Below, piece by piece: positions 1 through 54,733 of a stretch of DNA of 54,733 bases (positions are counted from its first letter, which is position 1; each line of letters opens with the position of its first letter). The DNA comes from Sulfurospirillum arcachonense DSM 9755 (lineage in GTDB: Bacteria; Campylobacterota; Campylobacteria; Campylobacterales; Sulfurospirillaceae). A model generated the notes under the pieces. That model was not told the DNA's origin, did not search any database, and saw only the letters and a list, made by a program, of their open reading frames with translations. The stretch spans positions 1 to 54,733 of the forward strand of contig NZ_JFBL01000019.1 of the NCBI RefSeq assembly GCF_000597725.1. The letters are read 5' to 3'. Position numbers and translations under genes: made by a program.

Positions 1-519
1 GAAGTTAAAAATGTCTTAGATGTCATTAGAGATATAGCAGACCAAACAAATTTACTTGCACTCAATGCTGCTATTGAAGCTGCTCGTGCAGGTGAACATG
101 GACGAGGATTTGCAGTTGTTGCTGATGAAGTTAGAGCTTTGGCTGAGCGTACACAAAAATCTTTAGGTGAGATTGATGCTACAACAAATTTAGTTGTTCA
201 AAGTGTTATGGAAAGTACAGATGAGATAAATACTAATGCAAAAAAAGTAGAAGAGTTAACAAATATATCAGCAGAACTACAAATTGTTATTCAAAATGTA
301 GTTGGAGTATTAGAATCAGCAGTAGGATCAGCAGGAAAATCAGTGGATGATTATATTCAAACTTCTGATAAAATTATTCATATTGTTGATGAGATTGAAA
401 AATCAAATACTTTAAGTGTTGAAAATACCCATTCAATTCAAGAAATGAATACTGCAACGGATAAGTTACATACAATGAGTGATAAGTTACATAAAGAGTT
501 GATGAAATTTAAGTCCTAA
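1..519 (+). CDS. Methyl-accepting chemotaxis protein, C-terminal part (5' end outside window)
   Basis: This is the open 3' end of a chemoreceptor gene; the frame is already open at base 1. The encoded start of the window contains the highly conserved signalling hairpin tip ([19 protein letters not shown], then [12 protein letters not shown] and LAERTQKS), which binds CheA and CheW in the cytoplasm. The rest is the long coiled-coil return arm, ending in [10 protein letters not shown]. The sensor, membrane and HAMP parts lie upstream of the window, so the ligand cannot be judged. The tip closely resembles that of the chemoreceptor at 17807-19432, so both probably feed the same kinase array. Family assignment is secure. 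Confidence 0.95.
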
Positions 520-546
520 TATAAATGGGTGTAATTTTAAATGAAA

Positions 547-568
547 TAGAGGGAATAAAATCCCTCTA
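547..568 (+). terminator. Probable terminator after the chemoreceptor gene
   Basis: A perfect 8-bp inverted repeat (TAGAGGGA / TCCCTCTA) with a 6-base loop (ATAAAA) starts 27 bases after the stop codon. The T-tract after it is weak (AATCTTATAT), so efficiency is uncertain. Confidence 0.5.
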
Positions 569-658
569 AATCTTATATACAAGAAATCTTCAAATTAATA
601 TCTTTTTTATATAAACGTTGTTAAAATCAGCATTTAAATTTAAACAAAAAGGAAAAGA

Positions 659-1459
659 GTGAAAAAAATTTTACTTACATTAATTTTATTACTCAGCTTT
701 AATTTAATGGCTGATGATATTAAGTTATGGGAAAAATCAACATTAAATACAATTTTACAAAGAGGTGAATTAAGAGTAGCAACAGAACCAGGTTATATGC
801 CTCTTGAAATGAAAGATAAAAAAGGGAATATCATTGGTTTTGATATTGATTTAGCTAAACAGATGGCAAAAGCAATGGGTGTAAAACTTACAGTTGTTTC
901 AACAACTTTTGATGGTATTATTGCAGGTTTACTTACTGGTAAATATGATATTATCATAGCTGGAATGACAATCACACAAAAAAGAAATTTAAAAATTAAT
1001 TTTTCTAATTCTTATTTAAGTATTGGTCAAACTATTTTAGCTCAAAATAAATATGCAGGAAAAACTTGGAAAGACTTAGATAACAAAGAGAGTATAATAG
1101 TGACTAAACTTGGTCAAACAGGTGAAATTGTGACTAGAAAATTATTTAAAAAAGCGAAAATAAGAACTTTTGATACAGAGGCAGAATGTGTTCAGGAAGT
1201 TATGAATGGAAATGCTACAGCTTTTGTTTATGATAAACCATATAACGCTATATTTGTATCAAGTAAAGGTAAAGATAGAGTGACGCATTTAGATGAAGAT
1301 TTAAGTTATGAGCCTCTAGGTATGGCTGTAAGAAAAGGTGACCCTGATTTTATTAATTGGTTAAATAATTTTATAAATCAAATAAAACATGATGGTACTT
1401 ATGATAAAATTTATACTAAATGGTTCAAAAGAGATAAGTGGTTAAAAAAAGTAATTTAA
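659..1459 (+). CDS. Periplasmic amino-acid-type solute-binding protein (SBP family 3)
   Basis: The 266-residue protein begins with a signal peptide (MKKILLTLILLLSFNLMADD), so it is exported to the periplasm. The mature part has the hallmarks of family 3 binding proteins: LRVATEPGYMPLEM near the start, GFDIDLAKQMAKAMG, and DIIIAGMTITQKR. The family binds polar amino acids or similar small ligands and hands them to an ABC permease. No permease or ATPase gene is adjacent, so it may work with a distant permease or as a sensory binding protein. The start is GTG at 659, preceded by an AAAAAGGAAAAG ribosome-binding site. A TAAAAT -10-like box lies at 622-627. The ligand is unknown. Confidence 0.85.
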   Translation: MKKILLTLILLLSFNLMADDIKLWEKSTLNTILQRGELRVATEPGYMPLEMKDKKGNIIGFDIDLAKQMAKAMGVKLTVVSTTFDGIIAGLLTGKYDIIIAGMTITQKRNLKINFSNSYLSIGQTILAQNKYAGKTWKDLDNKESIIVTKLGQTGEIVTRKLFKKAKIRTFDTEAECVQEVMNGNATAFVYDKPYNAIFVSSKGKDRVTHLDEDLSYEPLGMAVRKGDPDFINWLNNFINQIKHDGTYDKIYTKWFKRDKWLKKVI

Positions 1460-1492
1460 TAGTTAGAAAATAAAATTATATTGGAGATTGCG

Positions 1493-2353
1493 ATGAGTAA
1501 TATTGTCTTTTTAAATGGTGAATATTTAAAAGAAGATGAAGCAAAGGTATCTGTATTTGATAGAGGATATATGTTTGGTGATGGAGTATATGAAGTAGTT
1601 CCAGTTGTGAATTATACAGTACTTGATAAAGAGCCATTTTTAGAAAGGTTTACTAGAAGTTTAGCTGAATTGGAATTAGATTGGCCTATGAGTCCAGATG
1701 CATTTCTAATAATGATTGATGAGTTAATCAAGAGAAATGACATCAAAGAGGGTGGCGTTTATATGCAAGTTACTAGAGGTGTTGCTCCTCGTGATTTTTC
1801 TTATCCAAAAGATACTCCTACTACATGTACAGCTTTTGCATTTTCAAAAAATGTTATAGATAATCCACAAGCACAAGAGGGTTTAAAAGTTGTAACAGTA
1901 GAAGATATTAGATGGAAAAGAAGAGATGTAAAATCTATAGCACTTTTAGGTCAATGTGTTGCAAAACAAGAAGCTAAAAAGAAAGGTGCATATGAAGGCT
2001 GGATGGTAGAAGATGGTTTTGTAACAGAAGGTACTTCTTCTACAGCTTATATTGTTAAAGATAATGTAATTATAACAAGACCTTTATCTAATTCAATATT
2101 ACCAGGTATTAGAAGAAAACTTTTAATTGAGATTGCAAAAGAACATGATGTTAAGATTGAAGAGCGCCTTTTTACAGTAGAAGAAGCTTTAAATGCTGAT
2201 GAAGCATTTTTATCTAGTGCAACTACATTTGTTTTACCAATCATAGAAATAGATGGTAAAAAAATTGGTAATGGAAAACCAGGACCAGTTGCTAAAAAGA
2301 TGAGAGAAATGTATATTGCTTCTGCTTTAGATATTGCTGGTGTAAAACTATAA
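1493..2353 (+). CDS. dat: D-amino-acid aminotransferase (D-alanine transaminase)
   Basis: A class IV PLP-dependent aminotransferase of 286 residues. The family signature is clear: FDRGYMFGDGVYEVVPV near the N-terminus, the region containing the PLP lysine (RRDVKSIALLGQCVAKQEA), then EGTSSTAYIV and LPGIRR. The 'EVVPV' and 'VTRG' regions match D-amino-acid transaminases better than branched-chain ones. These enzymes interconvert D-alanine and D-glutamate with their 2-oxo acids and supply D-amino acids for peptidoglycan. I chose ATG 1493 because GGAG at 1483-1486 sits six bases upstream; a TTG at 1481 is in frame but overlaps that site. The stop overlaps the probable start of the next gene. A branched-chain aminotransferase remains a less likely alternative. 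Confidence 0.85.
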   Translation: MSNIVFLNGEYLKEDEAKVSVFDRGYMFGDGVYEVVPVVNYTVLDKEPFLERFTRSLAELELDWPMSPDAFLIMIDELIKRNDIKEGGVYMQVTRGVAPRDFSYPKDTPTTCTAFAFSKNVIDNPQAQEGLKVVTVEDIRWKRRDVKSIALLGQCVAKQEAKKKGAYEGWMVEDGFVTEGTSSTAYIVKDNVIITRPLSNSILPGIRRKLLIEIAKEHDVKIEERLFTVEEALNADEAFLSSATTFVLPIIEIDGKKIGNGKPGPVAKKMREMYIASALDIAGVKL

Positions 2354-3234
2354 AATTAATAAGCACACCAAAATTAATTGATTATTTACAATTAATTTTA
2401 CTTGCAGCAATTTGGGGGAGTGCCTTTTTAGCTATAGAAATAGCTTTAAAAGAGGTATCTCCTCTTTTAGTAGCATTTTGTAGAATAAGTTTAGCTTGTC
2501 TTCTTTTACTTTTTGTTGTGTTCTACAAGCGATATTCTTTTCCAAAAGATAAAAATTCATGGTTTATCCTTGTTATCGCAGGAATGTTAAATAATGCGAT
2601 TCCTTTTTTTCTTATAAGTTGGGGACAACTTTATATTAATAGTTCTACTGCTGCTATTTTACTTTCAAGTGGACCTTTTATTGCTCTTGTTTTATCTCAT
2701 TTTGTTACTAATGATGAAAAGTTTTCGCTTTTTAAACTTATAAGTGTTGTTTTAGGATTTTTAGGTATTTTTGTTCTTGTTGGTGGTGATATTGTAAGTC
2801 AAAGAACAGATGCGATTTATGGACAATTAGCAGTATTATTAGCAACTATTGGATATATAAGTTCAGGATTACTTATACGAAAACTCAATAATATAAATAC
2901 TGTTGTATGTTCAACATCTATGTTTTTAACTGGTTTTATTGTTATGATACCTTTTGTTCCCATTCATGAAGTATTAAAAATAAATTTGAATAGCATTTCT
3001 TTTATTTTTATTTTGTATTTAGCTATTGTACCAACTGCTATTGCTTCTTTAATTAGGGTACAACTCGTAAGACGTGTTGGTGTTCAGTTTATGTCGCAAG
3101 TATCTTATCTTATCCCTATATTTGCTATTTTTTGGGCATGGTTATTTTTATCTGAATTTCCAAAGAGTAATGCTTGGATAGCTTTAATCTTAATCTTAAC
3201 TGGTTTATTAATAAGAAGAATAAAAGAGTCATGA
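2350..3234 (+). CDS. EamA/DMT-family membrane transporter, apparently lacking an ATG/GTG/TTG start
   Basis: A multi-pass membrane protein of the drug/metabolite transporter superfamily, with two EamA repeats and about ten hydrophobic segments. The frame is open from 2296 to 3234. The first EamA helix (LILLAAIWGSAFLAIEIAL, then VSPLLVAFCRISLA) begins near 2390, well before the first conventional start in this frame (GTG at 2518). Starting at 2518 would delete the first helices. The only sensible initiation point is ATA at 2350, which overlaps the TAA of the upstream gene where an ATGA overlap would normally sit. From there the product has 294 residues, the usual DMT length. The 3' end overlaps the next gene by ATGA. 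Substrate unknown. Confidence 0.75.
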   Translation: MKLISTPKLIDYLQLILLAAIWGSAFLAIEIALKEVSPLLVAFCRISLACLLLLFVVFYKRYSFPKDKNSWFILVIAGMLNNAIPFFLISWGQLYINSSTAAILLSSGPFIALVLSHFVTNDEKFSLFKLISVVLGFLGIFVLVGGDIVSQRTDAIYGQLAVLLATIGYISSGLLIRKLNNINTVVCSTSMFLTGFIVMIPFVPIHEVLKINLNSISFIFILYLAIVPTAIASLIRVQLVRRVGVQFMSQVSYLIPIFAIFWAWLFLSEFPKSNAWIALILILTGLLIRRIKES

Positions 3235-4127
3235 TAGCTTGTGATTTGGGTTCAAATACTTTAAGAATTGTAAAAATTGACCCTTTAAGTAAAGAAAGAC
3301 TTAAAGAGTATGAAAAATCAGTAAGAACTGCAAAAAATCTCTATAAGACTGGTGAAATTTCTCAAGACTCTATTCAAAGAATTTTTTATGCTTTAAAAGA
3401 AGCAGATATATTGTTTGACTTTAAAAACAATGAAGTACATTGTGTAACCACTGAAGCTATGAGAAAAGCAAATAATTCACAAGAAATATTAAAACAAATT
3501 AAAAATGAATTTGGCTTAGACTTTAAAATAATTGATGGACAAGAAGAAGCGAGACTGACTCTTCTTGGAGTTAAACATGCGATTAAAAAATGTAAAATCA
3601 TAACAAATTCATATTGTGTGATAGATTTAGGTGGAGGTTCCACTGAAATAAGCTTTATAAATGATAAAGATATTCAAAGTAAGAGTTTTGGATTTGGTAT
3701 AGTAAAAATTGCAGAAAAATATGAATCTTCAATTAAAAAAATAGAAAATAATATTGATGAAGAAGTAAAAATAATTGATAGTTTTATAAAAGATAAAAAA
3801 TGCACACACCTAATCGCAACAGCTGGAACACCAACAACAGTTTGTGCTTTTTTAGAAGGTATAGATTATAAAAATTATGACTATAAAAAAATAAATGGGA
3901 AATCTTTACATGTAGAAGATTTTTCAAAAGCATTGAGCAAACTTTTACGTATGGACAAAAAAAGTAGAGAATTTTGGGTTGGAACAAATAGAAGTGATTT
4001 AGTTTGTGCAGGGATACTAATAGTAATAGCAATTATGAAAAAATTGAAATTTGAGAATTGTATAGTTATTGATGATAGTTTAAGAGAAGGTCTCGCAATA
4101 TCAAAATGTAAGATTAATGTTATTTAG
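3231..4127 (+). CDS. Ppx/GppA-family phosphatase (exopolyphosphatase or pppGpp hydrolase)
   Basis: A 298-residue protein of the actin/Hsp70-like ATPase fold. Visible motifs are the N-terminal phosphate loop CDLGSNTLRIVKI, the conserved CVTTEAMRKANN, the segment IIDGQEEARLTLLGV, the second phosphate loop YCVIDLGGGSTEISF and a later ATAGTPTT. The family removes terminal phosphates from polyphosphate or converts pppGpp to ppGpp. It is a short single-domain form. The start ATG at 3231 overlaps the upstream stop (ATGA); an in-frame start at 3174 would lie inside the transporter gene and lacks family similarity. A TACATGTA palindrome lies at 3907-3914. Which of the two substrates is used cannot be told from sequence. 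Confidence 0.85.
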   Translation: MIACDLGSNTLRIVKIDPLSKERLKEYEKSVRTAKNLYKTGEISQDSIQRIFYALKEADILFDFKNNEVHCVTTEAMRKANNSQEILKQIKNEFGLDFKIIDGQEEARLTLLGVKHAIKKCKIITNSYCVIDLGGGSTEISFINDKDIQSKSFGFGIVKIAEKYESSIKKIENNIDEEVKIIDSFIKDKKCTHLIATAGTPTTVCAFLEGIDYKNYDYKKINGKSLHVEDFSKALSKLLRMDKKSREFWVGTNRSDLVCAGILIVIAIMKKLKFENCIVIDDSLREGLAISKCKINVI

Positions 4128-4128
4128 A

Positions 4129-4134
4129 TATAAT
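4129..4134 (+). promoter_or_regulatory. Probable -10 element for ilvB
   Basis: A perfect TATAAT two bases after the stop of the Ppx-like gene gives a leader of about 37 bases before ilvB. A second possibility is TTAACA (4134-4139) and TATATT (4157-4162) with 17-base spacing, but its start site would fall inside the ribosome-binding site. Confidence 0.45.
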
Positions 4135-4177
4135 TAACAACTTTTTTAAAGTAAATTATATTAGCAAAGGAGAAGTC

Positions 4178-5869
4178 ATGGAATTAAGCGGTTCTCAAAT
4201 GGTTATTGAAGCACTAAGAAGGGAGAACGTTAGCGTGGTCTTTGGTTATCCTGGTGGTGCTATTATGAATGTTTACGATGAAGTTTATAAACAAGATTAT
4301 TTTCAACATATTTTAGTAAAACATGAACAAGCTGCAATTCATGCAGCAGATGGTTATGCAAGAAGTAGTGGAGATGTTGGAGTTGCTTTTGTTACAAGTG
4401 GACCAGGATTTACAAATGCTGTTACTGGACTTGCAACAGCATATATGGATTCAATCCCTATGGTTGTAATTAGTGGACAAGTTCCAATTACTATGATAGG
4501 TACTGATGCATTTCAAGAAATTGATGCTGTTGGAATTTCTCGTCCTTGTGTAAAACATAATTATCTAGTAAAAGACGTAAAAGATTTACCTCGTATTCTT
4601 AAAGAAGCATTTTATATTGCAAAAAGTGGTCGTCCTGGACCTGTTCATGTTGATATTCCTAAGGATGTTACAGCGCATATTGGTAAATTTGAGTATCCTG
4701 AAACTATCAAAATGCAAACATATAAGCCTACGTATAAGGGAAATGTTCGCCAAATAAAAAAAGCTGTTGAAGCTATAGCAAATGCTAAAAGACCAGTATT
4801 ATATATTGGTGGTGGTGCTATTAATTCAAATGCAAGTGAAGTTGTACGTGAATTTGCAAAGATCACTGGAATTCCTGCTGTTGAGACCTTAATGGCAAGA
4901 GGAGTTATGGGTGATGAAAACCCACTTCTTTTAGGAATGTTAGGAATGCATGGCTGTTATAGTGCAAATATGGCTATGAGTGAAGCAGACATAATGATAG
5001 CTTTTGGCCCTAGATTTGATGATAGAGTTACAGGAAAGCTTAGCGAATTTGCAAAACATGCAAAAATTATCCACATAGATATTGATCCAAGTAGTATTGG
5101 AAAAATTGTTCCCATTGATTATCCAATAGTTGGAGATTTAAAGAATGTTGTTCAAGGAATGATTCCTTTAGCAAAAGAAAAAGTTGATTCTAGTAAATAT
5201 AAGAGCTGGAGAGATTTATTAAATAGATATAATGAAATTCATCCATTAAAATATGATGATTCAGATGATGTTATTAAACCTCAGTGGGTTATAGAAAGAG
5301 TTGGTGAGCTTCTTGATGGAGATGCTTTTATTACAACTGATGTTGGACAGCATCAAATGTGGACTGCACAGTTTTACCCATTTAGTTTTCCACGTCAATT
5401 TGTAACAAGTGGTGGTCTTGGAACTATGGGGTTTGGATTACCAGCTGCAATTGGGGTAAAAAGAGCATTTCCTCATAAAACATCGATTAACTTTACAGGT
5501 GATGGTTCAATTTTGATGAATATTCAAGAACTTATGACAGCAGTTGAAGCAAAGACACCAGTAATCAATATTATATTAAATAATAAGTTTTTAGGAATGG
5601 TTCGTCAATGGCAGACATTTTTTTACGATAAACGTTATTCATCAACGGATATTCAAGTACAACCAGATTTTGTAAAACTTGTTGAGAGTTTTGGTGGTGT
5701 TGGGTACCGTGTTACTACAAAAGAAGAGTTTGATACAGCATTACAAGATGCAATTAAAAGTAATAAAGTTGCTATGATAGATGTACAAGTAGATAGATTA
5801 GAAAATGTTTTACCAATGGTTCCTGCTGGTGGGACATTATATAATATGATGTTAGAGTATAAGGAGTAG
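4178..5869 (+). CDS. ilvB: Acetolactate synthase, large (catalytic) subunit
   Basis: A 563-residue thiamine-diphosphate enzyme that condenses pyruvate with pyruvate or 2-oxobutyrate, the first common step of valine, leucine and isoleucine synthesis. The catalytic glutamate lies in KHEQAAIHAADGYAR (Glu50). The central domain includes GGGAINSNA and GMLGMHG. The C-terminal ThDP/Mg motif starts GDGSILMNIQEL and continues to NN. The family-typical MVRQWQ follows. The length is normal for the family. The start has a strong AAAGGAG site (4166-4172). The regulatory subunit gene follows within three bases, so the holoenzyme is made from one transcript. No leader peptide or T-box-like attenuator is visible upstream. 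Confidence 0.97.
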   Translation: MELSGSQMVIEALRRENVSVVFGYPGGAIMNVYDEVYKQDYFQHILVKHEQAAIHAADGYARSSGDVGVAFVTSGPGFTNAVTGLATAYMDSIPMVVISGQVPITMIGTDAFQEIDAVGISRPCVKHNYLVKDVKDLPRILKEAFYIAKSGRPGPVHVDIPKDVTAHIGKFEYPETIKMQTYKPTYKGNVRQIKKAVEAIANAKRPVLYIGGGAINSNASEVVREFAKITGIPAVETLMARGVMGDENPLLLGMLGMHGCYSANMAMSEADIMIAFGPRFDDRVTGKLSEFAKHAKIIHIDIDPSSIGKIVPIDYPIVGDLKNVVQGMIPLAKEKVDSSKYKSWRDLLNRYNEIHPLKYDDSDDVIKPQWVIERVGELLDGDAFITTDVGQHQMWTAQFYPFSFPRQFVTSGGLGTMGFGLPAAIGVKRAFPHKTSINFTGDGSILMNIQELMTAVEAKTPVINIILNNKFLGMVRQWQTFFYDKRYSSTDIQVQPDFVKLVESFGGVGYRVTTKEEFDTALQDAIKSNKVAMIDVQVDRLENVLPMVPAGGTLYNMMLEYKE

Positions 5870-5872
5870 ATG

Positions 5873-6343
5873 ATGGAAAATATTAGAAGAGTACTTTCAG
5901 TTATCGTTTTAAATGAAGATGGTGTACTATCTCGTATATCAGGTCTTTTTGCAGGTCGTGGTTATAATATTGATAGTTTAACTGTAGCACCTGTTCCTAA
6001 TACAAATCTTTCAAGACTTACTATTGTAACTTCTGGAAACCAAAGAGTTTTAGAACAAATTGTGAAACAACTTCATAAACTTATCCCAACATATAAAGTT
6101 ATTGAATCAGCTGAATTTGTTGAAAAAGAGATGGCATTAGTTAAAATTCCTCTTAATGAAGATTTTAACGGATTAGATGCTATGTTAAAAGCATATAATG
6201 GAACTATAGCTAATAGTGGAGAAAACTTTATAGTTGTTATGGTTGCTGATGATTCAAAAAGAGTAGATAATTTTTTAAAAGCTATCAAAAAGTACAATCC
6301 AATTGAGATGGTACGTGGTGGTTCTGTGGCTTTGGACGTTTAA
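5873..6343 (+). CDS. ilvN: Acetolactate synthase, small (regulatory) subunit
   Basis: The regulatory partner of IlvB. An N-terminal ACT domain is evident (RVLSVIVLNEDGVLSRISGL, then FAGRGYNIDSLTVAPV), which binds valine and conveys feedback inhibition. A second ACT-like C-terminal domain follows the segment KEMALVKIPL. The product is about 156 residues, typical for IlvN/IlvH. Two ATG codons lie in tandem at 5870 and 5873. The AAGGAG at 5861-5866, which includes the end of ilvB, is better spaced for the second, so I use 5873. The stop codon overlaps the lpxD start (TAATG), indicating translational coupling. Confidence 0.95.
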   Translation: MENIRRVLSVIVLNEDGVLSRISGLFAGRGYNIDSLTVAPVPNTNLSRLTIVTSGNQRVLEQIVKQLHKLIPTYKVIESAEFVEKEMALVKIPLNEDFNGLDAMLKAYNGTIANSGENFIVVMVADDSKRVDNFLKAIKKYNPIEMVRGGSVALDV

Positions 6344-7296
6344 TGTATTTATCTCAAATACTAAAAGAAATAGGATTAGAGTATAAGGGTGAAGATTTTA
6401 GAGTTTCATCCTTTGAAACTCTAAAAGATGCAGATTCATCACAAATCTCTTTTTTGAATGATGAAAAATTTATAGAAGATTTAAAAGTTACAAAAGCTGG
6501 TGCTGTTATAATCAAAATCGAACATGAAGAGTTTTTACCCAATAACTGCAATGCAATTATTAGTAGAAACCCTCATTTTGATATGGCAAAAATGAGTAAA
6601 TATTTTGCAAAAATGCCATTTTTAAATAATGGTAAAAAAGATATTAGTGATTTAGCTACTGTTGATAAGCATGCTGTTGTAGGAGATGGTAGCATTATAG
6701 AAGAGGGTGTTTATATTATGCCTGGTGCTATTATTGGAGCAAATGTAAAAATAGGTAAAAATACAAGAATATATCCAAATGTTGTTGTATATGATAATGT
6801 TCAAATTGGTGAAAATTGTTTTATCCAGGCTGGTGCTATTATTGGTAGTGACGGTTATGGTTTTGCCCATACTGATTTAGGTGAGCATGTAAAAATTTAT
6901 CATACAGGAAACGTTGTAATAGAAGACGATGTAGAAATAGGTGCAAATACAACTGTTGATCGTGCTGTATTTGGGACAACAAGAATTGGCAAAAATACAA
7001 AAATAGATAATCTTGTTCAAATTGGACACAATTGTGAATTAGGTCAATCTTGTATTTTAGTTGCACAATCAGGACTTTCTGGTTCAACAACATTAGGTCG
7101 TAATGTTGTGATGGGTGGACAAAGTGCATCTGCTGGGCACCTTCAAATAGGTGATTTTGCACAAATTGCAGCTCGTGGTGGTATTACAAAGTCAATTGAA
7201 GGTGGAAAAACCTATGGTGGTTTTCCATTGATGTTACAAAAAGATTGGTTGAGAACTCAACTAAGAATGATTAAATATTTCAAAAAAAATAAATAG
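6343..7296 (+). CDS. lpxD: UDP-3-O-(3-hydroxyacyl)glucosamine N-acyltransferase
   Basis: A 317-residue lipid A biosynthesis enzyme that adds the second hydroxyacyl chain to UDP-3-O-acyl-glucosamine. The N-terminal uridine-binding domain (about residues 1-95) includes ISFLNDEKF. It is followed by a long left-handed beta-helix of hexapeptide repeats (for example IGANVKIGKNTRIYPNVVV and VEIGANTTVDRAVFG). The catalytic histidine is in LVQIGHNCELG. Its position straight after ilvN, with a one-base overlap, is an unrelated-function operon, as is common in Campylobacterota. The coding region produces several long open frames on the other strand that are only shadows. The start is fixed by the TAATG overlap. 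Confidence 0.96.
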   Translation: MYLSQILKEIGLEYKGEDFRVSSFETLKDADSSQISFLNDEKFIEDLKVTKAGAVIIKIEHEEFLPNNCNAIISRNPHFDMAKMSKYFAKMPFLNNGKKDISDLATVDKHAVVGDGSIIEEGVYIMPGAIIGANVKIGKNTRIYPNVVVYDNVQIGENCFIQAGAIIGSDGYGFAHTDLGEHVKIYHTGNVVIEDDVEIGANTTVDRAVFGTTRIGKNTKIDNLVQIGHNCELGQSCILVAQSGLSGSTTLGRNVVMGGQSASAGHLQIGDFAQIAARGGITKSIEGGKTYGGFPLMLQKDWLRTQLRMIKYFKKNK

Positions 7297-7304
7297 GAGA
7301 AATT

Positions 7305-7550
7305 ATGAGTGGAAAAAATACAATTTTAAATACATTCGCTTTAGCAGAAACTAAAAAAGGAATCATTTCAGTTTCACATTTAGAAGAGCCTTATGGTAAT
7401 GGTTCATTTCCAGTAGTTAGTATTGGTATATCGTTAAAAGGTGATGCTAGCAGTCCAGATTGGAAAGCACATATACCTTATGAAAATTTAGACCAATTAA
7501 TAGAGTCTTTACAAGATGCTAAAAAAAGTTTTGAGAAAGAATCAAAATAG
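7305..7550 (+). CDS. Small conserved-looking protein, function unknown
   Basis: An 81-residue protein I cannot assign. It has no signal peptide, membrane segment or cysteine. The sequence looks like a compact soluble alpha/beta fold, with GNGSFPVVSIGISLKGD in the middle and an acidic/basic helix (LIESLQDAKKSFEKESK) at the end. The start is well supported by AGGAGA at 7293-7298, and it lies eight bases after lpxD, so it is probably the last gene of the ilvBN-lpxD transcript. A strong hairpin terminator follows within seven bases. That arrangement and the clean ribosome-binding site support a real gene. Confidence 0.7.
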   Translation: MSGKNTILNTFALAETKKGIISVSHLEEPYGNGSFPVVSIGISLKGDASSPDWKAHIPYENLDQLIESLQDAKKSFEKESK

Positions 7551-7556
7551 TTTTGT

Positions 7557-7590
7557 GTTCTACATGTAAACCTTACATGTAGAACTTTTT
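7557..7590. terminator. Bidirectional terminator built from two inverted TACATGTA motifs
   Basis: A perfect 13-bp inverted repeat, GTTCTACATGTAA (7557-7569) and TTACATGTAGAAC (7573-7585), with a 3-base loop (ACC), followed by TTTTT. It lies between two converging genes, and the downstream gene's stop is at 7589. Each arm contains one copy of the dispersed palindrome TACATGTA. Confidence 0.85.
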
Positions 7591-8785
7591 ATAAGTTATC
7601 GATATATTCTTCTATTGATACAGCAACTTTCTTTGAAAAAGCAACTGCTTCAACAACAGTTCTAGCCCCAGTTACAACATCTCCAGAAGCAAAAACTCCA
7701 ACGCGAGAAGTCATTCCATTTTCATCAGTGCTTAGTAAGCCTTTTTCATCAACACTTATGTCTTTATTATTTTTGACTATAATATCATTTGGATTTTGGC
7801 TGATAGAAATAAAAATAGAATCAGTTTCAATAAAACCTTTTTCATCTGTACCATCTGTTGTTTGATAAAAAATTCCTTTATCATTAAATTCTAAAGGTTC
7901 TTTATAAAAATCAAATTTAACACCATCAATTTTAGCACAATCCACTTCATGTTTTTCAGCAGGTATATTTTCTTCACCTTTCCTATACATGATTACCACT
8001 TCTTTTACACCGTTTCTAACAGCAGTTCTAGCAACATCCATAGCAACATTTCCAGCACCAAGAACTACAACTTTTTTACCTAAATCATAAACAGAAGGAT
8101 TTTTGAGATAGTCAATGGCAAAATGAACATGTCCCAAGCTTTCGCCCTTAATTCCAAGTTTTTTTGGACTCCACACACCTGTACTTAAAAAGACTGCTTT
8201 GAATCCATCACGAAATAGATCATCAATAGTAATGTTTTTACCTATCATTATATTAGGTCTAATAATAACACCTAGTTGTTTTAATTTTTCTATGAGTTTG
8301 TCAAGAATATTCTTATTTAATCTAAAATCAGGAATACCTTGTCTTAAAACACCACCAATTTTATCATGACTATCGTACATAGTGATTCCATAACCTTTGG
8401 ATGCTAGTATAAAAGCAAGCGCAATTCCAGCAGGACCACTACCAATAATAGCTATGTTATGACCATTATGTTCAGGTTTTTTAAATTGAGTATCATGCAT
8501 ATAAAAATCTGATATATAATTTTCTATACTTCCTACACTTACAGCTGTTTTTTTCTTATTAAGTACACAATGACCTTCACAATGTTTTTCATGTGGACAA
8601 ACTAATGAACAGATAATAGATAATGGATTGTTATCAAAAAGCATTTGTCCTGCAGTTCTTATCTCTCCAGATAAAAAAAGTCTTATCATCTCTGCAATTG
8701 GAGTATTAACAGGACATCCTTTTTCACATGAAGGTTTTTTACAACCTAGACAAGTATTTGCTAAGTCTATGGTATATTTATTCAT
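7589..8785 (-). CDS. GltD-like NADPH:acceptor oxidoreductase (glutamate synthase small-subunit family)
   Basis: A 398-residue flavoprotein. The N-terminal domain has a cysteine set for two [4Fe-4S] clusters (CLGCKKPSCEKGCPVNTPIA and CSLVCPHEKHCEGHC). Then come an FAD-binding GSGPAGIALAFILASKGY and an NAD(P)H-binding GAGNVAMDVARTAVRNG. This is the electron-input module found in glutamate synthase, NfnB and dihydropyrimidine dehydrogenase. No glutamate synthase large subunit is adjacent, and the gene stands alone between terminators, so the electron acceptor is unknown. It is shorter than typical GltD (about 470 residues). A TAAAAT -10-like box on this strand lies at 8811-8816, and AAGG precedes the ATG. 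Confidence 0.85.
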   Translation of the reverse strand: MNKYTIDLANTCLGCKKPSCEKGCPVNTPIAEMIRLFLSGEIRTAGQMLFDNNPLSIICSLVCPHEKHCEGHCVLNKKKTAVSVGSIENYISDFYMHDTQFKKPEHNGHNIAIIGSGPAGIALAFILASKGYGITMYDSHDKIGGVLRQGIPDFRLNKNILDKLIEKLKQLGVIIRPNIMIGKNITIDDLFRDGFKAVFLSTGVWSPKKLGIKGESLGHVHFAIDYLKNPSVYDLGKKVVVLGAGNVAMDVARTAVRNGVKEVVIMYRKGEENIPAEKHEVDCAKIDGVKFDFYKEPLEFNDKGIFYQTTDGTDEKGFIETDSIFISISQNPNDIIVKNNKDISVDEKGLLSTDENGMTSRVGVFASGDVVTGARTVVEAVAFSKKVAVSIEEYIDNL

Positions 8786-8852
8786 ATTGAACCTTATTTG
8801 TAGTTATGATATTTTATCAAAGAATGTAAAAATAAAAAGGATATAGATCAAG

Positions 8853-8874
8853 ATTCCCCACACTTGTGGGGAAT
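8853..8874 (-). terminator. Hairpin after the aspartate aminotransferase gene
   Basis: A perfect 9-bp GC-rich stem (ATTCCCCAC / GTGGGGAAT) with loop ACTT lies four bases past the stop of the minus-strand gene. The tail on the minus strand (CTTGATCTAT) has few Ts, so it may be a Rho-dependent end or an mRNA-stabilising hairpin. Confidence 0.5.
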
Positions 8875-8877
8875 TTG

Positions 8878-10047
8878 TTATTTGTAGTTTTTAACAAAAT
8901 CTTCGATTCTATTAATTCCTTCTATAATACTTTTTTGGTCTGTAGCAAAAGAAAATCTTAGATATCCTTCAGCACCAAAACCTATACCAGGAACAGTAGC
9001 AACACCTTTTTCAGCCAATAATTTTTTACAAAATTCTACTGAATCATTTGTGATTTGTTTGAAGTTTACATAAAGATAAAATGCTCCACTTGGTTTTACA
9101 ACGCTTAAACCTTCAATAGCATTAAACATTTCTATAGCTATGTCTCTTCTTTTTTCAAACTCTTTTCTCATCATCTCAATGTCATTATTAGCTTCACCTA
9201 AAAGTGCAGGAATTGAAGCTTTTTGTGTAATAGCATTTATATTAGAAGTACTTTGACTTTGAAGTTTTTTAACAGCAGCAGTGATTTCTTTCATCGGCGT
9301 AGCCATATAACCAAATCTCCAACCAGTCATTGCTACTGATTTACTAAGACCATTTATAGTTATTGTTCTTTTGAACATATCATCACTAATTGAAGCTACT
9401 GAAGTAAATTTTAAGCCATCAAAAAGAATTTTTTCATACATTTCATCAGAAAGTACGATTATATCTGTGCCTTTTAAAACTTCTGCTAATCCTTCTAATT
9501 CTTCTTTAGTATATACAGAACCTGTTGGATTTGAAGGAGTATTTAAAACTAAAGCTTTTGTTTTATTTGTAATAGCGTTTTTAAGTTGTTTAGGTGTGAT
9601 TTTAAATTCACTTTCATCACTAGTTTCAATATAAACTGGTACACCATCACTATATTTAACAATTTCAGGATAAGTAACCCAATAAGGAGCAGGGATAATT
9701 ACTTCATCACCAGAATTTAAAAGTACTTGAAAAATATTAAATAAAGAGTGTTTTGCTCCTACATTTGTAATAATATCAGTAACGTCATATTTTAAATTAT
9801 TCTCATTTTTAAGTTTAGTTTGAATAGCTTTTAAAACTTCAGGAGTTCCTGGAACTGCTGTATACGTAGAGTTTCCTTCTTTTATTGCTTCAATAGCTGC
9901 ATTTTTAATTACATCAGGAGTTCCAAAATCTGGTTCACCTGCTGAAAAACTTAAAACATCTTGACCATTAGCTTTCATTTCTCTGGCTAAAGTTGTTATA
10001 GCTATTGTCAAAGACTCAGACAATACATCTATACGTTTTGCTATCAT
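8878..10047 (-). CDS. aspC: Aspartate aminotransferase (class I, PLP-dependent)
   Basis: About 389 residues of the subgroup Ib aspartate aminotransferase family. It interconverts aspartate and 2-oxoglutarate with oxaloacetate and glutamate. Visible hallmarks are FSAGEPDFGTPDVIKNAA, the substrate-binding YTAVPGTPEV, the cofactor region LNTPSNPTGSVYT, the PLP lysine in TINGLSKSVAMTGWRFGY, and near the end YLRFSFATD. The length is normal. Two tandem ATG codons exist (10050 and 10047); AAGGTG upstream is better spaced for the second. It is monocistronic, with a TATAAT on this strand at 10073-10078. Related enzymes of this subgroup can also act on prephenate or other amino acids. Confidence 0.92.
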   Translation of the reverse strand: MIAKRIDVLSESLTIAITTLAREMKANGQDVLSFSAGEPDFGTPDVIKNAAIEAIKEGNSTYTAVPGTPEVLKAIQTKLKNENNLKYDVTDIITNVGAKHSLFNIFQVLLNSGDEVIIPAPYWVTYPEIVKYSDGVPVYIETSDESEFKITPKQLKNAITNKTKALVLNTPSNPTGSVYTKEELEGLAEVLKGTDIIVLSDEMYEKILFDGLKFTSVASISDDMFKRTITINGLSKSVAMTGWRFGYMATPMKEITAAVKKLQSQSTSNINAITQKASIPALLGEANNDIEMMRKEFEKRRDIAIEMFNAIEGLSVVKPSGAFYLYVNFKQITNDSVEFCKKLLAEKGVATVPGIGFGAEGYLRFSFATDQKSIIEGINRIEDFVKNYK

Positions 10048-10072
10048 CATTACACCTTAATTAATTTTTGGA

Positions 10073-10078
10073 ATTATA
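10073..10078 (-). promoter_or_regulatory. Probable -10 element for the aspartate aminotransferase gene
   Basis: TATAAT on the minus strand, about 25 bases before the start codon. No convincing -35 is seen. Confidence 0.45.
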
Positions 10079-10182
10079 CCTAAAATATAATTAAAAATCG
10101 ACAGTAATTTTAACATATAACTTAGTTTTTATAAGATAATATAAATATCTTAATCCATAAACAATAAAAAGAGTATTTTATT

Positions 10183-11385
10183 ATGAATGTAAAAGAAAAA
10201 AAGTTGAACACATTTACACTTTCAGGGCTTATTATTGGTCCAATATTAGGTTCAGGTGTTATTTTATTACCTCCACTTTTATATAATATTATTGGAAATT
10301 TTTCTTTACTTATTTGGTTGAGTATATTAATACTTGGATTTTCTTTTGCTCTTATTTTTGGCAAATTAGCTATTTTATTTCCAGGAGATGGAGGAGTTTC
10401 CCTTGCTACAAAATCAGCGATGGGTGAAAAGTACCAAATATTAACATCTTTTTATCTTATTTGTGCAGTATTTTTTGGGCCCGTTGCTGTTCTTTTGATA
10501 GCCGCAACATTTATTCAAGAGTATTTTCCAGATACTTCAATAGTGATTTTAGGATTTTTTATATATCTTATAACATATACTCTTATGCTTGTAAAAATAG
10601 ACTTTTTAGGTAAATTAATGCTTATTGTCACTTCTACAATTACTTTAATATTTTTGATTTGTAGTGTGAATATTCTTTTACATGTAGATAGTTTTATTTT
10701 TGAGCTTCCAAATATTGAAATAAAAGAATTAGGTCACTCCTTTTTAATTGTATTTTGGGCAATAGTGGGTTGGGAAGTCATAGGTAATTATTCTAATGAA
10801 GTAAAAAATACAAAAACACTAACTACCGCTGTTATTGTATCTGCAATTATTGTTTCTTTAGTTTATTTTCTCATAGCTTTAGCCATATGTTTTGGTGATT
10901 TTTCTAATAAAAATAGTGAAAGTTTTAAGTTAGTATGGTTAATTGAACCAATTTTTCATAGTTATTCTCAAAATATACTCTCTTTTGTCTCTGTAATTTT
11001 ATGTATAGGAACTCTTTTATTATTTATTGGTGGAGTAGCTAGGCTTATCTCTTCACTTAAATTTACACAATATACATCAAAGCACTTAAAAAATGGTACA
11101 CCTATTGGTTCTTTAAATTTTTTGTCAAGTATTTATATGATCACTCTTGGTTTGGTGTATTTTAGTTTTTTAAGTTTAGATGATCTTGTTGCATTTGCAG
11201 ATGGTTTTTTTATTGCAAATGCAATTATTGGACTTATAACGGCTATTTTACTTTTTGAAAGTGGATTTTTACGATACAGTGCCTATTTATTGACAGTGCT
11301 TTTCTTAGGAATATTACTTTTTTCAAATCTATTTATTTTACTCATAATAGCAGGGTTATTTGTATTTACTTATTTAAAAAGGTGA
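10183..11385 (+). CDS. APC-superfamily amino acid permease (YjeH-like)
   Basis: A 400-residue polytopic membrane protein with about 11-12 hydrophobic segments. The first helix carries the glycine-rich APC signature (LIIGPILGSGVILLPPLL), and the middle has FWAIVGWEVIGNYSNEVKN, which closely resembles the corresponding stretch of YjeH-type amino acid exporters. It probably moves neutral or branched-chain amino acids across the inner membrane; the direction is not certain. The gene is single, with a weak ribosome-binding site (AAAAGAG). A TACATGTA palindrome lies inside at 10679-10686. A terminator overlaps its stop codon. Confidence 0.85.
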   Translation: MNVKEKKLNTFTLSGLIIGPILGSGVILLPPLLYNIIGNFSLLIWLSILILGFSFALIFGKLAILFPGDGGVSLATKSAMGEKYQILTSFYLICAVFFGPVAVLLIAATFIQEYFPDTSIVILGFFIYLITYTLMLVKIDFLGKLMLIVTSTITLIFLICSVNILLHVDSFIFELPNIEIKELGHSFLIVFWAIVGWEVIGNYSNEVKNTKTLTTAVIVSAIIVSLVYFLIALAICFGDFSNKNSESFKLVWLIEPIFHSYSQNILSFVSVILCIGTLLLFIGGVARLISSLKFTQYTSKHLKNGTPIGSLNFLSSIYMITLGLVYFSFLSLDDLVAFADGFFIANAIIGLITAILLFESGFLRYSAYLLTVLFLGILLFSNLFILLIIAGLFVFTYLKR

Positions 11386-11401
11386 ATGTCAATCACCTTT
11401 T
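11377..11401. terminator. Bidirectional terminator between converging genes
   Basis: A perfect 9-bp stem AAAAGGTGA / TCACCTTTT with a 7-base loop, overlapping the permease stop codon. The A/T flanks (AAAA on the left, TTTTATTT on the right) allow use from both strands, and the cysE stop is at 11412. Confidence 0.75.
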
Positions 11402-11411
11402 ATTTGTGGTT

Positions 11412-12155
11412 TTAATCTTTTAAAGTTTTAAGATATAGCTCATAGATTTTTTCCAATTCTACATCTTTATCATGTATTTCTTTATTACATGTAGATTTTT
11501 CACAGCTGTCTTTATCACAGGTTCCCATAGCATCTTCAAGTACTTTCATACGCTTAAATATGTAAGCAAATAGTTCTTTGTTAATGTCAGGAATTTTATT
11601 ATGAGACATTGGGTTTTTATCTCTGCCTTTTGTTATCACACGTGCAGGAATACCTACAGCTGTAGATTCATCAGGAACATTTTTTACAACTACTGAGTTG
11701 GAGCCAATTCTACAGTTATGTCCCACAGTTATATCTCCTAGTACTTTTGCACCAGCTCCTATAACAGCACCACTGAGTATAGTTGGATGTCTTTTTTCAC
11801 CTTTGTTCAAATTAACTCCACCTAGAGTTACTCCTTGGTAAATTAAAACATCATCGCCAATTATTGCTGTTTCACCTATAACTAAACCAAAAGCATGATC
11901 AAAGAAAACACGTCTACCAACAGTTGCAGCTGGATGCAAGTCAATATTTGTTACAAACTGAGTAAATCCCATGATGATACGAGATAGAAGTTTAAAATTA
12001 TGAGTATATAATTTATGAGCAAATCGATAATTAACTAAGGCCCAAACACCAGGGTAGTTAAACAGCAGTTCAAATTTTGAATTAAGTGCAGGGTCGTTTT
12101 TTATTGGTTGTGTAAAATCTTCTTTTATTATTTGCCAAAATGATGCATGGCTCAT
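11412..12155 (-). CDS. cysE: Serine O-acetyltransferase
   Basis: A 247-residue enzyme that acetylates serine to O-acetylserine, the precursor of cysteine. The N-terminal helical domain is followed by a left-handed beta-helix with the catalytic region HPAATVGRRVFFDHAFGLV and then IGETAIIGDDVLIYQGVTLGG. The C-terminal tail is unusual: after the helix VLEDAMG it is cysteine-rich and charged (CDKDSCEKSTCNKEIHDKD), ending in a short coiled helix. The start overlaps the speA stop by four bases, so it is translated after speA as the last gene of the long minus-strand operon. A TACATGTA palindrome (11486-11493) encodes part of the Cys-rich tail. Confidence 0.95.
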   Translation of the reverse strand: MSHASFWQIIKEDFTQPIKNDPALNSKFELLFNYPGVWALVNYRFAHKLYTHNFKLLSRIIMGFTQFVTNIDLHPAATVGRRVFFDHAFGLVIGETAIIGDDVLIYQGVTLGGVNLNKGEKRHPTILSGAVIGAGAKVLGDITVGHNCRIGSNSVVVKNVPDESTAVGIPARVITKGRDKNPMSHNKIPDINKELFAYIFKRMKVLEDAMGTCDKDSCEKSTCNKEIHDKDVELEKIYELYLKTLKD

Positions 12156-13981
12156 TGATACTCCTCATTTTTTAAATATCCATTATCTTTTAAAAGCATA
12201 TTTATTTCCGCAAGTATATGCTTTTGCATATTATTATCAATTAAATTTGAATTTTCAATTTTTGATTTTAAGTTATTTTCAATCTCTTTGATATCATAAT
12301 CTAAATCTTCAAAAATATCAGAAATACTTTGAGCTGCAGTGATATTTTCTATCTCATATCCCTCTTTATTTAACGTTACTGAGACTTCAGTAGGATGGGT
12401 AAATAGATTATGTTTCATACCAAGTACCTCTTGATAAGCACCAACTAGAAAAAATCCTAAAAAATAGTCGTCTTTACTTAAATCTACATCATGTAAAAAT
12501 AGAGGTTTTTTAGGGTTAAAACTAATTTCTCCATCACTATCACAGGTAATATCCCAAATAGATGCTGATCTTGTTGCTTCTTCATCAAGTTTATCAAGTG
12601 GCATCATAGGAAAATGCTGCTCTAATCCCCAAAAGTCAGGAAGACTTTGAAAAATAGAAAAATTTACTAAATATCTCTCTTGAACACTCTCTTGAATAGA
12701 TAATAACTCTTCATAATTTTTATCTTTGAGAAGTATAACAGCTTTTTTTATAATTAAATTGACCAATACCTCTGTATTTGATCTATCTTCTAAATCAATA
12801 TATCCTAAATCAAAAAGAGTAAGAAGTGATTCCATATGGTCAATACTATCATGTAAAAATTCAAAAGCATTGTTTTTATTGATAGTGTTGTATAAATCAT
12901 ATAATTCTTGAATTAAAGGGGGATTCTTTTTTGGTATTAATTTTTCTGCTGTATATTCTCCAGAAAAAAGCTCTAATACAGGGGCAACTAATAAAGCATG
13001 ATGTGCTGCAATATATCTTCCAGATTCTATATAAATATCTGGTTCAGTTACATTTTTTTTATGTGAAATTTCTTTTAAAAGATATACAACATCATTGGTA
13101 TATTCGCTGAGTGTATAGTTTCTAAGAAGTTTGTCTTGATATTGGGAATACTCTATCGCTAAACCACCACCAAGATTAATAGAATTCAGATGAATTGCTC
13201 CTAACTTTTTAAGTTCAGCATATATATTACCAGCTTCTCTTAGTGCTTTTTTTACAGGAGGTATTTCAGTAATTTGTGAGCCTATATGAAAATGAATCAT
13301 GGTAAAAGAATCTAAAAGATTGTTTTTTTCAAGTAATTTTACAGCTTTAATGAGTTCTGTTGAAGTCAAACCAAATTTAGAGTTTATTCCACCACTTTTA
13401 GCCCATACTCCAGCACCTGAACTATGTAATCTTACCCTTAGCCCAATATTTGGCATATACCCAAAACGTTTTTTTGATGTATGGATAATACTCTCTAATT
13501 CGTTTAGTCCTTCAATAGTAAGAGTTATATTGTAGCCCATTTCAGATGCGATGAAACCAAGGTCAATCATCTCATTATCTTTAAATCCATTTACTGTTAT
13601 AGGTGCAGTAGGGTTGTTATAAGCCATAGCAAGGAGTAGTTCAGCTTTACTTCCTGCTTCAAGACCATAATTGTAATCAGTACCTAATTTTACTAAATTT
13701 TTTACAAAATTTGGAAATTGATTTACCTTAAGAGGATAAAGGGCGTTAAATTTGCCTTTATATTGAAACTCTTTCATAGCTCTGTTAAATTGGCTATATA
13801 CAAAATCTATTTGTTTTTCTATAAGGTGAGGAAACCTCAGAAGCAAAGGACCTGTATGTCCTTGTTTTCGCACATCTTTAACTATATCGATGAGTGCAGG
13901 TTGGCTTAAAGCTTTAAGTTTTACTTTTCCATCATCAATGATATAATTATCATTTCCCCAAATATCAATACCATAATTCAC
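12152..13981 (-). CDS. speA: Biosynthetic arginine decarboxylase
   Basis: A 609-residue PLP enzyme of the alanine-racemase-like fold (fold III). It converts arginine to agmatine for polyamine synthesis. The N-terminus YGIDIWGNDNYII is characteristic of SpeA. The PLP lysine lies in LYPLKVNQFPNFV, and the barrel shows GLEAGSKAELLLAM, MIHFHIGSQ and LNLGGGLAIEY. Near the end SIWDITCDSDGEI contains the catalytic cysteine of the C-terminal domain. The length fits the family (about 610-660). Its start immediately follows the hisS stop, and its stop overlaps cysE. No agmatine deiminase or carbamoylputrescine gene is in the window. Confidence 0.95.
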   Translation of the reverse strand: MNYGIDIWGNDNYIIDDGKVKLKALSQPALIDIVKDVRKQGHTGPLLLRFPHLIEKQIDFVYSQFNRAMKEFQYKGKFNALYPLKVNQFPNFVKNLVKLGTDYNYGLEAGSKAELLLAMAYNNPTAPITVNGFKDNEMIDLGFIASEMGYNITLTIEGLNELESIIHTSKKRFGYMPNIGLRVRLHSSGAGVWAKSGGINSKFGLTSTELIKAVKLLEKNNLLDSFTMIHFHIGSQITEIPPVKKALREAGNIYAELKKLGAIHLNSINLGGGLAIEYSQYQDKLLRNYTLSEYTNDVVYLLKEISHKKNVTEPDIYIESGRYIAAHHALLVAPVLELFSGEYTAEKLIPKKNPPLIQELYDLYNTINKNNAFEFLHDSIDHMESLLTLFDLGYIDLEDRSNTEVLVNLIIKKAVILLKDKNYEELLSIQESVQERYLVNFSIFQSLPDFWGLEQHFPMMPLDKLDEEATRSASIWDITCDSDGEISFNPKKPLFLHDVDLSKDDYFLGFFLVGAYQEVLGMKHNLFTHPTEVSVTLNKEGYEIENITAAQSISDIFEDLDYDIKEIENNLKSKIENSNLIDNNMQKHILAEINMLLKDNGYLKNEEYQ

Positions 13982-15190
13982 TTATAGTTCATCCCATTTT
14001 AATATTTTTTCTTCTTTAGTCTCTAAATCTTTTAAAACTAAAGTTTGATTTTTGAGTTCATCATCACCAATACAAATAAAGAATTTAGCATTGGCTTTAT
14101 CAGCAGCTTTTAAATGGGCCTTTATACTTTTAGCGCTGTAGAGTGTATGAACCGCATCTGTTTTTCTTTTTTTTACTACTAATTGAAATACTTGCTTAAG
14201 GGCATCTTCACTTAATGCACCTATATAATAGCCTTCTTTTTTCGTCTCAGGCATCACAACTAAATCAGCAAGTCTTTCAATACCCATAGCAAAACCAACA
14301 CCAGCAGTGGGTCTTCCATCTAAAAATTCAACAAGTTTATCATAACGACCACCACCTGCTATTGCATTTTGTGCACCAATACCATCACTTATAAATTCAA
14401 ATGCAGTTTTGTTATAATAATCAAGTCCACGAACGAGTTTTGTATCTACCTCATATGTAACATTAAAACCATCAAGTATGCTTTTTAACTCTTCAAAATC
14501 ATCTTTACATGTAGAGCATAAATTATCCAATAACATTGGTGCATCTTTTAGCAAACTTTGACAATGTTCATTTTTACAATCTAACACTCTTATAGGATTT
14601 GTAAGTTTTCTTCTTTGACAATCTTCACATAATCCTTCAGTTTTATCTAAAAATTTTACTAAGTTATCTCTATATTGTGGCATACAATTAAAATCACCAA
14701 GAGAGTTTATTTGAAGTCTATAAGTAATCCCAAGAACATCAAACATCTCTTTTAGCATAAGAATGATCATAGCATCTTCTTTAACACTCTCTTGTCCAAA
14801 AGTTTCTGCTCCAAATTGGTGAAATTGTCTGAGTCTTCCTTTTTGAGGTCTTTCATATCTAAACATAGGGCCATGATAAAAGAAACGTTTTATTCCACCT
14901 GCTCTATCATATTTTTGAGTGATAAAAGCTCTAACTACACCAGCAGTTCCCTCTGGTCTCATACACACGTCATTTTGTCCTTTATCAATAAACTGATACA
15001 TCTCTTTGCCCACTATGTCACTACTTTCACCAACACTTCTTTTAAAAAGTTGTGTCTCTTCAAGTATAGGAGTTTCAATAAAAGAAAATCCATAATTTTT
15101 TGCAATTTTTGTACAGTTTTCAACTACATAAGTATATTTTTCACTAAATTCTCCAACGGTATCTTTCATACCTCTAAGTGGGTTAACCAT
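13982..15190 (-). CDS. hisS: Histidyl-tRNA synthetase
   Basis: A 402-residue class II aminoacyl-tRNA synthetase that charges tRNA-His. It shows the N-terminal LRGMKDTVGEFSEKY, motif 2 (FRYERPQKGRLRQFHQFGAE), the histidine-specific LVRGLDYYNKTAFEF and motif 3 (GGGRYDKLVEFLDG ... GFAMGIERL). An inserted segment has two cysteine pairs (CEDCQRRK and CSTC), seen in some homologues. The anticodon-binding domain is at the end. The gene overlaps tmk by eight bases. TACATGTA occurs at 14506-14513 within the Cys-pair region. Confidence 0.97.
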   Translation of the reverse strand: MVNPLRGMKDTVGEFSEKYTYVVENCTKIAKNYGFSFIETPILEETQLFKRSVGESSDIVGKEMYQFIDKGQNDVCMRPEGTAGVVRAFITQKYDRAGGIKRFFYHGPMFRYERPQKGRLRQFHQFGAETFGQESVKEDAMIILMLKEMFDVLGITYRLQINSLGDFNCMPQYRDNLVKFLDKTEGLCEDCQRRKLTNPIRVLDCKNEHCQSLLKDAPMLLDNLCSTCKDDFEELKSILDGFNVTYEVDTKLVRGLDYYNKTAFEFISDGIGAQNAIAGGGRYDKLVEFLDGRPTAGVGFAMGIERLADLVVMPETKKEGYYIGALSEDALKQVFQLVVKKRKTDAVHTLYSAKSIKAHLKAADKANAKFFICIGDDELKNQTLVLKDLETKEEKILKWDEL

Positions 15191-15767
15191 AAATAAAATC
15201 CTCTATTTGTTTATATATTTCTTCTATTGTATTTGATGAATCAATTTCAAGATAATTTACATGTAAAGCATTTAATGTAGATTTCATTAAATCTTGTACA
15301 TGTAAGAGATATTTTATCCCTCTTTTTTCTATTGTATCTTTTTGTTTATTTCCAAGTCTAGATGTTATAAGTTCATAATTTGTTTGAAAAAGAACTACTT
15401 TATCTGGTAAATTTCCATTTAATGCAAATTTATTTAGATCTATTAAAAAATTAGAATCAAGTTCAGGATGATTTGCTAATGCATAAGAGATTCCAGAAAT
15501 CATTCCTCTATCACTTATAATATAGTTATTTTCTAGTTTAGGCTGTACTATTTTTTCATAATGTTCTGCACGATCAGCCAAAAAAAGAAAAAGCTCCGCA
15601 TTAAATCCAAGTTTTTCATCACTCTCTAAAAGTATCTCTCGAAGTTTTGTTCCTACTTGTGTTCCGCCTGGTTCTTTTGTTGTTACCACATTTTTATGTC
15701 TTTTGGCAAATAATTCTACTTGTGTACTTTTTCCTGTAGTATCAATACCTTCAAATAATATGTACAT
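15183..15767 (-). CDS. tmk: Thymidylate kinase
   Basis: A 194-residue nucleoside monophosphate kinase that phosphorylates dTMP to dTDP. The P-loop is in LFEGIDTTGKSTQ, and the dTMP-binding arginine region is TKEPGGTQVGTKLREILL. The LID-adjacent DRAEHY and ISDRGMISGISYA are typical of bacterial Tmk. The length is normal. The start ATG directly abuts the coaD stop, and the 3' end overlaps hisS by eight bases. Two TACATGTA palindromes (15258-15265 and 15297-15304) lie 31 bases apart in the coding region. Confidence 0.96.
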   Translation of the reverse strand: MYILFEGIDTTGKSTQVELFAKRHKNVVTTKEPGGTQVGTKLREILLESDEKLGFNAELFLFLADRAEHYEKIVQPKLENNYIISDRGMISGISYALANHPELDSNFLIDLNKFALNGNLPDKVVLFQTNYELITSRLGNKQKDTIEKRGIKYLLHVQDLMKSTLNALHVNYLEIDSSNTIEEIYKQIEDFIYG

Positions 15768-16238
15768 TTATTTTAATAAACCTTTTATCTCTTTTGGTAC
15801 AAGATGACTAACATCACCATCGTGTCTTAAAATATCTCTTACTACGGTTGAGCTTATAAAAGCACTTTCTAAACTAGGCATAAGATATATAGTATCTATC
15901 TCTTTATCTAGAGAAGCATTTGCGTAACCAATTTGTAGCTCATACTCAAAATCACTCACAGCTCGAAGACCTCTGAGAATAGTTTTTGAACCATTATCTC
16001 TAGCACAATTTACTAAAAGACCTTCAAAAGAGATAACTTCTGCTTTTTTTATATCTTTGGTAGCTTCTTTTGCCATTTTAACTCTGTGTGCTAAATCAAA
16101 CATAGGCTGTTTATTTTCTGAAGCAGCAATTGCCACAATGACTTTATCAAATATTGCTGATGCTCTTTTTATAATATCTAAGTGACCATTAGTTATGGGG
16201 TCAAAAGTACCTGGATATATAGTAACTCGTTTACTCAT
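15768..16238 (-). CDS. coaD: Phosphopantetheine adenylyltransferase
   Basis: A 156-residue nucleotidyltransferase that makes dephospho-CoA from 4'-phosphopantetheine and ATP. The signature IYPGTFDPITNGHLDIIKRA is at the N-terminus, and the ISSTVVRDI motif with LVPKEI follows near the end. The length is normal. I place the start at ATG 16238, overlapping the ubiX stop (ATGA) and preceded at eight bases by AAAAGG. An in-frame GTG at 16247 would add three residues. The gene is in a cotranscribed series with flgA, ubiX and tmk. Confidence 0.96.
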   Translation of the reverse strand: MSKRVTIYPGTFDPITNGHLDIIKRASAIFDKVIVAIAASENKQPMFDLAHRVKMAKEATKDIKKAEVISFEGLLVNCARDNGSKTILRGLRAVSDFEYELQIGYANASLDKEIDTIYLMPSLESAFISSTVVRDILRHDGDVSHLVPKEIKGLLK

Positions 16239-16759
16239 CCTTCCCACCTTTTAAAAAGTTTATGCTCAATTCCTAATAAATCAAACCATTTTCCTATATA
16301 AAAATTTTCCATCTCTTCAAGGGTTTTTATATCAGCATAATATGCACTAACAGGAGGAGCAATTTTTACTCCAAGCCTAGAGAGTTTTAACATATTTTCT
16401 AGTGCAATTGCAGAAAATGGCATCTCTCTTGGAGCAAGAAGAAGAGGTCTATTTTCTTTGAGCATCACTGAAGCAGTTCTTGTAAGTAAGTTATCTGCTA
16501 TGCCACAGCTTATCTTTGCTAAGGTATTCATACTACATGGGATAATTACCATAGCATCACACTGAAATGAACCAGAAGCTGTGATAGCTCCTATGTCGTT
16601 ATTTGATAAAAAAGTTTTATTTTCTTCTTTTTTTAGAACAACTTGTGAATTATTAGAAGGTATAATAAAAACTTCAATATTTTTTGGTAATTTTTCAATA
16701 AATTTTTGGCCAAGATTTACTCCGCTTGCCCCACTCACACCCACGATAATTCTTTTCAT
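16235..16759 (-). CDS. ubiX: Flavin prenyltransferase UbiX
   Basis: A 174-residue flavin-binding protein that makes prenylated FMN, the cofactor of UbiD-type decarboxylases. The GVSGASGVNLGQKFIEKL motif begins the Rossmann-like fold. It is followed by IPCSMNTLAKISCGIADNLL, with the conserved serine-cysteine site, and LLLAPREMPFSAIALENML, which closes the active site. The C-terminus is a short helix. A ubiD gene is not in the window. It begins one base after the flgA stop and overlaps coaD. Assignment is firm at family level. Confidence 0.92.
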   Translation of the reverse strand: MKRIIVGVSGASGVNLGQKFIEKLPKNIEVFIIPSNNSQVVLKKEENKTFLSNNDIGAITASGSFQCDAMVIIPCSMNTLAKISCGIADNLLTRTASVMLKENRPLLLAPREMPFSAIALENMLKLSRLGVKIAPPVSAYYADIKTLEEMENFYIGKWFDLLGIEHKLFKRWEG

Positions 16760-16760
16760 G

Positions 16761-17644
16761 TTATTCCAATATTATTGCTTTATATTTTGATATAAGTTTT
16801 GCTCTTAAGAGTTTACCATTATCTGTTTTTACTTTTAGTATATCACCTATATTTCCATCTTCTAAAACTGTAGCATGAGTAGCAATTACAAGCATACCAT
16901 CTCTTATATAGGCTCTTATATCTGTTCCTCTTAAAATATCTTTTTTATATTCAAATTTATTCATTGTTAAAATAGAATTTGCGCTAATATAATTTTTTGT
17001 CATAAGGTTATTAGGAACTTTACATGTAATGATTTTTGAAGGTAATTTATCAATTTTGATAGTAATTTTTTCATAATCATTTCTGGATAGAATTTTATCG
17101 TTAAATAATTTATGTTTTGCTTTAAAAGCCTTTATATTTGCATCTATTGTAAATTTAAAATAGATATTTTTTTCCGAAGTTGGTGTTTTAAAAATAGCTC
17201 GGAAGGAGCCTTTTCGTTTTCTAAAATTATTGTTTTTTAAAGATATTGTTAATAATTTATATGATTTAAAGTCAAAAGGAAGTGGAGTAGTTGGTTTTAT
17301 GTTTAATGAGTGAATATTTATGCAAGGATATTCATTTGCAAATTTATCTAAAATAGCTTCAATTATTTTGTCTTTTTTTCCTGCTAAATTACAAAATCTT
17401 TCAAATGTTATGATTCCATTACTTGAATCAATTACTTTATAATTTTTTTCAACAAATGGATTTTTTACATGTAAAGATGGAACACTATAAGATGCTCTTG
17501 ATTTTGGAAGAGTGATGATTTTAAAGTTTTGATTTACACCAAAAAATTTCGCATCTAATTCTAAATTTTCATCAACACAATAATGAGGTAATAATGTCAC
17601 TGATTTTGCAAAAACAGAAATTGTTAAAAAAAGAAAAAATAAGA

Positions 17645-17645
<1 letters not shown>
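16761..17645 (-). CDS. flgA: Flagellar basal body P-ring assembly chaperone FlgA (start codon unclear)
   Basis: A periplasmic protein that helps assemble the flagellar P-ring. A hydrophobic export segment ([15 protein letters not shown]) is followed by a family-typical FlgA C-terminal SAF-like domain ([20 protein letters not shown], then [16 protein letters not shown] and the end KYKAIILE). The frame stays open into the tRNA-Gly gene upstream, but no ATG, GTG or TTG lies between the tRNA and the signal peptide. The first GTG (17600) would remove the signal peptide. I list ATC at 17645, directly after the tRNA acceptor stem, as a placeholder. An uncommon start or a homopolymer indel are both possible. 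TACATGTA occurs at 17021 and 17466. Confidence 0.75.
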
Positions 17646-17719
<74 letters not shown>

Positions 17720-17737
17720 AGCTAAAAAAGAAACAAA

Positions 17738-17766
17738 ATTTTATCAAAAAAGAACCCCTATGTCAA
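17738..17766 (-). promoter_or_regulatory. Strong sigma70-type promoter for tRNA-Gly and the downstream gene series
   Basis: On the minus strand: TTGACA (17761-17766), a 17-base spacer and TAAAAT (17738-17743). The start would fall about 12 bases upstream of the tRNA. No promoter as good is seen before any of the following genes down to cysE. Confidence 0.75.
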
Positions 17767-17806
17767 ATAAAGTTTATTCTAGCACATTTTAGGGCTTTTT
17801 TAAAGT

Positions 17807-19432
17807 TTATATTTTAAAAACATCTATTTCTTGTTTTAAATCAGATGTGGCATCTTGTAAAGATGTAGCCACTTGGGTAAGGTTGTCAGCAACATCTTTA
17901 TTTTTATGAGTAAGTTTTGTAGCTTCTCCTACACTATTTGCTAAATCTTTAATTTTATTACTAATTAAAATACTTTTTTCACGACCAGTTTTTGTTATTT
18001 TTAAACTTTTTGCAGTTGATTCTCTCGTATTGGTTGCCATGGATGAAATTTCATTAGCATTAGAGTTTAATTCTAAAACTTGGTTACTATTCTCTTTTAT
18101 ATGTTCACTTACTTGTGAAACACTTTGTACGACAACTCCTATGGTAGCATCAATTTCAAGAAGTGACTTTTGAGTGCGTTCAGCTAGTTTTCTCACTTCT
18201 TCAGCAACAACGGCAAAGCCACGCCCATGTTCTCCTGCTCTAGCAGCTTCAATAGCCGCATTAAGTGCTAAAAGATTAGTTTGTTCAGAAATATCACTAA
18301 TGATTTCTAAAACAGAACGAATTTGCATTGTTTGTTCTGATAAATCATGTACTTTTACGGATATATCTTGTTCATCTTGACTGATTTTGTTGATACTCGA
18401 TACAATATTATCTAAAGTAGATATCATTTTTTCAAGCATCTCATAATCTTCTTGCATATAATTTGCTGATGTTTCTGCGATAATTTTTTGTTCATCTAGC
18501 TCTACGTTGATTTCTTCAGTATTTTGGTTGACTTTTTCTACAATACTATCTTGTTTGGAAGCTAATTCTCTAATTTGTTCTGATGAAGAATGAACACTTT
18601 GATTCACTTTTGAAGTGTGATCAACAGTTGTTTTTGCCTTAAGTAAAGCTTGTTGAATAGTATGCATTAAAGTATTGATATTGGAGCATATCTGACCCAA
18701 TTCATCTTTGTTTTCAAAATATATAGGATTATTGAGTTCTAGATTATTTGAATTTTGCGATATATGCGCATCAATATGTTTAATACTTTTAACAATATAT
18801 CTGCTTATCATCCATAAAACAATTACTGATGAGAATAAAATGATAAAAGAGATAATGATATTTAAAAGATAGTTTTGATTAAGAGTTTTTTGAATTTCTT
18901 GGTTAATTATTTTAATCCTTTTATCTGTAAATTGAGTCATATTTACAAATCTAGTAGAAATATAATGAGCTGGTTCTTCAACATCTATAGCAATATCACT
19001 GATGTCATCATGATTGTCTTTTACATATGCTTCATGGATTGGCTTAAACATAGGTTTTATATCTTTTGTGTATTTTGTATATGCTTCTTTTAAATTCTTT
19101 TTTAAATAGGGGTCATTAAAAAAATTACTCTGAAAAGCATTTTTAAAAAATCGATCTAAATCTTTTTGAAGTATATAAATCCTATCTCTAGCTTGACCTG
19201 TTGGAAGAAATTCACTAGTAACATGAATAAGGTCGTTTAAAATAGTGTCAAATTGTTCTTTTGCATGGTTGACTTCATTTGAAGGGATAACATTTTGATT
19301 GTATATTGTATCAAGTGCTTTACTGCCAGTTAAACTTGAACTTATACCAATTCCTGACAATAACATCAGACCAATTATAGAGGCAATTGAAATTCCAAGT
19401 AGCTTTGTTGAAATTTTTAGTTTTTTAAACAT
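17807..19432 (-). CDS. Methyl-accepting chemotaxis protein with periplasmic helical sensor domain
   Basis: A complete 541-residue chemoreceptor. TM1 is at about residues 10-30. A helical-bundle periplasmic domain follows (about 31-190; [17 protein letters not shown] is typical of four-helix bundle sensors), then TM2 (about 192-212) and a HAMP-like segment ending near [17 protein letters not shown]. The cytoplasmic signalling domain carries the tip [21 protein letters not shown] and [19 protein letters not shown]. It senses a small molecule, possibly via a partner protein, and controls CheA at the membrane. A GCAGGAG ribosome-binding site precedes the start. No C-terminal CheR/CheB pentapeptide is evident; it ends [11 protein letters not shown]. 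The ligand is unknown. Confidence 0.93.
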
Positions 19433-19459
19433 TATTACTCCTGCAAACTAATATAGAAA

Positions 19460-19465
19460 ATTATA
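19460..19465 (-). promoter_or_regulatory. Probable -10 element for the chemoreceptor gene
   Basis: TATAAT on the minus strand, 28 bases before the start codon, with a good ribosome-binding site between. No sigma28 or sigma54 consensus is evident. Confidence 0.4.
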
Positions 19466-19512
19466 TACAGTTTAAGATTATAAAAGGTTTAATTTAGTTT
19501 ACCTTGTAAATT

Positions 19513-20712
19513 TTATTTAAAGTATACTACCTTTAATTGGGTATTTTCTTCTATAATACTATCATTTTCCTTTGAAATTAAAATGACATTACTATTTATG
19601 ATTGGAGTAATCATTCCTGATGCATATTTATTGTTATTAAAAGCAACAAAATTACCATCCTTAAGATTCCCCAAAACAATATTGACACGACCTGGTTTAA
19701 CACTAAATTTTTGGCTATTGTTAGCAAGTACTTTTTCATGTACAAAGTTTGTACAACCTTGTAATTTTTTTAAAGCTGGTATCAATAATAAAAAAGTATT
19801 TACATATGCTGCAAGTGGGTTACCTGGCATAGATGCGACTAACGTATCTCCCATTGTTCCCATCATAGTCGGTTTACCTGGTTTGATATTGATTCCGTGA
19901 AATGACTCTTTAAAACCATTTGATTTTAATGCCTCTTCAACAAAATCAGCTTCACCCATACTAATACCACCAGTTGTTACAATAGCATCATATCTTTTCA
20001 TTTTAGAAAAATACTGAATACTCTCTTCTAAATTATCAGGTATAACTCCACAATAGTCTGCTTGAAATCCATGTTCATTTAATAAAGAGAGTAGGGCAGA
20101 AGAATTTACATTGTATATTTCATTTTCACTTGCTTTATCCCAAGGTTCTTTAAGTTCATCTCCTGTAGAAAAGATAGCTATACTAATTTTTTTATACACA
20201 CCAATAGTAGTAATTCCTTGAGAAGCTAACATAGCTATTACACTAGAGTTTATTACATCACCTGTATTACAAAGTATATTCCCTTTGGCTTGTTCTTCAC
20301 CTTTAAATCGAAAAGCACTTCCTTTTTTTGTTTTATTATCTAATGTCACTTCATTTTCATCATAATGAATACAGTTTTCAAAAGGAATTATTGTATCTAC
20401 ATCACTAGGGATTTTTGCTCCTGTCATTATTTTATAGCATTCATCGTTGTTTAAACAAGCAGAAATATTCATACCTGCATAGATAGTTTCTTTGATTTTA
20501 AGTGTTTTTCCTAAATCTTTATGTGAAAAAGCAAAACCATCCATTGCTGAATTATTAAATGAAGGCAAGTCCTTTTTACATGTAATAGGTTCTGCTAAAA
20601 CTCGTCCAAGTGCATCAAAACATGAAATATACTCTTTGGGAGTCTCTTTTTCTATCAGATTTATTGATTTTTCTACCGCTTCATCAAAACTAACTGTAAT
20701 AAATTCTTGCAT
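19513..20712 (-). CDS. moeA: Molybdopterin molybdenumtransferase MoeA
   Basis: A 399-residue enzyme that inserts molybdate into molybdopterin-AMP during molybdenum cofactor synthesis. The N-terminal domain includes LPSFNNSAMDGFAF and MTGAKIPSDVDTIIPFE. The MoaB/Mog-like central domain has IFSTGDEL, the TTGGISMGEADFVEEAL loop and MPGNPLAAYVNTF. The length is typical. The gene overlaps murA by one base, and no other Moco gene is nearby. A cofactor of this pathway, with tungsten or molybdenum, is needed by the aldehyde oxidoreductase at the window end. A TACATGTA palindrome lies at 20577-20584. Confidence 0.95.
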   Translation of the reverse strand: MQEFITVSFDEAVEKSINLIEKETPKEYISCFDALGRVLAEPITCKKDLPSFNNSAMDGFAFSHKDLGKTLKIKETIYAGMNISACLNNDECYKIMTGAKIPSDVDTIIPFENCIHYDENEVTLDNKTKKGSAFRFKGEEQAKGNILCNTGDVINSSVIAMLASQGITTIGVYKKISIAIFSTGDELKEPWDKASENEIYNVNSSALLSLLNEHGFQADYCGVIPDNLEESIQYFSKMKRYDAIVTTGGISMGEADFVEEALKSNGFKESFHGINIKPGKPTMMGTMGDTLVASMPGNPLAAYVNTFLLLIPALKKLQGCTNFVHEKVLANNSQKFSVKPGRVNIVLGNLKDGNFVAFNNNKYASGMITPIINSNVILISKENDSIIEENTQLKVVYFK

Positions 20713-21974
20713 TACTCTTCCAATCTTTCTATTTTAGCTCCAAGTGCTGAAAATTTTCCTTCTAAATTTTCATAACCACGATCTAGATGATATATTCTGT
20801 GTACTTTTGTTGTTCCTTCTGCTACAAAAGCAGCAAGGATAAGAGCTGAGCTGGCTCTTAAATCTGTAGCCATAACATCTGCAGCATTTAGTTCAGAGTT
20901 ACCTCCAACTGTTGCACTATGTCCTTTTAATTTCACAGTTGCTCCCATACGGCAAAGTTCGCTAACATGCATAAATCTATTTTCAAATAATCTCTCATCT
21001 ATAATACTTGTTCCATCTGCTTGGGTACAAAGAGCCATAAATTGAGCTTGCATATCTGTTGGAAAACCAGGGTATTCAGTAGTTTCAATATCAGCAGGTA
21101 GAATTTTACTAGCTGGAGATATTGTAATACTATTGTTTGTTGTTTCTATACCAAATCCCATTCGTTCTAATTTTAATGTAATAGCTTCCATATGTTTTGG
21201 AATTACATTAGTTATTGTAATTTTAGAATTTGTGATTGCTCCAGCACAAAGATATGTTCCAGCTTCAATCCTATCTGGAATTACAGTAAAGTCTTGAATA
21301 TCCAAAAGATTTCCACCACTTCCAACAATAGTCAATTGTGATGTTCCAATACCATCTATTTTTACTCCTGCATTTTGAAGTACTTCACAAAGTTGCACGA
21401 CTTCAGGTTCTTTTGCAACATTTACTAGTTTTGTAGTACCATGTGCTAAAGATGCAGCCATGAGAATGTTTTCGCTTCCTGTTACTGTTACTTTATCAAA
21501 AATAATAGTAGTCCCTTTAAGCCCATCAGGTGCTTTTGCAACAACATAGCCTTGTTCAAGTTCTATAATTGCTCCCATTTGCTCTAATGCTTTTAAATGT
21601 AAATCAATTGGTCGTTGACCAATTGCACAACCCCCAGGTAATGATACTTCACAATGTCCAAATCTAGCAAGTAGTGGACCAAGAGTAAGAATTGAGGCTC
21701 TCATTTTTCTCACTATGTCATAGTTGGCACAAGCTGATTTTACAGTAGTTGTATCTATTGTTACATGATTATTATCATAAGAAGAGGAAGCACCTAGGTT
21801 ACCTAAAAGCTTTAGGAGTGTCTTTACATCAGCAACATTTGGAACATTGGATATATTGATTTTATTTTTTGATAAAAGTGTAGCAGCGAGAAGAGGTAAA
21901 GCAGCATTTTTAGCTCCAGATATTGAAACTGAGCCTTGTAATTTTTGTTTACCTTCAATTGATAAATAATGCAT
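20712..21974 (-). CDS. murA: UDP-N-acetylglucosamine 1-carboxyvinyltransferase
   Basis: A 420-residue enzyme for the first committed step of peptidoglycan synthesis, transferring enolpyruvate from PEP to UDP-GlcNAc. The N-terminus shows the conserved [17 protein letters not shown]. The loop cysteine, the target of fosfomycin, is at about residue 116 in [16 protein letters not shown]. Further signatures are GSENILMAA, the [15 protein letters not shown] region and [12 protein letters not shown]. The length is normal. The start is preceded by AAGGAAA. It appears to lead a two-gene unit with moeA. Confidence 0.97.
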
Positions 21975-22105
21975 TAAAATATTTCCTTAAAATTATTATC
22001 ACATTGTATATAAATTTTATTTAAATTTTGATGTTATATTTGAGTTTATCGATGAAGTAAGAAATATTTGTGTGTATTTTTGATATTATTTGTAAAATAA
22101 GTATA

Positions 22106-22111
22106 TATAAT
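22106..22111 (+). promoter_or_regulatory. Probable -10 element of the PilZ-protein gene; very short leader
   Basis: TATAAT whose expected start site (about 22117-22118) lies only about five bases before ATG 22123. No purine-rich ribosome-binding site other than GGTTGG is seen, so the transcript may be nearly leaderless. Confidence 0.4.
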
Positions 22112-22122
22112 GGTTGGTACAC

Positions 22123-24021
22123 ATGAATAATGAAGAATTAAAGATGTTACTCCGCAATGTTCATTTTGCACATTTATATGTTGATACTATAGTATTTAGT
22201 GGATTGGAAAAAAATAAAGATTATTTTTTAGAATATAAAAGTTTTAATTTAAATGATACTTCTTTAGATATTAAATCTAGTGATATAGTATTTATTGAGT
22301 TAAAAGAGTTAAATAAAGAGACTTTTAAACTTTTAAATAATATCGTAAAAACCAATGTTTCAAAAGAAATATATATTTTTTCTCCAAAAGAGGAAAATAT
22401 TTTTTTATTAAAATTTGCACTTCATTTCTCTTTAAATAAAATAAATTCTATTAGTATTAAAGAAGAAGAAATTAATAAAATTTTATATGAAGCGGCTAGG
22501 AAGATTGAACGTAAAAAAGAAGATAAAATTCAACTAGAAGTGAGTAAAAAAGTAAATTCTTTCTTTTCTCTTTTAATTTTTAATAAAGACAGATTGATTT
22601 TTGCTAATGAAAAATCAAAAGAACTTTTTGATTCACAAGATTCGTCAGAAATAGAAAATTTAATTAAAAATCATGATGAAATTAATACTTTGCTAAGTAA
22701 AAATAAAAATGATAAAGCAGAAATTATCATTGAATATGATGATGGAGAAAAATGGAATTATGGATTTTTTCTTGATTTATTTTCTAATAATGATGATAAA
22801 TTATTAACAATTATCCCGTTAAATAAAGTAAAAGAAACTGATGCTTTTATGGATACTATTAATAAATTTAAATTTATAGAGATTTTAAAAGATAAGTTGG
22901 CACAAAATAGTATAAGTAATAAGCCTATGGCTTTAGTTAACATAGATATAAAAAATTACGATAGGCTTAAAGAAGCTACAAGCAGTGCTATTGTGCATGA
23001 ATTTATAAAAAAATTTATTAATAAATTGAGTTCTTATAAGGATTCTTCTCAAGATTTGGTTCAATGGAATGCACATTGTTTTATTTTTCTTATGGAAAAA
23101 AGTACGTTTGAGCAAGTTAAATTAAAACTTGATACTATTCATCAAAAACTTATTTACAATGAAATAGATAAAAATGTCCCTCCTATTATTACATCATCTG
23201 CTTTAAGTATTGAGAGATTAGATATTAACGATATTATCAATTGTATAGAACAAATAAATCATCATGCTTTTACATGTAGTGATTTTAATAGTGATGATTT
23301 TTTTGAGATAAATCATTTAAATAATTATCTAGATGAAGATGAACAGATAAAACATTATTTAGAAAGTTGTGTGAGTAATAAAACACCTTTAAAACTTTTA
23401 AATATATATAAAGGTCTTTGTTTAAATACAACGTCTAGTGTAATAAAAGTACAGGCTAATACATATTTTTTACGTTGTGAAAATTTGCAGGGCTATTCTA
23501 TGAAGTTTGAAAATAAAACTATCATACAAGCACCAGATCTTCAAAAAGATATTCGGGCCGATGTAGTATATGTAAATTTAGAAGAATCCTATGTTGTTTT
23601 AGATAATTTAGTTTTTCTAGACAGTAGTGCAAATAATCGAGAACATACAAGAGTGCAACCACGTCTTAGAACACCAATTACTATAAAATATAAAAGATAT
23701 TCATATCAAGGTGAAATTATAGATTTATCAACACAAGCAGTGGCTATAATGCTAAATCACTCTTTAAGTGATGAATTAGTATCAGAAAAAGTTGAAATAC
23801 AATTTAAACTGCCTGATAGTTCAAATGAAAATGGGTTTGCATATATGGATGTTACTGGTGAAATTGTACATGTAGGTGAAATAGACATTACAAAAAGTAA
23901 AATTGTTGTTATGGTTGATCTTGAAAAACCTTATGACTCTTATCTTTTAAAATATATGTATGAGAGACAAAAAGAATTAATATTTGAGTTAAAAAAAGCT
24001 ATAAAATTAATGTCTAAATAA
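22123..24021 (+). CDS. PilZ-domain protein with pseudo-receiver and degenerate GGDEF-like region
   Basis: A soluble protein of about 632 residues, with four regions. Residues 1-120 look like a receiver fold without the phospho-aspartate; the strand where Asp is expected reads DIVFIEL. Residues 140-240 resemble a PAS-like domain. Residues 245-400 resemble a GGDEF fold (ALVNIDIKNYDRLKEA), but the signature is replaced by QWNAHCFIFL, so cyclase activity is unlikely. The C-terminal half (about 415-632) is a YcgR-N-like domain plus PilZ domain, with RVQPR and GEIIDLSTQAV. The PilZ glycine of DxSxxG is alanine here. The same C-terminal pair occurs at 50099-51589. A c-di-GMP effector role is inferred. 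ATG 22123 is preferred over TTG 22114. Confidence 0.75.
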   Translation: MNNEELKMLLRNVHFAHLYVDTIVFSGLEKNKDYFLEYKSFNLNDTSLDIKSSDIVFIELKELNKETFKLLNNIVKTNVSKEIYIFSPKEENIFLLKFALHFSLNKINSISIKEEEINKILYEAARKIERKKEDKIQLEVSKKVNSFFSLLIFNKDRLIFANEKSKELFDSQDSSEIENLIKNHDEINTLLSKNKNDKAEIIIEYDDGEKWNYGFFLDLFSNNDDKLLTIIPLNKVKETDAFMDTINKFKFIEILKDKLAQNSISNKPMALVNIDIKNYDRLKEATSSAIVHEFIKKFINKLSSYKDSSQDLVQWNAHCFIFLMEKSTFEQVKLKLDTIHQKLIYNEIDKNVPPIITSSALSIERLDINDIINCIEQINHHAFTCSDFNSDDFFEINHLNNYLDEDEQIKHYLESCVSNKTPLKLLNIYKGLCLNTTSSVIKVQANTYFLRCENLQGYSMKFENKTIIQAPDLQKDIRADVVYVNLEESYVVLDNLVFLDSSANNREHTRVQPRLRTPITIKYKRYSYQGEIIDLSTQAVAIMLNHSLSDELVSEKVEIQFKLPDSSNENGFAYMDVTGEIVHVGEIDITKSKIVVMVDLEKPYDSYLLKYMYERQKELIFELKKAIKLMSK

Positions 24022-24030
24022 AAGAATGAA

Positions 24031-24055
24031 GAAAGAGAGTTTTAAACTCTCTTTC
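24031..24055. terminator. Bidirectional terminator between converging genes
   Basis: Near-perfect 12-bp arms GAAAGAGAGTTT and AAACTCTCTTTC separated by a single T; the central bases form the loop. It is flanked by A-rich sequence and CATT, ten bases after the PilZ gene stop and before the stop of the minus-strand transporter. Confidence 0.7.
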
Positions 24056-24071
24056 TCATTAGAAGTAAATA

Positions 24072-25478
24072 TTAAATGATAAAGAATCCAAGTAATACTA
24101 GAGCTCCTAGATAAATTGCTCCAAAGATAAATCCTAATTTCCACCATGTTGCTTGAGATATATATCCCGCACCATACCAGATAGGAGATGGTCCTGTTGC
24201 ATATGGAGTTAAGATACCCATAAGACCAAGTGAACCTACAAGTAACATTGCAAGAGGTTGCATCATATCAGCTGGGATAAGGTTAGCTGCTACTCCTAAG
24301 AAAAGAGGAAGTAAAGCAACAGTATGAGCTGTTACACTTGCAAAGAAGTAATGGAATACAAAGAATAGAACTACAAGTAAAATAACGATTGTAACTGGTT
24401 CCATTCCTACTAGACCTTCTGAAATAAGTCCAGCTGCCCATTTAAGGAATCCAACTTTTTTAAGTCCTCCAGCCATAGCAACTAATGTTGCGAACCAGAT
24501 AAATACGTTGAATGCACCTTTATTAGTGATAACATCTTCCCAAGAGATAACTTTAGTTAGTACTAAAAGACATAAAACAGCTAGTGCTGCAGTTGTACCA
24601 TTAACACCAATTTGTTTACCAAAAATCCACATAACAAGAGCTAACATACCAAGACCTAGCATTAAAAGTTCTTTGCTAGTAATAGAACCCATTTTTCTAA
24701 GTTCTTCTGCTGCCCAAGCTGGAGCTTCAGGAGATGTTTTTTGTTCAGGTGGATAAACAATATAAGTTAATAATGGAACTGCTAAAAATAGAGGAATCAT
24801 AATTATTGCTAAAGTTCCAAACCATTGTCCCCACTCAATTGCAATACCTGTACTTTTTTCTACTAAAGAAACAGCTAGTAAGTTAGGAGCAAGTGCTGTT
24901 AAGAACATTGAACTAGTTACACAAGTTGCTGCAATTGCTACCCATGAAATATATGCACCAAGTTTTCTTGGTTCATTTTCAGGAGTTGAGTTAAACATTT
25001 GTGGGATATTAATAGCGATAGGAAAAATTGTACCCGCACTTCTTGCTGTATTTGAAGGCATAAATGGTGATAAAACACCATCAGCAAGAGCAACAGCATA
25101 ACCAAGACCTAGTGAAGTTTTACCTAGTAATTTCACAAGTAAAAGAGCTATTCTTTTACCTAGACCACTTTTTTTGTAACCTAATGCAAACATAAATGCT
25201 GCAAAAATTAACCAGATAACGCCATTTGAAAAACCACTAAGTGCCCAAGAACGACTTGCTTTTGCAGTTTCACCTACTAAACCAAACGTTGCTGAAAAGG
25301 CAACACCTGTTAAACCAATCAATGCTGCTGGAATTGGCTCTAAGATTAAAGCCACGATAACAGTTAGAAATACTGCAAAAAAGTATTGCGCATTTACATC
25401 CAAGCCCGCTGGTGTTGGTAAAAGAGCTACAACGATTCCTACCAATAATGGTATAATCATTTTAACTGTATTACTCAT
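24072..25478 (-). CDS. DASS-family (SLC13-like) dicarboxylate/anion:Na+ symporter
   Basis: A 468-residue polytopic membrane protein with about 11-13 helices. It carries the family's first substrate/Na+ loop PFMPSNTARSAGTIFPIA and the C-terminal counterpart ILTPYATGPSPIWYGAGY, with LEPIPAALIGLTG near the N-terminus. Family members take up C4-C5 di- and tricarboxylates or sulfonates with sodium, or exchange them. It most resembles the 2-oxoglutarate/malate (SodiT/CitT) branch. It is divergent from a sensor-kinase/regulator pair at 25600-28455, which may control it. A TATAAT (25511-25516 on this strand) and a GGAGACAA ribosome-binding site precede the start. The exact substrate is unknown. Confidence 0.88.
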   Translation of the reverse strand: MSNTVKMIIPLLVGIVVALLPTPAGLDVNAQYFFAVFLTVIVALILEPIPAALIGLTGVAFSATFGLVGETAKASRSWALSGFSNGVIWLIFAAFMFALGYKKSGLGKRIALLLVKLLGKTSLGLGYAVALADGVLSPFMPSNTARSAGTIFPIAINIPQMFNSTPENEPRKLGAYISWVAIAATCVTSSMFLTALAPNLLAVSLVEKSTGIAIEWGQWFGTLAIIMIPLFLAVPLLTYIVYPPEQKTSPEAPAWAAEELRKMGSITSKELLMLGLGMLALVMWIFGKQIGVNGTTAALAVLCLLVLTKVISWEDVITNKGAFNVFIWFATLVAMAGGLKKVGFLKWAAGLISEGLVGMEPVTIVILLVVLFFVFHYFFASVTAHTVALLPLFLGVAANLIPADMMQPLAMLLVGSLGLMGILTPYATGPSPIWYGAGYISQATWWKLGFIFGAIYLGALVLLGFFII

Positions 25479-25510
25479 AATTGTCTCCTTTTGATATTTG
25501 AATTCCCGAA

Positions 25511-25571
25511 ATTATAAAATGTCTTATGGGATTTTAATGAGACTTTTTTTTCGCTATTATTCTGATACAAT
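25511..25571. promoter_or_regulatory. Divergent promoter region between the DASS transporter and the kinase gene
   Basis: A minus-strand TATAAT (25511-25516) faces the transporter, and a plus-strand TACAAT (25566-25571) faces the kinase. Between them lies an imperfect dyad, GTCTTAT (25521-25527) and ATGAGAC (25537-25543), a possible operator. Its use is inferred. Confidence 0.4.
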
Positions 25572-25599
25572 ATAGAATATTTTTTTAAAAAGAGTAATA

Positions 25600-27783
25600 A
25601 TGAAGTTTATTTTTCTGATTTTGGCTTTTTTATCATGTCTTTTAGCCAATTCTCCAAAAGAAGTTTTACTTTTACACTCCTATAATAAAGGTTTAAAGTG
25701 GACAGATGGTATATCTAATGGTATAAAAAGTGTTTTGGATAAACATCCTGAATATGAAATTACTACAGAATACATGGATAGTAAAAGAATTGATACGAAG
25801 GAGTATTTTCAAGCACTTTTTACACTTTATCAAAAAAAGTTTACTCATAGAAATTATAAAGTTATTATAACAGCAGATAATTATGCTTTTAAATTTGCAC
25901 TTGATCACCATAAAAAATTATTTAACAACATCCCTATTGTTTTTTGTGGCGTGGAAAATTTTGATAAAAAAGATGTACCTCTGTATCTACAGCGTTTTGT
26001 AACAGGAGTTATGGAGTATAAAGATATTATTAAAAATTTACGTCTCATTAAAGATATGATTCCTGATATAAAAACTTTATATATAATTTCTGATGATTCT
26101 TTTTCCTCTTTAGCTATAAAAAAACAGATATTAGATAGTTCAAAGGTTTTCAAAAAAGATTTTAATATTATTTATGACAATAGTATAGATTTAAATACAA
26201 TACAAGATAAACTCAATGCTTTACCAGAACCAAGTGCAGTGTTATTTACAAGTTTATATAAAGACAAGTATGGAGAGTATATTCCTTATTATAAATTACG
26301 AGAATTATTTAATAAATCGAAATATCCTATGTTTGCAGTGAATAAAATACATTTAGGTCAAGGTATTATGGGTGGGGTTATGATTAATCCATATGAGCAA
26401 GGTACAAATGCTGCAGAAGAAGTTTTAGAGATTGTAGAAGAGGGCAGATCACCTTTACAAATTGATGTAAGAAAACCAATATCTAGTAAATATTTTGATC
26501 ACATAGTTTTAAATAAATATGGTTTTAGTGAACAAGATATTCCATTTGGAGCGATTATGATTAATCAGCCAAAAGATTTTTTTGAGAAAAATCGTGATCT
26601 TATAGATAGTTTAGTTTTAATATTACCTTTGCTTCTTATTTTGATTATCTTTTTGATTATTAATATATACAAAAGAGTATCAGTAGAAATTGAGTTACTT
26701 GAACAAAATAAACTTGATAGTGTACTTTTAAATAATGTAGAAAGTGCAATATTTTGGATGAGTAAAGATAATATACTTTTAGGGTGTAATCAGACTTCAT
26801 GGAGTATGCTAAATATTACAAAAGAGCAAATTTTAGGAAAACATATGCAAGATATTTTTCCTGAGCTTAATAAATTATTTTCTAAATATGATGAATCAGA
26901 AAATAAAATTGAAGCTACTTTAAAACATACTACTGAAGAACCTATAGATGTATTAATCAGAAGAAAACTTTATTTAAACAATAAAAATGAAGAAGCAGGA
27001 ATTGTAACTATTATTAATGATATTACAGATATTAAAAAATTAGAAACTCAAAGAAAAAAAGATGAACAGTTTATGATACAACGTTCAAAGCTTTCTGAAA
27101 TAGGTGAGATGATAACTTCTATAGCTCATCAGTGGAAAGCTCCTTTAGTGGAAATTTCAGCTATTGCTCAAGAGTTACAATATAAAAGAAAAAAAATAGA
27201 AATAACCCAAAGAGATGCTGATGAATTTGTAAATGATATTATGACACAAGTCACATATATGACAAATACAATAGATGATTTTAGAAGTTTTATTAAGCCT
27301 TCAACCCATAAAAGTGAATTTAGTGTTAATCAAGCTATTACTGATTTATTAAAAGTAATTGACCATAATATAAAATATAATTATATTGAAATGGAAATTG
27401 TTTATGAAAATGATCTAGAATACATTATGTATGGGTATCCAAATGAATTTAAACAATCAATTTTAAATATTATAAACAATGCTAAAGACAGTATTCTTTT
27501 AAAAAAACAAAAAGAAGATATTGTTGGCAAAATTTCTTTACATGTAAATAGTTCAGATGGTACAATATGTATTAGCATAAAAGATAATGGTATAGGAATA
27601 GCTGAAAAAGAATTAAATTCTATCTTTGAACCATTTATATCAAGTAAAGAAGATGGTGATGGATTTGGACTTTATATGGTCAAGCTTATTGTTGAAGATA
27701 AAATGGGTGGACATATAGAAGCGATTCCATGTGATGATGGTGCAGAAATATTAATTTGTGTTAAGGGGATAACAAGTGGGTAA
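25600..27783 (+). CDS. Sensor histidine kinase with a periplasmic ABC-type substrate-binding domain
   Basis: A 727-residue membrane kinase. A signal peptide or first membrane segment (about 1-16) leads into a periplasmic domain (about 18-330) of the ABC_sub_bind type: VLLLHSYNKGLKWTDGI, VIITADNYAFKFALDH, and the end GGVMINPYEQGTNAAEEV. A second membrane helix is at about 338-358. Next come a PAS domain (about 375-480), a HisKA domain with its histidine in SIAHQWKAPL (about residue 510) and a HATPase domain (NIINNAKDSI, DNGIGI, DGFGLYM). The KAP is a variant of the usual RQP. The response regulator follows after nine bases. Inferred job: sense an organic acid and control the divergent transporter. 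TACATGTA lies at 27539-27546. Confidence 0.9.
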   Translation: MKFIFLILAFLSCLLANSPKEVLLLHSYNKGLKWTDGISNGIKSVLDKHPEYEITTEYMDSKRIDTKEYFQALFTLYQKKFTHRNYKVIITADNYAFKFALDHHKKLFNNIPIVFCGVENFDKKDVPLYLQRFVTGVMEYKDIIKNLRLIKDMIPDIKTLYIISDDSFSSLAIKKQILDSSKVFKKDFNIIYDNSIDLNTIQDKLNALPEPSAVLFTSLYKDKYGEYIPYYKLRELFNKSKYPMFAVNKIHLGQGIMGGVMINPYEQGTNAAEEVLEIVEEGRSPLQIDVRKPISSKYFDHIVLNKYGFSEQDIPFGAIMINQPKDFFEKNRDLIDSLVLILPLLLILIIFLIINIYKRVSVEIELLEQNKLDSVLLNNVESAIFWMSKDNILLGCNQTSWSMLNITKEQILGKHMQDIFPELNKLFSKYDESENKIEATLKHTTEEPIDVLIRRKLYLNNKNEEAGIVTIINDITDIKKLETQRKKDEQFMIQRSKLSEIGEMITSIAHQWKAPLVEISAIAQELQYKRKKIEITQRDADEFVNDIMTQVTYMTNTIDDFRSFIKPSTHKSEFSVNQAITDLLKVIDHNIKYNYIEMEIVYENDLEYIMYGYPNEFKQSILNIINNAKDSILLKKQKEDIVGKISLHVNSSDGTICISIKDNGIGIAEKELNSIFEPFISSKEDGDGFGLYMVKLIVEDKMGGHIEAIPCDDGAEILICVKGITSG

Positions 27784-27792
27784 GGTTTTATT

Positions 27793-28455
27793 ATGAAAAT
27801 ATTAATTTTAGAAGATAATACTAGGCTTTCAAATGTGATAGTAGATGCATTAGAGCAAAAAGGTTATCATGTAGATTTATATAATGATGGTAAAAAAGCT
27901 TTGGAATTTATAGATAATGGTTATGATTGTTTTATACTTGATATTAATGTACCAGGTGTTGATGGACTTACATTATTAAAAGAAATAAGAAGTATGGATG
28001 AAAAAACTCCAGCTATTATTATAAGTGCAAATGTAGAGTTGTCAACTATCCAAGATGCATATTTAAAGGGTTGTGATGAGTATTTAAAAAAACCTTTTTA
28101 TATATATGAATTAGAAACGAAGTTAGATAAATTATGTAAAATAACTAAAGATAGTATTTTACTTTTGGATGACTACACTTATGATATTTTAAAAGGGGTA
28201 TTATTTGACTCTCAAAATGTAGAAGTTAGATTAGCTAAAAAAGAGATACTTCTACTCAACCTTTTTGCCAAAAATTTAGATAAAGTTGTTAGTTTCGAAC
28301 AAATTGAACTTTATGTTTGGGAAGGTGATTTAACGACAACAGAAAATATTAGAGCTTTAGTAAAAAGACTTAGAAAAAAGCTACCGCCTGAATCAATAGT
28401 TTCACAAGGTGGCATGGGATATAAGTTAGAATATAAAAAGGATAGAGATGCTTAA
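27793..28455 (+). CDS. OmpR-type response regulator
   Basis: A 220-residue DNA-binding response regulator. The receiver domain has the acidic pair ED (7-8), phospho-acceptor Asp50 in DCFILDINVPGVDG and the conserved lysine in EYLKKPFY. The C-terminal winged-helix domain includes LAKKEILLLNLFAKNLDKVV and ends with the recognition-helix region IRALVKRLRKKL and GMGYKLEY. It is the evident partner of the kinase just upstream, with a nine-base gap. It probably acts at the divergent promoters in 25479-25599. Confidence 0.93.
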   Translation: MKILILEDNTRLSNVIVDALEQKGYHVDLYNDGKKALEFIDNGYDCFILDINVPGVDGLTLLKEIRSMDEKTPAIIISANVELSTIQDAYLKGCDEYLKKPFYIYELETKLDKLCKITKDSILLLDDYTYDILKGVLFDSQNVEVRLAKKEILLLNLFAKNLDKVVSFEQIELYVWEGDLTTTENIRALVKRLRKKLPPESIVSQGGMGYKLEYKKDRDA

Positions 28456-28479
28456 AAAATATTAATAGCAGCAGTTATA

Positions 28480-28515
28480 AGTTTCATAGTGTTTTTTATT
28501 GATTACTATGAGACT
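28480..28515. terminator. Terminator between converging regulator genes
   Basis: Arms AGTTTCATAGT (28480-28490) and ACTATGAGACT (28505-28515), 11 bp with one G-T pair, and a T-rich 14-base loop. It overlaps the stop codon of the minus-strand IclR gene. Confidence 0.5.
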
Positions 28516-29245
28516 AACTCGTATATCCTAATTCTTTAGATATTTTTTCACTTATACTTTTTAAGTCTATGGCTATTTCATTTAAGATTTTTTTATCTAA
28601 TCTAATAGAAGGCCCAGATAAAGATAATGTAGCAATAACTTTTTTTGTAAAGTTAAAAATAGGCACAGCCAACGCAGATACACCTACTTCTCTCTCTCCT
28701 TGGCTTACTATGTAGCCTTGTTCTCTTATTTTTTGATATTCTTGTGAAGATATATCTACATGTATATACATATCATCAACACTAGCTTGATCCAAATAAG
28801 CGAGTAAAATTCTTCCAGCAGCACCAACTTCTAATGGAAATGTAGAACCAATATCGATGACACGTCTAAGATCATGTGTTGATTCTATACGATCAATACA
28901 AAGTCTTTTATCATCATCAATGACATATAAACTGATACTTTCATTGTACTTTTTATGTAGTTGTATCATGTGCTTTCTAGCTATCATTTTAAAATCTAAT
29001 CCCATTTTACCAACTGTGACAAATCCAAGTTTTGCTACCATTGAGCCAAGTTTATATTTTTTATTTTTATTGCATATGAGATATTTACGCTTTTCTAATG
29101 CCTTAATCAGTCTATGAACCGTACTAGGGGAAAGTTTAGTTAAAGCTACAATCTCTTTTAGTGTAAATTCTTGTTGTTCATCCAAGAAACATTCCAAGAT
29201 ATCAAATGCCCTCTCAATCGATCGTGTTGTTGTACTCTCAGTCAT
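28514..29245 (-). CDS. IclR-family transcriptional regulator
   Basis: A 243-residue regulator with an N-terminal winged helix-turn-helix (about 8-65; SIERAFDILECFLDEQQEFT, then LTKLSPSTVHRLIKALEKR) and a C-terminal IclR effector domain, with LGSTFPLEVGAAGRILLA-like sequence and VGVSALAVPIF. IclR proteins usually repress or activate catabolic operons in response to the pathway substrate. It is divergent from the CoA-transferase and HMG-CoA-lyase genes, and an inverted repeat in the shared region is a likely operator. TACATGTA occurs at 28757-28764 in the gene and at 29256-29263 in the leader. Confidence 0.93.
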   Translation of the reverse strand: MTESTTTRSIERAFDILECFLDEQQEFTLKEIVALTKLSPSTVHRLIKALEKRKYLICNKNKKYKLGSMVAKLGFVTVGKMGLDFKMIARKHMIQLHKKYNESISLYVIDDDKRLCIDRIESTHDLRRVIDIGSTFPLEVGAAGRILLAYLDQASVDDMYIHVDISSQEYQKIREQGYIVSQGEREVGVSALAVPIFNFTKKVIATLSLSGPSIRLDKKILNEIAIDLKSISEKISKELGYTS

Positions 29246-29271
29246 AAATTTCCTTTACATGTAAAGATAAA

Positions 29272-29277
29272 ATTATA
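29272..29277 (-). promoter_or_regulatory. Probable -10 element of the iclR-type gene
   Basis: TATAAT on the minus strand, 26 bases before the start codon. The inferred start is near 29266, next to the 14-base palindrome CTTTACATGTAAAG (29253-29266), which therefore sits in the leader. Confidence 0.5.
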
Positions 29278-29284
29278 GCATAAT

Positions 29285-29299
29285 TTCCATTAAATGGAA
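29285..29299. promoter_or_regulatory. Candidate IclR operator
   Basis: A perfect odd-length palindrome, TTCCATT-A-AATGGAA. It overlaps the expected -35 position of the regulator gene and lies ten bases before the -35 of the CoA-transferase promoter, so one bound dimer could affect both. A half-site (ATTCCAT) recurs near 29336. Confidence 0.55.
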
Positions 29300-29308
29300 T
29301 TTTTTATC

Positions 29309-29337
29309 TTGAATGATACCAAAACAAGTGATATAAT
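29309..29337 (+). promoter_or_regulatory. Promoter of the CoA-transferase/lyase operon
   Basis: TTGAAT (29309-29314), a 17-base spacer and TATAAT (29332-29337). The leader of about 22 bases carries an AAAGGAAAA ribosome-binding site before ATG 29366. Confidence 0.6.
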
Positions 29338-29365
29338 TCCATAATAAGAGAAATAAAGGAAAAAT

Positions 29366-30550
29366 ATGTCTGCATTAACAGGTATAAGAGTATTGGATGT
29401 ATCTACTGTAATTGCTTCCCCTTTTGCTGCTGGATTATTTGCTGATTTTGGAGCAGAGGTTATTAAAATAGAAATGCCAAAAAAAGGTGACCCTTTTCGT
29501 GGCCTTGGACCATATCATAAAGGTGAAGGAGTTAGATGGGCTTCTATGGGTAGAAACAAAAAAAGTGTTACACTTGATCTACATTTTGAAGAAGGCAAAA
29601 ATATATTTTTAGAATTAGTTGCAAAAAGTGATATTATTTTTGAAAATTTTCGAGTAGGGACATTGGATAAATGGGGACTAGATATAGAAACACTTAAAAA
29701 ATTCAATCCTGATATCATAGTAGTAAGAGTAACAGGATATGGGCAGAGTGGCCCATATAAGAACAAAGCTGGTTTTGGAACACCTGCAAATGCATTTTCA
29801 GGAATGACTTACATAACAGGGCATGAAGATAGACCTCCTGTTAGCCCATCTTTTTCTTTAGCAGATTATATTGCTGGGTTGTATGCTGCTATGTCGGCTA
29901 TGATGGCACTGTATCATCGTGATGCACTAGGTGGAAAAGGACAAGAAGTAGATGTTAGTTTGTATGAAGGAATTTTTCGTATGCAAGAGATACTAGTAGC
30001 TGATTATACTTTAAACAGTGTCATAAGAGAGAGAAAACCTAGTCTAAGTGGTACTTCAAGCCCTGGTGGAACATTTCAAACAAAAGATGGAAAATGGATA
30101 GTATTAGTTTGTAGCACTGATAGAACTTTTGAATATCTAACAAATGCCATGAATAGAAGAGATTTATTAGAAAAGTTCACTCTCAATAAAACACGCCTAG
30201 AAAATGATGTATATATTAATGGCTTAGTTAATGACTGGGTTATGTCTTTATCTTATGAAGAATTAAAAACTATTTCAGATAAAGAAGGTGTTCCTGTAAA
30301 TCTTATATATAGTATAGAAGATATCATGAATGACCCGCATTATAAAGCAAGACAAAATATTATATCCATGCCACATAAGAGTTTTGGTGAAATTCAAATG
30401 CCGGGTATTACACCAGTTTTTAGTGAAACTCCGGGTGAAGTAAAGTGGTCAGGTCCTGAATTAGGAGAGCATACAGATGAAGTTTTATCCTCTTTGCTTC
30501 ATAAAACACAAGAACAAATTGCTTCTTTAAAAGAAGCAGGTATTATCTAA
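29366..30550 (+). CDS. Class III CoA-transferase (CaiB/BaiF family)
   Basis: A 394-residue CoA-transferase that moves CoA between carboxylic acids in the cytoplasm. The N-terminus has GIRVLDVSTVIASPFAAGLFADFGAEVIKIE and the GRNKKSVTLDL motif. The catalytic aspartate is in PSFSLADYIAGLYAAMSAM. The C-terminal half shows the typical GGTFQTKDGKWIVL and the AIEDIMNDPHYKAR-like YSIEDIMNDPHYKARQ. Members act on formyl, succinyl, glutaryl, itaconyl, mesaconyl or HMG groups. The next gene is an HMG-CoA lyase, nine bases downstream, suggesting that it activates the free acid that the lyase cleaves. The specific acid cannot be read from sequence. Confidence 0.92.
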   Translation: MSALTGIRVLDVSTVIASPFAAGLFADFGAEVIKIEMPKKGDPFRGLGPYHKGEGVRWASMGRNKKSVTLDLHFEEGKNIFLELVAKSDIIFENFRVGTLDKWGLDIETLKKFNPDIIVVRVTGYGQSGPYKNKAGFGTPANAFSGMTYITGHEDRPPVSPSFSLADYIAGLYAAMSAMMALYHRDALGGKGQEVDVSLYEGIFRMQEILVADYTLNSVIRERKPSLSGTSSPGGTFQTKDGKWIVLVCSTDRTFEYLTNAMNRRDLLEKFTLNKTRLENDVYINGLVNDWVMSLSYEELKTISDKEGVPVNLIYSIEDIMNDPHYKARQNIISMPHKSFGEIQMPGITPVFSETPGEVKWSGPELGEHTDEVLSSLLHKTQEQIASLKEAGII

Positions 30551-30559
30551 GGATGTAAA

Positions 30560-31498
30560 ATGAATTTTCCTAAAACAGTAAAAATATGCGAAGTTGGACC
30601 AAGAGATGGTTTACAAAATGAAAAAAAACTCTTAAGTACAGAACAAAAAATAGAATTAGTAAATGGAGTTTTAGCTTCTGGTATCTCAAGCATAGAGATA
30701 GGTTCTTTTGTCCATCCAAAAGCTATACCGCAGATGGCAGACACTGAAAAAGTCATGCAAGCTATTGGAAAAAGAAAAAATGTAGAGTTTCGTGCACTTA
30801 TTACAAATCTCAAAGGAGTTGAGCGAGCTATAGATGCTGGAGTAGATAAAGTAAAACTAACAGTATCAGCAAGTAAGTCACATAATCTTAGTAATTTTAA
30901 CTGTACACCTGAGCAAAGTGTTGCAAGTTTTGATGAGTGTGTAAAAGTTGCCCTTGAAGCTGGACTTGAAGTTTCTGGAGCTATATCAACGACATTTGGC
31001 TGCCCTTTTGAAGGAAAAATTCCACTCAAACAGATAACTAAACTCATAGAATCTTTTAGAGACATAGGTATCAAAGAAATTTCACTTTCAGATACAACAG
31101 GAGTTGCCAATCCTAGACAAGTATATGACCAGCTTAATACTTTAAAAAAACACTATAAAGATGTAATATTCCACCTTCATTTTCATAATACACGTGGTCA
31201 AGCATTAGCAAATATCATTGCAGGTATGCAAGCTGGTGTAACTCATTTTGATGGTTCATTTGCTGGACTTGGTGGTTGTCCTTATGCCCCTGGTGCTTCT
31301 GGCAATATAGCAACTGAGGATATAGTTCATATGCTTGAAGATATGAATATAGACACAGGTATCAATTTAGATGCTTTGTTGTGCATTGCAAAAAAAGCAC
31401 AAGAATTTGTTGGGCATGAAACAGATAGTGCAATTTTACGAGCAGGTAAATCAAGTGAACTTATTCCTAATAAACCTAAAAAACAGATAATTCTATAA
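30560..31498 (+). CDS. mvaB: Hydroxymethylglutaryl-CoA lyase (HMGL-like)
   Basis: A 312-residue TIM-barrel enzyme that cleaves 3-hydroxy-3-methylglutaryl-CoA to acetoacetate and acetyl-CoA. It has the metal and substrate motif EVGPRDGLQNE, the FHLHFHNTRGQALAN metal-histidine pair and the HMGL signature loop FAGLGGCPYAPGASGN containing the catalytic cysteine. The length is typical. It is in operon with a CoA-transferase and there are no leucine-degradation genes nearby, so a role in growth on an external hydroxy-acid is more likely than in leucine breakdown. A related activity such as citramalyl-CoA cleavage is possible. A hairpin terminator follows. Confidence 0.88.
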   Translation: MNFPKTVKICEVGPRDGLQNEKKLLSTEQKIELVNGVLASGISSIEIGSFVHPKAIPQMADTEKVMQAIGKRKNVEFRALITNLKGVERAIDAGVDKVKLTVSASKSHNLSNFNCTPEQSVASFDECVKVALEAGLEVSGAISTTFGCPFEGKIPLKQITKLIESFRDIGIKEISLSDTTGVANPRQVYDQLNTLKKHYKDVIFHLHFHNTRGQALANIIAGMQAGVTHFDGSFAGLGGCPYAPGASGNIATEDIVHMLEDMNIDTGINLDALLCIAKKAQEFVGHETDSAILRAGKSSELIPNKPKKQIIL

Positions 31499-31504
31499 TC
31501 CATC

Positions 31505-31537
31505 GTATCTACATGTAAATCTTTTTAATGTAGATAC
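31505..31537 (+). terminator. Terminator after the lyase gene, one arm carrying TACATGTA
   Basis: Arms GTATCTACAT (31505-31514) and ATGTAGATAC (31528-31537) with a 13-base loop, followed by TTATTTTAC. The left arm runs into a TACATGTA motif (31510-31517), and the right arm holds a broken copy. Confidence 0.65.
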
Positions 31538-31682
31538 TTATTTTACTTATATGTTACAAATCCATACAATATTATATATATCGAAAGAAAAAATAATTGA
31601 TTTGACTTTTTTTTGACTTTTTTTATTTATCTTAGAAGTGAAACAAAAAAACCCTTTTATTAGGGATACATAAAGGAATCAC

Positions 31683-32657
31683 ATGAGATTTACAAAAACT
31701 GTTAAAATGATGGCAGCTTCATGTTTAGTGGTAGCAGGTATGGCAGGTTCAGCAATAGCAGCGGAGGTTGATTCAATTCACTTTCTAATCCCTGGTGGTG
31801 CTGGTGGAGGCTGGGATGGTACAGCTCGTGGTACTGGTGAAGCTCTTACAAAATCAAAACTTGTTGGTAGAGCAAGTTATGAAAATATGTCTGGTGGAGG
31901 TGGTGGTAAAGCAATTGGTTACTTAATCGAAAATGCAAAATCAAACGAAGATACTTTAATGGTAAACTCAACTCCAATTATTATTCGTTCACTTGTTGGG
32001 CGTTTTCCATATAATTTCCGTGATCTTACAATGATTTCAGGTACTATTGGTGATTATGCAGCATTTGTTGTGAGTAAAAATAGTCCTATTAAGTCATTTA
32101 AAGATTTCGTAGCTGCATTCAAAAAGAATCCAAGAAAAATGGCGATTGGTGGTGGCTCAGTTCCAGGTGGTATGGATCATTTAGTAGCAGCAATGGCAAT
32201 GGAAGCAGCTGGTGAAGATCCAACAAAAGTAAAGTATATTCCTTATGATGCAGGTGGTAAAGCAATGGCTTCATTACTTTCTGGTGAAATTCAACTTCTT
32301 TCAACTGGCTTTAGTGAAGCAGTTGGGCTTGCAAAAGCAGGTGAAGTAAGAGTTATTGCAATGACGGGTGCTAAAAGAAATGATGCATTAAAAGATGCTC
32401 CAACTTTAATTGAACAAGGTGTTAATGCTGAGTTTGTTAACTGGAGAGGTTTCTTTGGTGCTCCTGGTCTTCCAGCAGAAAAAGCTGATGCTTACCGTAA
32501 AGTAATTGAAAAAATGTATGACACACCTGAATGGGAAGTCGTTCGTAAGCGTAATGGTTGGGTAAATATTCATAATTCAGGTAAAGATTTTGAAGCATTC
32601 CTTACAAAACAAGAAACAAAAATTAAAAGTATGATGAAAAAACTTGGATTTTTATAA
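31683..32657 (+). CDS. tctC: Tripartite tricarboxylate transporter, periplasmic binding protein TctC
   Basis: A 324-residue secreted binding protein (signal peptide about 1-26, ending AIAAEVD). The family features are visible: the SIHFLIPGGAGGGWD beta-strand and loop, the MSGGGGGKAIGYL loop, AIGGGSVPGGMDHL and FVNWRGFFGAPGLP. Family members capture citrate or other carboxylates and feed TctA/TctB. The membrane genes follow. A second closely related gene is at 35669-36628. The start ATG has TAAAGGAAT upstream. TTGACT boxes at 31602 and 31613 could be -35 elements, but no clear -10 is seen. The ligand is unknown. Confidence 0.93.
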   Translation: MRFTKTVKMMAASCLVVAGMAGSAIAAEVDSIHFLIPGGAGGGWDGTARGTGEALTKSKLVGRASYENMSGGGGGKAIGYLIENAKSNEDTLMVNSTPIIIRSLVGRFPYNFRDLTMISGTIGDYAAFVVSKNSPIKSFKDFVAAFKKNPRKMAIGGGSVPGGMDHLVAAMAMEAAGEDPTKVKYIPYDAGGKAMASLLSGEIQLLSTGFSEAVGLAKAGEVRVIAMTGAKRNDALKDAPTLIEQGVNAEFVNWRGFFGAPGLPAEKADAYRKVIEKMYDTPEWEVVRKRNGWVNIHNSGKDFEAFLTKQETKIKSMMKKLGFL

Positions 32658-32667
32658 TCTATATTAT

Positions 32668-32696
32668 AACCACTTTGCATATAATGCAAAGTGGTT
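32668..32696 (+). terminator. Strong hairpin between tctC and tctB
   Basis: A perfect 13-bp stem (AACCACTTTGCAT / ATGCAAAGTGGTT) with loop ATA, followed by TATCTTTATAT. It may end the tctC message or protect its 3' end. tctB has its own -10 downstream. Confidence 0.6.
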
Positions 32697-32740
32697 TATC
32701 TTTATATATTTCTAAGATAATTTATATTGCTTTAAAAGTA

Positions 32741-32746
32741 TATAAT
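32741..32746 (+). promoter_or_regulatory. Probable -10 element for tctB-tctA-usp
   Basis: A perfect TATAAT, 22 bases before ATG 32769, with an AAAAAGGA ribosome-binding site at about 32755-32762. It lies downstream of the hairpin, consistent with separate transcription of the membrane genes. Confidence 0.5.
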
Positions 32747-32768
32747 CTTAAATTAAAAAGGATTCTAC

Positions 32769-33233
32769 ATGAACCTCGATAAAGTGATAGCCCTTATATT
32801 TATGGTTATCTCTATTGTTTACGGCTACACAGCTTATAACTTTCAGCTCTTGCCATTTGAGCGAAATATGCCATTTTTACCAAATACTATGCCAATGGCT
32901 ATTAGTGTATTAGGTGTTTTAATTTCACTTGTTATTCTCATTAGTAAGTCAGATATGGATGATGATGAAGGTGAAGGAATGAGTATTAAACGACTCAAGT
33001 ATTATAAAACTGGCCAAGCTGGAGCAATTTTAGCTACAATGGTTATCTACGCACTCATGCTTCGTGGAGTTGGTTTTATCCCTTCAACAATTTTTTTCTT
33101 ATTTGGGTCAAGTTGGATCTTAGGTGAAAGAAAAATTTTCAAAATGGCTATTGTTTCGGTACTTGGTACCGTTCCAATTTGGTATTTAGTGCAAGAGGTT
33201 TTAGGTATCTACTTAAAACCTCTGCCATGGTAA
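32769..33233 (+). CDS. tctB: Tripartite tricarboxylate transporter, small membrane subunit TctB
   Basis: A 154-residue membrane protein with about four hydrophobic segments (residues 5-23, 38-57, 80-100 and 108-145) and an acidic cytoplasmic-looking stretch (SDMDDDEGEG). This is the typical size and layout of TctB, the poorly conserved small subunit. Its identity rests mainly on position between tctC and tctA. The gap to tctA is ten bases, so the two are cotranscribed. Confidence 0.88.
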   Translation: MNLDKVIALIFMVISIVYGYTAYNFQLLPFERNMPFLPNTMPMAISVLGVLISLVILISKSDMDDDEGEGMSIKRLKYYKTGQAGAILATMVIYALMLRGVGFIPSTIFFLFGSSWILGERKIFKMAIVSVLGTVPIWYLVQEVLGIYLKPLPW

Positions 33234-33243
33234 GGAGTAAAAA

Positions 33244-34755
33244 ATGTTTGAAGGTGTAATGCTAGGATTAGAAACAGCTTTCACGCTACAAAATCTTATG
33301 CTTGTAATTTTTGGTTGTCTTATCGGTACATTTATTGGAATGCTTCCGGGTCTTGGGCCCATGTCTATCATCGCTATTATGATTCCAGTTGCAATAACTC
33401 TCGGTGATCCTTCTTCTGCAATTATTTTACTTGCTGGTGTTTATTATGGTGCAATTTTTGGTGGATCAACATCATCCATTCTTATCAATGCTCCAGGTGT
33501 TGCAGGTACGGTTGCCACCTCTTTTGATGGCTACCCAATGGCACGAAAAGGACAAGCAGGGAAAGCTCTTACTATTGCTGCTGTTTCTTCTTTTTCTGGT
33601 GGTACTATAGGTGCAATTTTACTCTTTATGTTTGCTCCAGCTCTCTCTTCAGTTGCACTTCTTTTTCACTCTGCAGAATATTTTGCATTGATGGTTTTAG
33701 GCTTAACTGCTATTGCTGCATTTGCTGGTAAAGGACAAGTAGGGAAAGCTCTTCTTATGACTATTGCTGGTGTTATGTTAGCTACAGTTGGCGAATCAGC
33801 ACTCTTTAATGCACCACGCTTTACTGGGGGTATTCAAGACTTACAATCAGGTATGAGCTTTATTACCTTAGCAATGGCACTATTTGCTTTACCTGAAGCA
33901 CTCTATCTTATTTTTGATCCTAAAAAGAGTGAAACAGGAAACAGCGCTGAATCGATTAAAAATTTACGTATAACAAAAGATGAAGCCAAAAAAATAGCAC
34001 CCGTAATTGCACGTCAGTCTATTCAAGGCTTTCTTATAGGTGTCATGCCAGGAGCTGGTGCTACTCTTGCTTCATTCTTAGGATATGGTGTTGAGAGAAA
34101 TATTGCCAAAGGCGAAGATCAAGCTGAGTTTGGTAAGGGTTCTATTAAAGGACTTGCTGCTCCAGAAACTGCAAATAATGCAGCGTGTACAGGATCATTT
34201 GTGCCACTTTTAACACTTGGTATTCCAGGTTCTGGTACAACAGCAATTCTTTTAGGTGCTCTTATAGCACTCAATGTTACACCTGGTCCAAGATTGATGA
34301 TTGATAATCCAGCTATATTTTGGTCTGTTATCATCTCTATGTATTTTGGAAATGTGATTTTGTTGATTCTTAACTTACCACTGATTCCATATATTGCTAA
34401 GTTATTAACAATACCAAGAAATTATCTGATTCCATTTGTTCTTTTCTTTACTATGATTGGTGCGTATATTGGTCAAAATAATGCAACTGAATTAATAATT
34501 CTTGTTGCACTTGGTATCCTTGCGACAATCTTTAAATTTGCAAAGTATCCTCTGGCCCCATTGCTTATAGGATTTATTTTAGGCGGGATGCTCGAAAATA
34601 ACTTTGCAAGATCAGTCAATATAACAGATGACATCAGCTTTATGTGGGAAAGACCAATGACATTAGGTTTACTTATTGTAGCAGTCCTAATGGTTATTAT
34701 ACCTATGTATCGTCAATCAAAAGCTAGAAAAGCTGCAGCAAAGAAAGAGGCTTAA
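33244..34755 (+). CDS. tctA: Tripartite tricarboxylate transporter, large membrane subunit TctA
   Basis: A 503-residue polytopic protein with about 12 membrane segments, the transport channel of the TTT system. The conserved TctA motifs are present: GMLPGLGPMSIIAIMIP, GSTSSILINAPGVAGTVATS and GYPMARKGQAGKAL in the first half, and the repeated GVMPGAGATLASFLGYGVE and APETANNAACTGSFVPLLTLGIPGSG in the second. The length is normal. It drives cation-coupled uptake of the ligand delivered by TctC. The universal stress protein gene begins one base after its stop. Confidence 0.96.
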   Translation: MFEGVMLGLETAFTLQNLMLVIFGCLIGTFIGMLPGLGPMSIIAIMIPVAITLGDPSSAIILLAGVYYGAIFGGSTSSILINAPGVAGTVATSFDGYPMARKGQAGKALTIAAVSSFSGGTIGAILLFMFAPALSSVALLFHSAEYFALMVLGLTAIAAFAGKGQVGKALLMTIAGVMLATVGESALFNAPRFTGGIQDLQSGMSFITLAMALFALPEALYLIFDPKKSETGNSAESIKNLRITKDEAKKIAPVIARQSIQGFLIGVMPGAGATLASFLGYGVERNIAKGEDQAEFGKGSIKGLAAPETANNAACTGSFVPLLTLGIPGSGTTAILLGALIALNVTPGPRLMIDNPAIFWSVIISMYFGNVILLILNLPLIPYIAKLLTIPRNYLIPFVLFFTMIGAYIGQNNATELIILVALGILATIFKFAKYPLAPLLIGFILGGMLENNFARSVNITDDISFMWERPMTLGLLIVAVLMVIIPMYRQSKARKAAAKKEA

Positions 34756-34756
34756 A

Positions 34757-35599
34757 ATGCAATATAAAAAACTTTTTTATCCAGTTGCTGGAGGAGATGA
34801 GCTTAAAGAAAGACTTTATGGAGCACTGAGCATTGTAAAATATTTTAAGTGCCATCTAGAGGTAATGAAGTCAACCCCTGGTATAAAAGGCTATAATCAT
34901 CTTATGATGCCAGAGAATATTGTTGATGACATTGATGCTGCTATTGTAACTAAATATGCCGAAGAAAATAAAAACTTCAAAAATACTATTGAAGAAATTG
35001 CCAAAGAAATTGATGTCGCTATCACTGATAAAAAGCTTGAAGAAAAAGGTTCTATAGAGTTACTATACAAAAGTGGTAGTCGTAGTGTTATGGCAGCACA
35101 AGAATCAAAGTATGCTGATTGTGTTATTATAGCTGCACCACCAAATGGAAACTCAACAGCAACTTTTGAAGCTGTAGTTATGCATAGTGGAAAACCTGTA
35201 CTTATGTTTCCGCGTGTCATGAGAAGTTTTAGCACAAAATCTGTTCTCATAGGATGGGATAATTCACCTGAAGTTTCTAAAGCACTAACACTTTCTATCC
35301 CTATTTTGCAAGAAGCAGAGCGTGTACATATTGTTACTGCTGAACAGTATGTACCAAATTTAAAAGAGTTAGAACGACTTCAAGACTATCTACGTTCTTA
35401 TGATATAGAAACAACGACAGGAATGATTACTACAACACTTTTTGCAGGAGAAGCAATACTTGATGCTGCTAAAAAAGGAAATTTTGATCTTATCGTTGCA
35501 GGAGCCTATAGACCTAATGGCTTAAAAGAGCTAATGTTTGGTGCTTTAACCAAATACTTGTTGACGCATACGCATATTCCAGTTTTTATGGCAAACTAA
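34757..35599 (+). CDS. Tandem universal stress protein linked to the TTT transporter
   Basis: A 280-residue cytoplasmic protein with two Usp-like domains (about 1-150 and 155-280). Strand motifs YKKLFYPVAGG at the start and SVLIGWDNSPEVSKAL begin each domain, and FDLIVAGAYRPNGLKELMFG-type sequence closes the second. The classic GxxGxxxxxxxxxGS/T nucleotide motif is only partly matched (GAYRPNGLKELMFGALT). It lies one base after tctA, so it is translationally coupled to the transporter. By analogy with the Usp TeaD, which modulates the TRAP transporter TeaABC, it may tune uptake. That is inference. Confidence 0.88.
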   Translation: MQYKKLFYPVAGGDELKERLYGALSIVKYFKCHLEVMKSTPGIKGYNHLMMPENIVDDIDAAIVTKYAEENKNFKNTIEEIAKEIDVAITDKKLEEKGSIELLYKSGSRSVMAAQESKYADCVIIAAPPNGNSTATFEAVVMHSGKPVLMFPRVMRSFSTKSVLIGWDNSPEVSKALTLSIPILQEAERVHIVTAEQYVPNLKELERLQDYLRSYDIETTTGMITTTLFAGEAILDAAKKGNFDLIVAGAYRPNGLKELMFGALTKYLLTHTHIPVFMAN

Positions 35600-35604
35600 T
35601 TAAA

Positions 35605-35636
35605 TAAACCCAAATTACTCCTGTATTTTGGGTTTA
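35605..35636 (+). terminator. Hairpin after the universal stress protein gene
   Basis: A perfect 10-bp stem (TAAACCCAAA / TTTGGGTTTA) with a 12-base loop, five bases past the stop. There is no T-tract after it. It separates the transporter operon from the sensory operon. Confidence 0.5.
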
Positions 35637-35662
35637 CATAATTATAAGAAATCTACTATAAT
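35633..35662 (+). promoter_or_regulatory. Promoter of the second tctC gene; predicts a leaderless transcript
   Basis: TTTACA (35633-35638), an 18-base spacer and TATAAT (35657-35662). The expected start falls at about 35668-35669, at the A of the ATG. No ribosome-binding site is present (ATATTCTT precedes the ATG). Confidence 0.6.
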
Positions 35663-35668
35663 ATTCTT

Positions 35669-36628
35669 ATGAAATATTTTATCGCCCAATTTATTACTCT
35701 TATTTTTTTATGTACATGTAATCTCTATGCTAAACCAATGCAACATATTCATTTTCTTATCCCCGGAGGGAGAGATGGTGGATGGGATATTACGGCAAGG
35801 GGTGTAGGTGAAGTGCTCACTAAATCTGGACTTTTAAAGAGTGTATCTTATGAAAACATGTCAGGTGGAGGTGGAAGTAAAGCAATCAGTTATTTGATTG
35901 AAACGGCCAATACTCAAAAGAATACTTTAATGATAAATTCAACACCAATTGTTATTCGCTCTTTACAAAAAAATTTTCCAGAATCCTTTCGTGATTTGAC
36001 ACTCATTGCTTCTATTATTACAGATTATCAAGTTCTTGCTGTAAGACACGATTCTTCCTTAAACACATGGGATGATATTCTTTTAGCTTATAAAACTAAC
36101 CCAAAGGGGCTCAAAATTGGTGGTGGATCACGAAGAGGAGGATTAGATCATTTAGTTGCTGCACAAATAATTAAAGCAGCAGGAGCCGATCCAAAACATA
36201 TACGATATATTCCACATGATGCAGGGGGAAGAGCTCTTGCAGGATTACTAAGTGGAGAAGTAGATGTACTATCTACTGGTTTTGGTGAGGTATTTCAAAA
36301 GTATCAAAGTGGTGAAGTAAATATCATTGGGGTAACGGCCTCTTTACCAGTGAAAGAAGCACCTATGATTCCAACATTTAAATCATTTGGCGTTAATATG
36401 AGCTTTGTAAACTGGAGAGGATTTTTTGGAGCACCTGGACTTAATCCAAAAAAAGTTATTAAAATGCGCAATACATTTAAAAGTATGTTGTCCACTCCTG
36501 AGTGGGAGAGTGTTCGAACCACAAATGGCTGGTCTAATCTCTATAAACCTGGAGTAGAGTTAAAGACTTTACTCATCAATCAAGAAAAAACTATTAGTTC
36601 TGTTATGAGAGAGCTTGGATTTTTATGA
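35669..36628 (+). CDS. TctC-like periplasmic binding protein cotranscribed with a two-component system
   Basis: A 319-residue TctC homologue with a signal peptide (about 1-21, ending LYAKP) and the same landmarks as the tctC at 31683: HIHFLIPGGRDGGWD, MSGGGGSKAISYL, IGGGSRRGGLDHL and FVNWRGFFGAPGLN. The two proteins look alike over their full length, so one probably arose by duplication. This copy has no TctA/TctB genes after it. Instead the response regulator follows 12 bases later and then the sensor kinase. That suggests that it serves as the ligand-sensing partner of the kinase, as proposed for TctC-type proteins with BctDE/TctDE systems in other bacteria. TACATGTA lies in the signal peptide (35713-35720). 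Confidence 0.9.
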   Translation: MKYFIAQFITLIFLCTCNLYAKPMQHIHFLIPGGRDGGWDITARGVGEVLTKSGLLKSVSYENMSGGGGSKAISYLIETANTQKNTLMINSTPIVIRSLQKNFPESFRDLTLIASIITDYQVLAVRHDSSLNTWDDILLAYKTNPKGLKIGGGSRRGGLDHLVAAQIIKAAGADPKHIRYIPHDAGGRALAGLLSGEVDVLSTGFGEVFQKYQSGEVNIIGVTASLPVKEAPMIPTFKSFGVNMSFVNWRGFFGAPGLNPKKVIKMRNTFKSMLSTPEWESVRTTNGWSNLYKPGVELKTLLINQEKTISSVMRELGFL

Positions 36629-36640
36629 TGAAGGATAAAT

Positions 36641-37330
36641 ATGAATATTTATAAAGCTTTCGCTCATTTTAGACTTCTTTATGTTGAAGATGATTCAGGT
36701 GTGCGTGAAGTAAACCTGCGCTTTTTAAATCGTATGTTTCATACTGTATATTCTGCTACTAATGGAGAAAACGGATATGCTCAGTATCTCAAATATAAAC
36801 CTGATATCATCATCACTGATCTTAAAATGCCTATTCTTGATGGTATTGGTATGGTTAAACGCATCAGAGAAAGTGATAATAAAACAAAAATTATCATTAC
36901 CACTGCTTTTACTGATGAAGAGCAACTTATCAATGCGGTAGAACTTAATATTGTTCGTTATGTAGTCAAACCACTCAATCAGAGAAATTTACTTCCTGCT
37001 CTTGAAAAAGCTATTAAAGAGTTAGGTCAAAGAAAAAAGATTGCTATTTCTAGTAATGTTTATTTGGATATTGAGCGTAATGTACTATTTTTTCATGAGA
37101 AAGAGTATCATTTAACTAAAAAAGAGTTCCTCTTTTTAGAACTCTTGGGTAATAATACAAACCGTACAATTAGCTACTCCGAGATTGAGAGTTATATTTG
37201 GGATGAAGAACCTATGAGTATGAAATCTTTGCGTACCATGGTAGGAAGTATCCGTAAAAGGTTTCACTTAGAAGAACTTATTCGTAATGTTTCTGGTCTT
37301 GGATATATTTTGAGATTAAATAATCTATGA
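36641..37330 (+). CDS. Response regulator with winged-helix output
   Basis: A 229-residue regulator. The receiver has the acidic pair ED-D (16-18), phospho-acceptor Asp60 in DIIITDLKMPILDG and the lysine in YVVKPLNQ. The DNA-binding domain begins around residue 140 (LTKKEFLFLELLGNNTNRTISYSEIE) and ends with the RTMVGSIRKRF recognition helix and GLGYILRL. It overlaps the kinase gene by four bases and follows the TctC-like gene, so all three form one unit. The likely targets are the promoters of the tct genes, by analogy with TctD/BctD. Confidence 0.93.
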   Translation: MNIYKAFAHFRLLYVEDDSGVREVNLRFLNRMFHTVYSATNGENGYAQYLKYKPDIIITDLKMPILDGIGMVKRIRESDNKTKIIITTAFTDEEQLINAVELNIVRYVVKPLNQRNLLPALEKAIKELGQRKKIAISSNVYLDIERNVLFFHEKEYHLTKKEFLFLELLGNNTNRTISYSEIESYIWDEEPMSMKSLRTMVGSIRKRFHLEELIRNVSGLGYILRLNNL

Positions 37331-39513
37331 ATTTTGAAGAAGGAGGAATCAAGCGGCTAGTTCTTGTTAGCTCTACTGTAGTTATCGTTACTATTACCAT
37401 TGTTGTTAGCTTTTTTCTTATAACAACGGAGAACAATAACTTTCAAGAAGAAGTAAAACGAATTGAAAAGGACCTTACTGCAAGTAGAATACGCAAAGTT
37501 GAAAACCGTTTGCAAGGCCTTCTTAGTGAAATTACTTTTGATCAATCTTTAATGAGGGAGCTTAAATTAAACGAAGTTAAAAACTTTGTACGCACCTTAC
37601 AAATAAGCCTCTTAGGGAGCATTACTAAAACTAGTACATCTACTATTCGTCAAATTTTACAATCACATGATGAAATGGATTCTATTCATGGATTTGCTTT
37701 TAAGGATGATGGTACCTTGTTTTGGAGTCCTAAAAGTTCCGAATCAGAAGGTTCTAATTTTCTAGATGCTCAAGATATTCATGATAACTTTTATATAAAA
37801 GAGATGATTCATATCGCAAAATCAGGACAAGATATCCCAACTAGTTTTTCTTGGTACACTCCAGGAGAAACATCTATTTCTACTAATACTGCCTATGTTC
37901 GTTACTTACCTAAGTTAAAGCTTATTGTAGGAGCATATCGTTCTGAATCTTCTATAAATGAGTGGATACAAGAAACTATTTTAGAAAAAATAAGTAGACA
38001 TGTTTTTTGGAAAGAATCTCTTTTTTTTATAGACTTTTTAGAAAGTTACACTATGCAAGGTGACTTTTCAAAAACTATACTTAGCCTTGGAAATCCACAA
38101 TATATAAAAGTACTTAAAGAACAAAATACACAAAAACAGATAGGTCAATCTTTTTTAGATAATGGGTATTCAGGTTTACATGTAAACACTTTTACTCATA
38201 AATCTGAACATTATCTTCTTTACACTACAATTCTTCCTAAATGGCGCTGGATAATAGGTCTTGGAGAAAATCTTAAAGAATTAACAGCTATCAAAGAAGC
38301 ACAACTCTCACGCGCTAAAATTAATCGTGATGTTAAAATCATTCAACTTGGTGCATTGTCCTTTGGTATTGCACTTATTTTCTTTATTTTATCAATCTTC
38401 TTAGCTAGAAGTATTGAAAAACTATTACTTAATTACAGACAACGAGCTGATACAGAATCTGATAAATATCAAGCTCTCTATCAACACAGTAATGATTCAT
38501 TTTTACTTGCAAATGAGGAAGGCTTAAAAATAATTGAAGGAAATCCAAAAGCACTTAGTTTAACTTCTCTTAATGAAGATGAACTTAAAGCCACTTCTTT
38601 AGAGTCTTTTTTCCCAAATCTTAATTTTGAAAAAATAAAAAATAAAAAATCAGGTTATGAGCGTACAGAATTTACAAATCATAAAAATGGTAAAAAAACG
38701 GTAGAGTTTACTTTTGTATGGATATTCCTTCAAAATCAAAGAGTTGTATTTATCTCGATAAGAGATATTACGGAAAGAATGAAGCTAGTGGCTGAACGCC
38801 GACAGCAAGAGCAATTACTCATTCAGCAATCTAAGATGGCAGCTATGGGTGAAATGATAGGTAATATTGCTCATCAATGGCGTCAACCACTTAGTCAACT
38901 GTCTAGTCTTTTTATGGATATAGATTCTGCATATACTTTTGGTGAACTTAATAAAAAGTATATAATTAACACTGTTAATGAAGCAAATGATACTATTGAA
39001 TTTATGTCAAAAACGATTGATGATTTTAAAGATTTTTATAATCCTAATGCTCAAAGAGAGAAATTCTCTCTCTTTGAGAGTATAGATAACGCCTTTAAAA
39101 TTATACATTCATCCCTAGAATATAACAATATTAAAGTCACTTTTGATATTGATAAAGCTTTATATATAGATGGTTTTGCAAATGAATTTTCTCAAGTTAT
39201 ATTAAATATATTTTCAAACTCAAAAGATGCAGCTCTCCAAAGAGAGATTAAAAAACCTACGATAAAAGTATTTGCCCAGAAGCATAAAAATGAAATATCT
39301 TTACATGTAGAGGATAATTGTGGGGGAATAGATGAGAAAATAATTGATAAAATTTTTGAGCCATACTTTACTACAAAATTTCACTATGGCACTGGTATTG
39401 GACTTTATATGTCAAAAATTATTGTAGAAAACAAAATGAATGGAAAAATTATTGCTAAAAATTTACCTAACGCTCATGCTAAATTTATAATTATTTTATA
39501 TAATAAAGCATAA
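37327..39513 (+). CDS. Cache-type sensor histidine kinase
   Basis: A 728-residue membrane kinase. TM1 is at about 10-32, a large periplasmic double-Cache-like domain spans about 33-340 (SIHGFAFKDDGTLFWSPKS, and WRWIIGLGENL at its end) and TM2 is at about 345-365. A PAS domain (about 380-490) is followed by HisKA with the histidine in IGNIAHQWRQPLSQL (about residue 515) and a HATPase domain (NIFSNSKDAA, EDNCGGI, GTGIGLYMSK). It is cotranscribed with a TctC-like binding protein, so ligand may be sensed directly by Cache, through the binding protein, or both. TACATGTA lies at 38177-38184 and 39302-39309. Confidence 0.92.
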   Translation: MNFEEGGIKRLVLVSSTVVIVTITIVVSFFLITTENNNFQEEVKRIEKDLTASRIRKVENRLQGLLSEITFDQSLMRELKLNEVKNFVRTLQISLLGSITKTSTSTIRQILQSHDEMDSIHGFAFKDDGTLFWSPKSSESEGSNFLDAQDIHDNFYIKEMIHIAKSGQDIPTSFSWYTPGETSISTNTAYVRYLPKLKLIVGAYRSESSINEWIQETILEKISRHVFWKESLFFIDFLESYTMQGDFSKTILSLGNPQYIKVLKEQNTQKQIGQSFLDNGYSGLHVNTFTHKSEHYLLYTTILPKWRWIIGLGENLKELTAIKEAQLSRAKINRDVKIIQLGALSFGIALIFFILSIFLARSIEKLLLNYRQRADTESDKYQALYQHSNDSFLLANEEGLKIIEGNPKALSLTSLNEDELKATSLESFFPNLNFEKIKNKKSGYERTEFTNHKNGKKTVEFTFVWIFLQNQRVVFISIRDITERMKLVAERRQQEQLLIQQSKMAAMGEMIGNIAHQWRQPLSQLSSLFMDIDSAYTFGELNKKYIINTVNEANDTIEFMSKTIDDFKDFYNPNAQREKFSLFESIDNAFKIIHSSLEYNNIKVTFDIDKALYIDGFANEFSQVILNIFSNSKDAALQREIKKPTIKVFAQKHKNEISLHVEDNCGGIDEKIIDKIFEPYFTTKFHYGTGIGLYMSKIIVENKMNGKIIAKNLPNAHAKFIIILYNKA

Positions 39514-39528
39514 AATAAGAGTTACATC

Positions 39529-41271
39529 CTAGCTGCTTAAAGTATTTCTACCACTTGCTTTTGATTTATATAATAGATTATCTAACCTTTTAAATAAATC
39601 TTCATGTTTCTCATTTTTTTGATGTTGTACTAAACCTATACTAATCGTAACTTTTTTTTCTATTCTAAACTTGTGTTTTTCGATACATCGTCTCATTCTT
39701 TGAGCAATAATATTTGCATCATTTAAAGTTGTATTAGGTAGTATGATGATAAATTCTTCTCCACCATATCGTCCCAATAAATCAATTTCTCTGAGTGATT
39801 TTTGAATTACTTTGGTCATATCAATAAGGACCTCATCTCCTATATCATGACCATATGTATCATTTACACTTTTAAAATGATCTATATCATACATTAAGAT
39901 ACAAAGAGGTAATTCAGACTTATTGGCTTTGTCAATCTCTTTTATTAAGATTTGCATTATTGAATATCTATTGTGAACTTTTGTCAAAGCATCAGTTGTT
40001 GCTAAAACTTCTAATGACTTTTTATGTTTTTCAAGTTCTATTGTTCTATTTTGAACTTTATGTTCTAATGTTGTATTCAGTTCTTTTAATTCTTTGGTTT
40101 TATCTATTATATTATTTTGATAATTTAAAAAACGAGTTTTAATATACCTTGAAATAAAATAAGAAACAATGAGTGAAATTAAAATAGCTATAACACCTAT
40201 AAATATACTGTATTGTATCTTTAAATTATAATCATCACGTAATTTATTAATCTCTTTCTCTGTTATATTCTTTATAGATGAAGCATAAAAACCACTTCCA
40301 ATTATCCAATTTGTATTTGGTATTTTACTAATATAACTCAGCTTTTTCTCTAATTTTTTTGTTTGATTGTTTTTCCATTTGTATAAAATAAAAGTTTCAT
40401 TTTTATATTGTAGGCTTTTAATAAATTTTGCATATGTATCTTTTAAAAATTTGTTATCCAAATCGTGAACATTAGTGTTAAGAAGTTTTTTATTAATAGG
40501 GTTTAGTAAGGTTTCTCCTTGTGTATTTATGATAAATAGGTAACCATTGGTATTTAAACTAATTTTTTCTATAGATTTTAATAGTTCTTTATTACTTTTT
40601 TTAGTAGCAGTATCTAAATATTCAGCTGAGCCCATATACCAATCATAGTGTCCAAAAGATTTAACAAAAGCAATTTGTTTGTAACTTTTTTTTGTTATAT
40701 CATTTGGTTTAGTAAATGTATCAGTCAGAAAACCTTGACCTTTAGTTTTACATAATTGAATCTCTTCTTTTATGATATATCTACCTGATGAATCTTTAAA
40801 ATTTAGTATCGAAGAGCCTTCTAAATGTCTAAGGTATTTGGGTGCTAACTCAAATATTCCATTGTAATCAAGTATCCATATAAAGCTTTCTTGGTTATTC
40901 CATTGAAGAGGTCTGAGTGTTGTTATAATAAGTTGTTTAATTTCATCTGGTGTTTTAACATCTTTATATTGTTCGTAAAGTACAGTAGATATTTTATGAG
41001 CTGTTAAAACTCTATCTTCTATTCTGTCTTTTAGTTTTTTTAATATAATAGAATTTTTATGGTTAATTAAATCTACCATACTATGAACTTTATCTTTTAC
41101 AGACTCTTTTTGAGTATTTATAAAGTTATTTTCAACATTTTTTACCATATTATTTAAATTATTGTTTAAAGAGCCAATAATAGTGAATATTACTAAACCC
41201 ATACAAAGAGGGATAGTTATGAGTGGTAATAGGGTTATTAGTTTTAATATTTTATTTTCATGCTTTTCCAC
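39529..41271 (-). CDS. Membrane diguanylate cyclase with Cache sensor
   Basis: A 580-residue protein that makes cyclic di-GMP. TM1 is at about 10-35. A periplasmic double-Cache-like region follows (about 45-350; FIWILDYNGIFELAPKYL, GSAEYLDTATKKSN and NTNWIIGSGFYASS), then TM2 (about 358-378) and a coiled coil. The GGDEF domain (about 420-578) shows DALTKVHNRY, YDIDHFKSVNDTYGHDIGD and the active-site RYGGEEF. An inhibitory I-site RxxD (REID) stands five residues before GGEEF. The gene converges on the kinase gene at 37327. It probably raises c-di-GMP in response to a carboxylate or similar ligand. Confidence 0.93.
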   Translation of the reverse strand: MEKHENKILKLITLLPLITIPLCMGLVIFTIIGSLNNNLNNMVKNVENNFINTQKESVKDKVHSMVDLINHKNSIILKKLKDRIEDRVLTAHKISTVLYEQYKDVKTPDEIKQLIITTLRPLQWNNQESFIWILDYNGIFELAPKYLRHLEGSSILNFKDSSGRYIIKEEIQLCKTKGQGFLTDTFTKPNDITKKSYKQIAFVKSFGHYDWYMGSAEYLDTATKKSNKELLKSIEKISLNTNGYLFIINTQGETLLNPINKKLLNTNVHDLDNKFLKDTYAKFIKSLQYKNETFILYKWKNNQTKKLEKKLSYISKIPNTNWIIGSGFYASSIKNITEKEINKLRDDYNLKIQYSIFIGVIAILISLIVSYFISRYIKTRFLNYQNNIIDKTKELKELNTTLEHKVQNRTIELEKHKKSLEVLATTDALTKVHNRYSIMQILIKEIDKANKSELPLCILMYDIDHFKSVNDTYGHDIGDEVLIDMTKVIQKSLREIDLLGRYGGEEFIIILPNTTLNDANIIAQRMRRCIEKHKFRIEKKVTISIGLVQHQKNEKHEDLFKRLDNLLYKSKASGRNTLSS

Positions 41272-41292
41272 TAGATTTTCTCCTGCGGCATT

Positions 41293-42807
41293 TTAGCATA
41301 AATTAATTACACTTGCACCACGTCTAGGATCAGCACCTCCTTTAAATTTTCTACTTACTGCTTGAACCCCACCAAAAAATAAGTTAAGTTCATCAAACTC
41401 ATTGAGTTTATACTCTTTTTTAATAGTTTCATTCATCTTTACATGTAAAGAAGGCTCACAATAAATTTCACCTCTTTCATAATGAATTCTAGGAGCACTT
41501 ATAGCTTCTTGTGGAGTCATTTTAAAATGAGTATAGTTGAGTATAGTTTGTAGAACAGCACTTCTTATGCGGTTACTTCCCGCACTTCCAAGTATGAGTT
41601 CAGGTTTACCATTTTTCATAAGAGCAGTAGGAGCCATCATAGAAGGGAGTCGTATACCACTTGGCCATGAGAAAAAACCATGAGGGTTTAAATCTTCTTC
41701 CCCAAGCATATTGTTTAGCATAATACCAGTTTCAGGGATGACATGACCGCAAGCTTCACCATTGGTAGTTGTTACACTAGCAGTATTACCATCTTTATCT
41801 ATCACACTTATATGAGTAGTATTTCCCCACATATTGAGTCTACTATTCATACTAAGATTAAAGTTTTTTATGAGTTTCTCATGAGATAAAATTTCTTCAA
41901 GATGATTTTTATGGATAAATTCATCTACATGTTCTCTTCTAAAATCACCAGTGATTTTTTGTGCTTCTATAAGTTTTTCTAAGTAATTAGAGTTTAAATT
42001 TTGGTTTTCTAATAACATTAAAGAAAAAGCGATTAATATTCCACCAGAAGAGGGAGGAGGGTTAGTATATACATCATAATCTTTATATTTAAAGTGAATT
42101 GGTTCTCTCTTTTTTACTTCATAAGTTTGTAATGCTTCTTTTGTTATAAGTCCATCGTTGTTTTTACAAAGAGTATCAATATTTTGAGCGATTGTACCGT
42201 TATAAAATATATCAGCACCTTTTTGGGCAAATTCTTCTAAAAAGTTTGCATATTGAGGATTTTTAAATAGTATTGTTTCATCTATGAGTTGTCCATTGTG
42301 AGAGTATAAATCCATTGAGCTTTTTGTTGAAGTAAAAATGGGTGTGAGAAGCTTAACAAAACTAGCTTGTCTTTGTGAAAGATATATACCATCTGTAGCA
42401 TATTTTTTAGCAGGTTGGATGAGGGTTTCCATAGGTAGGCTTGCATGATCTAAATATATTTGCCAAATACCTTTTACCATACCAGGAATTGCTGCACTTC
42501 CACATCCTATATGAAACTCTTGAATGGTAGTTTTAAAATCAACATAAATTGGAAAAAACTCAGGTTCATCAATCCTTTTTTTGGGAACATCAACAAAAAA
42601 ATCATATATATGAGGAGTTTTCCCAACTTCACAGCATTGCATAAAACCACCACCACCAAGACTTGTAAATATTGGTTCACAAATAGGGGCTGCTAACATA
42701 CAAGCAAGTGCTGCATCGTAGGCATTACCACCTTGTCTTAGTATCCACTCTCCTGCTTTTGCCGTGTTTTCATCACCAGCACTTACGACACCTTTTATAT
42801 TATTCAT
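41293..42807 (-). CDS. Gamma-glutamyltransferase family protein (apparently cytoplasmic)
   Basis: A 504-residue Ntn-hydrolase that hydrolyses or transfers gamma-glutamyl groups and matures by self-cleavage. The N-terminal half shows VVSAGDENTAKAGEWILRQGG and GGGGFMQ. The predicted cleavage/nucleophile threonine lies in GNTTHISVIDKDGNTASVTTT, followed by the conserved GIMLNNMLGEED and PSSGG-like SGIRLPSMMAPT. Secreted homologues carry a signal peptide; this one begins MNNIKGVVSAG with none, so a cytoplasmic location is suggested. It overlaps the GCS2-type ligase gene by four bases. The palindrome CTTTACATGTAAAG lies at 41437-41450. Confidence 0.9.
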   Translation of the reverse strand: MNNIKGVVSAGDENTAKAGEWILRQGGNAYDAALACMLAAPICEPIFTSLGGGGFMQCCEVGKTPHIYDFFVDVPKKRIDEPEFFPIYVDFKTTIQEFHIGCGSAAIPGMVKGIWQIYLDHASLPMETLIQPAKKYATDGIYLSQRQASFVKLLTPIFTSTKSSMDLYSHNGQLIDETILFKNPQYANFLEEFAQKGADIFYNGTIAQNIDTLCKNNDGLITKEALQTYEVKKREPIHFKYKDYDVYTNPPPSSGGILIAFSLMLLENQNLNSNYLEKLIEAQKITGDFRREHVDEFIHKNHLEEILSHEKLIKNFNLSMNSRLNMWGNTTHISVIDKDGNTASVTTTNGEACGHVIPETGIMLNNMLGEEDLNPHGFFSWPSGIRLPSMMAPTALMKNGKPELILGSAGSNRIRSAVLQTILNYTHFKMTPQEAISAPRIHYERGEIYCEPSLHVKMNETIKKEYKLNEFDELNLFFGGVQAVSRKFKGGADPRRGASVINLC

Positions 42808-43898
42808 ATTAAAATTCCTAGTTTCTCGACTTCTTGTAAATCTTTTGTTTTTGCAAAAATATCTTGTTGTATTTGTGCTTGTACTTTTTTGTGGACTCTA
42901 TTTTTTAGCCTAGTTATAAACTCATCTTTTATATTTAGTTTCTCAAATACTTTCTCTTCTTGCATTTGATCAATTAACTCCAAAATATATTCTTTAATAC
43001 TTTTACATGTAAAGGAATTATTTTGGTAATTTCCTTCTAATCCATGTCTTGTAGCATTCCATTTGTTTTGCTTTAAGATTTGATGGGGGAGTTTCTCTAT
43101 CTTTTGATTTAAAGCATAAAAACATAAGGCTTGATAAAAATTGATTAAATCTTCAAGCCTTTGAAAATCATTATTAGCATCACATATCCTAATTTCAAGT
43201 GTATGAAACTTAGGACTTATTCTTAAATCCCACCATAAATCACTTGCTGAGTCTATTATGCCTGCTTTCTTAAGGTTACTATACATGTTAGTTATATCCT
43301 CAAAGCTATCAAAATACTCAGGAACACCTGCACGAGGAAGTTGGTTAAAAAGTTGTGTTCTATAAGATAATAAACCAGTATCTTGTCCATCAAAAAAAGG
43401 AGAATTAGCACTTAGTGCTAAAAAAAGAGGTAATTTATCTAGCATATAATTATATACATGTAAAGCTTCATCACTACTACTTAATCCTATATGTATATGA
43501 AACCCACATATGTGAAATTTTTTGAGTAATAAACCATATTCTTTTGAAAACTTTTTGTATCTTTTATTTTTTACAGCATCTAAAAAATCTATTTTATAAG
43601 AGTGTGCACCAGAAGTAGCGAGTATAAAGTCTTGTTCTTTCCCTAGTTTTGAAACTACTTGTATATACTGTTGTAAATAATTTGTGATTTCAAAGGCACA
43701 AGTACAAACAGGAGAGACAAACTCTAACATGCATTCTAAAAATTCTTGTTGCACATTGTTTTTTAAATCATGCGGAACCAATGGCATAATTTTTGATGAA
43801 ATTTCTTTAAGTGTATAATCGTGAGCATCTTGAATTCTCACTTCTAATTCAGAACCTACTGTAAATGCTTTTTTATTTGACCATTTCTTAAAGTTCAT
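42804..43898 (-). CDS. YbdK-type carboxylate-amine ligase (GCS2 family)
   Basis: A 364-residue ATP-dependent ligase related to glutamate-cysteine ligase family 2. The metal/substrate motifs are FTVGSELEVRI near the N-terminus, FHICGFHIHIGL in the centre and FHTLEIRICDA. Family members join the gamma-carboxyl of glutamate, or a related acid, to an amine; many have only weak glutamate-cysteine ligase activity. Coupling with a gamma-glutamyltransferase suggests a gamma-glutamyl amide made and broken by neighbouring enzymes. It is divergent from the small gene at 43960. TACATGTA occurs at 43014-43021 and 43455-43462. Confidence 0.88.
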   Translation of the reverse strand: MNFKKWSNKKAFTVGSELEVRIQDAHDYTLKEISSKIMPLVPHDLKNNVQQEFLECMLEFVSPVCTCAFEITNYLQQYIQVVSKLGKEQDFILATSGAHSYKIDFLDAVKNKRYKKFSKEYGLLLKKFHICGFHIHIGLSSSDEALHVYNYMLDKLPLFLALSANSPFFDGQDTGLLSYRTQLFNQLPRAGVPEYFDSFEDITNMYSNLKKAGIIDSASDLWWDLRISPKFHTLEIRICDANNDFQRLEDLINFYQALCFYALNQKIEKLPHQILKQNKWNATRHGLEGNYQNNSFTCKSIKEYILELIDQMQEEKVFEKLNIKDEFITRLKNRVHKKVQAQIQQDIFAKTKDLQEVEKLGILI

Positions 43899-43959
43899 CT
43901 TCTTTCCTTAATAGTTAAGTAAAAATATTGTAACATAAAGAAAAAAAATTGGGAATACG

Positions 43960-44220
43960 ATGGAATTGCAGTTTGAGTATAAAATACTAGATGAAAAAAT
44001 TAATAAAGAAGAATTTTTTGAAAAAGAGGGCAATTTACCTTTTGATGGAGATTCTAAAATACAAATGGAAGTAATGATGCAAGAAATTTGCGATAAACTT
44101 GCTTTGAAAGATGAATATTTAATCAAAAAGCTAGAAGTAACACTCAAATATGATTTACCATTTTTTGCTGCAAATAGAAGACTGGCAAAAAACTGGATAT
44201 TAGAAAATTTTATATTTTAG
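43960..44220 (+). CDS. Small acidic protein of unknown function, upstream of sixA
   Basis: An 86-residue protein I do not recognise. It is rich in Glu, Lys and Phe, without signal peptide, membrane segment or cysteine pairs except for one Cys (EICDKLALKDEYL). The C-terminus FFAANRRLAKNWILENFIF resembles a short amphipathic helix. The start ATG 43960 has TTGGGAATAC upstream (GGGA). sixA begins 13 bases after its stop, so the two are very probably cotranscribed. That coupling and the ribosome-binding site make it a real gene rather than a chance frame. Confidence 0.65.
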   Translation: MELQFEYKILDEKINKEEFFEKEGNLPFDGDSKIQMEVMMQEICDKLALKDEYLIKKLEVTLKYDLPFFAANRRLAKNWILENFIF

Positions 44221-44233
44221 GAGAACATTGTAA

Positions 44234-44734
44234 ATGAAAACCATTTATCTTATTCGTCATGCAAAATCTAGTTGGAATGAAATAGGAATTAGTGATTTTG
44301 AAAGACCGTTGAATAAAAGAGGTAAAAGAGATTTACCATATATGGCAGATAGACTAAAAAAATTTAAAATAAAGCCTGATTTAATCCTTTCAAGTCCTGC
44401 AAAAAGGGCACAAAAAACAGCCAAAGTTATAGCTGAAACTATTGGCTATGATAAAGATGAAATCTCTTATAAAGAGTCACTTTATGAAAGTTCTTACACC
44501 ACATATAGATATTTATTAGATTCTCTTAGTGATGATTTAAATTCTATTTTTATAGTAGCGCATAATCCTACTTTAACAGATGTTGGAGAGAGATTAAGTG
44601 GAGCAATATTAACAAATATTCCAACTTGTTCTATAGTTTGCATAGAGTTTGATGTAGAAAGTTTTCAAGATATAAAAGAAGAGAGTGGTAAAATTATGTT
44701 TTTTGATTATCCTAAAAAACATAATATAGAATAA
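44234..44734 (+). CDS. sixA: Phosphohistidine phosphatase SixA-like
   Basis: A 166-residue histidine-phosphatase-superfamily protein. The N-terminal catalytic RHG-type motif is MKTIYLIRHAKSSWNE. The second catalytic region is LILSSPAKRAQKTAKVIAE, and the second histidine is in IFIVAHNPTLTDVG. SixA removes phosphate from histidine in phosphorelay proteins (ArcB-type HPt domains or PTS NPr). No HPt protein is near, so the target is open. A strong AGGAGAACA site precedes the start. It meets the next gene stop to stop at 44734/44735. Confidence 0.88.
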   Translation: MKTIYLIRHAKSSWNEIGISDFERPLNKRGKRDLPYMADRLKKFKIKPDLILSSPAKRAQKTAKVIAETIGYDKDEISYKESLYESSYTTYRYLLDSLSDDLNSIFIVAHNPTLTDVGERLSGAILTNIPTCSIVCIEFDVESFQDIKEESGKIMFFDYPKKHNIE

Positions 44735-45202
44735 TTATTTAGTTTTAAAGATAAAAACTCCTGCTTCATCTCCCAAAACTACTTCCGCTCTCCAAATCAT
44801 ATTTCCTACTATACATGTAGGAAGGGTTGTTGTAGCTGTGTAGAGGTTTTGAGAAACTTTTTTCATTTTTAAATCATAATATCCCATATTCATATTTGTA
44901 GCAAATATATGTAAGTCTAATGTTTCTTTTAAAATATTGTCTTGTGTTGTAAGTTCAAAAATTAGTGGTTTCATGAGTGGAATAGATTTTGGTTTTATAT
45001 CAAAACTAATTTTACCATAAGAGGGTAAAGTAGCACTACAAGAGTTTACATGTAAATCACAGTTTTCAGGTTGCTCATAAAATTTGATATCATTTTTAAA
45101 ATAAGAACTTATAGTGGTATGATCAACCAACAGATACAATGCAATACACAAAACGGCTACTATTTCTAAAGAGAGTATTATAAAGAATTTTTTATTTTTC
45201 AT
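44735..45202 (-). CDS. Membrane-anchored periplasmic protein of unknown function
   Basis: A 155-residue protein with one N-terminal membrane helix (about residues 6-25) and a periplasmic domain of about 125 residues that looks beta-rich. It contains a cysteine pair in NCDLHVNSCSA and a conserved-looking end (LPTCIVGNMIWRAEVVLGD). The layout, with a single helix and a small beta domain, recalls FixH/YtkA-like proteins that sit near copper or oxidase assembly genes, but I cannot confirm this. TACATGTA lies at 44812-44819 and 45047-45054. No partner gene is adjacent. Confidence 0.7.
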   Translation of the reverse strand: MKNKKFFIILSLEIVAVLCIALYLLVDHTTISSYFKNDIKFYEQPENCDLHVNSCSATLPSYGKISFDIKPKSIPLMKPLIFELTTQDNILKETLDLHIFATNMNMGYYDLKMKKVSQNLYTATTTLPTCIVGNMIWRAEVVLGDEAGVFIFKTK

Positions 45203-45336
45203 ACATGATTTTATACTAATATTGTTTAGAATATATTAAATTAGCGCTCAAACAACAAAGTAATAAAAATATTATAAATTATAATTAATTTAATAATTAA
45301 AGTACTTAATTTATATTAAAGGAATATAATAACTTA

Positions 45337-45425
45337 TAGTGGTTCAGGTATTGTGGATAGTAGTATGTGTAACCTCCTTTTGATAGTAAAAAGGGGAATT
45401 TACGTTTCCCTTTTTACCTTTTTGA
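45337..45425 (+). ncRNA. Candidate small RNA upstream of the helicase gene
   Basis: This sits in the only gene-free stretch above 300 bases (45203-45531). A TATAAT at 45325-45330 predicts a start near 45337. The span has GGTT (45341-45344) able to pair with AACC (45371-45374), an unpaired CCUCC-containing segment, and a strong terminator hairpin at 45388-45415 followed by ACCTTTTT. No open frame with a ribosome-binding site fits. The helicase has its own TATAAT downstream of the hairpin, so this would be a separate transcript of about 90 bases. I know of no family match. Confidence 0.4.
45388..45415 (+). terminator. Rho-independent terminator hairpin before the helicase gene
   Basis: Stem AAAAAGGGGAA / TTTCCCTTTTT (8 Watson-Crick pairs plus GAA/TTT) with loop TTTACG, followed by ACCTTTTTG. 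An upstream CCTTTT (45376-45381) could pair with AAAAGG (45389-45394) instead, excluding this hairpin. Confidence 0.7.
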
Positions 45426-45436
45426 ATAAATTACGC

Positions 45437-45442
45437 TATAAT
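45437..45442 (+). promoter_or_regulatory. Probable -10 element for the helicase gene
   Basis: A perfect TATAAT that would give a leader of about 83 bases before ATG 45532. No clear -35 (TTTACC at the right distance). Confidence 0.5.
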
Positions 45443-45531
45443 CATCTCCCATTTGAACAATCTAACCTTTTAAAAATTTTCTTTGAACTTGGTAATTGTC
45501 AACAGGATTCAATAAAAAAAGGTTAATTAAT

Positions 45532-46791
45532 ATGTCATTTACAAAACTTGGTTTATCAAAACCACTTTTACAAGCAATACAAGAGCAAGGTTATACAGAG
45601 CCAACGCCAATACAAAAACAAGCAATACCAATTATTTTATCAAAAAAAGATGTACTAGCAGGTGCTCAAACAGGTACGGGTAAAACAGCTGGTTTTACAC
45701 TTCCTTTACTAGAACTTTTAGGAGAACATGCTCAATCAAAAGGAAAACATCCCGTTCGTGCACTTATCTTAACTCCTACAAGAGAGTTAGCAACCCAAGT
45801 ACATGAAAGTGTTCTTACTTATGGAAAACATCTTCCTTATAAATCAACTGTTGTTTTTGGAGGAGTTGGAATCAATCCTCAAATAGGAAACTTTAGAAGA
45901 GGGGTAGATATAGTAGTAGCAACTCCAGGAAGACTACTTGATCATATTGGAAGAAAAACAGTTAATTTATCAAAAGTGGAGTTTCTTATATTAGATGAAG
46001 CAGATAGAATGCTTGATATGGGTTTTATTAATGATATTAAAAAAATCTTAGCACTCTTACCTAAAAACAGACAAAATTTACTATTTTCTGCAACATTTTC
46101 AGATGATATAAAAAAATTAGCAGATAGTTTATTAAATAAACCAGCTCTTATAGAAGTAGCGCGTAGAAATACGGCTTCTGAGTTAGTAGAACAATTAGTT
46201 CATCCTGTTGATAAAGATAAGAAAAGGGCTCTTTTATCGAAGTTAATCAAAAAAGGTGATTGGAAACAAGTATTGGTTTTTACTAGAACAAAACATGGCG
46301 CTAATAAGCTCAGTGAGCAATTAGCAAAAGATGGTATAACTTCTGCTGCAATTCATGGAAATAAAAGTCAAGGAGCAAGAACAAAAGCACTAGCAAACTT
46401 TAAAGCTGGTAGCATAAGAGTTTTAGTTGCAACTGATATTGCTGCTCGTGGGATTGATATCGACCAACTGCCTCATGTCATTAATTTTGAGTTACCTAAT
46501 GTTTCAGAAGATTATGTTCACCGTATAGGAAGAACTGGTCGTGCAGGAAGTGAAGGTGTAGCTATCTCTTTGGTATGTGTTGATGAGCTTCAATATTTAA
46601 AAGATATAGAAAAACTTATCAAAAGAAAAATACCACAAGAGAGAATTGAAGGATTTGAGCCAGACCCAACAATCAAACCAGAACCAATAAAGAAAAAATC
46701 AAACTCAAGAAATCGTCCAAGAAATAAAAAGCCAGATGCAAGACCAACTACTTCTCGTAGTTCAGTATCAAGATCAAGTAGAAGTAGATAA
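45532..46791 (+). CDS. rhlE: DEAD-box ATP-dependent RNA helicase (RhlE-like)
   Basis: A 419-residue RNA helicase. The motifs are in order: Q motif [14 protein letters not shown], motif I AQTGTGKT, Ia PTRELA, Ib TPGRLLD, motif II DEAD ([11 protein letters not shown]), III SAT, IV-V ([25 protein letters not shown]) and [11 protein letters not shown] basic Ser/Arg-rich tail ([17 protein letters not shown], then [10 protein letters not shown]) probably aids RNA binding. The start ATG 45532 follows AAAAAAAGG by nine bases; an upstream in-frame TTG lacks support. It remodels structured RNA, often needed in the cold. A long leader with hairpins precedes it. Confidence 0.95.
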
Positions 46792-46798
46792 TACATTT

Positions 46799-46818
46799 AG
46801 GGAGTAAAATCCCTTTTA
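46799..46818 (+). terminator. Terminator after the helicase gene
   Basis: Stem AGGGA / TCCCT with loop GTAAAA and tail TTTAAT, eight bases after the stop. It resembles the hairpin at 547-568. Confidence 0.5.
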
Positions 46819-46858
46819 ATATGAGAATATTCATAATATTTGAATAAAAAGGATTACA

Positions 46859-47608
46859 ATGGAAACTGAAGCAGTTATCTATGATGATGGTGTTCACAAG
46901 TGTGTAATGTTTAATTTCGATGATGAAGAGTATGAAAATCAATATTTAGCAGTTAAACAATATCTTATAATACATCAAAATACCGGTATTTTAATTGACC
47001 CAGGAAGTAAAGGTGTTTTTGATGAGCTTTATAAGGCAATTCAAAAGTATATTCCCATAGAAAATATCAAGTTCATAACTTTTTCTCACCAAGACCCAGA
47101 TGTTGCAGGAGCTATATCTGAATGGACTATTGCAACACAAGCAAAAATTTTATTACCAAATTTATGGACTAGGTTTATGACCCATTATGGTGTTTTGGAT
47201 ATGAGTAGAATACATGCCGTTCCCAACAAAGGTACAAAAATAAAATTTGGTGAAAACTATATTTATATTATTCCCGCTCATTTCTTACATAGTCCTGGTA
47301 ATTTTTCGCTTTATGATAGTCGTTCTAAAATACTTTTTAGTGGTGATATAGGTACTAATATATCACATTATAATGAAGAAGATAAAACAGATTTTGAATC
47401 AATAAAAAGTGATATACAAGGTTTTCATGAGAGATATATGGCAGGCAATAAATTTTGTAAAGCATGGGTTAATAAAGTAAGAGAAGAAGAGGTCGCTATA
47501 ATAGCTCCTCAACATGGTATATTATACAAAGAAGATAATGTTAATAAATTTTTAAATTGGTTTGAAAATTTACAATGTGGTGGAGACTTAATGGATAAGC
47601 TGTACTAA
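46859..47608 (+). CDS. Metallo-beta-lactamase-fold diiron protein (ODP / FprA N-domain type)
   Basis: A 249-residue MBL-fold protein without the C-terminal flavodoxin domain of FprA flavodiiron proteins. The metal-site signature is FSHQDPDVAGAISEWT, the HxDxD form seen in oxygen-binding diiron proteins (ODPs) rather than the hydrolase HxHxDH. Further metal-ligand regions are HFLHSPGNFSLYD, FSGDIGTN and APQHGILY. In Treponema an ODP senses oxygen for chemotaxis. Here the gene converges with a large sensor kinase, overlapping it by four bases. An oxygen- or NO-related role is likely; whether it reduces or only senses is unknown. Confidence 0.8.
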   Translation: METEAVIYDDGVHKCVMFNFDDEEYENQYLAVKQYLIIHQNTGILIDPGSKGVFDELYKAIQKYIPIENIKFITFSHQDPDVAGAISEWTIATQAKILLPNLWTRFMTHYGVLDMSRIHAVPNKGTKIKFGENYIYIIPAHFLHSPGNFSLYDSRSKILFSGDIGTNISHYNEEDKTDFESIKSDIQGFHERYMAGNKFCKAWVNKVREEEVAIIAPQHGILYKEDNVNKFLNWFENLQCGGDLMDKLY

Positions 47609-50142
47609 TTTTTTAGTATAGATACAGTAAAAATTGCACCTTCGTTAGAATTTTTTACTGTGAGATTACCATGTAAATGTTCATTAGCTATTTTTTTACT
47701 CATATACAAGCCTAAACCTGTTCCATTGTGTTCATCTTTCGTTGTGAAATATGCTTCAAAGACTCTATCTAAAATATCACTTGGAATCCCACCAGCATTA
47801 TCTTCTACATCTATGTAGATGTATTCATCATCTTCAGTAGTATATATTTTTATAAATTTTTCTTTCACTTTTTTCTCAACTAATACTTCTTTAGCATTTT
47901 TTATTAAATTTAATAATATTTGTAAAATTTCATTTGGATAAGTATTTATTTGAGATGTTTGAAAATACATGGTTGATAGAACAACATTATTGTTTGAAAG
48001 TGTACCTTGCATAAGTTTTATGGCATCATCAATAACATTTTCTATATTTACTAAAGATTTTTCTTTATCTTCTTTAAAAAATGTTCTAAAATCTTCTATT
48101 GTATTTGAAAGAAAAGCAGTTTGTTCTAAAATACCATTGCACTCTAGCTTTAAGTCATTTTTATTAATGCTATCGATTTCAACATCTAGTAGCATATTGT
48201 TTACACCCATTGCAATACTAGCTATCGGTTGTCTCCATTGGTGAGCAATCATACTTATCATTTCACCCATTGCTGCATGTTTGGATTGAGCAAGCATTAA
48301 CTTTTCTTGTTCTTTTATTTTTTCTCTATTTTCTTGCATTTCAGAATCATCAACATAAATTCCTACAACACGATGAGGAATATCCAATTGATTATAAATT
48401 GCCTGCCCTCGAAATGAAGCGTAAATATAATGTCCATCTTTATGTTTCAATCTATGGTTGTTTGCAAAATATGACGTTTTTTTATTAAAATTATTTTCTA
48501 AATCTTCCATGACTTTTCTCTTATCATCTGGATGAATCCTTTTATGCCACTCTTCAAGAGAATCTGAAATTTCATCCTCTTCATAACCTAGTATTTTTTT
48601 CCAAATCTTGGAATAATAAACTTTATCTGTCATCATATCCCAATCCCAAAGACCAAGATTAGCCCCTTGTTCTGCAAATTGATTTCTTTTGATTATATAT
48701 TTATAATCAAGTGTGAGCTTTTCTATATCTGTAATGTCTGAGAATATAGCGATATAGATATTGTTTTTACTATACGTAAATTTTATTGCATGAACTAAAA
48801 AAGTGTGAATTTTACCATCTTTTTTCATAAGTACTTTATGGATTTTGTTTGGATTTTTTATAATATAGTTTATCCATACAGTTCCCTCCATCTTTTTTTG
48901 GATATAACCATCTTTTTTTATAAAAAACTCGCAGATACAATTATATTTCTCTTTAAATTTTTCTATAGATTTAAATGATACAAATTCCAAAGAAGATTTG
49001 TTCATACTTAAAATTTCATTCCCTGTTGTTGTTATTACAAAATTGGGTGTAGCATCTTTTATAGTATTGATGTATTCTTTTTCTTTTCTTTCATAATCAA
49101 TTATTTTAGAAAAAAAATCTTCTAAAGTATTAACAAGATATTTAAAAAGATATTTTGTTAATAGTATTATAAATAAAAGAAGTATAAGTAAAATAAATAT
49201 AGAGGTAATGACAATTTTCTTTTCTTGTTCAAGTAAGCTTGAAATATCTTTATAAAATAATAATTTAGATGTTGAATCTAATTTATAATCAAAAATATTT
49301 ACAGTTGTATAAAAAATCATTTCATTATTGAAAAATTTTAGAAGAGATGATTGAAAGTCGTAATCATTTGGAATATTTTTTAAGATTTGAATTTCTTTTT
49401 TGTTAATTATAAAAGGGATACTATATTTCGATAGTTCTAAGTTGTAATTATATGTATATTTATATTTTTTTAAATCTTGATTTCTAATTAATAAATAACC
49501 TTTTACACCCATATCTTCTTCAATATGAGAAAGTATATAATCAAGACTTATACTAATTTCAATCGCTCCTAAATAGTTGTTTTTTTCATTATAAATAGGT
49601 TTAATGATTTTATAATCAAAATCATAAGCAGTTGTTTCAAATCCTTTATATGTCATATATAGTGAATTGTTTTTATGCATATCTTTTATTATATTTCTTG
49701 TAGTAAGATCTTTTGAGTTATTATTTGGTTCTTTCATACTTAAAAATAATTTACCATCAGCTGTATGAAACCGTATATCAGTAACATCAGGATTTCTTGC
49801 TTTTGTAAAGTTCCATTCATTTAACATACTTGTTAATAGTTTTTCTTTATTTTTTTCATAAAAATATTTACCGACATTTTTATTTGTAACTATTTTTTCC
49901 AATGTTGTTTTATATTCATGTGTAAGGTCAAAAATTAATGCATAAACAGTATCTTTAATATGAGTATTTAAAGTATTAGTGTAGTCAGTAGTTTTTTCTG
50001 TTACTATAAAATAGAGTATACAGCTTAAGGCTATTAATAAGGCTAAAAAGAGCAGTAACATATTGTTACGCAGTTTTCTTTTTATTTTATTTAATATATT
50101 ATGATAGTTTTTTTCGTTCATCAACTGTTTCTCTATCAACAT
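47605..50142 (-). CDS. Multi-PAS sensor histidine kinase
   Basis: An 845-residue membrane kinase. TM1 is at about 28-50, a periplasmic sensor spans about 50-300 (TADGKLFLSMKEPNN, VKGYLLIRNQ) and TM2 is at about 308-335. A first PAS domain (about 360-480) and a PAS-fold-3 domain (about 500-605; GANLGLWDWDMMTDKVYYS, HPDDKRKVMEDL, HRLKHKDGHYIYAS) follow. HisKA has the histidine in ISMIAHQWRQPIAS (about residue 635), and the HATPase region has LLNLIKNAKEVL, EDNAGGI and GTGLGLYMSK. It overlaps the response regulator gene upstream by up to 44 bases; a second ATG at 50121 would shorten that. Its likely partner is that regulator. Confidence 0.9.
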   Translation of the reverse strand: MLIEKQLMNEKNYHNILNKIKRKLRNNMLLLFLALLIALSCILYFIVTEKTTDYTNTLNTHIKDTVYALIFDLTHEYKTTLEKIVTNKNVGKYFYEKNKEKLLTSMLNEWNFTKARNPDVTDIRFHTADGKLFLSMKEPNNNSKDLTTRNIIKDMHKNNSLYMTYKGFETTAYDFDYKIIKPIYNEKNNYLGAIEISISLDYILSHIEEDMGVKGYLLIRNQDLKKYKYTYNYNLELSKYSIPFIINKKEIQILKNIPNDYDFQSSLLKFFNNEMIFYTTVNIFDYKLDSTSKLLFYKDISSLLEQEKKIVITSIFILLILLLFIILLTKYLFKYLVNTLEDFFSKIIDYERKEKEYINTIKDATPNFVITTTGNEILSMNKSSLEFVSFKSIEKFKEKYNCICEFFIKKDGYIQKKMEGTVWINYIIKNPNKIHKVLMKKDGKIHTFLVHAIKFTYSKNNIYIAIFSDITDIEKLTLDYKYIIKRNQFAEQGANLGLWDWDMMTDKVYYSKIWKKILGYEEDEISDSLEEWHKRIHPDDKRKVMEDLENNFNKKTSYFANNHRLKHKDGHYIYASFRGQAIYNQLDIPHRVVGIYVDDSEMQENREKIKEQEKLMLAQSKHAAMGEMISMIAHQWRQPIASIAMGVNNMLLDVEIDSINKNDLKLECNGILEQTAFLSNTIEDFRTFFKEDKEKSLVNIENVIDDAIKLMQGTLSNNNVVLSTMYFQTSQINTYPNEILQILLNLIKNAKEVLVEKKVKEKFIKIYTTEDDEYIYIDVEDNAGGIPSDILDRVFEAYFTTKDEHNGTGLGLYMSKKIANEHLHGNLTVKNSNEGAIFTVSILKN

Positions 50143-51589
50143 GCTTAAACTCTCGAATAAGTTCTAATTGTCTATTTGATATATATTCTGTCAATGTTTT
50201 TATAATATCATCTGATATATCAAGTAAAAAGATAATATCAGTGTATTTAGCATGTTCATCAATACGGGCAATTTTTGAATCACAGTTAATAAATAATTTT
50301 TGTTCGTGATTTTGTAAAACAATATCAACTTTTAATCTTCTATCTACTCTCATTGTATCAGAAGAAGAGGGTATTCTGATTCTTACAGCTTTAATTGAGA
50401 GGTCTTTAATCTCTCCATTGAATCTTACGTCATTATATAAAAACCCAGCTTTATGATTTTTATCAGGCTGCACTCTTACATATTTTCTTGAAAGAGGTGT
50501 ATAGTTTTGAAAAGAATACTGTTTTGCCGTAATAGTTTGTTCATTGCGGTTAATATTTACAATTTCTTCGCAAAATATATCCTTAGGCATAATTTTAGAA
50601 CTTAAGAAAAAAAACTTTTGATTTTGTACTGCCATCTGTTGAACATAAGTAGTTTTAACTTTAATAAAATCTTTATTGATATCTAATATTTCAGCTTCAT
50701 TCGTTATAGATAAGCCTTTATAAAAATTATGTATTTTAACTTTAGATTTATTGTTTTTTACAGTATGAAGTAATTCTATAAGTTTTGAACTACTTATAGG
50801 AGTGTTTTCTTTAAATTTTCCTAATAAATTTAGTTCTGTTACGTCTGAAAAAGAGAATATGATACAATTTTCTTTTTCAGGAATTGATTTGACTTTTAAA
50901 ATAAAATGATGAAATTTACCATCTTTTTGCATTTTGACATTGTAGAGAGAATTTATATTATTTTTAATTTCATCATATATGTTATTACCATATAAAAAAT
51001 TATCTTGCTCTAAAAAGTATCCACTGAGTGTTTTATTCTTTTCCAAAAGCTCTTCTATTTTGTTAATATTGAAAAATTTTAAAAAATTATAATTGGCTAT
51101 AGTAGGTATGTTATTTTCAAGAAAAACCAAAAGATTATCTTGATGATTAAATATATCTTTTATATTATTGTTGAAAATTTCTATTTTTTCTCTGTTTTGT
51201 AATTCTGTAATACATTCAGTAAGCACTTGAGTGATTTCTTCAATGTTAAAAGGTTTATTTACATATCTATATATTCCAACTTCTATAGACTTCATAAGGT
51301 ATTCTTTATCATCAAAAGCACTTGTTACTATGATTTTAACATCATCTGTAATACTTTTAATTTTTTTAGACATTTGCATACCATCTAATTTTGGCATTCT
51401 AATATCTGTTACAACAATATCAGGTTTATGTTTTTCATATAGTAACAAACCTTCTTCACCATTTGTTCCTACATAAATTTCAGTAAAAAATTTTTTAAAA
51501 AAACGCTCAGCCTTTTCTCTAAGTCCATCATTGTCTTCAACATAGAGTAAAGAAAAATCTTTTGCATTGTCCAATAAAAACTGATACAT
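50099..51589 (-). CDS. Response regulator: receiver, PAS-like, PilZ-type output
   Basis: A 496-residue regulator without a DNA-binding domain. The receiver (about 1-125) has acidic residues ED (18-19), phospho-acceptor Asp62 in DIVVTDIRMPKLDG and the lysine in RYVNKPF. Residues 140-265 resemble a PAS domain (LVFLENNIPTIANYNF, IPEKENCIIFSFSDVTEL). Residues 290-496 carry a YcgR-N-like domain and a PilZ domain (RVQPD, GEIKDLSIKAV), matching the C-terminal half of the protein at 22123. The PilZ glycine is again alanine. Together with the kinase, it suggests a phosphorelay acting through a c-di-GMP-type effector module, possibly on motility. Confidence 0.82.
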   Translation of the reverse strand: MYQFLLDNAKDFSLLYVEDNDGLREKAERFFKKFFTEIYVGTNGEEGLLLYEKHKPDIVVTDIRMPKLDGMQMSKKIKSITDDVKIIVTSAFDDKEYLMKSIEVGIYRYVNKPFNIEEITQVLTECITELQNREKIEIFNNNIKDIFNHQDNLLVFLENNIPTIANYNFLKFFNINKIEELLEKNKTLSGYFLEQDNFLYGNNIYDEIKNNINSLYNVKMQKDGKFHHFILKVKSIPEKENCIIFSFSDVTELNLLGKFKENTPISSSKLIELLHTVKNNKSKVKIHNFYKGLSITNEAEILDINKDFIKVKTTYVQQMAVQNQKFFFLSSKIMPKDIFCEEIVNINRNEQTITAKQYSFQNYTPLSRKYVRVQPDKNHKAGFLYNDVRFNGEIKDLSIKAVRIRIPSSSDTMRVDRRLKVDIVLQNHEQKLFINCDSKIARIDEHAKYTDIIFLLDISDDIIKTLTEYISNRQLELIREFKHVDRETVDERKKLS

Positions 51590-51704
51590 AATACTAGCCT
51601 AAAAAATATGATATATATCATTGTACTAAATATAATATTAATAAAAAATATGTTCATTTATATTATAAAATTATTTTTATTTGATGTATATATCTTACAC
51701 TATA

Positions 51705-51737
51705 TTTAGTTTGGAAATTATAGTTTCCAATACTAAA
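51705..51737. other. Candidate dif site for XerH (chromosome dimer resolution)
   Basis: An imperfect inverted repeat: left arm TTTAGTTTGGAAA (51705-51717), centre TTATAG, right arm TTTCCAATACTAAA (51724-51737). The arms pair except for one inserted base. A 6-base centre with about 11-14-base arms is the form of Xer recombination sites. It lies 51 bases upstream of the xerH-type gene. I could not compare it with a known difH consensus. Confidence 0.55.
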
Positions 51738-51788
51738 ATAAGTTTAATTATGCTATGCTTATCTAATGAATTAACTAAAGGCATTTAA

Positions 51789-52841
51789 ATGAAATATCCA
51801 TTAGATTGTGAAGAAAACTTTAGTAAAACATTTTTGTTTTGGCTAACAAGATTTATTAGAAGTAAAATAACAAGTTTGTCAAATAGGCAAGTAAAAGATA
51901 AAGATAGACTTGCTCAATTAATAAAACAATTAATTATAGGATTTGATTCGATTGTAGAGTTAAAAAAAGTTATTAAAGAAGTCAGAAATATTGGCATAAA
52001 TAGTATTCATGTCTATTATGTTCCTCTTGAAAAATTATATACTTTTCTAAATAGTTATGGTGCTGCTTCTATGAAAGAAATTGATGAAGAATTGTTAAGT
52101 GATTTTCTCGCTTCGCAAACAAGCAATTTATCAGATGCTACTAAAAAAAACTATCGTATAGCTATAATAACATTTTTTAGTTACATTGATAAACAAAATG
52201 AACAAAGTAATGGTAATGCTTATAGGTATGGTATTGAACTAAAAAACTGGGGTGGTTTATCTGGAAAAAGTGGTCAAAAATTACCTTCTTATATGCATAA
52301 AGAAGAAGTCAATCGATTTATAAAAGCCATAGATACATATGTATTTGGTGAAAAAATAGCTGATAGAAATAGACTGATTATAAAAATTATTTTATATACA
52401 GGTATTAGAGTTGGAGAAGCTTTAAATATAGAGATAAAAGATTTGGTTAAAGATGGAGATACTTATATTATTCAAGTTAGAGGTAAAGGCAATAAGCCAC
52501 GAATTGTGATGATAAAAGAGTCTATTATTAAAACAAATTTGGATAATTGGTTAAATATGAGGGTATGTAACCAAAACCTACTTTTTTGTAATCAAAAAGG
52601 CAATATTCTGACCCAAGCTTATATAAGTAGGATAGTTGAAAAGATATTGCTTAGTGTTAGTATTAGAAAAGAAAAAAATGGTGCTCATATGCTAAGACAT
52701 ACATTTGCTACCCTACTCTATCAAAATAGTAAAGATCTTATATTAGTACAAGAATCGTTAGGCCATGCTGATATTAATACTTCTAGAATTTATACACATT
52801 TTGATAAAGATAGGCTAAAAAAAACCACAGATATTTTTTAA
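51789..52841 (+). CDS. xerH: XerH-type tyrosine recombinase
   Basis: A 350-residue site-specific recombinase. The N-terminal SAM-like core-binding domain is at about 70-160. The catalytic domain carries the Arg in LYTGIRVGEALN, a Lys in RGKGNKPRIV, His300 and Arg303 in HMLRHTFAT, His326 in SLGHADINTS and the nucleophile Tyr335 in RIYTHF. In Campylobacterota a single XerH replaces XerC/XerD, resolving chromosome dimers at dif with FtsK. Its presence beside a dif-like inverted repeat supports this job. An integrase of a mobile element is the alternative, but no other phage or island genes flank it. The ATG is preceded by TAAAGGCATT. Confidence 0.88.
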   Translation: MKYPLDCEENFSKTFLFWLTRFIRSKITSLSNRQVKDKDRLAQLIKQLIIGFDSIVELKKVIKEVRNIGINSIHVYYVPLEKLYTFLNSYGAASMKEIDEELLSDFLASQTSNLSDATKKNYRIAIITFFSYIDKQNEQSNGNAYRYGIELKNWGGLSGKSGQKLPSYMHKEEVNRFIKAIDTYVFGEKIADRNRLIIKIILYTGIRVGEALNIEIKDLVKDGDTYIIQVRGKGNKPRIVMIKESIIKTNLDNWLNMRVCNQNLLFCNQKGNILTQAYISRIVEKILLSVSIRKEKNGAHMLRHTFATLLYQNSKDLILVQESLGHADINTSRIYTHFDKDRLKKTTDIF

Positions 52842-52911
52842 TTTTCTGAAGAAATTATCTTAATAATCATAAAATTAATTAGCTTTTTTATATAAAAGTG
52901 TGTAAAAAAAG

Positions 52912-52939
52912 ATATGCGTTTTTTGCATATTTTCTTTTT
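52912..52939 (+). terminator. Possible terminator after xerH
   Basis: A short stem ATATGC / GCATAT around a T-rich 7-base loop, preceded by AAAAAAAG and followed by TTTCTTTTTA. It is 70 bases past the stop, so it is a weak candidate. Confidence 0.4.
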
Positions 52940-53009
52940 AGCGATTTTAATAAAAATTTAATAGTAATAGACTTATGATGAGTGAAGATAACGACATAAG
53001 GAGATTAAA

Positions 53010-54733
53010 ATGGCAGATAAAATTTATCGTGTAAACATGAATGAATTAAGTTTTAAGATAGAAGAAGTTCCTTCACAATGGATGGGACTTGGAGGAAGAG
53101 GCTTTACTTCTACAGTAGTAGCAGAAGAAGTTGATCCAGAATGCCACCCTCTTGGACCAAATAATAAACTTGTTTTTGCACCAGGTTTACTCTCAGGTAC
53201 AAGTGCAGCAAACTCAGGAAGAAATTCCTGTGGAGCAAAGAGCCCTCTTACAGGTGGTATCAAAGAGAGTAATGTCGGTGGGACAACTGCAGGGATTATG
53301 TCAAAGCTAGGAGTAAAAGCACTTATTATTGAAGGTATTCCACAAGATACTAGTAAGTTTTATCAACTACACATTACTAAAGATAATGTAGATTTTATTG
53401 AAGTACCTGAACTCGTAGGAAAAGATAATTATTATGTACTAGATGCTATGCTTGAAAAGTATAATAAGAAAGTAGCTGTGATGAGTATCGCTCGTCCAGG
53501 TGAAATGCAAATGCTAACATCAAATATATCAGTAAAAGATCCACAAGGTAAACTAAGAAGCCATGGACGTGGTGGACTTGGTGCTGTTATGGGTTCTAAA
53601 AAAATCAAATGTATAACTATTGATTCTGAAAAGTATAAAGAAGTAACGATTGCAGATCCTGAGAAGTTTAAAGAAGCAAGTAAAGTGTTTACTAAAGCAC
53701 TTCAAGAAAATCCTATCAGTGGTGAAGGATTACCAGCATTTGGAACAAATGTACTTGTAAATATACTTAATGAAGCTGGAGGATTACCAACAAGAAACTT
53801 TAGAGAAGGTTCTTGGGAACATGCAGAGAATATCTGTGGTGAAACAATGGCAGAAAATATTAAAGAACGTGGTGGAAAAACAACTCATGGTTGTCATGCA
53901 GGCTGTGTAATCCAATGTTCTCAAGTATATAATGATAAAGAAGGAAAATACCTGACATCAGGATTTGAATATGAAACTATTTGGGCACTAGGAGCAAATC
54001 TTGGTATCGAAGATTTAGATCAAATAGCAAAAATTGATGGCTTGATGGATGATTTAGGATTAGATTCAATCGAAACAAGTGTTTGTTTAGGTTTAGCAGT
54101 AGATGCTGGAATCTTAGAATATGGTGATGGTGAGAAAGCATATCAGCTTCTTGCAGATGAGTTAGCAAATGGAACACCACTTGGTAGAATTATAGGAAGT
54201 GGAACACATGTATTGGGAAAAATATATGGACTAGTAAGAGTTCCAACTGTAAAAGGACAAGGTATACCAGCATATGATCCAAGAAGTGTAAAAGGACAAG
54301 GTGTAACTTATGTTACAACTCCAATGGGAGCTGATCATACAGCAGGATATGCAGTTGCTACAAATATTCTAAATAGTGGTGGATATGTAGATCCTCTTAA
54401 AAAAGAGGGACAAGTAGAACTTGCAAGAAATCTTCAAATAGCAAGTGCAGCAGTTGATAGTACAGGTATGTGTATATTTGTAGCCTTCCCTGCCCTTGAT
54501 GACCCAAAATGTTTACCAGCACTTATAGATATGATAAATGCTAGATTTGGAGCAAGCCTTACTGGTGATGATGTAGTAAATCTTGGTTCAACTATTCTAA
54601 AAACAGAACATGCATTTAATCAAAAAGCTGGTTTTACTAGTGCAGACGATAGAATGCCAGAGTTTATGAAGTACGAAGCACTTCCTCCTCATAATGCTAC
54701 TTGGGATTTTACAAATGAAGAAATTGATGAGTT
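53010..54733 (+). CDS. Aldehyde:ferredoxin oxidoreductase (3' end outside window)
   Basis: At least 574 residues of a tungsten- or molybdenum-pterin enzyme that oxidises aldehydes to acids. The N-terminal domain has WMGLGGRGFTSTVVAEE and GLLSGTSAANSGRNS, then SPLTGGIKESNVGG, typical of AOR. The iron-sulfur cluster cysteines appear as HGCHAGCVIQCSQ (spacing CxxxCxxxC), and the fourth is probably in DSTGMCIFVAFPALDD near the end. The start ATG 53010 follows AAGGAG (52998-53003). The frame is open to the window edge, and the product is near full length for the family. Partner subunits, ferredoxin or AorA/C-like, would lie downstream and cannot be seen. Confidence 0.93.
   Translation, partial: MADKIYRVNMNELSFKIEEVPSQWMGLGGRGFTSTVVAEEVDPECHPLGPNNKLVFAPGLLSGTSAANSGRNSCGAKSPLTGGIKESNVGGTTAGIMSKLGVKALIIEGIPQDTSKFYQLHITKDNVDFIEVPELVGKDNYYVLDAMLEKYNKKVAVMSIARPGEMQMLTSNISVKDPQGKLRSHGRGGLGAVMGSKKIKCITIDSEKYKEVTIADPEKFKEASKVFTKALQENPISGEGLPAFGTNVLVNILNEAGGLPTRNFREGSWEHAENICGETMAENIKERGGKTTHGCHAGCVIQCSQVYNDKEGKYLTSGFEYETIWALGANLGIEDLDQIAKIDGLMDDLGLDSIETSVCLGLAVDAGILEYGDGEKAYQLLADELANGTPLGRIIGSGTHVLGKIYGLVRVPTVKGQGIPAYDPRSVKGQGVTYVTTPMGADHTAGYAVATNILNSGGYVDPLKKEGQVELARNLQIASAAVDSTGMCIFVAFPALDDPKCLPALIDMINARFGASLTGDDVVNLGSTILKTEHAFNQKAGFTSADDRMPEFMKYEALPPHNATWDFTNEEIDE

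Follow-up and report, generated by a model that had tools for sequence, protein, structure and literature searches.

Organization of the region upstream of the helicase gene

The window analyzed here is a stretch of 54,733 nucleotides from Sulfurospirillum arcachonense DSM 9755 (contig NZ_JFBL01000019.1), a genome of 2.66 Mb (99.99% complete) that is apparently of a free-living bacterium. It contains a gene for an RhlE-type DEAD-box RNA helicase (45532-46791, plus strand; PF00270 and PF00271) that starts with an ATG at 45532 and whose nearest named records are from Campylobacteraceae, Arcobacter and Sulfurimonas assemblies. The locus studied is the gap between this ATG and a divergent upstream gene (44735-45202, minus strand), which encodes a 155 amino acid protein without a Pfam match. 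A histidine phosphatase gene (44234-44734, plus strand; PF00300) converges on the latter and is a possible source of read-through transcription. For part of this gap, 45325-45430, an initial annotation had suggested a small RNA with an exposed CCUCC segment and two mutually exclusive hairpins, acting either in trans or as a conditional leader of the helicase gene.

The helicase promoter is located at 45429-45442 (plus strand, -10 in ATTACGCTATAAT); it is conserved in the sister species and similar promoters are found across Campylobacterota. Its -10 box GCTATAAT (45435-45442) lies downstream of a terminator, which agrees with the annotated order of the two elements. Among the genus genomes examined, only two (G003 and G004) encode an orthologous helicase, with 87-91% identity, and the 14-base promoter ATTACGCTATAATC is letter-identical in the window and in both of them. 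In record L062 the helicase is 87% identical but has a different upstream region that lacks the ATTACGCTATAATC promoter.

The terminator and its counterparts in sister species

The predicted intrinsic terminator occupies 45386-45424 on the plus strand. It is built of the stable hairpin GTAAAAAGGGGAATTTACGTTTCCCTTTTTAC (45386-45417, 14 pairs), with a predicted energy of about -16 kcal/mol when folded alone, and of the U-rich run CUUUUUG (CTTTTTG in the DNA) directly after it. This is the strongest intrinsic-terminator-like site of the whole window, and the strong terminator that had been placed before the helicase was thus confirmed. The surrounding DNA, from 44.0 to 47.5 kb, holds 8 terminator-like sites compared with 1.2 in shuffled sequences.

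Positional counterparts of the terminator are found in G003 and G004, where the ATTACGCTATAATC promoter is immediately preceded by a hairpin (about -13.9 kcal/mol), which itself follows a same-strand FeS-assembly gene (PF01883). The window shares with this tandem-gene arrangement the GC-richer stem, the U-run and the place before the same helicase promoter; it differs in having no same-strand gene within 650 nt before the terminator. An orthologue of the PF01883 gene is absent from the window's genome, in which a paralogue (31%) from a different contig is the best match, and a search for a remnant of the gene in 45191-45540 with tblastn gave chance alignments only. The 44735-45202 gene, for its part, is located elsewhere in the sister and other genomes, with other flanks. 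As the terminator hairpins of the window, G003 and G004 align only loosely, the homology of the three rests on their position and on the adjoining promoter. That the hairpin is kept in the sister species, but after another gene, points to an inherited terminator and not to a conserved small RNA. In the G004 spacer that separates the helicase from the PF01883 gene (L033, minus strand) we also observed a long inverted-repeat element of ~270 nt with the ends GACCTTAAGCACCATCTATA.../...TATAGATGGTGTGTAAGGTC, which is possibly a small mobile element.

One could also regard the terminator as the end of a long plus-strand transcript that starts at the phosphatase gene 44234-44734 and runs antisense through 44735-45202, the CCTCC segment being then a part of its 3' UTR. 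This would fit the head-on contact of the two genes (44734/44735) and the finding that, from the phosphatase stop codon up to 45386, all terminator-like hairpins are weak. Yet some of these weak hairpins, at 44802-44824, stand in the path of such a transcript, which would also need ~650 nt of unprotected antisense RNA, and the counterparts of the terminator occur in species with a different upstream gene. We find this origin improbable.

The proposed RNA and its candidate promoter

The proposed transcript would be an RNA of 88 nt (45337-45424, plus strand), a candidate that is marked by its fold and by a step in GC content and that has no homologue or Rfam match. Its predicted start at ~45337 follows from the candidate -10 TATAAT that can be read at 45325-45330 (plus strand). 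The annotated promoter-like box is indeed present, but it is at chance level in the AT-rich spacer and is uninformative as promoter evidence: the intergenic DNA of the window has 3.5 copies of TATAAT per kb on each strand, and a sigma-70 scan gave 19 promoter-like sites compared with 18.7 in shuffles, so that an own promoter better than chance was found by neither measure. The -10 consensus of C. jejuni is gnTAnaAT (PMC3847290); the helicase box fits this consensus, whereas the candidate -10 AATATAAT lacks the g.

At the predicted start the GC content rises from 13% (45205-45335) to 36% (45336-45385). The RNA 45335-45424 has a predicted fold of -25.2 kcal/mol with a z of -2.9 against shuffles, and it is the terminator hairpin that makes the region exceed them. 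The most stable predicted structure is composed of a 5' hairpin (GGUU...AACC, 45341-45374, plus strand), a single-stranded UCCUUUUGAUA and the terminator. The stability of the 5' hairpin is matched by 2.8% of shuffles when 45337-45376 is taken, but by 25% when 45337-45385 is taken. The anti-Shine-Dalgarno-like segment AACCTCCTTTTGATA spans 45371-45385 (plus strand). The CCUCC segment that had been described as exposed is present as AACCTCCTTTT at 45371-45381; in the predicted fold, however, the AACC at 45371-45374, which adjoins CUCC, pairs with GGUU in the 5' hairpin and only UCCUUUUGAUA at 45375-45385 remains single-stranded. On both strands of the window, CCTCCTT occurs three times and ACCTCCTTT twice.

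The second hairpin of the proposed pair can also be drawn: CTCCTTTT/AAAAGGGG (45374-45396, plus strand, 8 pairs) makes use of the CCUUUU/AAAAGG pairing, and the CUCCUUUU/AAAAGGGG hairpin forms in nascent RNA that does not yet include the 3' arm of the terminator. When forced, this alternative gives -15.7 kcal/mol compared with -25.2 kcal/mol for the terminator fold. Being ~9.5 kcal/mol weaker, it is expected to prevail only for a short time, until the 3' arm has been transcribed; the hairpins do exclude each other, but as modelled the two folds are not a balanced switch.

These two folds are also what a helicase attenuator would use, where transcription from 45337 stops at the terminator, or reads through when CUCCUUUU pairs with AAAAGGGG. 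The nature of the gene would suit such a control, as DEAD-box helicases are a class that is often cold-induced. However, the two exclusive folds are far apart in stability, the element is not conserved, and the RhlE leaders of other lineages sit between promoter and ATG. Here the terminator precedes the conserved helicase promoter, and the helicase mRNA therefore need not cross it. A conditional leader is thus disfavoured, and we consider attenuation very improbable.

The stretch of about 90 bases had been described as lacking a coding frame, and this does not hold: a frame of 57 codons, from a GTG at 45353 to 45526, passes through the segment, the terminator and the helicase promoter. Its product was rejected as a small protein, since the frame crosses both of these elements, has no Pfam match and nothing suggests a gene. 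A minus-strand gene that would use AAAAGGAGG (complement of 45373-45381) as its Shine-Dalgarno (SD) sequence was rejected as well, with no start codon within range.

Distribution of the RNA body

The body of the proposed RNA (45337-45385) gave no homologue in 6 genus, 44 family and 397 class genomes, nor in plasmids or phages, and its exact 23-mer is absent from viral contigs. The CCTCC segment and the 5' hairpin were likewise found in no other genome of these three sets. Of the structure that had been expected to recur in relatives, only the terminator hairpin does so, in G003 and G004 and after another gene. The best family matches (L156 and L157) are antisense inside a histidine-kinase gene and the best class match (L169) covers part of the 3' end of a protein gene that by eye resembles FliG; all were dismissed as chance level. 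In Rfam 15, the best match was below threshold (18.8 bits compared with a gathering threshold of 50); it was to rli61, which was rejected as the RNA family together with sraA (16.6-17.0 bits, threshold 56).

For the most part, C. jejuni and H. pylori do not share their ncRNAs, and genome reorganisation was suggested as a process that may create and remove such RNAs (PMC3847290). Because Campylobacterota sRNAs are typically species-specific (PMC3847290), the missing conservation only lowers the sRNA claim. The candidate resembles the 29 ncRNAs of C. jejuni (PMC3847290) and RepG of H. pylori (PMC8295292) in being short (30-100 nt), intergenic and not conserved between species. RepG base-pairs, as the candidate would, to a purine-rich sequence, a G-repeat within the leader of an mRNA (PMC8295292). 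Unlike these RNAs, which were detected experimentally, the candidate is known from sequence alone.

Possible targets of the anti-Shine-Dalgarno-like segment

Target prediction covered the genes of the window and was complemented by genome-wide pattern searches. The segment CUCCUUUUGAUA (45374-45385) is perfectly complementary to UAUCAAAAGGAG, which is located 6 nt before the ATG of a PF00939 transporter gene (24072-25478, minus strand); in other words, the ribosome-binding site (RBS) TATCAAAAGGAG (25485-25496, minus strand) is a perfect 12-nt complement of CTCCTTTTGATA. Three perfect 12-nt copies exist genome-wide besides the locus itself, and only the one at 25485-25496 lies at an RBS. We estimate that SD-like purine runs make roughly one RBS match of this kind likely in each genome, and this match is therefore a lead and not evidence. 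The genome has five sites of the form AAAGGAGGT-ATG; the reversed-pattern control gave more (13), and the count is uninformative.

Within the window, the predicted pairing of the segment with start regions exceeds that of shuffled versions (1.3%), as would be expected of any SD-complementary segment. The pairing with the helicase start region has a bare duplex energy of -28.9 kcal/mol, and 0 of 300 query shuffles were as strong; when the self-folds of both RNAs are counted, it stands at only ~5% against shuffles.

These results bear on the possibility that the locus encodes a lineage-specific trans-acting sRNA of ~88 nt, made of the 5' hairpin, the single-stranded UCCUUUUGAUA and the terminator, that silences mRNAs by covering their RBS. 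Its best candidate target would be the PF00939 transporter gene and its second the neighbouring helicase, and it could have originated from a chance promoter that arose ahead of an inherited terminator. The GC step, the fold z, the sole RBS among the perfect genomic matches, the pairing with start regions and the species-specific nature of Campylobacterota sRNAs, which may arise in genome reorganisation (PMC3847290), are all in line with such an RNA. Against these stand the failure to find a homologue in any genome or database searched, the off-consensus -10 at chance level, the expected number of RBS matches and the modest helicase pairing. We see a trans-acting sRNA as a doubtful but not negligible reading; of the two roles initially proposed it is the more probable, though unproven, and such an RNA would at best be very young. 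If it is an sRNA, it can be compared to NfeR1/alpha-r14 of rhizobia, in which an unpaired anti-SD segment of the CCUCC type blocks start regions, including those of transporter mRNAs (PMC10746234). NfeR1/alpha-r14 has three hairpins each with CCUCCUCCC and is conserved across alpha-rhizobia (PMC10746234), whereas the candidate, from another bacterial class, does not belong to this family: it is unconserved and has a single, partly paired CCUCC with one 5' hairpin and a terminator in place of three CCUCCUCCC hairpins.

Leaders of helicase genes

If the helicase has a conditional leader, the candidate for it is 45463-45525 (plus strand) and not the 45325-45430 element. This part of the 5' leader includes ~50 nt that are missing from the sister species and has at its two ends the arms of a perfect 9-bp inverted repeat, TAACCTTTT (45463-45471) and AAAAGGTTA (45517-45525), with a predicted fold of -12.5 kcal/mol. 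In this model, pairing of TAACCTTTT with AAAAGGTTA would sequester the helicase SD. The same genome encodes another DEAD-box helicase (G000:C13, L052), with a leader of ~200 nt upstream of its start codon that is strongly conserved in the genus. It is also present in L037, L047, L050 and L051, with the pattern CAAGACTTC...CAAGACTGACAAA...AGCAAGCTAGTAGGTTTTT.CATACTAGTTGC, and gave no Rfam family match.

Outside the genus, many leaders of RhlE-type orthologues have in common a structure that is absent from the window gene. In it, the loop of a 5' hairpin, which reads CGGUC, CAGUC or CAAUC, is joined by base pairing to a bulge (GACCG, GACUG or GAUUG) of a 3' module, GCCU..GAYYG..[hairpin]..AGGC, which is located just before the SD, and the result is a pseudoknot. 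We analyzed 16 leaders from records labelled Campylobacterota, Beta- and Gammaproteobacteria, Cyanobacteria, Desulfuromonadales and Chlamydiae (L064:2874-2981, L078:1583-1697, L087:2869-2967, L092:2871-2984, L106:2891-2978, L114:2886-2981, L115:2887-2981, L117:2890-2982, L119:1672-1751, L123:2865-2968, L127:2890-2982, L131:2890-2982, L130:2822-2939, L133:2822-2942, L137:2828-2942 and L140:2861-2972). The loop-bulge helix is 94.8% paired, a percentage that is inflated because the leaders were chosen for showing the motif, with two-sided changes in three of its six pairs. The covariation of three loop types carries more weight, and the covariation score of the whole structure was reached by 0 of 500 shuffles. 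A covariance model of the leader (R1) matches three leaders outside the training set (L136, L121 and L082) and does not match the leader of the window helicase; its lack of matches in 200 class genomes is uninformative given the weakness of the model. No Rfam 15 family matches this leader, and in the literature searched we found no paper that describes it.

We infer that the pseudoknot leader presumably controls translation of the helicase. In one gammaproteobacterial assembly, the RhlE-type helicase has a cspA thermoregulator (RF01766, 93 bits; L123:2278-2703, minus strand) upstream in divergent orientation, which suggests a cold-response neighbourhood. The window element and these leaders have in common the gene family and the idea of a regulatory leader; the leaders lie between promoter and ATG and hold a covarying pseudoknot, whereas the window gene has no pseudoknot and the candidate element precedes the promoter.

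Discussion

The explanation that best fits our data, with a probability of roughly 0.57, is that 45386-45424 is an intrinsic terminator that was inherited together with the helicase promoter, has lost its original gene and now serves as an insulator. It accounts for the strongest terminator-like site of the window, for the counterparts before ATTACGCTATAATC and the missing PF01883 gene, and for a body without homologue behind a -10 of chance quality. In the ancestral state the terminator would have stood between the same-strand PF01883 gene and the helicase promoter, as it does in the sister species. The PF01883 gene would then have been lost and the upstream side replaced, while terminator and promoter stayed with the helicase. 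The terminator may now shield the promoter at 45435-45442 from plus-strand transcription, which could come from read-through of 44234-44734 or from spurious initiation within the AT-rich spacer. Some short RNAs may terminate at this site, but we found no evidence that they have a selected role as regulators. That it terminates transcription in vivo, that it acts as an insulator and that events took this order are all inferred. Against an inherited terminator stands, besides the loose alignment of the three hairpins, that the rise in GC from 13% to 36% and the presence of a 5' hairpin are traits of RNA genes; it is also somewhat surprising that a strong terminator stays unchanged without any upstream RNA.

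A more specific option is that a small RNA was born here. Gene loss would have left the terminator, a chance promoter would have given rise to the 88-nt RNA, and its anti-SD segment would act via the RBS to repress the PF00939 transporter, a member of the sodium:sulfate/dicarboxylate symporter family, and possibly the neighbouring helicase. The birth of sRNAs in genome reorganisation was offered as a possible explanation for ncRNAs of this group (PMC3847290), and the full scenario is a long shot.

The pseudoknot leader of RhlE-type helicases across phyla looks more important than the candidate sRNA and deserves its own study. If the locus holds only an inherited terminator, it is an ordinary one, and it shows how sRNA predictions of the "promoter plus terminator" kind can arise from gene reshuffling. 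If it is transcribed, it would be a tractable case of the birth of a species-specific sRNA in Campylobacterota, with a concrete and testable target.
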